Positions 1 to 35,112 of a stretch of DNA of 35,112 nucleotides are shown piece after piece. The first letter of the stretch is position 1, and every line of letters starts with the position of its first letter. The translations under genes were made by a program, and so were the position numbers. Under the pieces are notes generated by a model, which had not been told where the DNA came from, did not search any database, and saw only the letters and a program-made list of their open reading frames with translations. The stretch is from Lachnospiraceae bacterium. Lineage in GTDB: Bacteria > Bacillota > Clostridia > Lachnospirales > Lachnospiraceae. The stretch is from the NCBI GenBank assembly GCA_017446045.1, contig JAFSRP010000054.1:94852-129963 (forward strand), written 5' to 3'.

Positions 1-98
1 AGTAATGATCCGCCCGGGTCAACTGAAAGATGGTTTGGCGCTGTTCTCTTCCATCCCGTGATCCCGCGATCCCGTATCGATGATCGGATACGTAATAT

Positions 99-126
99 AA
101 AAAGAGCAGCCCCTTAAGGGCTGCCC
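99..126 (-). terminator. Rho-independent terminator of the cell-wall-binding protein gene
   Basis: A 7-bp perfect stem (GCAGCCC at 106-112 with GGGCTGC at 118-124) and a 5-nt loop are followed on the minus strand by a run of five T. It lies about 55 bp past the stop codon of the minus-strand gene at 182-1351. Nothing else was recognised in bases 1-98. Confidence 0.85.
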
Positions 127-181
127 TTCTGTGTTTCTTGCTTTGCCCGCTGTACCGGCTCTGCCGGTCCGGTGTCATGTT

Positions 182-1351
182 TTACTGGCAAACACCGTCA
201 GCGTTGAAGTTGTAGGTCACACCGTCAATAACATGGGTACCGGTGAACATCTTGCCGAAAGTACCGTCATGAACAGTGTTAAGATAGTATCTGTTGCCGT
301 TCAGGGTAATCCATCCGGACATCATGCGGCCGAAGGTTCCGTCATGCTGCTGGTTCATGTAATACCAGCCGCTTCCATCCCACTGCCAGCCGGACTTCAT
401 CAGACCGTCGGAACCGATCCAGTACCAGTTGCCGCCGTCGAGGACCCAGTAGTCCCTCATCATGGTTCCGTTCTGATACCAGTACCGGTTGTCGCCGGAA
501 CCCTGCCAGCCATTCTTAGCGGAAGAGCTGGACGGAGTGATCACTCCGGTACTGCTGGATCCACTGGAGCTTGTGGAGCCGGAAGCTCTGCCCATGCCCA
601 GATCGGACCAGGACTCATATTCCTTGAAATCACCTTCATCGGAAGGATCGGTGCCCCATGTTGCCCAGGCACTCGGAGCCACACGCGGATTGTTGGTAGA
701 ACTGGAGATCGCACGGATCGCAAATCCGGTCAGCTCCATATCGACCTTCTCATTATCTTCCTTTTCCTTCTGTTTCTCGGAAAGTTCCTTCTCATAGTTC
801 TTGGTGGACAGGGAAGAACCGGTCGTCGTTCCCTTTCTTACCTGATCCTCACCATTCTGATCAGTATAGGTCAGAATGTACTCGAAGTTGCTTGCGCCGC
901 CCTTATCCCAGGTCATCTTCTTTGCAGAATCATCATGATCAAGGTTTCCGGGTGCATCCAGACGATAGTAGACATATGCCTTACAACGGACGACCAGTGT
1001 ATCACCGTCATCTTCCATCTTCTTGCGGGTGATCTCGGTGATACCGCTGCCGGAAACGGTCACGGAGTTGCCGTCCGGGAACTCATAGCCGCTTTCCGCG
1101 TTGAATACCAGTTCAAAGGTGTGCGGATTCTTAAAATTGCTGTCTTCCTTCAGATCCGTAACGGAGCTCAGCTCATAACCTTCCGCCTCATCAGCAGTGA
1201 ACTCCGGAGTCGTGTAGCCATCGGTGATGGTGTCATCCTCGGGTGCGCCGCAGGCGAACTTGACATTGGTGATCGTTGCTGCGGAGGCGGAGATCGCCAT
1301 CGCTGCAGCGAGCATAGCGGAAATGCCTAATACCTTGACAATCTTTTTCAT
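182..1351 (-). CDS. Secreted protein with C-terminal choline-binding-like cell-wall repeats
   Basis: This 389-residue protein begins with a typical Sec signal peptide: Lys residues at 2-3, a hydrophobic core, and a likely cleavage site after the ASA at about residues 22-24. Residues about 25-250 form an extracellular region I do not recognise, part of which (about 150-190) looks FN3-like. A Ser/Gly-rich linker follows at about 255-280. The last 110 residues carry four to five aromatic/Gly repeats of the WYYMNxxHDGTFGxMxxGW type, as in CW_binding (choline-binding) families that attach proteins to teichoic acids or other wall polymers. No catalytic domain is evident, so it may be an adhesin or structural wall protein. 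It stands alone between two terminators. An AAAGGG/AGAAAGA purine stretch precedes the ATG. Confidence 0.8.
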   Translation of the reverse strand: MKKIVKVLGISAMLAAAMAISASAATITNVKFACGAPEDDTITDGYTTPEFTADEAEGYELSSVTDLKEDSNFKNPHTFELVFNAESGYEFPDGNSVTVSGSGITEITRKKMEDDGDTLVVRCKAYVYYRLDAPGNLDHDDSAKKMTWDKGGASNFEYILTYTDQNGEDQVRKGTTTGSSLSTKNYEKELSEKQKEKEDNEKVDMELTGFAIRAISSSTNNPRVAPSAWATWGTDPSDEGDFKEYESWSDLGMGRASGSTSSSGSSSTGVITPSSSSAKNGWQGSGDNRYWYQNGTMMRDYWVLDGGNWYWIGSDGLMKSGWQWDGSGWYYMNQQHDGTFGRMMSGWITLNGNRYYLNTVHDGTFGKMFTGTHVIDGVTYNFNADGVCQ

Positions 1352-1418
1352 TCTTTCTTCTGCCCTTTCTTTAAAAATCTTTTCTGATCTTTGTTTCCAG
1401 TAATCTTCCGCTCAGGCG

Positions 1419-1457
1419 GGGCGCACACGGTACCATTTGCATCCGTGATCTGCGCCC
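1419..1457 (-). promoter_or_regulatory. Compound stem-loop in the presumed 5' leader of the wall-binding protein gene
   Basis: GGGCGCA (1419-1425) pairs with TGCGCCC (1451-1457), and the adjacent inner arm CACGG (1426-1430) pairs with CCGTG (1443-1447). A 3-nt bulge and a 12-nt loop complete the structure. It sits about 70-105 nt upstream of the start codon, so it would be in the 5' UTR if transcription starts near 1500. No T-run follows in the leader direction, which argues against a simple terminator. I could not match it to a known riboswitch consensus. Confidence 0.4.
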
Positions 1458-1644
1458 TTTGCTATCGCGTCGATCAAAGTGCTTTATATGTGATCTGCCT
1501 ACATGTTATATCAGCCGGATTCAAATTACAATAAACTTTCCCTTAGTAAAAGCTTACGAAAAAACACAAGCACTGTACGTTTCCCGAAAGGATTATGAAG
1601 ATATTGTGTTCGAAAAACAGCATTCCGAAACACCGCCTAAAGAA

Positions 1645-1673
1645 GCCGCCCGTGAAGAATGCTCACGGGCGGC
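1645..1673 (-). terminator. Terminator after polC (possibly bidirectional)
   Basis: An 11-bp perfect GC-rich stem (GCCGCCCGTGA at 1645-1655 with TCACGGGCGGC at 1663-1673) and a 7-nt loop lie about 36 bp past the polC stop. On the minus strand the tail is CTTCTTTA, a modest U-tract. On the plus strand TTTT follows. Confidence 0.75.
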
Positions 1674-1709
1674 TTTTGAAACGCAGGCGCATCAATACGG
1701 TGCGCCTCT

Positions 1710-4700
1710 TTACTTCATCAGGTCGAACAGACTGATCTGGTTGGTTTCCGGGATGCTGCCCAAAAGCCCCAGGGACTTCAGCAGATCCGCATTGGTCCTC
1801 GTCACTTTGCCGCGGGTCCTTGTAAGGAACTCCTCCACACTTAGATAAGGTCCGTTCTTTACATCCTCTTCGATCGCCATGGCAGCATTGGTGCCGAGTC
1901 CCGCGATGGAATCCAGTGACGGCATGATCTTTCCATCTTCCGTGATCGTAAAGCGGCTGGCCTTTGCCTTGAAGATGTCGATCGGCTCGAATTCGATGCC
2001 GCGCACCATCATTTCCTCCACGATCCTCATATCACGGAGCAAAAGCTTGTCATTGTTTGACGCGTCACGGTTGGTGCTCAGGTACTCCCGGAGCTCTGCC
2101 AGATTCGAACGGAGCTTCGGCAGGCTCACGCACATCTTCTCATAGTCGAATCCGTCCGCTTTTACAGTAAAGTACGTCGCGTAATAAGCCAGCGGGTAAT
2201 GCACCTTGCACCACGCGATGCGGAGCGACATAACGACATACGCAGCGGCATGGGCTTTGGGGAACATGTATTTGATCGTATCGCAGGACCAGATATACCA
2301 TTCGGGTACACCATGGTCACGCATCTCCCTGCAGTAGGTATCGTGGTTGGGATCCTTTGGGAATTTGCCTTTGCGTACCAGCTCCATGATCTTGAAGGCG
2401 CGTCCGGGATCCAGTCCCATGTCGATCAGGTAGATCATGATATCGTCTCGGGTACAGATAGCGGTCTGGATCGTGCAGGTCCCCTCGGAAATGAGTTTCT
2501 GCGCGTTTCCGAGCCAGACGTCGGTACCGTGCGCAAGGCCTGCGATCCGTACAAGGTCAGACACATATTTAGGTTTTGCTTCCAGGAGCATCTGCATCGC
2601 AAAGTCCGTGCCAAACTCCGGGATCCCCATCGTTCCGCAGGGTGTACCGCCGATATCTTCCGGTTTGATGCCGAGTGATCCGGTACCCATGAAAAGCTCC
2701 ATGACTTCCGGCGTTCCGACCGGGATCTCCATCGGATCCACACCGGTCAGGTCCTGCAATGACCGGATCATGCCAGGAGCATCGTGTCCGAGTATATCCA
2801 GTTTCAGCAGGTTGTGGTCGATGCTGTGATAGTCAAAATGCGTCGTGACAGGGTTCTCCATGTCGTTGGCCGGATGCTGGATCGGTGTAAAAGTGCTGAT
2901 CTCTTCGCCATGCGGAAGGACGATGATGCCGCCCGGATGCTGTCCGGTCGTCCTGCGTACCTCCGTGCAGCCCGCCGCCAGACGCTCGATCTCGGCCCGG
3001 CGCATATGTGAGGGATGGTCCGGCGCAGCGTGCTCTTCATTATAACGAAGCACATAACCGTAAGCAGTCTTTTCCTGAACCGTTCCGATCGTACCCGCTT
3101 TAAAAGTCTGTCCCTTTCCGAACAGGACTTCCGTATACGCATGTGCTTTCGCCTGATACTCTCCCGCAAAATTCAGGTCGATATCCGGTTCCTTGTCACC
3201 CTTGAATCCCAGGAAAGTTTCAAAAGGTATGTCGAACCCATCCTTGATCAGGCGGTGACCGCAAACAGGACAGTCCCGATCCGGCATATCATAGCCGGCA
3301 CGGTCTTTGTATTCCTTTACAGTCTCCGAATCAAAATCCACATAATGGCACTGCGGGCAGCGATAATGCGGCGGAAGGGGATTGACCTCCGAGATGCCGC
3401 CGAAGGTGGCTGCCAGTGAAGAGCCGACCGAGCCGCGCGATCCCACCAGGAATCCATGGTCCATACTGTCCTGGACCAGGCGCTTCGCAATGATATACAT
3501 GACCGAATAGCCGTTGCTGATGATGGAATGCAATTCCTTGTCCAGCCTGGTCTTCACGATCTCCGGAAGCTTTTCTCCGTACATTGCCTTCGCGGTGTCA
3601 TAACAGGCAGTCTCCAGTTCCTTATCAGAGTTTTCGATCACCGGCGGACACTTGTCAGGACGCACCGGTGCGATCCGTTCACACATATCCGCGATCCTGT
3701 TCGGTGCATCAATGACTGTCTCTTTGGCCTTCTCCGTTCCAAGAAACGCAAACTCTTCCAGCATTTCATCCGTGGTGCGCAGGAACAGCTCCGTGCCGTA
3801 TTTATCCTCATCAAAGTGCCTGCCTTTGGATGAGAACTCGAAATACTTGATGATCCTTCGATAGATAGACTCACCTTTCTCCGTGAAATGGACATTTCCT
3901 GTCGCTGCTACAGGCTTATGAAGCTTGTCCCCGATCCGGACGATCCGCCGGGTCGCTTCTTCGATCTCCCGCATGCTTTCCACCGGGATATGCTCGTCAT
4001 TCAGCAGGTACACCAGATTAGACGGCGGCATGATCTCCAGATAATCATAGAAAGAGGCGATCCTTTCAACCGCTTCATCACTGAGGCCCCGGAAAACAGC
4101 ATCATAGAGCTCGCCGTCCTCACTGCCAGAACCCAGGATGAGGCCGTCACGCAGTCCCTGCACCAGGCTCTTCGGCATGCGTGCTTCCAAATGGAAGAAA
4201 TCGATATGAGCAGCAGAAACCAGCCGGTACAGATTGGTCCGTCCCAGATCGTTTTTGGCAAGGATCGTAAAAGCATTCGGATGGAGCTTTTTCACAGTCT
4301 CCGCATCCATCACGTCCGCTTCATAAAGCTCATCCAGATCCCGGATCCCCTTTTCCTGCAGCATCCTGCAGAAAGTACGAAAGATCTCCGCCGTAGCGCC
4401 GGCATCATCCACAGCCCTGTGGTGCTGGAACTGCGGGATCCCAAGCTCTTTGGCCACTGTATCCAGTTTGTTCCGATACAGAGACTTGAGGAGCATATGG
4501 GAAAGCCCCAGTGTATCCACCACCGTAGGATCGAATTTCAGACCGATCTCCGCGGCATAATGACGGATGAATCCCACATCGAACATGGCGTTGTGTCCAA
4601 CGACCGGGACAGTCTGCCAGTCGCCGATGAACTCGAGAAACTTCGGAATCCAGTACTGATAATTGCCCTGTCCGCGAACATCATCGTCCGTGATCGTCGT

Positions 4701-5867
4701 CAGTTCGGTGATCCTTTGCGGGATCGGCCGTTCCGGATCTATAAACTGGGAGAAGCGGGCGACTGCTCTGCCACCACGCAGTTTGACCGCACCTATTTCA
4801 ATGATCCTGTCATTCTGCTCAGAGAAACCGGTCGTTTCAATATCAACTACAACAAACTCACCGTCCAGGCTTTGTCCCCGCGGTTTCCTGACAGCATTCT
4901 TCTCGTCATTGACCAGGCTCCCGGTGACCCCATAGATCAGCTTCAGTTCCGATCCCTTGGGAAGCGCATGTGCCGCATCCGGAAATGCCTGTACTGAATT
5001 GTTGTCGGTAATAGCGAGGGATCTCCACCCCCATTTATCAGCCAGTCGGATATAATCCCCCACAAACCCGATGCCATCCATATCACTCATTTTCGTGTGG
5101 AGGTTCAGCTCAGTCCTGCGGCCATCCGGATGCGTATCCATCCTGTTGGCCAACGGATCTTCCGTTTTTTTGACGCCCTTTATATGTCCTATGGTAAGTT
5201 CGGGTGTAAACTGATCCGGAGGTTCCACTCTGCCTGAGATCATGACATACTTGCCGTTTTTGATCTTATCCTCCAGCTCTTTTCTGCCGTTTTCATCGCA
5301 GAAAAGCTTTCCGGAAATAGAATCGGTCCGGTCAGTCAGATTAAACTTGATGATATACTTTTCGTTTCTCGTTTTGACGGTTTCCGTGCCAAACAGTCGT
5401 CCCTGTACGATCACGTCACCCATACCCTCTTCCAGCTGGTGGATCGGCATTGGCGTTCCGTGAAAATCGTAACCGAATATCAGGTCAGGATTCTGAGACT
5501 TTCTGTCCTGCTTCGGTGTCCATTCATTCTGCGACTGTTTGAACCCATTCTGTCCCGGCAGCTTTGCCGGCTTTGCGCCGCCCGTCTGTTCTCCGCCCGG
5601 AGAGATATTTCCGAAGGACGGTGTTTCCGGATTGGTCACCACGATCGTGACCCTTATGTTCTTTCCGTCGAAGATCTTCTGCCGGATCGCCCTCTCTGCG
5701 GCCTGTACGGTCGCACGGGGCACATCATCCGTCATTCTGGCATAGACCGTCAGGGAGTTCCTGTCAGAAGAAGCCGTGATCCTGAGGATCGCGGCATGCT
5801 TCATGAGCTCCCGGTCGGTAATATCCATATCCAGATTGGGAAATACGTCTGAGAATTGTTTTTCCAT
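1710..5867 (-). CDS. polC: DNA polymerase III alpha subunit, PolC type
   Basis: This is the Gram-positive replicative polymerase with built-in 3'-5' proofreading. At 1385 residues it is close to the usual length. Domains in order are an N-terminal domain, an OB fold (about 150-235), PHP part 1 (about 250-320), a DEDDh exonuclease (D342, E344, GHNAMFD at about 424, HRAVDD at about 483), PHP part 2 (about 540-665), a zinc-binding insert (C837, C840, C866, C869), the palm with the catalytic Asp pair D895 and D897 in PDIDLNF, and the fingers and C-terminal region. The proofreading and polymerase motifs are intact. The PHP domain is not: several expected metal ligands are replaced (N255, N289, T315, N658; see findings). 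It is the last gene of the pyrH operon and starts 11 bp after the ispG stop. An in-frame TAA just upstream fixes the ATG as the first possible start. No clear Shine-Dalgarno was seen, which suggests coupling to ispG. Confidence 0.97.
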   Translation of the reverse strand: MEKQFSDVFPNLDMDITDRELMKHAAILRITASSDRNSLTVYARMTDDVPRATVQAAERAIRQKIFDGKNIRVTIVVTNPETPSFGNISPGGEQTGGAKPAKLPGQNGFKQSQNEWTPKQDRKSQNPDLIFGYDFHGTPMPIHQLEEGMGDVIVQGRLFGTETVKTRNEKYIIKFNLTDRTDSISGKLFCDENGRKELEDKIKNGKYVMISGRVEPPDQFTPELTIGHIKGVKKTEDPLANRMDTHPDGRRTELNLHTKMSDMDGIGFVGDYIRLADKWGWRSLAITDNNSVQAFPDAAHALPKGSELKLIYGVTGSLVNDEKNAVRKPRGQSLDGEFVVVDIETTGFSEQNDRIIEIGAVKLRGGRAVARFSQFIDPERPIPQRITELTTITDDDVRGQGNYQYWIPKFLEFIGDWQTVPVVGHNAMFDVGFIRHYAAEIGLKFDPTVVDTLGLSHMLLKSLYRNKLDTVAKELGIPQFQHHRAVDDAGATAEIFRTFCRMLQEKGIRDLDELYEADVMDAETVKKLHPNAFTILAKNDLGRTNLYRLVSAAHIDFFHLEARMPKSLVQGLRDGLILGSGSEDGELYDAVFRGLSDEAVERIASFYDYLEIMPPSNLVYLLNDEHIPVESMREIEEATRRIVRIGDKLHKPVAATGNVHFTEKGESIYRRIIKYFEFSSKGRHFDEDKYGTELFLRTTDEMLEEFAFLGTEKAKETVIDAPNRIADMCERIAPVRPDKCPPVIENSDKELETACYDTAKAMYGEKLPEIVKTRLDKELHSIISNGYSVMYIIAKRLVQDSMDHGFLVGSRGSVGSSLAATFGGISEVNPLPPHYRCPQCHYVDFDSETVKEYKDRAGYDMPDRDCPVCGHRLIKDGFDIPFETFLGFKGDKEPDIDLNFAGEYQAKAHAYTEVLFGKGQTFKAGTIGTVQEKTAYGYVLRYNEEHAAPDHPSHMRRAEIERLAAGCTEVRRTTGQHPGGIIVLPHGEEISTFTPIQHPANDMENPVTTHFDYHSIDHNLLKLDILGHDAPGMIRSLQDLTGVDPMEIPVGTPEVMELFMGTGSLGIKPEDIGGTPCGTMGIPEFGTDFAMQMLLEAKPKYVSDLVRIAGLAHGTDVWLGNAQKLISEGTCTIQTAICTRDDIMIYLIDMGLDPGRAFKIMELVRKGKFPKDPNHDTYCREMRDHGVPEWYIWSCDTIKYMFPKAHAAAYVVMSLRIAWCKVHYPLAYYATYFTVKADGFDYEKMCVSLPKLRSNLAELREYLSTNRDASNNDKLLLRDMRIVEEMMVRGIEFEPIDIFKAKASRFTITEDGKIMPSLDSIAGLGTNAAMAIEEDVKNGPYLSVEEFLTRTRGKVTRTNADLLKSLGLLGSIPETNQISLFDLMK

Positions 5868-5878
5868 ACTTGTTTATT

Positions 5879-6970
5879 TCACTTACTGAGACAGATCTTA
5901 TCCAGCTCTTCCCTGAAAGCGGCAAGCAATTCCGCTTCCGGGACTTTTCGTATGATCTCACCGCGGCGGATGATCAGTCCTTCGCCCATGCCGCCGCAGA
6001 TGCCGAGGTCCGCCTCACGGGCTTCGCCGGGTCCGTTGACGACACACCCCATACAGGCAACTTTCAAAGTGCAATCGGCGTACTGCGGATCCGCGACCAG
6101 AGCACAGACCTGCTCTGCCAGAGCGACCAGGTCGATCTGTGTCCTTCCGCAGGTCGGACAGCTGACGACTTCGATCCCACCTTTACGGAGCCCCAGAGTC
6201 TTCAGGATCTGCTTTGCTGACCGGATCTCTTCTACCGGATCACCCGTCAGGCTGACACGGATCGTATCACCGATCCCTTCATGCAGAATAATACCCAGAC
6301 CGACGGAAGATTTGATATTTCCTGCCCAGACCGTGCCGGCTTCGGTTATTCCCACATGAAGCGGATGTCTGGTCTCGGCCGCGATCAATTCATGTGCCCG
6401 GACACACATCATTACATCCGATGATTTGATACTGATGACCAGGTTGCCATAGCCCATTTCCTCGATCATACGGGCTTTATCCAACGCAGACTCCACCAGC
6501 CCTTCCGCCGTCACATGTCCGCCATGACGCGCGATGATCTCCTTTTCCAAAGAGCCGGAATTCACCCCGACCCGGATCGGTACATTATGAGCGGCGGCCG
6601 CCTTCACGACGGCTTCCAGACGGTCCCTTCCCCCGATATTGCCCGGATTGATACGGATCTTGTCAGCCCCGTTTTCAATGGAAGCAATCGCCAGCCTGTA
6701 GTCAAAATGGATATCTGCCACAAGAGGAATTCTGATCCGTGACCGTATCGCGTCGATCGCGGCAGCTGCCTCCATATCCGGAACTGCCACACGGATGATC
6801 TCGCATCCTGCATCTTCCAGACAATGGATCTGTGCCACTGTAGCCCCGACATCCGAAGTCCTGGTATTACACATGGACTGGATCGCGACAGGCCGGCCGC
6901 CTCCGATCACAACTCCTCCGATATTCACTTCATGCGTCTGCATCCGCATATATGTCGTCCTCTGCATCAT
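5879..6970 (-). CDS. ispG: 4-hydroxy-3-methylbut-2-en-1-yl diphosphate synthase (flavodoxin/ferredoxin)
   Basis: IspG (GcpE) is an iron-sulfur enzyme of the MEP isoprenoid pathway. It converts methylerythritol cyclodiphosphate to HMBPP. The 363 residues fit the bacterial two-domain form: an N-terminal TIM barrel (IQSMCNT at about 30, ADIHFDYRLA at about 85, KIRINPGN at about 104) and a C-terminal 4Fe-4S domain. The cluster ligands are visible as C271 and C274 (CPTCGRT), C309 (MGCVVNGPGE) and the ligand Glu E316. Its ATG overlaps the rseP stop by 4 nt (ATGA), so translation is coupled. Together with dxr in the same operon it supplies isoprenoid precursors for the UppS product. Confidence 0.97.
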   Translation of the reverse strand: MMQRTTYMRMQTHEVNIGGVVIGGGRPVAIQSMCNTRTSDVGATVAQIHCLEDAGCEIIRVAVPDMEAAAAIDAIRSRIRIPLVADIHFDYRLAIASIENGADKIRINPGNIGGRDRLEAVVKAAAAHNVPIRVGVNSGSLEKEIIARHGGHVTAEGLVESALDKARMIEEMGYGNLVISIKSSDVMMCVRAHELIAAETRHPLHVGITEAGTVWAGNIKSSVGLGIILHEGIGDTIRVSLTGDPVEEIRSAKQILKTLGLRKGGIEVVSCPTCGRTQIDLVALAEQVCALVADPQYADCTLKVACMGCVVNGPGEAREADLGICGGMGEGLIIRRGEIIRKVPEAELLAAFREELDKICLSK

Positions 6971-8145
6971 CTTCCGAAATACAACATGAATATATCATTG
7001 AACAGAATAAAGGCCATCAAAGCCAAAAGCAGCAGAGTCCCGATCTGATTGATCCTGGCCTCGAATTCCTTCGGGATCCTTCCCCGTGTCAGCATCTCCA
7101 GGAGAATGAATAACAGCCGGCCTCCATCCAGCGCCGGGATCGGAAGAAGATTCATAAAGCCTAGGGAACTGGAGATCAGCACCATCAGGTTCAGCAGAGT
7201 CATAAGGGCTGCAAACACTCCGTAACTTGCCGCGCTGTCAACTGTCTCATCCATGGTGGCTACCATGCGGACCGGTCCCATCAGGTCAGTCGTACTCGCC
7301 CTTCCGGTCACAAGCATACGGATCGATTCTACCGATGTGCGCAGATTGAAACGCACGTCATACCATCCGTAATACAGGATCTCTCCGATGGTATCTGCCT
7401 TTTCGTAACTGCTGTTATAGGAAAAGCCGAGACGGTTCCTTCCCAGATTTTCATCGTAGACCGGCTTCAGCTCCGCAGCCTTCTCCGCACCGCCTTCGCT
7501 CTCATCAAGATAATAGAGGGTAAATGTACTGCCCCGCTCCATTGCATCCTGATGAACATTCATGAACAACATGATGTCCCTTCCGGTCTCTGCCTTCTGG
7601 CGTCTGGCATTTTTTCCGCCTACTGCAAGCGCTGTTATAGTGTCACCCGCTTCAATTCCTGCCTCAGCTGCGGGCATCCCCGGATCCACTTCCCTGATCA
7701 CAGGACGGTCAAATCCCGTACATGCCGTAATGATCAGAGCCAGGACAAATGCCAGAAGAAAGTTAAAGACCGGTCCGGCGAGAACAACAAGGAAACGCTG
7801 CCATGCAGGCTTTGCCGCAAACTGCTCTTCCTTGCTGAAATGCCTTCCTTCATATATGATCTCATCTTCAGTCACGATGATCCCGGGAGAAGAGGGATCC
7901 CTGACACCGTCCGTGTCTTCCGGTTCCGCGATATCTTCCGACAGCATCATGCAAAAACCGCCGAATGGAACCGCACGGAGAGAATAGCGTGTATTGCCGA
8001 AGATCCGGCTCCAGATCCTCGGGCCCATCCCGACTGCATACTCGATAACACCCACGCCAAATAAGCGGGCTACGATAAAGTGCCCGAATTCGTGGAACGC
8101 TATGATGGCACCCAATGCCAGGATCGATACCAATAAACTCAGCAT
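6967..8145 (-). CDS. rseP: RIP metalloprotease RseP (site-2 protease family)
   Basis: This is a membrane-embedded zinc protease that cleaves transmembrane substrates such as anti-sigma factors or signal-peptide remnants (RasP/RseP family). The 392 residues include an N-terminal transmembrane segment carrying the HEFGH zinc motif (H18, E19, H22), a second membrane segment near 140, a PDZ domain (about 165-250), and the C-terminal conserved NLLPIPALDGG motif in a membrane helix. One or two terminal hydrophobic segments follow. Its start codon shares one base with the dxr stop (TAATG) and its stop overlaps the ispG start. This is the usual Firmicutes position between dxr and ispG or proS. An unusually acidic stretch at about 55-85 is an insertion of unknown role. 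Confidence 0.95.
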   Translation of the reverse strand: MLSLLVSILALGAIIAFHEFGHFIVARLFGVGVIEYAVGMGPRIWSRIFGNTRYSLRAVPFGGFCMMLSEDIAEPEDTDGVRDPSSPGIIVTEDEIIYEGRHFSKEEQFAAKPAWQRFLVVLAGPVFNFLLAFVLALIITACTGFDRPVIREVDPGMPAAEAGIEAGDTITALAVGGKNARRQKAETGRDIMLFMNVHQDAMERGSTFTLYYLDESEGGAEKAAELKPVYDENLGRNRLGFSYNSSYEKADTIGEILYYGWYDVRFNLRTSVESIRMLVTGRASTTDLMGPVRMVATMDETVDSAASYGVFAALMTLLNLMVLISSSLGFMNLLPIPALDGGRLLFILLEMLTRGRIPKEFEARINQIGTLLLLALMAFILFNDIFMLYFGR

Positions 8146-9302
8146 TATAATGCGTACCTGTTCCGTATAAATTCCCGCGCCTCCCGCTCAGCCTCAAAGA
8201 TCTGATCGAGATCAGGCGCACTGATATTGTGATGGGCATGCATACACGCCTCTATTCCTTCGGTTATATCCGTATAACCTATTTTTCCGGCAATAAAAGC
8301 GGCTACAGCCTCTTCGTTCGCTGCATTATAGACCGTAGTAATGCTTCCTTCTTCCCTGCAGGCATCTATGCCGAGCCGCAGCCCCCGGAAAGTCTCCATA
8401 TCAGGCTCCATGAACCGGATCTCTGAGAGCTCCCGGAATCCGAGTGTCTTTTTACCGTCAAAAGTGATGCGGTGTTTCTGATGAAGCGCATAAGCGATCG
8501 GAACGCGCATATCCGGAACACCGAGCTGCGCTTTGATGGCGCCGTCACGGAACTGGACCATGCTGTGCACGACAGAGCCCGGCTGTACAGCCACGATAAT
8601 GTCGTCTGCAGGAACTCCGAACAGATAATGTGCCTCAATGACTTCCAGGCCTTTATTCACCAGTGTCGAAGAATCTATGGTGATCTTTGCGCCCATATTC
8701 CAACTCGGATGACGCAATGCATCCTGCAGTGTCACCCTTTTAAGCTGTTCACCGGTATACCCCCGGAAGGGACCGCCGGACGCTGTCAGCCAGATCTTGT
8801 CGATCGGATTATCCTTCTCTCCCTGGAGGCACTGGAAGATCGCCGAGTGCTCGGAATCCACCGGGATGAAACTGATACCGGCCTCTTTCGCCATAGGCAT
8901 GATGATATGGCCTGCACAGACGAGCGGTTCTTTGTTGGCCTGTGCGATGTTCTTGCCTGCCCGGATAGCCGCGATCGTCGGACGGATACCGATCATACCC
9001 ACCACACTGACCAGAACAGTATCAACATCCGGATGAACGGCACAGCCGATCAGACCATCCATCCCGCAGACGACGGCGGTAGTTTCATTTCCCTCGGCAC
9101 GAAGGCGCTTTTCAAGGCATTCGGCCTTTTCTTCATCAAAAATACAGCAGATCGAAGGATGGAACTCATGGATCTGCTTTTCCGCGATTTCTATATTGCT
9201 GCCTGCCGCAATGGCCGTGATCCGGATATTCCCGGACGAACGCACCACATCCAGTGTCTGCAGACCGATCGAACCGGTACTGCCCAGCACACACAAATTC
9301 AT
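8145..9302 (-). CDS. dxr: 1-deoxy-D-xylulose 5-phosphate reductoisomerase
   Basis: Dxr (IspC) makes 2-C-methyl-D-erythritol 4-phosphate from DXP using NADPH, the first committed MEP-pathway step. The protein starts with the NADPH-binding Rossmann motif GSTGSIG. Further signatures are NKEPLVCAG (family NKE motif), PVDSEHSAIFQ (metal and substrate site), LTASGGPF, and the HPSWNMGAKITIDSSTL block. I chose the ATG at 9302 because it directly precedes the Rossmann fold and has a GAGG ribosome-binding site. An in-frame TTG at 9362 would add 20 unlikely residues and overlap cdsA. The resulting 385 residues match the usual length. It follows cdsA by 56 bp. Confidence 0.96.
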   Translation of the reverse strand: MNLCVLGSTGSIGLQTLDVVRSSGNIRITAIAAGSNIEIAEKQIHEFHPSICCIFDEEKAECLEKRLRAEGNETTAVVCGMDGLIGCAVHPDVDTVLVSVVGMIGIRPTIAAIRAGKNIAQANKEPLVCAGHIIMPMAKEAGISFIPVDSEHSAIFQCLQGEKDNPIDKIWLTASGGPFRGYTGEQLKRVTLQDALRHPSWNMGAKITIDSSTLVNKGLEVIEAHYLFGVPADDIIVAVQPGSVVHSMVQFRDGAIKAQLGVPDMRVPIAYALHQKHRITFDGKKTLGFRELSEIRFMEPDMETFRGLRLGIDACREEGSITTVYNAANEEAVAAFIAGKIGYTDITEGIEACMHAHHNISAPDLDQIFEAEREAREFIRNRYAL

Positions 9303-9358
9303 CTGTTTATCCTCATTCAACCGGGCTTGCTGCGAAGTGCAGTTCTGCCGGAATACGA

Positions 9359-10171
9359 TCAATGTCTGAACTGCTCGAGCATCGTGATCGCATAATATAT
9401 CGCCGGTGCTGTAAAGAGCACGGAGTCAAAACGATCCAGGATACCGCCATGCCCGGGGATCAAATTGCCGAAATCCTTGATGTCATGATTACGCTTGATC
9501 GCAGAGGCAGCCAGGTCACCGATCATGGAGATCACAGCGCCAGCCGCACAGGCAATACAGCAGGTCAGTGCGGGAGAGATCGTATCCGACATGCGTCCGC
9601 CCAGGAGAAAGCCGTAGACAAACCCGAGGAGAGCCGCACCGAAAACGCCGCCCGCCGCGCCTTCCCAGGTCTTCTTCGGACTCAGTCTCGGAACCATCTT
9701 GTGCTCTCCGAACAGCATCCCCGTACAATACGCAAGTGTGTCACACCCCCAGGAACTCAGCAGGATCAGCCAAACCATATACCGGCCGTCGGCATGCTGT
9801 CTGGTGAGGTAAACATAGCTCATCAGAACAGAAACATAACACATTCCGAAAAATGCGCCTGATACCTCCTCGGTCTTGTAGATGGGGAAAGTAGCCACAT
9901 AGGCAGTCATGAGGATGATCAGGGTGAAAACGATCATGGCTGCCATATATCCCCTGCCTTCAAAAAAGACCAGCAGGTAATAAACGATCGTCATCATATA
10001 TCCGATCATCGACAGGCCTTTGTGATCGATGCCGATCGCCCTGTACAATTCATTCTGACCAATAATGGAAATGATACATAACATAAACAGCAGCGGCGTT
10101 CCTCCGACAAACAGGAGAACAATCGCTGCTGCCAGCAAGACCACACCACTGGCCAGGCGCTTCCAGAACAA
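9359..10171 (-). CDS. cdsA: Phosphatidate cytidylyltransferase
   Basis: CdsA condenses phosphatidic acid with CTP to give CDP-diacylglycerol, the precursor of acidic phospholipids. The 270-residue polytopic membrane protein carries the family signature near its C-terminus: SAIKRNHDIKDFG followed by IPGHGGILDRFDS, with the metal-binding Asp residues in place. Another conserved block, SPKKTWEGAAGG, precedes it. Several hydrophobic membrane segments fill the N-terminal two thirds. It starts 2 bp after uppS, the canonical uppS-cdsA pairing. Confidence 0.96.
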   Translation of the reverse strand: MFWKRLASGVVLLAAAIVLLFVGGTPLLFMLCIISIIGQNELYRAIGIDHKGLSMIGYMMTIVYYLLVFFEGRGYMAAMIVFTLIILMTAYVATFPIYKTEEVSGAFFGMCYVSVLMSYVYLTRQHADGRYMVWLILLSSWGCDTLAYCTGMLFGEHKMVPRLSPKKTWEGAAGGVFGAALLGFVYGFLLGGRMSDTISPALTCCIACAAGAVISMIGDLAASAIKRNHDIKDFGNLIPGHGGILDRFDSVLFTAPAIYYAITMLEQFRH

Positions 10172-10173
10172 TG

Positions 10174-10921
10174 TTAAACTCCTCCGAATCTTCTGCTGCG
10201 TTTGTTGAACTCCGCAATACAGCGAAGCAATTCATCCCGGTCAAAATCCGGCCACAGCGTATCCGTTACAACGATCTCGGAATAAGCAGCTTCCCAGATC
10301 AGAAAGTTGCTCAGACGAAGCTCCCCGGAAGTACGGATCACCAGATCCGGGTCGGGGATGTCCGCCATATCCAGATAAGCAGCAAATCCTTCTTCTGTCA
10401 GTTCGCCCTCAGGCACCTTGGCATCGGGGCCCGCAAAAGCCCCCGGAGACACTTTTCCTGCCTTGTAGTCTTCAGCATAACGCATCACTGCCCGGCGGAT
10501 CTCATCTCTTCCCCCGTAATTGGCAGCAACGACAAAAGTCAGTCCTGTATTGTTCCGGGTCTCTTCCTCCAGACGCCCTATAGACTCTACGATATCCGGC
10601 TGAAATCGGCGTCGGTCACCGATCATCCTGATACGGACATTTTTTTTCCTTTGCTGCTTTCAGCAGCCGGCCTGCATAAAAGCGGAACAACTGCATCAGA
10701 CCGTCCACTTCTTCTTTTGATCGCTTCCAGTTTTCGGTGGAAAATGCGTATACCGTAAGATACCGGATCCCCAGGTCACTGGCTTCCGGAAGGAGATTTT
10801 CGATCGCTGTACAGCCTTGTTTATGTCCCATCGTGCGCGGCAGGCCGCGCTTTTTTGCCCAGCTCCCGTTGCCATCCATGATGATGGCAACGGACTCCGG
10901 GATGTGCATACTATTATCCAT
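10174..10921 (-). pseudogene. uppS: Isoprenyl (undecaprenyl) diphosphate synthase, interrupted by a single-base frameshift
   Basis: UppS adds isopentenyl units to farnesyl diphosphate to form the C55 lipid carrier for peptidoglycan and teichoic acid synthesis. Two frames encode complementary parts. The first, 10616-10921, carries the catalytic MDGNG motif and [13 protein letters not shown]. The second, up to 10626, carries [28 protein letters not shown] and TLWPDF. Removing one base from a run of eight A (coding strand, 10640-10647) joins them as [13 protein letters not shown], which matches the family with a normal total of about 248 residues. The expected Arg after GNG in the MDGNGRWA motif is Ser here. 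The gene is normally essential. A sequencing error, transcriptional slippage at A8, or true inactivation with a second copy elsewhere are all possible. Confidence 0.9.
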
Positions 10922-10997
10922 AATAATTCTTTACCCTTCCAAATGCCGCCAAATGCCCGCAGACAGATCTGTATCATTTGCAGCATTCGTAAGGAGC

Positions 10998-11549
10998 TTA
11001 TACTGTCATTATGTCCTTGGTCTTTTCTTCCACCATCTTGTCGATCGTGCTGATGGCGTTGTCGGTGTATTTCTGGATCTCCTTGTCGGCATTCTTGACA
11101 TCATCTTCTGTCATTTCACCGGCCTTCTCCATTTTTTTGGAGTTGTCATTGGCGTCCCGGCGGATGTTGCGGATCGCAACCTTGGCCTCTTCTCCGTATT
11201 TCTTGATCTGCTTTGCCTGATCCTTACGCCTTTCCTCGTTGAGCTCCGGGAATACGAGACGGATACAGGAGCCGTCGTTGGTCGGATTGATGCCGATGTC
11301 GGACATATTGATCGCCTTTTCGATCTCCTTGATCAGGCTCTTCTCCCAGGGTGTGATCACGATCACGCGCGCTTCCGGAATCGCGATGTTGCCGACCTGC
11401 TGTATAGGCGAAGCAGTTCCGTAGTAATTGACCCTTACCTTGTCCAGTACATGCGGGTTGGCCCGGCCGGCCCGGATACTCTGAAAATTATCCTGCAGAT
11501 TATCTATGGTCTTCTGCATTTTGTCTTCGTATACTTTCAGTTCTTCCAT
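10998..11549 (-). CDS. frr: Ribosome recycling factor
   Basis: RRF works with EF-G to split post-termination ribosomes. The 183-residue protein has the full family pattern: a long helical domain interrupted by the small beta domain, with RAGRANPHVLDKVRV at about 30-45, the NPTNDGSCIRLVFPELNEERR region, and a C-terminal helix rich in Lys and Glu. I chose the ATG at 11549 because GGAAGGAG stands 7 nt upstream and the length fits the usual ~185 residues. The longer frame to 11612 would add an unsupported N-terminus. It lies 65 bp after pyrH and 76 bp before uppS. Confidence 0.97.
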   Translation of the reverse strand: MEELKVYEDKMQKTIDNLQDNFQSIRAGRANPHVLDKVRVNYYGTASPIQQVGNIAIPEARVIVITPWEKSLIKEIEKAINMSDIGINPTNDGSCIRLVFPELNEERRKDQAKQIKKYGEEAKVAIRNIRRDANDNSKKMEKAGEMTEDDVKNADKEIQKYTDNAISTIDKMVEEKTKDIMTV

Positions 11550-11614
11550 GGTAATGCTCCTTCCGAAACGTATGATATATGTCTGATACAGAGATCCGAT
11601 ACGATCCCGCAATT

Positions 11615-12322
11615 TCAGTCAGCAGTAATGACGGTGCCGTCTATATGCCCATTCAGGGCATCGGCGATGTTGCCGGGTGTATTGAGCGAAAATACTCCGA
11701 GCGGCATGTGGTTTTCCATGCAAAGGACAGAAGCCGTCAGGTCGATTGCCTTAAGTCCGCGGGCTACTACCTCGCTGATGCTGATACGCTCAAACCTTTT
11801 TGCCTCGGGATGCTCTTTGGGATCAGCTTCATAGACCCCGTCCACTGCCTTGGCAAGCAGGATCTCATCCGCACAGATCTCGATCGCGCGAAGTGCCGTC
11901 CCGGTATCAGTGCTGAAATAGGGATGTCCTGTACCTCCGGCAAAGAAAACGACCTTTCTGTCTGCGAAGGCCTGCTCGACTTCATCCTTATCGAATACCG
12001 GCATGAGGCCCGGGATCTCAAAAGCACCGAAAACAGCGGTTTTCATTCCTGCAGAACGAAATACCTCTGAAACATAAAGGGCATTCATCACTGTAGCCAG
12101 CATACCGATCTGGTCAGACTTTACCCTGTCGATCTCGTTGCCCGTACGGCCGCGCCAGAAATTGCCGCCTCCGATCACGACCGCGATCTCCACGCCCTGA
12201 TCCCAGGCTTCCTTTACTTCCCCGGCAACATCCTGTACTGTTGCGAGGTCAAACCCCATATGCTTACTTCCGGCCAGTGCTTCTCCGGAAAGCTTCAGCA
12301 TGACCCGTCTTTTTTTATCCAT
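11615..12322 (-). CDS. pyrH: UMP kinase
   Basis: PyrH phosphorylates UMP to UDP in pyrimidine nucleotide synthesis and belongs to the amino-acid-kinase fold, unlike eukaryotic UMP kinases. Seen in the 235-residue product are MLKLSGEAL near the N-terminus, VIGGGNFWRGR (nucleotide/UMP binding), SDQIGMLATVMNAL, GGTGHPYFSTDT, and the terminal VDGVYEADP block. The ATG at 12322 is preceded by GAAAGG with 8-nt spacing. An in-frame GTG eight codons upstream lacks a site. It is the first gene of the housekeeping operon, directly downstream of an extended -10 promoter. Confidence 0.97.
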   Translation of the reverse strand: MDKKRRVMLKLSGEALAGSKHMGFDLATVQDVAGEVKEAWDQGVEIAVVIGGGNFWRGRTGNEIDRVKSDQIGMLATVMNALYVSEVFRSAGMKTAVFGAFEIPGLMPVFDKDEVEQAFADRKVVFFAGGTGHPYFSTDTGTALRAIEICADEILLAKAVDGVYEADPKEHPEAKRFERISISEVVARGLKAIDLTASVLCMENHMPLGVFSLNTPGNIADALNGHIDGTVITAD

Positions 12323-12358
12323 AGGCTTTGCCTTTCTTATATTCACATACTGTTAAAT

Positions 12359-12387
12359 ATTATAGCATAGAATTCCGGCATGGAACA
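12359..12387 (-). promoter_or_regulatory. Promoter of the pyrH-polC operon
   Basis: On the minus strand a perfect TATAAT (12359-12364) is preceded by TGC, giving an extended -10 element (12359-12367). The -35 region is weak (TGTTCC at 17-bp spacing). It lies about 37 bp upstream of the pyrH start, on the divergent side of the ATP-grasp gene promoter. Confidence 0.7.
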
Positions 12388-12417
12388 GGAAAAGTGTGTG
12401 CCCGCCGGCATATACGC

Positions 12418-12474
12418 TTGCTCTTTTTTCCGCTTTGATGTATCATCGCATTAAACCGAAATAACATGAGGAGG
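12418..12474 (+). promoter_or_regulatory. Promoter and ribosome-binding site of the ATP-grasp gene
   Basis: TTGCTC (12418-12423), a 17-bp spacer and TATCAT (12441-12446) form a reasonable sigma-A-type promoter. GAGGAGG at 12468-12474 is a strong ribosome-binding site 5 nt before the ATG at 12480. Confidence 0.6.
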
Positions 12475-12479
12475 CTGTT

Positions 12480-13694
12480 ATGAATTTTGTGTTTATTTCT
12501 CCCAACTTCCCATCTTCTTATGAACATTTTTGCATTGATCTTCGCGAAAACGGCGTCAATGTCCTGGGGATCGGGGATGCTCCGTATGACTCACTGACGG
12601 ATTCTCTCAAAGCCGCACTTACTGAATACTACCGTGTCGACAGTCTGAAAAACTACGATCAGATGATCCGCGCCATGGGACATTTCACTGCCAGTTACGG
12701 CAAGATCGACTGGGTCGAGTCCAACAATGAATACTGGATGGAACTGGATGCCGCGCTTCGTACGGATTTCAATATCCAGTCCGGTCTCAAATCCGACCAG
12801 ATCATGCGTTTCCGTTCCAAGTCCACTATGAAAAAATACTATAAAAAAGCCGGTGTTCCTACGGCGCGCTGTCTGCTGGTCACAGATATCGAATCCGCAG
12901 AGGCATTTATCGGGGAAGTCGGTTATCCCGTCATCGTCAAGCCTGACCGCGGCGTCGGTTCTGAGGCTACCTGGAGACTGGAAAATGATGAAGACCTGCG
13001 TGAGTTTTTCCATGCGCTTCCGGAGATCCCCTATGTCATGGAAGAGTATATTTCAGGAATCGTAGAGACCTATGACGGCGTGATCAATTCAAAGGGTGAG
13101 GTGCTGTTTGCCGCAAGCCATATTTCCCCCAACTCCATCATGGATATGGTCAACGAAGGGATCCCGTGTTATTACTACGTTAACAAACAGGTCGCACCGG
13201 ATATCGAGAAAGCCGGCAAAAAAGTTCTGAAAGCATTTGATGTACGCTGCCGTTTCTTCCATCTGGAGTTCTTCAGGCTGACAAAAGATATTCCCGGAAT
13301 CGGAAAGAAAGGCACCGTTGCCGGGCTGGAAGTCAATATGCGGCCTGCCGGCGGCTTTACCACGGATATGATCAATTTCAGTCAGAGCTCCGATGTCTTC
13401 AGGATCTGGGCTGACATGATCGCGTTTGACGAATCCAGGCACACATTCTCCGGTCCCCAGCGCTACTGTGTCTACTGCGGGCGCCGCGACGAGAACAGCT
13501 ATACCATCCCGGATGAAGAGCTGATCGCTGATTACAAGGATGCTCTGTCGCTCACGACCCGCATGCCGGACGCCCTTTCGGGAGTCATGGGCAATCGTGT
13601 GTTTATCGGCTGTTTTGATACTCTGAAGGAAATGAACACCTTTGTACGTGATTCATTCAGTCCTTCTCCTTATGTTCCGGAAACGGAATCATAA
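12480..13694 (+). CDS. ATP-grasp domain protein (carboxylate-amine/thiol ligase-like), substrate unknown
   Basis: This 404-residue cytosolic protein has an N-terminal Rossmann-like domain (1-95), a middle subdomain, and an ATP-grasp fold with the ATP-binding Lys in VIVKPDRGVGS (K154) followed by its glycine loop. The magnesium-binding residues are recognisable in EVNMRPAGG (E284, N286, R288). This class ligates a carboxylate to an amine or another nucleophile via an acylphosphate, as in CarB, BacD and D-Ala ligases. The C-terminal 80 residues (about 320-404), with a CVYCG motif, are not a part I recognise. It is a single-gene unit, divergent from pyrH, with its own promoter and terminator, so gene context gives no substrate clue. 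Confidence 0.75.
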   Translation: MNFVFISPNFPSSYEHFCIDLRENGVNVLGIGDAPYDSLTDSLKAALTEYYRVDSLKNYDQMIRAMGHFTASYGKIDWVESNNEYWMELDAALRTDFNIQSGLKSDQIMRFRSKSTMKKYYKKAGVPTARCLLVTDIESAEAFIGEVGYPVIVKPDRGVGSEATWRLENDEDLREFFHALPEIPYVMEEYISGIVETYDGVINSKGEVLFAASHISPNSIMDMVNEGIPCYYYVNKQVAPDIEKAGKKVLKAFDVRCRFFHLEFFRLTKDIPGIGKKGTVAGLEVNMRPAGGFTTDMINFSQSSDVFRIWADMIAFDESRHTFSGPQRYCVYCGRRDENSYTIPDEELIADYKDALSLTTRMPDALSGVMGNRVFIGCFDTLKEMNTFVRDSFSPSPYVPETES

Positions 13695-13717
13695 ACTGAA
13701 AGAAAACCATTAAAAAA

Positions 13718-13759
13718 GGGCGGATCCCGTGAAGTCTTCATCCACGCGGACATCCGCCC
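13718..13759. terminator. Bidirectional terminator between the ATP-grasp gene and the GTPase-NYN gene
   Basis: GGGCGGAT (13718-13725) pairs with ATCCGCCC (13752-13759). The stem is flanked by AAAAAA on the left and GTTTTT on the right, so either direction yields a U-tract. The long intervening sequence can fold further. It is 23 bp past the ATP-grasp stop and 4 bp past the stop of the convergent gene. Confidence 0.8.
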
Positions 13760-13763
13760 GTTT

Positions 13764-16493
13764 TTATGTTTCCGGAAGGACGATTCGGTTCCCGATCCCG
13801 GTCCGGCGGGATACAAACCTCGCAAGTATATCCCTGCTGCAGTTCTCCACATCCTCTTTCAGTTCCCGTGCCGACATGCGTACCGCACCTTCTCCGAAAA
13901 CGATGGTCTGTTCGAGACCGTCCGAAGTCGCCACCGTGACCCGGTGATGCCGCGCTATTTCATGGACCGCCGCTTCAATATAAGCATCTGCAGTCTGGGC
14001 TTCTTTTGTATAAACGATGTAAATATTGTGATATTGCTCTACAGCACCCTGCCCGCCTCTCACCTTGTAAGCATCGAATACAAGAATAAGTGTCATGCCG
14101 CGGTATCCCTGATAATTGGCCAGGATGTCCGCCAGTGCTGTCCTGGCTGCGTCTATGCTGACGTCAGCCAGCTCTTTCAGCTCATCCCACGCGAAAATAA
14201 TATTGTAGCCATCAACAAGTAGATAAGACTCCGGGGGCTCCGGGATCTTCACCTCTGCCATCTTTGGTGCAGAACGCATGCGTCCCGGCCGACGTTCATC
14301 CCGTTCTGCCAGTTTCTTCAGGTTTCTGTTGTTCCCGAGCGTACGGTTAAAGATCGCTTCAAGCTCACGATCCGCCGCCAACCCCGCACCGAGAAGATCA
14401 CCGCTTTGGGTCTTCACGGATGCAGTACCGGATATCCGGCCGGACCCGGCCGGATCCGGCTGACTATCTGAGTGAAGAGTACCTGTCCCCTGCCCCTGAA
14501 CAAAAGGCAGATGCATCATCTCATCAGCTTCATCCCAGGGAACGTAGTATCCCGCACCATGAGAACAGAATACAGAACCGGATGGGTTGTCAGGATCAAG
14601 CTCGGGATCATAATCCGTCTCCGCCAGCACTGCTTCCGGATCGGTACAGTCGCCGTAGCCTCCGAAGGAGCACTGCAGATGCCCAAATCCGCCCGTATAA
14701 CTGCGCACCACTGCCTCGTATCCCTGCATCCGTGTCACAGACGCCCGTCCGTAAAAACAAACCTCCTCGCCGTTTGGAACCGGTCCGGTAAACTCTTCCG
14801 CGATCCGTCCGAGATCTGTCATTGCCCGTCCTGCTGCAGAAGGCGGCACACATAGTTCAAAATCATAATATGGCTCCAGCAGGATACAGTGCCCCTCCGC
14901 CCGGGCCTTCATCAGGCCCTGCCGGACAGCACGGTAGACCGCCTGCCTGAAATCGCCTCCTTCGGTATGCTTTGCATGTGCTCTCGCATTCACCAGGCAT
15001 ATCCGCACATCCGTCAATGCCGCGCCGGTCAGAACACCGGTATGAGATTTTTCCGCAGCGTTGGTCAGGATCAGCCTCTGAAAATGACGGGGCAGAACAT
15101 CCTCGCTGAGAGCGGATGCATATTCCATTCCACTGCCCCGCTCAAGGGGCTCCAGGATAAAATGCACCTCCGCATAGTGCCTGAGAGGCTCATAATGTCC
15201 GGTACAGTAGACCGGCTCCGTGATGGTCTCCTGATAAACGACGGATGCAGGCGCAAAAGATACATCCACAGAAAAACGTCTGCGGAGGATCTCCTGCAGC
15301 ACATCGGTCTGAACCTCGCCCATCAGCTGACAGCGGACCTCTCCCCTTGCGGCTATGAAATCGATCCGGATCTCCGGGATCTCCTCTTCCAGCTCCCTGC
15401 AGATCTGGTAAAGACGGTGTATATCCATACCCTCCGGCGGAATGATCCTGGAAGAAAACAAAGGCACGAGCAGCGGGTGTCTGCCGGCAGGCGGCTGACC
15501 GAGAGAACCTCCCGCCCTGGTCACCGCTGGTCCGCGCAATACCACGACCATCCCTGCCTCTGCTTCCTGAATCTGCTCGAAATGCTCGCCGGAGCATCGC
15601 AGGATCTGATCTACCTTTTCCTCGACAGGCTCACTGCCGGCGCCGGGCATATAGACCCTCACGGTATCCTTTGTCTTTAAACGTCCTCCGGTAAGGCGGA
15701 TATGTGTCAGGCGGCTGCCGCGGCTGTCCCGTGAGATCTTGAAGATACGGGCTGAGAAGATATCAGGAAGATCCGGTTCCCGGGTATACGCTGTAAGGAC
15801 TTTGATAAACTCATCAACGCCCTCATCCCTCAGTGCGGAACCGAAACAGCAGGGGCAGAGCCTGCGCTCTCTGACCAGCCTGCATATCTCTTCCTCCGGT
15901 ATCTCTCCGGTCTCGAGATACAGCTCTGTAAGCCTGTCATCCTTTACCGCGATCTCCTCAAGAAGTGCTGCGCGTTCCTCCCCATCCGTGTCCCCGATGC
16001 TGAGAGCTGTAAAGTCCACAAACCGGTCGCCGAACCGTCCGCGCAGCTCCGCAAGGACTCTATGCCTGTCCGCGCCTGCCTGATCCATCTTATTGACAAA
16101 GACGAAGACCGGTATCTCATAGATCTCAAAAAGTTTCCACAGCGTAATGTCATGTCCGTGTACGCCATCCGTCGCACTGATGATCAGCACAGCGTAATCC
16201 AGTACGGATAATGTCCGCTCCATCTCGGCAGAGAAATCCGCATGTCCCGGCGTATCCAGCAATGTAAAGGTCCTTATGCCCTCCCTTGCCGGGAAGGAGA
16301 CTTCTGCCTGTTTGGAAAAGATCGTAATGCCCCGTTCACGTTCTTCGGCTGCACTGTCAAAAAAGCTGTCCCCGTGGTCCACGCGGCCAGCCTTTCTTAT
16401 CACTCCGCCATGCAGCAGAATGCTCTCGGATAAAGTTGTCTTCCCGGCATCTACATGAGCTGTCAGTGCCAGACATACATTGGAACTCTTCAT
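13764..16493 (-). CDS. TetM/EF-G-like ribosomal GTPase fused to a C-terminal NYN (Rae1/YacP-like) nuclease domain
   Basis: The 909-residue protein is a two-part fusion. Residues about 1-650 resemble ribosomal protection proteins of the TetM/EF-G type: P-loop AHVDAGKTT, switch I ERERGITI, DTPGHADF, VNKMDQAG, then domains II-V ending with the TetM-like YTGGFG and GY segment. After a Pro/Asp/Ser-rich linker (about 650-750) comes an NYN domain (751-909) like B. subtilis Rae1/YacP, an mRNA endonuclease acting in the ribosomal A site. It has LLVDGYN (D761), VFDAYK (D807), TADAYIE (D836), ATSDGLEQ (D858) and GAVRMSARELKEDV. The inference is a GTPase that delivers a nuclease to the ribosome. I chose the ATG at 16493 because it begins just before the P-loop and after the gpsA stop. 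A GTG at 16523 is also possible. It ends the pgeF-gpsA operon. Confidence 0.88.
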   Translation of the reverse strand: MKSSNVCLALTAHVDAGKTTLSESILLHGGVIRKAGRVDHGDSFFDSAAEERERGITIFSKQAEVSFPAREGIRTFTLLDTPGHADFSAEMERTLSVLDYAVLIISATDGVHGHDITLWKLFEIYEIPVFVFVNKMDQAGADRHRVLAELRGRFGDRFVDFTALSIGDTDGEERAALLEEIAVKDDRLTELYLETGEIPEEEICRLVRERRLCPCCFGSALRDEGVDEFIKVLTAYTREPDLPDIFSARIFKISRDSRGSRLTHIRLTGGRLKTKDTVRVYMPGAGSEPVEEKVDQILRCSGEHFEQIQEAEAGMVVVLRGPAVTRAGGSLGQPPAGRHPLLVPLFSSRIIPPEGMDIHRLYQICRELEEEIPEIRIDFIAARGEVRCQLMGEVQTDVLQEILRRRFSVDVSFAPASVVYQETITEPVYCTGHYEPLRHYAEVHFILEPLERGSGMEYASALSEDVLPRHFQRLILTNAAEKSHTGVLTGAALTDVRICLVNARAHAKHTEGGDFRQAVYRAVRQGLMKARAEGHCILLEPYYDFELCVPPSAAGRAMTDLGRIAEEFTGPVPNGEEVCFYGRASVTRMQGYEAVVRSYTGGFGHLQCSFGGYGDCTDPEAVLAETDYDPELDPDNPSGSVFCSHGAGYYVPWDEADEMMHLPFVQGQGTGTLHSDSQPDPAGSGRISGTASVKTQSGDLLGAGLAADRELEAIFNRTLGNNRNLKKLAERDERRPGRMRSAPKMAEVKIPEPPESYLLVDGYNIIFAWDELKELADVSIDAARTALADILANYQGYRGMTLILVFDAYKVRGGQGAVEQYHNIYIVYTKEAQTADAYIEAAVHEIARHHRVTVATSDGLEQTIVFGEGAVRMSARELKEDVENCSRDILARFVSRRTGIGNRIVLPET

Positions 16494-16513
16494 CGTCTGA
16501 AGGGGTCCGATAT

Positions 16514-17518
16514 TTAACCCCACTCGTCTTTTGTATCGCGGAGCATCAGGTCATGCACCGTCCTGCGCGGATCCGCGCCGTGGTTGACGACAGCATCAAC
16601 AGCAAAAATGATCGGCAGCTCGATATGATAGAGGTCCGCCATCTTCAGGGCAGCAGGGATCGCAAAAATTCCTTCTACAACCATGCCGACTTCCCTGACA
16701 GCTTCCTCGGCTGTTTTGCCCTGACCCATGAGCATGCCTGCCCGGTTGTTGCGGGAATGCATGCTGGTCGCCGTAACGATCAGGTCCCCTACGCCCGCCA
16801 GCCCGGCGAACGTCTCCTGCCGGCAACCCATCGCAGTTCCCAGACGGGTGATCTCCGCCAGCCCGCGTGTGATCAGTGCCGCGCGGGTATTGTCCCCATA
16901 GCCAAGGCCGGAACAGATGCCGGATGCCAGCGCGATGATATTTTTGAAAGCACCGCAAAGCTGTATCCCCCGGATATCATCGTTGGTATACACCCGCATG
17001 TTGTCATTGGTAAAGACCTTCTGGACCTCCTTCGCAGCATCCATATCCCTGGATGCGGCTACGATCGTCGTCGGAAGGTCCACAGCGACCTCCTCCGCAT
17101 GGGTCGGTCCGCTCAAAGCCACCACCCGGGCAGAATGTCCGGCCTTGCCAAGCTCATCTTCGATGACCTCGGTCAGCGTCATTACGGTCTCGGCCTCTAT
17201 GCCCTTGCCGACATTAACAATGATCTGTCCTTCCTTTACATTGGGCGCAGCCTTTTTTGCCACGGACCTGAGAAAATTGGAAGGGATAGCTACCAGCAGG
17301 ATATCCTTATCCCTACAGACCTCTGTAATATCCTTGGTGAAGCTGATCGCGTCCGGGATCACCATCCCGGGAAGGTTAGGATGGCGCCGGGTCACAGAGT
17401 ACTCATCGATCTCTTTCTCCAATGCGGACCACACCTGAACATCATTTCCGGTATTGGAAAGCATGCGTGCCAGTGCCATGCCCCAGGTGCCGGCACCCAA
17501 TACTCCTATCTTACTCAT
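16514..17518 (-). CDS. gpsA: NAD(P)-dependent glycerol-3-phosphate dehydrogenase
   Basis: GpsA reduces dihydroxyacetone phosphate to sn-glycerol 3-phosphate, the backbone for phospholipids and teichoic acids. The 334 residues show the NAD(P)-binding GAGTWG at 8-13, VGKGIE (about 103-108), LSGPTHAEEV, the catalytic-Lys region CGAFKNIIALASG and the GVGDLIVTATSMHSRN signature. The start is well supported by TAGGAGGT 7 nt upstream of the ATG. It follows the YwaF-like gene by 26 bp and is followed after about 20 bp by the GTPase-NYN gene. Confidence 0.96.
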   Translation of the reverse strand: MSKIGVLGAGTWGMALARMLSNTGNDVQVWSALEKEIDEYSVTRRHPNLPGMVIPDAISFTKDITEVCRDKDILLVAIPSNFLRSVAKKAAPNVKEGQIIVNVGKGIEAETVMTLTEVIEDELGKAGHSARVVALSGPTHAEEVAVDLPTTIVAASRDMDAAKEVQKVFTNDNMRVYTNDDIRGIQLCGAFKNIIALASGICSGLGYGDNTRAALITRGLAEITRLGTAMGCRQETFAGLAGVGDLIVTATSMHSRNNRAGMLMGQGKTAEEAVREVGMVVEGIFAIPAALKMADLYHIELPIIFAVDAVVNHGADPRRTVHDLMLRDTKDEWG

Positions 17519-17544
17519 CAGGAATACCTCCTAAGTATCATTTA

Positions 17545-18168
17545 TTATCTTTGATGAACGGATCGGAACCAGAACAAATGAAACAACGAGGCTCCGAATA
17601 CCGTTGCCAGAATATACAGTCCGATCACTGCCCGGTTCGGCAAAAACCGCAGGAGCTCCCGAAAACCGATCTGCCCCATGTAGTAATGCGGGTTGATGTA
17701 AAACATATTGATGATATCGAAACGATCGAAACTTAAATTGAAAGCTTCGGCAAGGATACAACACACCAAATAGACTGCTGTCGCTCCAATAAAGCTTCGC
17801 ATTCCCCGGTCTCTCTTCCTCGTACCTGCATACATTCCCAGCGCGATCAGCAGGAAATGCCACAAAAAAGAGTGTATAGTCAGCGGCATATAACCATAAT
17901 GCATCCCGGTCGTATCAAGAAATACGATCACGCCCGACAAAAGAGTATAATCCGACAAAAATGCCAACAGACTGTCCCGGATCTTTCCTCCTTTAATAAA
18001 TGCCAGAGGAAGGCAAAGATACATAGGAACGGAACACAGCTGAAAGGGGAAATACCACCACTGATATGTACCGCCATTCAATACAAAAGTCAGGCAGTAC
18101 TGCTTCCATATCTCGCTCACCAGCAGTACTGTCCCCGTGATCAAAAAAACTCTCTGTTCCCTGCTCAT
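17545..18168 (-). CDS. YwaF/TMEM164-like integral membrane protein
   Basis: This 207-residue polytopic membrane protein has about six to seven hydrophobic segments. It resembles the TIGR02206/YwaF family, related to eukaryotic TMEM164, in having the FPFQLCSVPMYLCLPLA block with a conserved Cys (C45) and His residues in the HSFLWH segment (H99, H104). In TMEM164 the Cys and a His are proposed acyl-transfer residues. Applying that to this protein is only an inference. Its ATG overlaps the pgeF stop by 4 nt, and it precedes gpsA, so a membrane-lipid role would fit. No bacterial function can be read from sequence alone. Confidence 0.65.
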   Translation of the reverse strand: MSREQRVFLITGTVLLVSEIWKQYCLTFVLNGGTYQWWYFPFQLCSVPMYLCLPLAFIKGGKIRDSLLAFLSDYTLLSGVIVFLDTTGMHYGYMPLTIHSFLWHFLLIALGMYAGTRKRDRGMRSFIGATAVYLVCCILAEAFNLSFDRFDIINMFYINPHYYMGQIGFRELLRFLPNRAVIGLYILATVFGASLFHLFWFRSVHQR

Positions 18169-19064
18169 CCGCTCACACAGTCCAACATCAGAAAAGCCGC
18201 CATATTGCCGCGGGCATTTCCCATGCGCCGATGGGAGTAAAAAAGATCAGCCCGCTCCATGGTGCAATATCCCGAGACCGCGATATGCTCCGGAAGCAGT
18301 CCCGCTTCCAGCAGAATGCGTTCGTTCGCGCGTTTCTGATCCATCAAAAATCTACCGTCCGGTTTGCTAAGAAGGAACACGCCGCTTTTTCGCTCTCCGT
18401 ACCTGCCCGCTTCAGCATCACTGTATAAGCCCGGCTCTGACTCCAGACAATCCGGTCCGAACCGATCCAGAAACAGTTCCGCAAGCTCTGGCCCTACCTC
18501 ATAGCAGGACCCGCAGGCGCAGGGGCCGATGACCGCCACCAGATCTGCGGGATCCGTTCCAAAAGCAGCCTTCATCCGATCCACGGTATGAGCACCGATC
18601 TTCAGCAGGGTACCCTTCCATCCGGAATGGCTCAACCCTACAGCCCGGTGTACCGGATCCACGAAAAACAAAGGTGTGCAGTCCGCATGTGAAGTACAGA
18701 GCATGATCCCGGGCTCGTCGGTAATAAGGCCGTCAACATCCGTGTAATCCCGTACCCTGGTCACGCCCTTGCCGGCATCTTCCCTGGTGACAAGCCGGAT
18801 ATTGGCCGTATGTGTCTGGTGCCCGGTCACGATATCAGCGGAAGATATGCCGAAAAAACCCGCGACTCTGCGAAAATTCTCATCGACATTTTCCTTCTCA
18901 TCGCCTCTGGTGTAGGACAGGTCCAGGCTTTCAAAACATCCTGTACTGACACCGCCCTTCCTGGTAGAAAAGCCATGTCGGACTAAGCCGGTCCCATCAA
19001 GCAATGGAAACGTGATAAAAGTAAGGCCGCTGCGGGCAGTCAATTGTTCTGACATCTGGTTCAT
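18165..19064 (-). CDS. pgeF: Laccase-domain protein, peptidoglycan editing factor PgeF (YfiH/YlmD family)
   Basis: The family was once called multicopper polyphenol oxidase. Members include a purine nucleoside-acting enzyme and, in E. coli, a factor preventing Ser misincorporation into peptidoglycan. About 300 residues show the metal-ligand motifs TGHQTH, SHADCTPLFF (Cys ligand) and SHSGWKGT (His ligand), followed by AVIGPCACGSCYEVG and the terminal YSHRRMGNARGNMAAF block. The start is uncertain. The ATG at 19064 has AAAAGG 13 nt upstream and a TATAAT box only 7 nt upstream, while an ATG at 19055 and a GTG at 19109 are alternatives. It overlaps the YwaF-like gene by 4 nt. Confidence 0.9.
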   Translation of the reverse strand: MNQMSEQLTARSGLTFITFPLLDGTGLVRHGFSTRKGGVSTGCFESLDLSYTRGDEKENVDENFRRVAGFFGISSADIVTGHQTHTANIRLVTREDAGKGVTRVRDYTDVDGLITDEPGIMLCTSHADCTPLFFVDPVHRAVGLSHSGWKGTLLKIGAHTVDRMKAAFGTDPADLVAVIGPCACGSCYEVGPELAELFLDRFGPDCLESEPGLYSDAEAGRYGERKSGVFLLSKPDGRFLMDQKRANERILLEAGLLPEHIAVSGYCTMERADLFYSHRRMGNARGNMAAFLMLDCVSG

Positions 19065-19070
19065 GTGTTT

Positions 19071-19076
19071 ATTATA
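19071..19076 (-). promoter_or_regulatory. Candidate -10 box immediately upstream of pgeF
   Basis: A perfect TATAAT on the minus strand ends 6 nt before the ATG at 19064. No convincing -35 was found at 16-18 bp. If used, the transcript would be nearly leaderless at that ATG or would use the ATG at 19055. Confidence 0.35.
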
Positions 19077-19135
19077 ACCTTTTCCCGGCTGCAATCCCAT
19101 AGAATTCACAATAATTTAAGGAAATACAGGTCTGG

Positions 19136-19336
19136 TCACCTCGGCAGAGCCAGAAGCATGACGACGATGACCACGCCGATCGCCATCAAAACTGTGGTGA
19201 AACGATCCAGTCCGTCTTCCCTGACCTGCTCCCCCGCGATCTGGCACGCGATCTCCGTCACAAAACGGTAAATGATCGTAATATCGATCACTCCCATAAA
19301 GATCAGCCATACAGTATCCATAGCAACTTTAGACAT
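19136..19336 (-). CDS. Small two-helix membrane protein, function unknown
   Basis: The frame encodes 66 residues with two hydrophobic segments (about residues 9-27 and 46-64) separated by a short charged loop. I do not recognise a family. The ATG at 19336 is supported by AGAGG with 7-nt spacing. Another ATG two codons upstream would sit directly on the ribosome-binding site. It lies 71 bp upstream of pgeF on the same strand with no terminator between, so co-transcription is likely. The ribosome-binding site and clear membrane profile argue that it is a real gene. Confidence 0.6.
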   Translation of the reverse strand: MSKVAMDTVWLIFMGVIDITIIYRFVTEIACQIAGEQVREDGLDRFTTVLMAIGVVIVVMLLALPR

Positions 19337-19469
19337 ATCCATACCTCTTTCTAAGAATCCGTCCTGTCGGACGTCAGCTCCTCACGGTCTCCTGACTGTC
19401 TTAAGTTTACTTTCCGGTATGGGTAAAAAACTTCCCTTGATGGATACTTTTCCTTTGAGAATTGTTTTT

Positions 19470-19510
19470 CAAAACGCTGAAGACCCGCGGAACCGATCCC
19501 GCGGGCCTTC
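19470..19510 (-). terminator. Terminator after the STAS-APH-HATPase gene
   Basis: On the minus strand GAAGGCCCGCGG pairs with CCGCGGGTCTTC (19479-19490 with 19499-19510), a 12-bp stem with one G-U pair and an 8-nt loop. TTTT follows after 4 nt. It lies about 50 bp beyond the stop codon at 19559. The rest of the 215-bp gap to the small membrane gene holds nothing recognised. Confidence 0.65.
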
Positions 19511-19558
19511 CATAAAACAGTGATGTTGTGTCTGAAGATACAGTCCCATGCCTTACGG

Positions 19559-21157
19559 TCAGGCAAGATTCTTCTTCAGCGTAAGAATATTGGTGCCGTA
19601 CTCATAGGTATACTTGACTTCATCCATGGTCTGTTTGACCAGAAAGATGCCCAGTCCTCCGACCCCTCTCTCCTCGGCAGGCAGATTCACATTCGGGTCC
19701 TTTTTCTCAAGGGGATCGAAGGGCTCCCCGTTATCCATGAAAGTCAGCATGACAGTCAGCGGATCTTCCGTCGTTTCCACGCGGACCGTGGCTCTGCCCA
19801 CTTCCTTTTTATGCGCATAGGCATAGCATGCAATATTGATGAAGATCTCCTCCACCGCCATGTCGATCTGCATACGGGCCTTCGGGCTGCATTTGGTCGT
19901 TTCCAGACACTTTCCCACATATTCCAGGACGGTATTCAGGTTTTCTTTGACCGCATCCACTTCCAGCTCATTGACGGTAAACAGCAGTGTGTCATACTGA
20001 CCGATCAGCTCGATGAGTTCCTTCTTCCAGTGGTCGATATGTCTCCTGCCGTCTTCGGTCTCCAGTCCTTTGCGGCGGATCAGCCGGCGGATCATCCGGG
20101 TGTAGCCTATGATACGGGCTTTGTTTTCTACATCCCGGACTGCTTTTTCATCATGGGTCCCGAGATACAGGGGAAGCGCCTTTTTCCAGAATTCCTGTGC
20201 CAGCTCCCAGTCAAAGCCCTGGAACTCTTTGAAGGATGCATGATCCAGCTCGGAAAAACCGACAAAAGCATTAAAGATAGAACCCAGTTCAAAGATCGGA
20301 TGCCCCACGGCCAGCGTATCCATATCGATGAGCAGCACTTCATCATTCTGAAGCTCGAGGTTCTTGGTATGATAATCACCGTGGATCATATGATCGTCAT
20401 GCGGCACTGCCTCGACCAGCGCAAGGAGTTTCTTTCCTTCCGCTTCCGGAAGGTAGTCCTGCATAAACCGGGCCCAGCCGATCACGGTCTCCCTCATATC
20501 CGGCAATTCACCCGGTCCCACGACTGTACTGTGGATCTTGCGAAGAAGCCTGACATACTCATGGACACACCAGTCGAGTTTCTCCGGTTCATTTGCCAGA
20601 ACATTGGAAAAAGACCTGGCATTCAGCAGTTCAAAAACAGAACCATAACTGTCGCCGATCCGTACTACATCATAGGAGATCGCTGTGGGAATGCCCAAAA
20701 CGAGGGCAAGGCGTGCCACCTCACGCTCATGCTGGATATCTTCCAGCGCATCAGCGTTGTTGTACACCTTGACCACATTATCGCTGTCGATGCGGTAAAG
20801 CGTCCCGTTTGCGCCCTTTCCGATGATCTGGCAGCCTTCGACAGATACGCGGCGATAAGCCTTTTTCACCTGCATCATCTCAGTAAAACCGGTCATCTCC
20901 AGCACTTCGTATACCTCCGGCCGGACATTGATGATCGAAAGATCCTTATGCTCTTTCCTGAAATGCAGAATGATCCGCAGACCGGCACTGGAAATATACT
21001 CAAGTCCTTCGGCGTCGATCACCAGCGGCCCGTTTCCGGCGTCGCGGATCAGCTGCGCTGCTTCTGTCTCCACAGCGGGCGCATTGTTGGAATCGATCCT
21101 TCCCCGCAGCTCCAGCACGATACTGTCATTCGTTTTCTTTACACTTACATTATCCAT
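19559..21157 (-). CDS. Three-domain partner-switching protein: STAS - APH-type kinase - HATPase_c (RsbW-like)
   Basis: The 532-residue protein joins three complete modules. Residues 1-97 are a STAS anti-anti-sigma domain with the phosphorylatable serine region EYISSAGLRIIL (S56/S57). Residues about 105-375 are an aminoglycoside/choline-kinase-like (APH) domain with IGKGANGTLYRI, the catalytic HGDYHTKN (H259, D261, N266) and IDMD (D278, D280). Residues about 395-532 are a GHKL ATPase of the RsbW/SpoIIAB type with the N-box EEIFIN (E436, N441), DNG (D475, G477) and GVGGLG (498-503). It thus carries antagonist and kinase functions of a partner-switching pair in one chain, plus a possible small-molecule kinase. 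It follows the stand-alone STAS gene by 26 bp with a GGAAGGGG ribosome-binding site. Whether the APH domain phosphorylates a sugar, a lipid or a protein is unknown. Confidence 0.9.
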   Translation of the reverse strand: MDNVSVKKTNDSIVLELRGRIDSNNAPAVETEAAQLIRDAGNGPLVIDAEGLEYISSAGLRIILHFRKEHKDLSIINVRPEVYEVLEMTGFTEMMQVKKAYRRVSVEGCQIIGKGANGTLYRIDSDNVVKVYNNADALEDIQHEREVARLALVLGIPTAISYDVVRIGDSYGSVFELLNARSFSNVLANEPEKLDWCVHEYVRLLRKIHSTVVGPGELPDMRETVIGWARFMQDYLPEAEGKKLLALVEAVPHDDHMIHGDYHTKNLELQNDEVLLIDMDTLAVGHPIFELGSIFNAFVGFSELDHASFKEFQGFDWELAQEFWKKALPLYLGTHDEKAVRDVENKARIIGYTRMIRRLIRRKGLETEDGRRHIDHWKKELIELIGQYDTLLFTVNELEVDAVKENLNTVLEYVGKCLETTKCSPKARMQIDMAVEEIFINIACYAYAHKKEVGRATVRVETTEDPLTVMLTFMDNGEPFDPLEKKDPNVNLPAEERGVGGLGIFLVKQTMDEVKYTYEYGTNILTLKKNLA

Positions 21158-21183
21158 GACTTCCCCTTCCTGTCAGAAAACAG

Positions 21184-21477
21184 TTAAGCAAAGCTCAGGA
21201 TGTCCGTAAACCCCGTCAGTTCAAAAACCTCCATGACTTCCTGACGTACATTGAGAAGCGTCATCGTGCCCTGTTTGTTCATGGTCTTCTGCAGCGAAAG
21301 CAGTACTCTCAGTCCCGCGGAAGAGATATACTCCAGGTCCTTGCAGTCTATGCACAGGCTCCCCACGCCGTCCAGCGGATTCAGTTCTTTTTCCAGATCC
21401 GGAGCTGTCAATGTGTCCAGACGCCCTTCAAGTGCAACAAATTCTTCTGTCCCATTCTGGCTGATCGTAATATTCAT
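21184..21477 (-). CDS. STAS domain protein, anti-sigma factor antagonist (RsbV/SpoIIAA-like)
   Basis: This is a 97-residue single STAS domain. In partner switching such proteins bind an RsbW-type kinase when unphosphorylated and are released on Ser phosphorylation. The phospho-acceptor region is intact in LEYISSAGLRVLLSL (about residues 48-62). It closely resembles the N-terminal domain of the next protein (shared YISSAGLR and NVRxEVxEVxExTGFT), suggesting duplication. A strong AGGAGG precedes the ATG. It sits 8 bp after the MscS-like gene and 26 bp before the three-domain gene, so all three are almost surely one operon. Confidence 0.93.
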   Translation of the reverse strand: MNITISQNGTEEFVALEGRLDTLTAPDLEKELNPLDGVGSLCIDCKDLEYISSAGLRVLLSLQKTMNKQGTMTLLNVRQEVMEVFELTGFTDILSFA

Positions 21478-21485
21478 AATGCCTC

Positions 21486-22955
21486 CTATTTATTCAGCGA
21501 CCAAAGACGTTTAAAAATGATCATCTGTACCTTGTTATCCGAAATGCTGATCTGCACATCATCTGCCAGTGTCTCGATAATGGATTTTTCGAGATTGGCC
21601 ACGGGATCCGCAACTTTTGTAGCAGCCGAGCTTTTCTGCTGCGATCCCTTCCATGACCAGATACCCGAGCTGCTGCCGCGGCGTCCAAGTCTGTAGTCAT
21701 CATAGACCGAACGGATCATGTCGACCATACCGGTCGGCTTGACCGGAGAACCGGAAACAGACATGAGTTTCCGTTTTGCGCGTTCATCCAGCATTGTCTC
21801 CGTTTCTACACGGATCTGCGCGGTGTGTCCCTTCATATCGATCCAGAACCTGCCGTCGAAACTGCCTGTCTGGCTCTGCAGAATGGCCATCACTTCCTCT
21901 GACAGCATGCGTATATGCATGGATTCTTTGCTCGATACCCTGTACTTCTTGCAGAAGCTCTCGACCTGGGCAAATACGCCCTCCAGAACTTCGTTTTCCT
22001 CACCGACCGTGACGGTCACGCTCTGTCCGTCGGGAACAGGCCCCGCCGCGATCACCTGTTCCTGTTCTTCCGGACTCGTTTTGCCGCGCATGACCACATT
22101 CAGATAGTTGAACGGTATCTCTATGCCCTGACGCTCGAATTCCTGCTTGACCCGTACGCGGATCGCGCTGCAGGCAAGGAAATTATCATCGGAATTACGG
22201 GCCCATACCGTTGTCCTGAGCCGGACGGAACTCTGCATGAAACCGGTGACATAGACTGCGGCAGTTTTGCGCTCCGGGTTGTCTCCCGGATACTCGACCG
22301 CGTAACGGTTGCTCGCCACCGCGTCATGAATGATCTTCATTGCCTTCTGGACGTCGCTGCCGTAGCTGATATCAAACTCCAGATAGGTTCCTGTGAGTTC
22401 TCCGTGATAGCTGTAATTATGAATGATCTCTTTATTCAGCTCACTGTTAGGCACGATGACATACAATCCGTCAAACTGATGGATGACCGTATGGCGGATC
22501 GACATATCCTGGATCGTGCCGCTGATGCCGCTCGACTGGAGTTCGATACGGTCTCCGAGCCGGAAAGGCCGGCTGGCGCCGATCATCACACCGGCTATAA
22601 CATCACCCAGTGCAGACTGCGCCGCAAAGCCGATGATGGCAACGACCAGTCCGGTACTGCCAAGCAGCACCCGGCCCATGGATCGCCCGCTTCCGAAGAA
22701 TATTCCGCCCAGCACCACTCCCAGGATGATAAACAGGAGGTCCAGCAGGCTTTTCAGAAATTTCTTCGTGAGTTCATTCTGACCGAGCACACGCTGAAAC
22801 AACTCATGATTCAGAAAAATGGCAAATACGGTGATCCCGGCAGCCAGCAGCACGGCAATGATTCCTGCCAGCGTGTGGGTAACAAACGGTCCGGCTGACA
22901 AATGTTCATTCAGAAATCCGGCGATCTCAAAAACCAGTCCGCTATTCATATTCAT
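21486..22955 (-). CDS. MscS-family mechanosensitive channel with a C-terminal RsbW-like (degenerate GHKL) domain
   Basis: The 489-residue protein has three membrane segments (about 28-48, 68-88, 95-125). The pore helix carries FAAQSALGDVIAGVMI followed by RPFRLGDRIEL, the MscS hallmark, and the cytosolic beta and alpha/beta domains run to about residue 290. The extra C-terminal part (about 312-489) does not belong to ordinary MscS. Its order of elements (VTVTVG, a long helix, KESMHIRMLSEEVMAIL, paired strands, and a terminal DDVQISISDNKVQMIIFKRL) resembles an RsbW-type ATPase. However the N-box Asn is replaced by I358, and no DxG or glycine lid is visible. I infer a pseudo-ATPase that could bind STAS proteins. 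It heads the STAS operon from its own promoter. An AGGAGA-like GGAGA lies 10 nt before the ATG. Confidence 0.85.
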   Translation of the reverse strand: MNMNSGLVFEIAGFLNEHLSAGPFVTHTLAGIIAVLLAAGITVFAIFLNHELFQRVLGQNELTKKFLKSLLDLLFIILGVVLGGIFFGSGRSMGRVLLGSTGLVVAIIGFAAQSALGDVIAGVMIGASRPFRLGDRIELQSSGISGTIQDMSIRHTVIHQFDGLYVIVPNSELNKEIIHNYSYHGELTGTYLEFDISYGSDVQKAMKIIHDAVASNRYAVEYPGDNPERKTAAVYVTGFMQSSVRLRTTVWARNSDDNFLACSAIRVRVKQEFERQGIEIPFNYLNVVMRGKTSPEEQEQVIAAGPVPDGQSVTVTVGEENEVLEGVFAQVESFCKKYRVSSKESMHIRMLSEEVMAILQSQTGSFDGRFWIDMKGHTAQIRVETETMLDERAKRKLMSVSGSPVKPTGMVDMIRSVYDDYRLGRRGSSSGIWSWKGSQQKSSAATKVADPVANLEKSIIETLADDVQISISDNKVQMIIFKRLWSLNK

Positions 22956-23001
22956 ATCCGACTAATCTCCATATAATCACAGATCACAAATGATTTAGAA
23001 T

Positions 23002-23030
23002 AGTATATCAAAAAAGGAAACTACCTGCAA
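23002..23030 (-). promoter_or_regulatory. Promoter of the mscS-STAS operon
   Basis: TTGCAG (23025-23030), a 17-bp spacer and TATACT (23002-23007) on the minus strand, about 47 bp upstream of the channel gene. It lies in the 149-bp gap after the YdcF-like gene, where no terminator is evident, so read-through from the upstream genes is also possible. Confidence 0.6.
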
Positions 23031-23104
23031 TCATGGTATATCAGTTCCGGCGTTTCCTGCCGCGCTGATCGTATACTGCAGTCTTTCGCAGGGGACGGAC
23101 AGGG

Positions 23105-24325
23105 TTACCTGTACATCATAAAAGTAAGCAGTGTATAGACGGCAAGCATGCCCCCGAAAACCAGGATCTGCTTTCCCCGATGTTCCGTAAGCAAGCCGAC
23201 AAATTCACGAACGGCTGCATTGGGCCAGAAGTACCACCTGGTTTTTGAGCCCATACCGACCGCCCGCATTTTTACGCGCCGGGCACAGAGCCCGCCCCGG
23301 AAGACATGATAATTGGTCGTACAGAATGCCACTTTTCCCTCAGGATCGACCGCCCATATTTTTTCCTTTGAATACTTCATGTTTTCAAAGGTGCTGGATG
23401 ATCTGTCCTCCTCAATGATCTGCCCTCCGGGAATACCCTTTTCCAAAAGATACCGCTTCATGGAGGCGCTTTCGGATACAACTTCATCGGGTCCGCGGCC
23501 GCCGGAAGTCACAAAGATCAGTTCCTTGCCCGTCTCTGCCTTTTGTCTGAGATAAAACTCCAGCGCACGGTCTATGCGCCCGCGGAGCAGGGGCGTCGGG
23601 GTCCCGTCCTTCCTGATGCCGCATCCCAGTATGATCAGAAAGTCCTTGTCCGGCTCCGGCTCATAAAAAGCAGCGATCAAAGCTGCCACGATCGCGCCCG
23701 TCAGCATGCACTCAAAATACAGATAGACGGCGGAGAAAAGGCTGGCACCCAGATTCAGTACGATATGCTGTCCTTCTCTGCCGATCAGGAAGCGCTCAAA
23801 GCAGAAAAGGCAAAGCGCTCCACCTACCAGCAGAAACGAAAGGATAATACCCAGCACATTCACGAATCGTTTTCCTTCATGCCGGATCAGGGAAATGTTG
23901 GAAATGCAGAGCGCGGCAGAAAAGGCAAACAAAAACGGGAATGTGAGAAACAGATAGTTTTTTGCGGCATTCAGCAGTGTATAGATCACCTCGCGCGCCC
24001 CATAGGCTTCCGGATCTTTCAGCAGACGCACGGTGATATAGATCCTTGTCCCCAGGAGGAAGAGGATCACCAGGGAAAAACCCATATAATAGATCGTGTT
24101 ATAAGAATATGGGTTGTATTCGATCTGCCCGAAAAAAGCCCTGATGAGCATCACCTCGGCAGCCAGCAGATAGACCGTCAGTGCAGCACTGACAGCCAGC
24201 GTCTGTTCCGCGCCTCCGTCCCTGAGCAGGAAAATGATCAGCACCGCGGTCGCTGCAGACAGCGCCGCTATATTATACAGCAACGGTTTTTTATTCCTTG
24301 TGTCAAATCTGAACATACCTGCCAT
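23105..24325 (-). CDS. Polytopic membrane protein with YdcF/SanA-like (DUF218) domain
   Basis: The 406-residue protein has about seven hydrophobic segments in its first 220 residues. A DUF218 domain follows (about 228-375) with the signature ILGCGIRKDGTPTPLLRGR, TSGGRGPDEVVSES and STFENM, and a final membrane helix closes the protein. DUF218 proteins (SanA, ElyC, YdcF) are linked to envelope and peptidoglycan or lipid-carrier integrity, but the reaction is not settled. It begins 5 bp after the phosphatase gene stop. The ATG at 24325 has CAGGG directly against it, so the ATG at 24316 with better spacing is a plausible alternative. Confidence 0.8.
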   Translation of the reverse strand: MAGMFRFDTRNKKPLLYNIAALSAATAVLIIFLLRDGGAEQTLAVSAALTVYLLAAEVMLIRAFFGQIEYNPYSYNTIYYMGFSLVILFLLGTRIYITVRLLKDPEAYGAREVIYTLLNAAKNYLFLTFPFLFAFSAALCISNISLIRHEGKRFVNVLGIILSFLLVGGALCLFCFERFLIGREGQHIVLNLGASLFSAVYLYFECMLTGAIVAALIAAFYEPEPDKDFLIILGCGIRKDGTPTPLLRGRIDRALEFYLRQKAETGKELIFVTSGGRGPDEVVSESASMKRYLLEKGIPGGQIIEEDRSSSTFENMKYSKEKIWAVDPEGKVAFCTTNYHVFRGGLCARRVKMRAVGMGSKTRWYFWPNAAVREFVGLLTEHRGKQILVFGGMLAVYTLLTFMMYR

Positions 24326-24330
24326 CCCTG

Positions 24331-25968
24331 TCAGCCATTTTCATTCTCATCTGTCCCTTTATAATACAGGCACATCATGGTGATATCATCAAACTGCGGG
24401 GCATTCTTCACAAAATCCCTGATCCCTGCAAGCACTTCATCCAGGACTCCTTTTACAGTGACGTCTTTATCCCGGTTGAGGGAATCCAGAAGCCGTCCGG
24501 TGCCAAATAGCCGGTTGTCCGCATCGGTCGCCTCGGTCACACCGTCAGTATACACGAATATACTGTCGCCTTTCTCCAGCTTCAGTTCATAATCCTTGTA
24601 TACCATGTCATCCAGGGCGCCCAGCACCAGGCCGTGCACCTCCTTAAACAGTTCATAGGAACCACCCGCCCGTTTGATCACGGGATACTCATGACCTGCA
24701 TTGGAAGCCTGCAGCTTACCGGTGGAAAGTTCCAGTATTCCCAGCCATACCGTGACAAACATTTCCGCGCGGTTATTCTTGTATATGCGTTCATTGACTC
24801 TTGTCAGGGCAGTAGCAGGCGTAATACCGGGCTTGACCTCCGAACGGATCAGGATGTCCGAGATCATCATAAACAGCGCGCCCGGGATCCCCTTTCCGGA
24901 AACATCCGCGATCACCAAAGCCAGATGGTCATCATCCACAAGGAAGAAATCATAAAAATCTCCCCCGACTTCCCTTGCCGGATGCATCGTGGCATAAAGA
25001 TCGATGCAGGTCTTGTCGGGGAACGGCGGAAACAGCTGCGGAAGCATCCCGGCCTGGATCTTTCGGGCGACATCAAGTTCCGCCGCGATACGTTCCTTCT
25101 CCGCCGTGATCCTGGTGAGATTCTCCATATAGCTGCAGATCTGCTCCTCCATCCGGTCTACGGATCCGGCCAGTGTTCCTATTTCATCCCGGTTGAGGAT
25201 CATGTCCGTCAGTTTATTGCCGGAAGGAATGCTTTCGTCCGCGAAACGTTCTGCTTCTCCGGTGATGGTCTGGATCGGAAACAGCAGACTCCGGTAAATA
25301 TATGCCCCATATACCAGGATCGTCATCAGCACGACAGCACCGAGTGACAGGAACAGATTCCGGATATACTGCCTGCGGGCAGCATCCAGTACATCCATCT
25401 GGCGCTGTACGCAAAGGATCGCCTTTGTTCGCCCGTCGGCGCCCTTCAGCGGAACCATGGCAGTGATATGAGGATCCGTCTGTATATATCCCTGATCTCT
25501 GATCACCAGCTCCCTTTCAGACCCTTCTTCGTACAGACGGCGGTATTTCACGCGGTAGTCATCGTTGGTCGTCGCCCTTACAAACCCGAAATCATACAGG
25601 GAGTAATGGGAATCATGATTGATCGTGGAAAAAATAAAAGTAATATGCCCGTAGTCCGTCAGATCAGGCTGGATCACATAGATAAACGTGACCCCCTGAG
25701 AATTGCAGAGCCTGTCCATACTGAAATACGCTGCCTGATACTCGCTGCTTTTCCCTCCACTTTCTATAAAACGGGGGATATGGTCCGCATTGACGAGCTC
25801 CGCTGCCGACTCTGCCGTCCGGAACGCGCCGTCGGCATACTGGTCCAGAAGCGCGCTTGTAAAGCCCTGGTATCCTATGGTACCGATGAACACGGAAAGC
25901 AGGACCAGCAGGACAACAATGCCGGACAGTATACGGAAAACAATGCTGTAACGTAATTTACCGATCAT
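24331..25968 (-). CDS. Membrane sensor PP2C-type serine phosphatase (RsbU/SpoIIE family)
   Basis: Such phosphatases dephosphorylate STAS antagonists and so switch on partner-switching circuits. The 545 residues contain a TM helix (about 10-32), an extracytoplasmic sensor region (33-200) I cannot classify, a second TM helix (about 205-225), a HAMP linker (226-280), a short coiled coil, and the phosphatase domain (about 300-535). Metal ligands and motifs are intact: VGGDFYDF (D337), ADVSGKG (D355), NAGHEYP, YTDGVTEA (D475) and QFDDITM (D527, D528). Its ATG overlaps the VanX-like stop by 4 nt. The stand-alone STAS protein and the STAS domain of the fusion, encoded 3-5 kb downstream, are the obvious candidate substrates. 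Confidence 0.93.
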   Translation of the reverse strand: MIGKLRYSIVFRILSGIVVLLVLLSVFIGTIGYQGFTSALLDQYADGAFRTAESAAELVNADHIPRFIESGGKSSEYQAAYFSMDRLCNSQGVTFIYVIQPDLTDYGHITFIFSTINHDSHYSLYDFGFVRATTNDDYRVKYRRLYEEGSERELVIRDQGYIQTDPHITAMVPLKGADGRTKAILCVQRQMDVLDAARRQYIRNLFLSLGAVVLMTILVYGAYIYRSLLFPIQTITGEAERFADESIPSGNKLTDMILNRDEIGTLAGSVDRMEEQICSYMENLTRITAEKERIAAELDVARKIQAGMLPQLFPPFPDKTCIDLYATMHPAREVGGDFYDFFLVDDDHLALVIADVSGKGIPGALFMMISDILIRSEVKPGITPATALTRVNERIYKNNRAEMFVTVWLGILELSTGKLQASNAGHEYPVIKRAGGSYELFKEVHGLVLGALDDMVYKDYELKLEKGDSIFVYTDGVTEATDADNRLFGTGRLLDSLNRDKDVTVKGVLDEVLAGIRDFVKNAPQFDDITMMCLYYKGTDENENG

Positions 25969-26627
25969 GAATGATTAATGGACCGGGATGAGACCGGAAA
26001 TTCAAAGTAAGTTTCGGGATAAGGCTCATCTTTCAGGGTGAAATGCCACCACTCGCAGTCATATGGCTGAAAACCGTTCCTCACCATGATGTTTTGCAGA
26101 TACATGCGGTTTTCGTACTGTTCCTGTGTGATCCCCCGGTAATCCGGATGGGAGGCCTCGCTGAAGAAATCAAAGGGGCTGCCCATGTCCACTTCCCTGC
26201 CTGTCTTCATATCCAGCAGCGTCAGATCTACCGTACTGCCCCGGCTGTGACTCGAACGCGCGGCAATATAACCTTTGACAAAGAGTTCCTGTTTCTCCAG
26301 ATCCGGGTAGAAAAACGGCTTCATTCTGAGATCCAGGTCCTCGATCCCCCAAAGTACGAAATGCCTGACTGCACAGACAGGCCGGTACGCATCAAAGACC
26401 TTGAGGCGGTATCCATGCACGCTCACCTCATTACTGACAGCTTTCAGCACCCGGGCAGCTTCCGCTGTCATGATAGCGCAGGGTTCCTCATAACCGTCTA
26501 TACGGTCACCGATAAAATTATAGGTCGAATAGTAACGTATCTCCTGGATGATCCCCGGTACAAAGTCCGCGAGAAGGACAAAGCCGGAAGCATCCATGAC
26601 CGCCTTTTTATAATAATCCACCGACAT
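25965..26627 (-). CDS. D-alanyl-D-alanine dipeptidase (VanX/DdpX family, M15D)
   Basis: The 220-residue protein is a zinc dipeptidase of the VanX family. Recognisable are DAYRP (R82, transition-state Arg), SSHSRGSTVDLTLL with zinc ligands H127 and D134, and CEWWHF with catalytic E192 and ligand H195. There is no signal peptide, so it acts in the cytosol on free D-Ala-D-Ala. There are no vanH, vanA or vanRS genes nearby, so peptidoglycan turnover or nutrient recycling is more likely than glycopeptide resistance. GGGAG with 6-nt spacing supports the start. It is 15 bp downstream of the ABC permease and overlaps the phosphatase gene. Confidence 0.9.
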   Translation of the reverse strand: MSVDYYKKAVMDASGFVLLADFVPGIIQEIRYYSTYNFIGDRIDGYEEPCAIMTAEAARVLKAVSNEVSVHGYRLKVFDAYRPVCAVRHFVLWGIEDLDLRMKPFFYPDLEKQELFVKGYIAARSSHSRGSTVDLTLLDMKTGREVDMGSPFDFFSEASHPDYRGITQEQYENRMYLQNIMVRNGFQPYDCEWWHFTLKDEPYPETYFEFPVSSRSINHS

Positions 26628-26642
26628 CGAAAACTCCCATCC

Positions 26643-27611
26643 TTAACGCCTGTCCCTGTCCACAAACTCCAGCAGTACCACGGAGATCACGGCAAACAAC
26701 GCACCGATCCCGATCAGCCGGATCCAGCACCCCGTAAGGTTTTCGGCAGTATACACATACGCCGCATTCTGGTTGTACTGGCCTGATGCCAGCAGCACTT
26801 CATCCAGCATATCCCGGTTCTGTATCTCATCCATGATCATGCCGATCGGTTTGTAACCGAGAAGTTCCAGATCACGGAACTTGAAAATGGTGTTCCACAG
26901 AGCCACCATCGGCCGGGCATTGTAATTGCCGAGTGTACACAGTCCTTTGAGTCCCCATTTTGCTATGGTAAAATCCGTCAGTTTCAGCGCGGTGCCGGTC
27001 AAAACGACCAGGCCGCCTGAAAACAGAAGCTGGAAGATAAGCACAAAGGGCATTACGGTCATCGCCGTCGTCGTGTTCCTCACCAGGGCGGAAATAGCCA
27101 GGGAGAGCATATCGGCAGAATAAGTGATCAGGAACAGAGTTATGAACAGATCTGTCAGAAACCAGGGAGTCACCAGCCCTTCGTAAGGCAGCTTCAGCTT
27201 CATCAGCATGCAGACGGCCAGCATGATGGAAGTCTGGAGAATGCAGAGGATCATCTGATAGATCATGTGTGCCGCAATATATGATGTGATATGCATCCCG
27301 GCGCGGTGTTCCCGCTTAATGATCGGTCGTTCCCGGCAGATCACCTGGATCGAGTTAAAAAAGCCGTTCCAGATACAGACACAGACCAGGGCAAAGCTCC
27401 CCTGTAATGTTCCCTCCTGTGTCTTATACAGATTCGCTCCCACTGCGAAGGTGACCAGTCCTGCGATAAGAGCTGCCATTGGCAGGACCTTCCAGTCGCT
27501 CTGGTAGACGAACATACGGATCAGTTTTCCCAGATAGATGCCGATCTGGGAAATCCTGCCCCTGTAATGAAGCCTGGTGTAGTCTACGCCTGTTTGAAGC
27601 TCAGCATTCAT
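26643..27611 (-). CDS. ABC-2 type (ABCG-like) transporter permease
   Basis: The 322-residue membrane protein has an N-terminal amphipathic segment, about six membrane helices (near 45-62, 75-90, 115-138, 155-178, 188-212, 296-318) and a large loop between the fifth and sixth helices (about 215-290). This is the layout of ABCG/White-type permeases. Its start overlaps the preceding ATPase gene by 11 nt. The two form a transporter whose substrate is not evident. Association with a D-Ala-D-Ala dipeptidase and an RsbU-like phosphatase hints at envelope material or a peptide. Confidence 0.82.
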   Translation of the reverse strand: MNAELQTGVDYTRLHYRGRISQIGIYLGKLIRMFVYQSDWKVLPMAALIAGLVTFAVGANLYKTQEGTLQGSFALVCVCIWNGFFNSIQVICRERPIIKREHRAGMHITSYIAAHMIYQMILCILQTSIMLAVCMLMKLKLPYEGLVTPWFLTDLFITLFLITYSADMLSLAISALVRNTTTAMTVMPFVLIFQLLFSGGLVVLTGTALKLTDFTIAKWGLKGLCTLGNYNARPMVALWNTIFKFRDLELLGYKPIGMIMDEIQNRDMLDEVLLASGQYNQNAAYVYTAENLTGCWIRLIGIGALFAVISVVLLEFVDRDRR

Positions 27612-29016
27612 CTTCTGCAGCCTCCTTTACAGCTGACCCGTCTTTTTCCGCAGTTTCCGTGTCGTCCCGCAGGGCAGCATATTTTTCAACAAATTCATCG
27701 GCACGGCCTTCACCGCCTTCCTCCCTGCGGTTGATGGCCATGACGATCTCTTCCATGGTATTCTTTCCGAAAAAGCTCCTTGCTTCCGCCGGTGAACCGA
27801 AAAATGCCAGACGCCCGACACGGCCGGAATCCCTGGCAAGCACGATCACATAGTCAAAGAGATCGATCACCCGGTCCGGTGTATGCGTGATCGTTATGAC
27901 GATCTTTCCCTGGTCCGCCACTTCCCGGAGCCTGGTAAACAATTCCCTCGCGATCACACCGTCGAGACCCGAATCCGGTTCATCAAGAATGAAGAGATCC
28001 GGATCAGAGATAAGCTCCATACCGATGGAGATCCTTTTTTTCATTCCGCCGGACTTTTTTGATACAAGGCCGTGCTGTCCTGCAGTCAGACCCAGTGTAT
28101 CCATGACATTTCTGACCCGCTCTTTCATTTCCGCAGGCCTGACGCTCGTCGGAAGCCGGAGGGCAGCTGCGTCTTCCAGCGTCCGGTTCACGGTATCGTT
28201 CATGCGCAGCAGCGGCTGCTGCGGCACAAATCCGATACGGTATTTCATCTGTTCATATTCTTTATATATGTCCCTGCCGTTCAGCAGCATGACGGCATCC
28301 GCCTTTTCATACCCCGTGATCGCATTCACGAAGGTCGTTTTTCCGGATCCGGATCCGCCAAGCAGCATGGTCATGCTGCCGTTGGGGATCGTAAGGCTGA
28401 TATCCTTCAACAAATAGCGCTTTTTAAAAAAGTCATTTACAGTTCTTTCCTTAAGACGGATCACCAGGCTTTCTGCCGGTATCTCCCCACCGTGGGCTCC
28501 GGCACTTCCGGCTTTCAGTTCGGCGGGTTTTGTGCCTGCCAGATGATCTTCATCCGCAGTTCGTCCCAGATTGACCGGCTTGTATCTCTCCCCGAATCCC
28601 CAAAGGCACGCAGGAATGAAGGGAGCCAGGATCCATGCGAAGATCCAGCGCTTCCCCATTGCAAAGGTACTGCATAGTCCGTTGTATACCTTGATCTCCT
28701 GGATCCATTGAATGATCAGGAAAACAAGGGAACCGAGCGCCAGGAGGAGGGCGATCCTTTCGGTAGCCCGGCTGGCAATGTCAAGGATCCCTGAAAGGAT
28801 CTCTCCGAGCAGTACCCCGAGCTCCAGGACCATACAGATCCGTCCGTCCTTTTCGCGGCCGGCACATTCTCCGAGCTTAAGATAACGGCCACCGGGGATC
28901 AGTGCCCACCAGCCCTTTTGTCCGCACTTCTCAAACAGTTTCCAAAGTCCGACAGTCATCACCGCTGTACTGACGGAACCGTAGATATTGACGCCGCTGA
29001 TCTCTATGCCAAACAT
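27601..29016 (-). CDS. ABC transporter ATPase (ABCG-like) with N-terminal membrane domain
   Basis: Residues 1-145 form a membrane domain of three to four helices resembling the small DUF5684-type family (WWALIPGGRYLKLGE). A linker follows, then a full ATP-binding cassette at about 185-420. Walker A is GGSGSGKTT (220-228), the Q-loop region FVPQQPLL, the signature is a degenerate SGGMKKRISIG as in ABCG proteins, Walker B LFILDEPDSGLD, and the H-loop TITHTPD. The C-terminal 50 residues are acidic. The fused N-terminal membrane domain is unusual for an ABC ATPase of this type. It is the promoter-proximal gene of the ABC-vanX-rsbU-ydcF operon. Confidence 0.87.
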   Translation of the reverse strand: MFGIEISGVNIYGSVSTAVMTVGLWKLFEKCGQKGWWALIPGGRYLKLGECAGREKDGRICMVLELGVLLGEILSGILDIASRATERIALLLALGSLVFLIIQWIQEIKVYNGLCSTFAMGKRWIFAWILAPFIPACLWGFGERYKPVNLGRTADEDHLAGTKPAELKAGSAGAHGGEIPAESLVIRLKERTVNDFFKKRYLLKDISLTIPNGSMTMLLGGSGSGKTTFVNAITGYEKADAVMLLNGRDIYKEYEQMKYRIGFVPQQPLLRMNDTVNRTLEDAAALRLPTSVRPAEMKERVRNVMDTLGLTAGQHGLVSKKSGGMKKRISIGMELISDPDLFILDEPDSGLDGVIARELFTRLREVADQGKIVITITHTPDRVIDLFDYVIVLARDSGRVGRLAFFGSPAEARSFFGKNTMEEIVMAINRREEGGEGRADEFVEKYAALRDDTETAEKDGSAVKEAAEDEC

Positions 29017-29086
29017 TTCTGCTTCCTTCTATATATAGGCTGAATCCATGTCTTTAAAGACTGCATTCGTATTTTCATAATAGTTT

Positions 29087-29115
29087 AGTATAACATAACC
29101 CGGTTTTTTAAACAA
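29087..29115 (-). promoter_or_regulatory. Promoter of the ABC-vanX-rsbU-ydcF operon
   Basis: TTGTTT (29110-29115), a 17-bp spacer and TATACT (29087-29092) preceded by TGT, an extended -10. It lies about 70 bp upstream of the ATPase gene on the minus strand, just downstream of the GH13 terminator. Confidence 0.7.
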
Positions 29116-29122
29116 CGACACG

Positions 29123-29153
29123 AAAAGACCCGCTTTCAAAAAGCGGGTCTTTT
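29123..29153. terminator. Bidirectional terminator after the GH13 gene
   Basis: AAAAGACCCGCTT (29123-29135) pairs with AAGCGGGTCTTTT (29141-29153), 13 bp with a 5-nt loop. It is 17 bp past the GH13 stop and upstream of the ABC operon promoter. Confidence 0.85.
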
Positions 29154-29169
29154 CATAGATGAGCTGTCC

Positions 29170-30864
29170 TCACATGCAGCCGGCTTTCAGGACTTTTACC
29201 TCATACGGCTGCAACCGCAGCTCTCTCTTGCCGTCCGGAAGGCGTTCTTCCGCCGGATAATTATCCAACAGCAGTTTATTATTGCTGTTCCTATAGATCT
29301 TTGGGAGACGGTAAGAGACCCTGTGCCTAGAGAAGGAACAGATGACCAGTATCCTTTCCTTTTCGTACTCCCTTTCATAGACATAGACCCTGCGGCTGGA
29401 GCGCGCATGTTCTCTGTAGCTTCCCCAAAGCAGCGTTTTGCAGGACTTCCTGAGCTTCAGGCATTTACGGTAGAAATTCAGGATACTGCCGGGGTCCGCT
29501 TCTTCATCCGCGGCGTTTACCGTTTTGTAATTGGGATTGACATAAAACCATGGCTTATGTACCGAAAATCCTGCATATCGCGCCGGACTCCACTGAACCG
29601 GCGTCCTGGCAGAATCTCTGCTGGAGAGATGAATGCGGCGCATCCGGCGCCGGACCGGCTCTTTCAGATGAAAGCGGTGATAGGCATTCACACTCGCCAC
29701 ATCCAGATACTGTCCGATCGAATGCAGCCGGATATTGGTCATACCCAGCTCCTGTCCCTGATAAATAAAAGGTGTGCCCCTTTGCAGAATAAAGCAGGCT
29801 GCCAGCATAGTGCCGGACTCTCTCCAGTATTTCCGGCTGCCGTAACGATCGATCACCCTGGGATGATCATGGTTTTCCAGGTACAAAGCGTTCCATCCGC
29901 CTTTTTTCATCCCATACTGCCATCGTGAAAAGGCCCGTTTCAGTTTCCTTAAGGAGAAAGGATGATGAACGTACTCCGTGAAAAAGCAGTCTGCCGTCAT
30001 GGTCTCAAACTGGATCACCAGATCAAGCACCCGGTCCCTGCCTGTAATGAGCCTCCGTGCTCCCTTAATGCCTGTAAAAGGAGCTTCCCCGATCTGGACG
30101 GCACCATAGGAAAGCGCTGTTTCCCGGAACTCCCGCAGATAACGATGCAGATTCGGTCCCTCGTTGTAAAAAGGCAGACCGTTGATCGCCGGAAGAAACG
30201 GGATACCGTCCGGCAATCGCATGTCTTTGGATATATAGGTTATTACGTCTTCCCGGAAACCGTCCACACCCATATCCAGCCAAAAGCGCATGATGCTTTT
30301 GACTTCTTCCCGGACTTTGGGGTTATCCATGTTGAGATCCGGCTGTTTACGGGCAAAAACATGCAGATAATACTGTTTGCGGGTCTCACAGTATTCCCAC
30401 GCCAGCCCCTCAAACTGGCTGTACCAGTTGTTGGGCGGAAGCCGGTCCTCGCCGTCAAAGCGCGGATCTCTCCAGATATAGTAATCGCTGTACGGATTGT
30501 CCTTTCCTTTACAACTTTCGATAAACCAGGGATGCTCGTCGGAGGTGTGGTTGATCACCAGATCCAGCAGGACCTTCAGACCAAGCGCATGCGCCCTGTC
30601 CAGAACTTTCCGGAACTGTTCCAGCGTACCGTAATCAGGATGGATGTTCCGGTAATCCGAGATGTCGTACCCGTAGTCGGCATTGGGTGACGGGAAGATC
30701 GGGCTGAACCATATGCCGTCTACACCCAGATCCCTGATATATTCCAGCCGCTCATATACTCCATAGAGATCGCCTATCCCGTCCCCGTTACCGTCCCTGA
30801 AACTGCGTACCCAGATCTGATAAAAGGACATTTTTCGAAAATCAAATTGTCTGATCTTCTCCAT
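29170..30864 (-). CDS. GH13 alpha-glucosidase (oligo-1,6-glucosidase-like)
   Basis: This is a cytosolic glycoside hydrolase of family 13, subfamily 31 type, 564 residues, close to the usual length. The conserved regions are DLVINHTSDEHPWF (about 101-114), GFREDVIT with nucleophile D206, IGEAPF with acid/base E260, and LENHDHPR with D333. The Val after the nucleophile (EDVI) is typical of enzymes acting on alpha-1,6 linkages. A C-terminal beta-sandwich follows. The start overlaps the end of the glycosyltransferase gene by 23 nt. An internal ATG at 30831 has no ribosome-binding site. Pairing with a GT4 enzyme suggests turnover of a glucan or glucosylated product. Confidence 0.92.
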   Translation of the reverse strand: MEKIRQFDFRKMSFYQIWVRSFRDGNGDGIGDLYGVYERLEYIRDLGVDGIWFSPIFPSPNADYGYDISDYRNIHPDYGTLEQFRKVLDRAHALGLKVLLDLVINHTSDEHPWFIESCKGKDNPYSDYYIWRDPRFDGEDRLPPNNWYSQFEGLAWEYCETRKQYYLHVFARKQPDLNMDNPKVREEVKSIMRFWLDMGVDGFREDVITYISKDMRLPDGIPFLPAINGLPFYNEGPNLHRYLREFRETALSYGAVQIGEAPFTGIKGARRLITGRDRVLDLVIQFETMTADCFFTEYVHHPFSLRKLKRAFSRWQYGMKKGGWNALYLENHDHPRVIDRYGSRKYWRESGTMLAACFILQRGTPFIYQGQELGMTNIRLHSIGQYLDVASVNAYHRFHLKEPVRRRMRRIHLSSRDSARTPVQWSPARYAGFSVHKPWFYVNPNYKTVNAADEEADPGSILNFYRKCLKLRKSCKTLLWGSYREHARSSRRVYVYEREYEKERILVICSFSRHRVSYRLPKIYRNSNNKLLLDNYPAEERLPDGKRELRLQPYEVKVLKAGCM

Positions 30865-32311
30865 CGGTCTTTGTTCCCTGCCCTGTTTCTATCTTTTTTT
30901 CGAGCCTCTCTATATGCTTTTCCATTTCCGCGATCCGCCGATCGGGTACAAGGGCTGAGAGCAGATCAGCGGTATCTTCCGCGCTCGCTATGTTATCCAT
31001 CATTCCCTGGGTGTACTCCCTGAACTGCTGCCTCCAGTCCTCTCTCTTCCGGCGCAGTTGTTCCCACTCCTGCATGCCGCGGGCTGTCATGGAGACCAGG
31101 TAATCCGACGGGAGCTTTTTCCTCGATGCCAGAAGACCGCTCTTCTTCCGGTCAATGATCTGCTGATACCGCGCATAGGCCCGTGCGGTACATTCCTGCC
31201 AGGAAAGATAGATCTCATCCATCGCGTGCTGTCCCGCATCGTGCAGCTGCGGAAGATTCCCACAGGCTTCTTTTAAAAAGGCAGCCATGGCTTCGGGCGT
31301 TTCCTCGATGAGGAAACCATTCCGTCCGTCCGTAATGCCTTCCGCCGCACAGGAATCCCTGATCAGAACGCTCGCCAGCCCGCAGGCCGCTGCCTCCCGT
31401 ACGACCAGCCCGTTGGTGTCAAAGGTGGAGGGAAACAGGAAAAGATCCGCTCTCGTATTCCAGGCACGCAGGACATCCCTGTCATATATGGGGCCTGTAA
31501 AGATACATTTGTTCCTTAATCCCGGCGTGTCTGCCTTCTTCTCCAGCATCTCCCCGTCCGGTCCGCCGCCGACAAAGACCATACGGAAATCCTTTCCCTG
31601 CGCCGCAAGCCTCTCCAGGGCATCAAGGATCAGCGGCAGGCCTTTATAGGTGATCAGCCTTCCCACATACAGGAAGACCGGGATCCCTTTCGGGAGGTCA
31701 TATCCCTCTGTCGCCGTCCTGACCGCCTCGCTGCCGACCCTTCCCTTTGCGAAGTCCACCCCGTTGCTCATCACGATACAGTCGCCTTCATAACCGAGTT
31801 CTCTGAGGCTTTCCGCCGCACCGCGGCTGACCGTCCATACCTCGTCGCAAGCTTCGATATTGCTTACCATGACACGGATCGTTTCATCCGCAACGGACCT
31901 GATCTTCATAAAGCGCCTGATATCGATATCGTATTTCGTGTGATAGGTCATGACCAGAGGCGCCCCCGTTTCTTCCCTCAGGATCCGCCCGATCACGGTC
32001 GACGATGCCGGGCAGTGCGAGTGAATGATATCCGGCGCGAAGGAGGCCAGTTCGGATATCTTTTTTTCCGAAAACGGATTTCCGGTGCGGTATCCGTTGG
32101 TCACAGCCGCTGTGTCCAGGCTCGGATAGGCTACCACAGGATATTCATAGGCGTCATAATCCGCGCCGGGGTATTCCGGTGTCCCCACGATGATCCCGGC
32201 CCCGTGGCAGCGGCGCAGATAGTCGGCATAATTCAACAGGACATTGACCACGCCGTCTATGACGGGCGGAAAAGAATCATTTAAAAGACAGATCTTCATA
32301 TTTCCTTCCAT
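30842..32311 (-). CDS. Glycosyltransferase family 4
   Basis: The 489-residue protein has the two-Rossmann GT-B fold of retaining GT4 enzymes. The N-terminal acceptor domain begins with NDSFPPVIDGVVN, HSHCPASS lies near 95 and YHTKYDIDI near 122. The donor domain has YVGRLITYKGLPLIL and the EX7E-type region FDTNGLVVREAAACG. It resembles diacylglycerol glucosyltransferases and related lipid or polymer glycosyltransferases, but the acceptor cannot be read. The last 70 residues are a charged coiled-coil tail. An ATG at 32299 with GGAAGG 4 nt upstream may be the true start, since the ATG at 32311 has its GGGGGA too close. It follows ltaE closely. Confidence 0.87.
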   Translation of the reverse strand: MEGNMKICLLNDSFPPVIDGVVNVLLNYADYLRRCHGAGIIVGTPEYPGADYDAYEYPVVAYPSLDTAAVTNGYRTGNPFSEKKISELASFAPDIIHSHCPASSTVIGRILREETGAPLVMTYHTKYDIDIRRFMKIRSVADETIRVMVSNIEACDEVWTVSRGAAESLRELGYEGDCIVMSNGVDFAKGRVGSEAVRTATEGYDLPKGIPVFLYVGRLITYKGLPLILDALERLAAQGKDFRMVFVGGGPDGEMLEKKADTPGLRNKCIFTGPIYDRDVLRAWNTRADLFLFPSTFDTNGLVVREAAACGLASVLIRDSCAAEGITDGRNGFLIEETPEAMAAFLKEACGNLPQLHDAGQHAMDEIYLSWQECTARAYARYQQIIDRKKSGLLASRKKLPSDYLVSMTARGMQEWEQLRRKREDWRQQFREYTQGMMDNIASAEDTADLLSALVPDRRIAEMEKHIERLEKKIETGQGTKTDGEDQTI

Positions 32312-32335
32312 TCCCCCAACAGCAACGCATCCCGT

Positions 32336-33385
32336 TTACAGGATGCCGATCAGTTCCTCCGTCACCTGTTCCGTAGTTCCCCAGTCTGTTACCAGACGGA
32401 TCACGGTATGTTCATCGTCGAATTTCTCCCAGAAGCTGTATTCCACGTGCTCTCCGAACTCCTCCAGCTTCCTGTTCTCCATGATAAAGAAGACCTGGTT
32501 CGTCGGCGAACCGTAGCAAAGCCGGTAGCCTTTCGCGGCGAGCGCTTCCCGGATCCTGTCCGCAGCGTGGATCGCCGGGATCCCGGCCCGCAGATACAGG
32601 CCATCCCGGAAGAATTCATCAAACTGGATACCCAGAAGCCTGCCTTTGGCAAGCAGCGCCCCGTGCTGTTTGATGGTCGTAAACAGGTAGGGAAGCCGCT
32701 TCGGATCCGGAACAACGACAGCCTCTCCAAACAGGGCGCCGCATTTGGTGCCGCCGATATAGAATGCGTCACAGAGCTCGGCAAGATCCTTCAGTGTGAC
32801 ATCATTCTCCGGGCAAGCCAGCGCATAGGCAAGCCGGGCTCCGTCCACATAAAGAGAAAGGCCATATCTGTCACAGATCTCCCGGTATTCCCGCAGTTCA
32901 TCCCTGCTGTACAGAGTCCCGTATTCCGTGGGGTGAGAAATATAGATCAGCCCCGGCTTGACCATATGGGGATGAGTAGGATCGCTGAAATGGTCCTGAA
33001 GATACCGCCGCACGGTGTCCGGAAGGAGCTTGCCCGATTCATGGGGCAGTTCCAGGACTTTATGCCCGCTTGCTTCGATCGCGCCTGCTTCATGGACGCT
33101 GATATGCCCTGTCCGGGCAGCGATCACGCCCTCATAGGACTGCAGGAATGCGTCGATCATGACCGCATTGGCCTGGGTCCCTCCCATCAGAAGTTCTACG
33201 GCAGCCTTCGGACAGCCGCATGCTTCGCGAATCCTGTTACGGGCAGATTCTGTGATATCATCCTCTCCGTAACCGATCGTACTGATCATATTCGAACTGA
33301 CCAGTCGATCCAGGATCTCCGGCAGGGCACCCTTCATATAATCACAGGCAAATGCCAGCTTTTCGTTTTTCACACTCTTTAACAT
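32336..33385 (-). CDS. ltaE: Low-specificity L-threonine aldolase (PLP, beta-eliminating lyase family)
   Basis: The enzyme splits L-threonine or allo-threonine to glycine and acetaldehyde. The 349 residues show the fold-type I PLP pattern: GGTQANAV, the ring-stacking His in GHISVHEAGA, YVDGARLAYA (Asp to the pyridine N), and YIGGTKCGALFGEAVV, where K214 forms the Schiff base. I chose the ATG at 33385 because AAGGAGGT lies 9 nt upstream. A longer frame from 33430 lacks support. It is the first gene of the ltaE-GT4-GH13 set. A metabolic link to its neighbours is not obvious. Confidence 0.9.
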   Translation of the reverse strand: MLKSVKNEKLAFACDYMKGALPEILDRLVSSNMISTIGYGEDDITESARNRIREACGCPKAAVELLMGGTQANAVMIDAFLQSYEGVIAARTGHISVHEAGAIEASGHKVLELPHESGKLLPDTVRRYLQDHFSDPTHPHMVKPGLIYISHPTEYGTLYSRDELREYREICDRYGLSLYVDGARLAYALACPENDVTLKDLAELCDAFYIGGTKCGALFGEAVVVPDPKRLPYLFTTIKQHGALLAKGRLLGIQFDEFFRDGLYLRAGIPAIHAADRIREALAAKGYRLCYGSPTNQVFFIMENRKLEEFGEHVEYSFWEKFDDEHTVIRLVTDWGTTEQVTEELIGIL

Positions 33386-33438
33386 CGGTCGGCGACCTCC
33401 TTTATCGATGATGTCTGTGTTTTTCTCCATATCTGTTC

Positions 33439-33467
33439 ATTCTATCCGAAAACCGGCACTCCCGCAA
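33439..33467 (-). promoter_or_regulatory. Candidate promoter of ltaE overlapping a terminator
   Basis: TTGCGG (33462-33467, in the loop region of the upstream terminator), a 17-bp spacer and TAGAAT (33439-33444) on the minus strand. The -35 match is only three of six. Confidence 0.4.
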
Positions 33468-33480
33468 GCGGGAGTGCCGG
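33449..33480 (-). terminator. Terminator of the XRE-HisKA-receiver gene
   Basis: A 13-bp perfect stem (CCGGCACTCCCGC at 33453-33465 with GCGGGAGTGCCGG at 33468-33480) is followed on the minus strand by TTTTC. It lies about 20 bp past the stop codon. Confidence 0.9.
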
Positions 33481-33500
33481 TCAGCGAAGGGAACAAGAGT

Positions 33501-34445
33501 TCAGGCTTTCTTTTGCAGGAACACTTTCATCTTGTCAAATAGTCGTTCTACAAAAATCGGTTTTTCGGTAAATGCGTCCATACCGGCCTCCATAGCTATA
33601 TTTTTATCCTTTTCATAAACATTTGCCGTAACGGCTATGATCGGAATGGAAGCCTTCTCAGGGTCAGAAAGACCGCGGATCTTTCTGGTCGCCTCAATGC
33701 CATCCATATTAGGCATCATCACATCCATCAGGATCAGGTCGTAATACCCTGCAGGGGCGGCCAGGACCCTGTCAAGGCAGACCTGTCCGTCTTCTGCAAA
33801 ATCCATGCTGACCCCTGTCTGTTTCAGGAATTCCCTGATGATCTCACGGTTCAGCTCCATGTCTTCCGCAACCAGGATCCTCTTTCCCGAAAAGTCATAT
33901 TCCCTCAGCCACTGTTCCCGCGCATTTGCTGTGTCCGCGGAATGATTCTTCCTGTCCGCGCTCTTTCGCAGTGAGCTTTCCAGGTCTGCCGTTTCGTCTG
34001 ATGTTTCATTTTCGGTATCAGACATCGGATCGCGCCCGGTAACCAGCATGGCACGGTTGATCGCTCTCAGCAGGTAATCACCGGAGATCCGGATGCTGTT
34101 AAGGTATCTTGTCAGAAGTTCTTTATCATCGCTATGATTTTCCGCCAGCTCCGCGCAGCCGAGGATGATGTGCAGCGGTGTGCGGAGATCATGGGACATC
34201 TCGAAGATCTGCAGCAGCCTTGACGGCTGATCCTCATCAACGCACTCTTTCAACAGATCCGACACACTCACCCCGAGCGTGTCTGCAAGCCCCGGAAACA
34301 GCGCAATATCAGGATATGAAAGACCCCGCTCCCATTTGGAAACAGCCTTATCAGTGACATTCAGCTTTTCACCGAGCTGCGCCTGCGTCATCTGATTCTG
34401 TATCCGAAGGGCGCGGATCAATGATCCGAGTGTAGATTGTTTCAT
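33501..34445 (-). CDS. XRE-type HTH regulator fused to a HisKA domain and a response-regulator receiver
   Basis: The 314-residue protein has an XRE helix-turn-helix (about 5-65; MTQAQLGEKLNVTDKAVSKWERG). It is followed directly by a HisKA dimerisation/phosphoacceptor segment (about 80-135) with the H-box MSHDLRTPLHIILG (H85), and then, after an acidic linker, by a receiver domain (about 188-310). The receiver has AED (E194, D195), the phospho-acceptor D241 in LMDVMMPNMDG, the conserved Thr in AVTAN and K295. No HATPase domain stands between HisKA and the receiver, although that is the normal order in hybrid kinases. It must therefore be phosphorylated by another kinase or signal without ATP. 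The ATG at 34445 is supported by GAGGT 8 nt upstream. It is a single-gene unit with its own promoter and terminator. Confidence 0.9.
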   Translation of the reverse strand: MKQSTLGSLIRALRIQNQMTQAQLGEKLNVTDKAVSKWERGLSYPDIALFPGLADTLGVSVSDLLKECVDEDQPSRLLQIFEMSHDLRTPLHIILGCAELAENHSDDKELLTRYLNSIRISGDYLLRAINRAMLVTGRDPMSDTENETSDETADLESSLRKSADRKNHSADTANAREQWLREYDFSGKRILVAEDMELNREIIREFLKQTGVSMDFAEDGQVCLDRVLAAPAGYYDLILMDVMMPNMDGIEATRKIRGLSDPEKASIPIIAVTANVYEKDKNIAMEAGMDAFTEKPIFVERLFDKMKVFLQKKA

Positions 34446-34464
34446 CGTCACGCACCTCACATTC

Positions 34465-34515
34465 CATCCGGATCCGCCTTAAAAACGGATGTCCGCAGCA
34501 CGTACATCCGGATCC
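34465..34515. repeat. Two direct copies of CATCCGGATCC with palindromic core, in the leader of the HTH gene
   Basis: The copies are at 34465-34475 and 34505-34515, 40 bp apart. Each contains the palindrome ATCCGGAT. A related CGGATGTCCG lies between them. They sit between the promoter and the start codon of the XRE-family gene, where an autoregulatory operator could be. The words also occur by chance in coding DNA of this GC content. Confidence 0.4.
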
Positions 34516-34534
34516 CGGCAGAAACCCCATAGAG

Positions 34535-34563
34535 AATATAACATCTGTGGAATGCGATAACAA
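34535..34563 (-). promoter_or_regulatory. Promoter of the XRE-HisKA-receiver gene
   Basis: TTGTTA (34558-34563), a 17-bp spacer and TATATT (34535-34540) preceded by TGT, an extended -10, on the minus strand. This would give a leader of about 85 nt. Confidence 0.7.
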
Positions 34564-34587
34564 TCGACAGATGGTTTACCGGGAGGG

Positions 34588-34616
34588 TTTTCATTTCTCA
34601 TTTGATGCTGTATGAT
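34588..34616 (+). promoter_or_regulatory. Promoter of the small membrane protein gene
   Basis: TTTTCA (34588-34593), a 17-bp spacer and TATGAT (34611-34616). It is divergent from the HTH gene promoter, with 24 bp between the two -35 boxes. Confidence 0.6.
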
Positions 34617-34668
34617 AAAGGAAGACCGTATCAGGCTTATCATTCAGAGCATCAACAGGGGGTGTGCC

Positions 34669-34974
34669 ATGATCCGCAGTATTTCCGATTTTTTTAAGTC
34701 CCTCGCAGTCAACATGGCTTTTCGGTTCCATTACCTGTTTCTAGTCAGCATCTGTATCGTGCTCCACATACTGTTTAAGACCCCGCTCATCGCCGCGCTT
34801 GCGGCACTGGGGCTCTGGGTGCTGCACTCGCTGATCGCGACCCTTGTCATCTCGTTCGTAGGTCACTGCAACAATGTGCCCCGCAACCAGAAAGGGATCT
34901 CTCTTCATTCCGGGAGGACTGCACACTTTGACGAGATGTATCGGGAAGAAAAAAAGAATGATCCTCTGAAGTGA
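34669..34974 (+). CDS. Small membrane protein, function unknown
   Basis: The 101-residue protein has two hydrophobic segments (about 20-36 and 38-64) followed by a polar, basic-then-acidic tail. I do not recognise a family. I chose the ATG at 34669 because AGGGGGT precedes it by 5 nt. An upstream in-frame ATG at 34612 lies inside the -10 box and cannot be translated from this promoter. It is followed 4 bp after its stop by the hairpin at 34979-35012, which may also act as its terminator. Confidence 0.6.
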   Translation: MIRSISDFFKSLAVNMAFRFHYLFLVSICIVLHILFKTPLIAALAALGLWVLHSLIATLVISFVGHCNNVPRNQKGISLHSGRTAHFDEMYREEKKNDPLK

Positions 34975-34978
34975 TATG

Positions 34979-35012
34979 TACCCTCTTTACTGGACAACCA
35001 GTAAGGAGGGTA
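34979..35012 (+). promoter_or_regulatory. Hairpin that sequesters the ribosome-binding site of the transposase gene
   Basis: TACCCTCTTTACTGG (34979-34993) pairs over 15 positions (one G-U) with CCAGTAAGGAGGGTA (34998-35012), with loop ACAA. The right arm contains the entire AAGGAGGG ribosome-binding site (35003-35010) of the frame starting at 35020. TATATTTTTA follows, so it could also terminate transcription from the upstream gene. Confidence 0.7.
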
Positions 35013-35019
35013 TATTTTT

Positions 35020-35112
35020 ATGCGTTACAGTTATGAGTACAAGCGGAAATGCGTTGAACTGTACAGGAACGGAAGATGGCCCGAGACTCCGGATGGAATA
35101 AAAGATCCGGAA
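35020..35112 (+). CDS. IS3-like transposase OrfA, N-terminal part (runs off the window)
   Basis: Only 31 codons are present. The sequence MRYSYEYKRKCVELYR followed by WPETPDGI resembles the helix-turn-helix N-terminus of IS3-type OrfA proteins common in Lachnospiraceae. AAGGAGGG stands 9 nt before the ATG. The element's left end should lie between 34975 and 35020. Neither terminal inverted repeats nor a target-site duplication can be verified without the right side. Confidence 0.65.
   Translation, partial: MRYSYEYKRKCVELYRNGRWPETPDGIKDPE

Follow-up and report, generated by a model that had tools for sequence, protein, structure and literature searches.

What does a protein do in which a translational GTPase resembling EF-G and TetM is joined to a Rae1/YacP-type NYN nuclease, and do its two halves work together? 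This question is raised by a gene found in a 35,112-nt stretch of DNA (the window, i.e., the whole stretch that was analyzed) from a Lachnospiraceae bacterium (assembly GCA_017446045.1, contig JAFSRP010000054.1, positions 94,852 to 129,963). Located on the minus strand at 13764..16493, the gene runs as a single open frame without internal stop from an ATG at 16493 and encodes 909 aa; an alternative GTG start at 16523 would give a product of 919 aa. The reading favored here, to which we assign a probability of about 0.5, is that the protein may be a ribosome-directed mRNA endonuclease whose access is controlled by the translational GTPase, that is, a system for GTPase-gated delivery of Rae1-type A-site cleavage.

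The domain architecture is already known, since a passage in Atkinson 2015 (BMC Genomics 16:78, PMC4342817) states that Tet proteins of ten clostridial species acquired an NYN domain resembling YacP, and proposes a mechanism of resistance in which an RNase activity takes part. Those proteins have the same domain architecture, and the window gene is another member. While that passage counts ten species and files the proteins under Tet, the architecture was found here in 103 of 293 sampled genomes and its GTPase family lies outside the Tet clade; unfused relatives and the missing separate Rae1 are documented here in addition. The 2015 publication goes unmentioned in the first-pass annotation. 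Besides it, titles and abstract openings among the matches listed, with the literature on Rae1 distribution not covered, yielded no work on this architecture and no test of it.

The first-pass annotation had described an intact translational GTPase followed by a complete NYN domain, and both are borne out by Pfam domains within one intact ORF. All features lie on the minus strand. The G domain (residues 8-237; 15783..16472) matches GTP_EFTU with an E-value of 4.8e-45 and contains the motifs AHVDAGKTT, RGITI, DTPGH, NKMD, and GSAL. It is followed by domain II (residues 246-331; 15501..15758; EF-G_D2, 5.6e-07), domain III (residues 344-413; 15255..15464), for which the EFG_III match is weak and under its cut-off (E 0.0048), domain IV (residues 418-530; 14904..15242; EFG_IV, 2.5e-17), and domain V (residues 538-617; 14643..14882; EFG_C, 4.8e-11). 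The G-domain motifs, including the DTPGH histidine, together with domains II, IV, and V, identify this half as an EF2-type translational GTPase. Two regions are specific to the family, namely the tip loops of domain IV, GHYEPLRHYAEV (432-443) and AHAKHTEGGDFR (505-516), and a C-terminal extension of the GTPase (residues 616-663; 14505..14648) containing C616, SVFCSHGAG (640-648), and H661. A variable linker (residues 664-756; 14226..14504), which includes the motif ELEAIFNRTLG (residues 710-720; 14334..14366), leads to the NYN_YacP (Rae1-type) domain (residues 758-890; 13824..14222; PF05991, E 1.4e-47).

With regard to the nuclease half, its assignment to the Rae1/YacP family was confirmed by a PF05991 score of 162.2 bits against a cut-off of 24.6, and the segment matches the YacP structures 5mq8 and 5mq9 at an E-value of ~6e-28, the next PDB match having an E-value of 0.44. 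In the alignment to 5mq9, D761, D807, D836, and D858 correspond to Rae1 D7, D53, D81, and D104, positions that we take to be the catalytic residues of Rae1-type NYN domains. These four acidic residues are invariant across 73 rows of fused type and 28 of stand-alone NYN, the former including three (L172, L193, and L052) with GTPase and NYN parts in different frames and one (L053) with a 680-aa frame and a GTPase match covering only 4-413. In 66 of 68 fusions compared to the window protein, conservation is higher in the NYN half than in the GTPase half. Rae1 of B. subtilis is a stand-alone protein; while it resembles the fusion in its NYN domain and the four acidic positions, it is a short single-domain protein (a chain of 181 residues) with no GTPase attached.

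How the two halves might cooperate is constrained by the ribosomal site that they are expected to use. The first-pass annotation held that both target the same site. In the accessible text of two reports (PMC6613710, PMC12320835), Rae1 of B. subtilis is characterized as an endoribonuclease acting in the ribosomal A site, and Tet-type factors, according to a passage in another (PMC8161019), overlap EF-G there. The two halves therefore cannot occupy one A site together, as domain IV and a docked Rae1 would clash sterically, and they would therefore act in turn or on neighboring ribosomes. Considering the long linker, a hand-over on one ribosome or a cut on the neighbor is the likely arrangement. 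In the proposed sequence of events, the GTPase half, which comes from a family near the tetracycline ribosomal protection proteins, would bind ribosomes whose A site is empty or obstructed, with domain IV probing the decoding center; GTP hydrolysis would then release the GTPase half, allowing the NYN domain, tethered by its flexible linker, to enter the A site of the same or a neighboring ribosome and cut the mRNA. The ribosome could subsequently be rescued by tmRNA, which is present in the source genome (2.26 Mb, 79% complete). The sequences show two intact halves, a single fused clade, and a distinct pattern of Rae1 distribution; ribosome binding, the order of events, GTP control, cleavage, and the trigger are what we infer.

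In its surroundings, the gene directly follows gpsA (16514..17518, minus strand), with 20 bases between the gpsA stop and the fusion ATG, and the two are possibly one transcript; in a scan for promoters and terminators, promoter-like sites were no more frequent than in shuffled sequence. On the downstream side lies an ATP-grasp gene in opposed orientation (12480-13694), and beyond it pyrH and frr on the same strand as the fusion gene. Of 19 fused loci from the same genus, 10 have at least one of gpsA, pyrH, or frr next to the fusion gene, as judged from flanks of up to 1.5 kb, some of them ended by contig ends. Outside the genus, none of the window's neighbors recurs beside fused genes in the fetched flanks. 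Comparison of same-genus neighborhoods does not favor recent mobile acquisition in the window's genus. Plasmid records covering at least 80% of the protein numbered two of 1051 matching records (Agathobacter rectalis, 252 kb; Monoglobus, 518 kb), and phage records two of 113.

The relationship of the GTPase half to tetracycline ribosomal protection proteins was examined by profile and by tree. Its best-scoring named family is that of TetM/TetO/TetW/TetQ and OtrA, with which it shares an EF-G-like translational GTPase. However, its best NCBIfam match, the tetracycline protection model (tet_protect, NF012153), reaches only 349.8 bits, whereas the cut-off is 775. Scores of 401-442 bits were obtained for four unfused family members and of 423 and 438 for two further fusions, compared to 1001, 819, 880, 853, and 810 bits in Tet-clade rows L192, L194, L196, L198, and L199, so that all five rows scored among the ten of that clade pass. 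Fused and unfused members of the family together form a clade in trees built from 125 and 50 GTPases, separate from both the Tet rows and a further uncharacterized group, with support of 100/97 and 100/100 for the separation from the Tet clade in the 50-row tree and the same grouping in 125 rows. The smaller tree is a subset of the larger, and the larger omits duplicates (L001, L003), fragments (L057, L081, L082, L085, L133), short alignments, and most EF-G rows. Thus, membership among plain tetracycline resistance proteins is ruled out by the score below the cut-off and the separate clade, in agreement with the earlier view that the fusion is not such a protein. The accompanying label "TetM-like" is loose in view of this score and this position in the trees.

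The same distinction is visible at the tip of domain IV. Loop 1 reads EPLRHYAE in the family, PNPFWAS in Tet rows, and is glycine-rich in EF-G rows; H439 and E442 of this loop occur in 99 of 99 family rows. Loop 3 reads AHxKHTEGGDFR in the family versus YYSPVST...DFR in Tet rows, where H506 is common to EF-G (6/6 rows) and Tet has Y (10/10). The SPV of loop III is found in none of the 99 family rows and in all ten Tet-clade rows. In the C-terminal extension, C616, C643, and H661 are present in 93, 95, and 95 of the 99 rows, respectively. The 71 rows treated as fused in these residue counts include L172 and L193, the GTPase and NYN parts of which are in different frames. Although TetM Pro509 in loop III touches C1054 according to a passage in one study (PMC8161019), TetM with a triple alanine change in this loop is reported, in the accessible part of another (PMC4750697), to be still active; the loop difference is therefore a marker of the family and no proof of function. 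The Tet-clade rows examined, unlike the fusion, have no NYN domain.

These results bear on the possibility that the fusion is an antibiotic-response factor, in which the GTPase would clear drug from the A site in the manner of TetM and the nuclease would add to or replace that activity, a reading offered in the cited passage of Atkinson 2015 (PMC4342817). It draws on the Tet models being the best NCBIfam matches and on the TetM/TetW/TetO/TetS family label carried by some public records of such genes, for example in Agathobacter rectalis (fused) and Ligilactobacillus salivarius (unfused); the reported activity of the triple-alanine mutant (PMC4750697) also means that the differing loop is compatible with drug removal. 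Nevertheless, we consider this reading unlikely in view of the low scores of the fusion and its six scored relatives, the separate clade, the missing SPV, and the gpsA, pyrH, or frr context of same-genus loci. In addition, four fusion genomes (G029, G289, G381, and G484) possess a separate Tet-clade gene (rows L194, L197, L198, and L199).

The distribution of the two halves bears on the reading of GTPase-gated cleavage. Among 293 Clostridia genomes drawn from the class, 103 contained the fusion (24 of 74 families), 19 an unfused GTPase, and 171 neither. The architecture is thus widespread in the sampled Clostridia; this recurrence excludes chance juxtaposition and, together with the single open frame, rules out a frameshift artifact. 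A family GTPase was defined by more than 600 bits, with two partial matches of high score per position (G391, G401) added, and one genome at 577 bits (G376) was excluded because it groups elsewhere in the tree. The count of 103 rests on frame length, the position of NYN not being confirmed genome by genome. In 99 genomes the open frame reaches 780 aa or more, the matches in G309 and G434 containing a stop; in the other four (G478, G292, G417, and G401) the fusion appears to be truncated at the end of a contig or by a change of frame.

A stand-alone-size NYN_YacP was found in 1 of the 103 fusion genomes, 13 of the 19 with an unfused GTPase, and 73 of the 171 with neither. The last figure is derived from 76 genomes with an NYN match and no family GTPase, from which one match under the cut-off (G502) and two proteins not of stand-alone size (G429, 451 aa; G525, 342 aa) were removed. 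The difference between fusion genomes (1/103) and all others (86/190) is pronounced (Fisher p 4e-19, kinship ignored), and stand-alone Rae1 is marginally more common with an unfused GTPase than without (p 0.050, kinship likewise ignored). The absence of stand-alone rae1 that had been predicted was observed in 102 of the 103 fusion genomes, which have no second NYN match over the cut-off; the sole exception is G524 (174 aa), and second matches in G366, G419, and G452 reach 21 bits, under the cut-off. In the 79% complete source genome, the only PF05991 match is the fusion gene's own NYN_YacP. Given that stand-alone Rae1 is nearly absent from fusion genomes, the fusion seems to replace free Rae1 there.

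Within the bacterial family of the window, PF05991 was found in 179 of 200 genomes. Of 13 genomes that have a short NYN ORF (among the matches listed) and were tested for a family GTPase, 11 contained one, compared to none of 20 tested out of the 21 genomes lacking PF05991 (Fisher p 4e-07, kinship ignored). In eight of those 11 the GTPase is separate, on another contig (partial with a stop in G133, partial in G187), and in three (G129, G240, and G084) the fusion appears, from positions only, to be cut or split. Two genomes (G031, G105) have a short NYN ORF and no GTPase. Since ten stand-alone rows of this bacterial family form one NYN clade, the independent events behind this association are few. 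Taken together, the pattern is comparative evidence, new here, which suggests that the two halves belong together.

The linker provides a further indication. Across 69 fusions it is 63-199 residues long (median 79) and variable in sequence, and it contains a motif with the consensus ELxxIFxRTYG followed by basic residues, located at medians of about 31 residues past the GTPase tail and 37 ahead of NYN. A motif of this kind was detected in 59 of 69 linkers versus a mean of 0.4 and a maximum of 3 of 69 in shuffles, the expression having been tuned on the same linkers and the control ignoring that tuning; a stricter pattern, used before the expression was loosened, matched 37 of 69. None of the 42 tails taken from NYN-less GTPase ORFs had it; this set includes fragments and rows outside the family.

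Against this background, the halves might instead be functionally independent, with NYN performing the ordinary Rae1 job and the fusion setting only its amount or its proximity to ribosomes, with no GTP control. The long variable linker would suit such an arrangement, and each half can exist alone. Rae1 does not need the GTPase, as it occurs without it in 73 of 171 genomes, and the GTPase has some use of its own, considering that 6 of the 19 unfused genomes of the class draw, in two of the family's three branches, lack any PF05991 match and that three actinobacterial members lack NYN. What makes functional independence improbable is that 102 of 103 fusion genomes have no Rae1 besides the fused one, that GTPase and Rae1 genes accompany each other in the window's bacterial family even when unfused, and that a motif recurs in the linker. 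A role in the maturation or quality control of rRNA or tRNA, as an RNase that the GTPase recruits to ribosomes or their subunits, is very unlikely, as the Rae1 activity reported in the accessible text of PMC6613710 and PMC12320835 is A-site mRNA cleavage.

The phylogenetic history of the fusion adds to the evidence for GTPase-gated cleavage. All 69 sampled fused rows fall in one GTPase clade (SH-aLRT 100 in the 125-row tree; 100/99 in the 50-row tree with 16 fused rows), and a single fusion event is therefore likely. In the NYN tree, based on 82 of 101 NYN rows after omission of long-branch, broken, and near-duplicate rows, the fused rows and one stand-alone row (L035) make up one side of a branch (93/75), and a clade of fused rows alone is not rejected (p-AU 0.27), which appears compatible with one fusion. 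Fusion is absent from the sister branches of the fused clade and from every outgroup, which makes separate GTPase and Rae1 genes look like the ancestral state, the branching order of the family's three main branches being left unsettled by the trees. The three NYN-less actinobacterial proteins (two from Bifidobacterium, one from Collinsella) lie inside the fused clade and read as loss or partial transfer. Around unfused GTPases, a conserved partner was ruled out, no neighbor cluster occurring in more than 4 of 27 loci (in L067 the GTPase is hidden by a longer antisense ORF), and no other nuclease was found among eight neighbor ORFs at four loci in Rae1-less genomes (L144, L146, L149, and L150).

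On a broader view, gated cleavage may have parallels in eukaryotes, where Hbs1 and Ski7 are surveillance GTPases and Cue2 is a nuclease. The likeness lies in the way of working, with a translational GTPase linked to the decay of mRNA on ribosomes that have stalled; in contrast to the fusion, these GTPases are EF1-type rather than EF2-type, the nuclease is unrelated, and the components are separate polypeptides. It is conceivable, as a tentative extension that we hold to be possible rather than probable, that the fusion represents a single-polypeptide bacterial counterpart of no-go decay, in which the GTPase would sample stalled ribosomes and hand the A site to its own nuclease via GTP hydrolysis and the linker motif. 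It would then be an mRNA surveillance factor of many Clostridia that replaces free Rae1 and is sometimes labeled as tetracycline resistance.

To our knowledge, there is no tested bacterial precedent for a GTPase-coupled nuclease acting on stalled ribosomes. Since GTPase and Rae1 also occur together as separate genes, a partnership of the two is open to direct testing. That the tetracycline label fails as a statement of membership is likewise new here. If the favored reading is true, some publicly labeled tetracycline resistance genes would be something else, which would bear on resistance-gene counts, and many Clostridia would control mRNA decay on stalled ribosomes by means of a GTPase-coupled nuclease.

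Besides the 909-aa fusion of an EF-G/TetM-type GTPase with a YacP/Rae1 NYN domain (13764-16493, minus strand), the sole further EFG_IV protein detected in the same genome is L002 (C54). Its G-domain motifs are altered (GHGGAGKTT and TNMD), and it scores 615 bits against the EF-G model TIGR00484, under the cut-off of 659, while passing a second model for EF-G. The search for EFG_IV proteins in this assembly yielded no canonical EF-G, perhaps because the assembly is 79% complete.

Adjoining the clade of tetracycline ribosomal protection proteins (Tet clade), a further group of TetM-like GTPases was observed (alignment rows L083, L084, L086, L152, L153, L189, L190 and L191), whose hosts comprise Paenibacillus, Synergistota, Flavobacteriaceae and Clostridia. 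This group possesses its own domain IV loop, which reads PKPCWA in the rows listed, and its two scored members reach 593 and 606 bits, under the Tet cut-off of 775 bits (NCBIfam NF012153).

A Ligilactobacillus salivarius plasmid encodes L210, which is related to the GTPase half (41% identity) but unfused, with an rpsN gene approximately 2 kb from the GTPase gene; it is publicly labeled as TetM family, and among the matches listed the plasmid records that carry this relative measure 169-264 kb. In addition, two records in a phage collection, MT835563.1 and MT835514.1, both from human faeces, match 96 and 98% of the fusion. Both are unannotated and titled 'Bacteriophage sp.', and they may represent bacterial DNA in viromes.

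Three fusion-carrying Clostridia genomes (G366, G419 and G452) each contain a second, sub-cut-off PF05991 match (21 bits across 47 positions), located in all three in a similar 163-165-aa ORF; the match could reflect a remotely related NYN protein or chance.

Near the fusion gene, a 207-aa protein matching TMEM164 (PF14808, E 4.9e-09) is encoded at 17545-18168 (minus strand), flanked by gpsA and a laccase-domain gene. A 532-aa protein (19559-21157, minus strand) carries a STAS domain, a phosphotransferase-like (APH) stretch and a HATPase_c_2 domain in a single chain, a combination that looks unusual.
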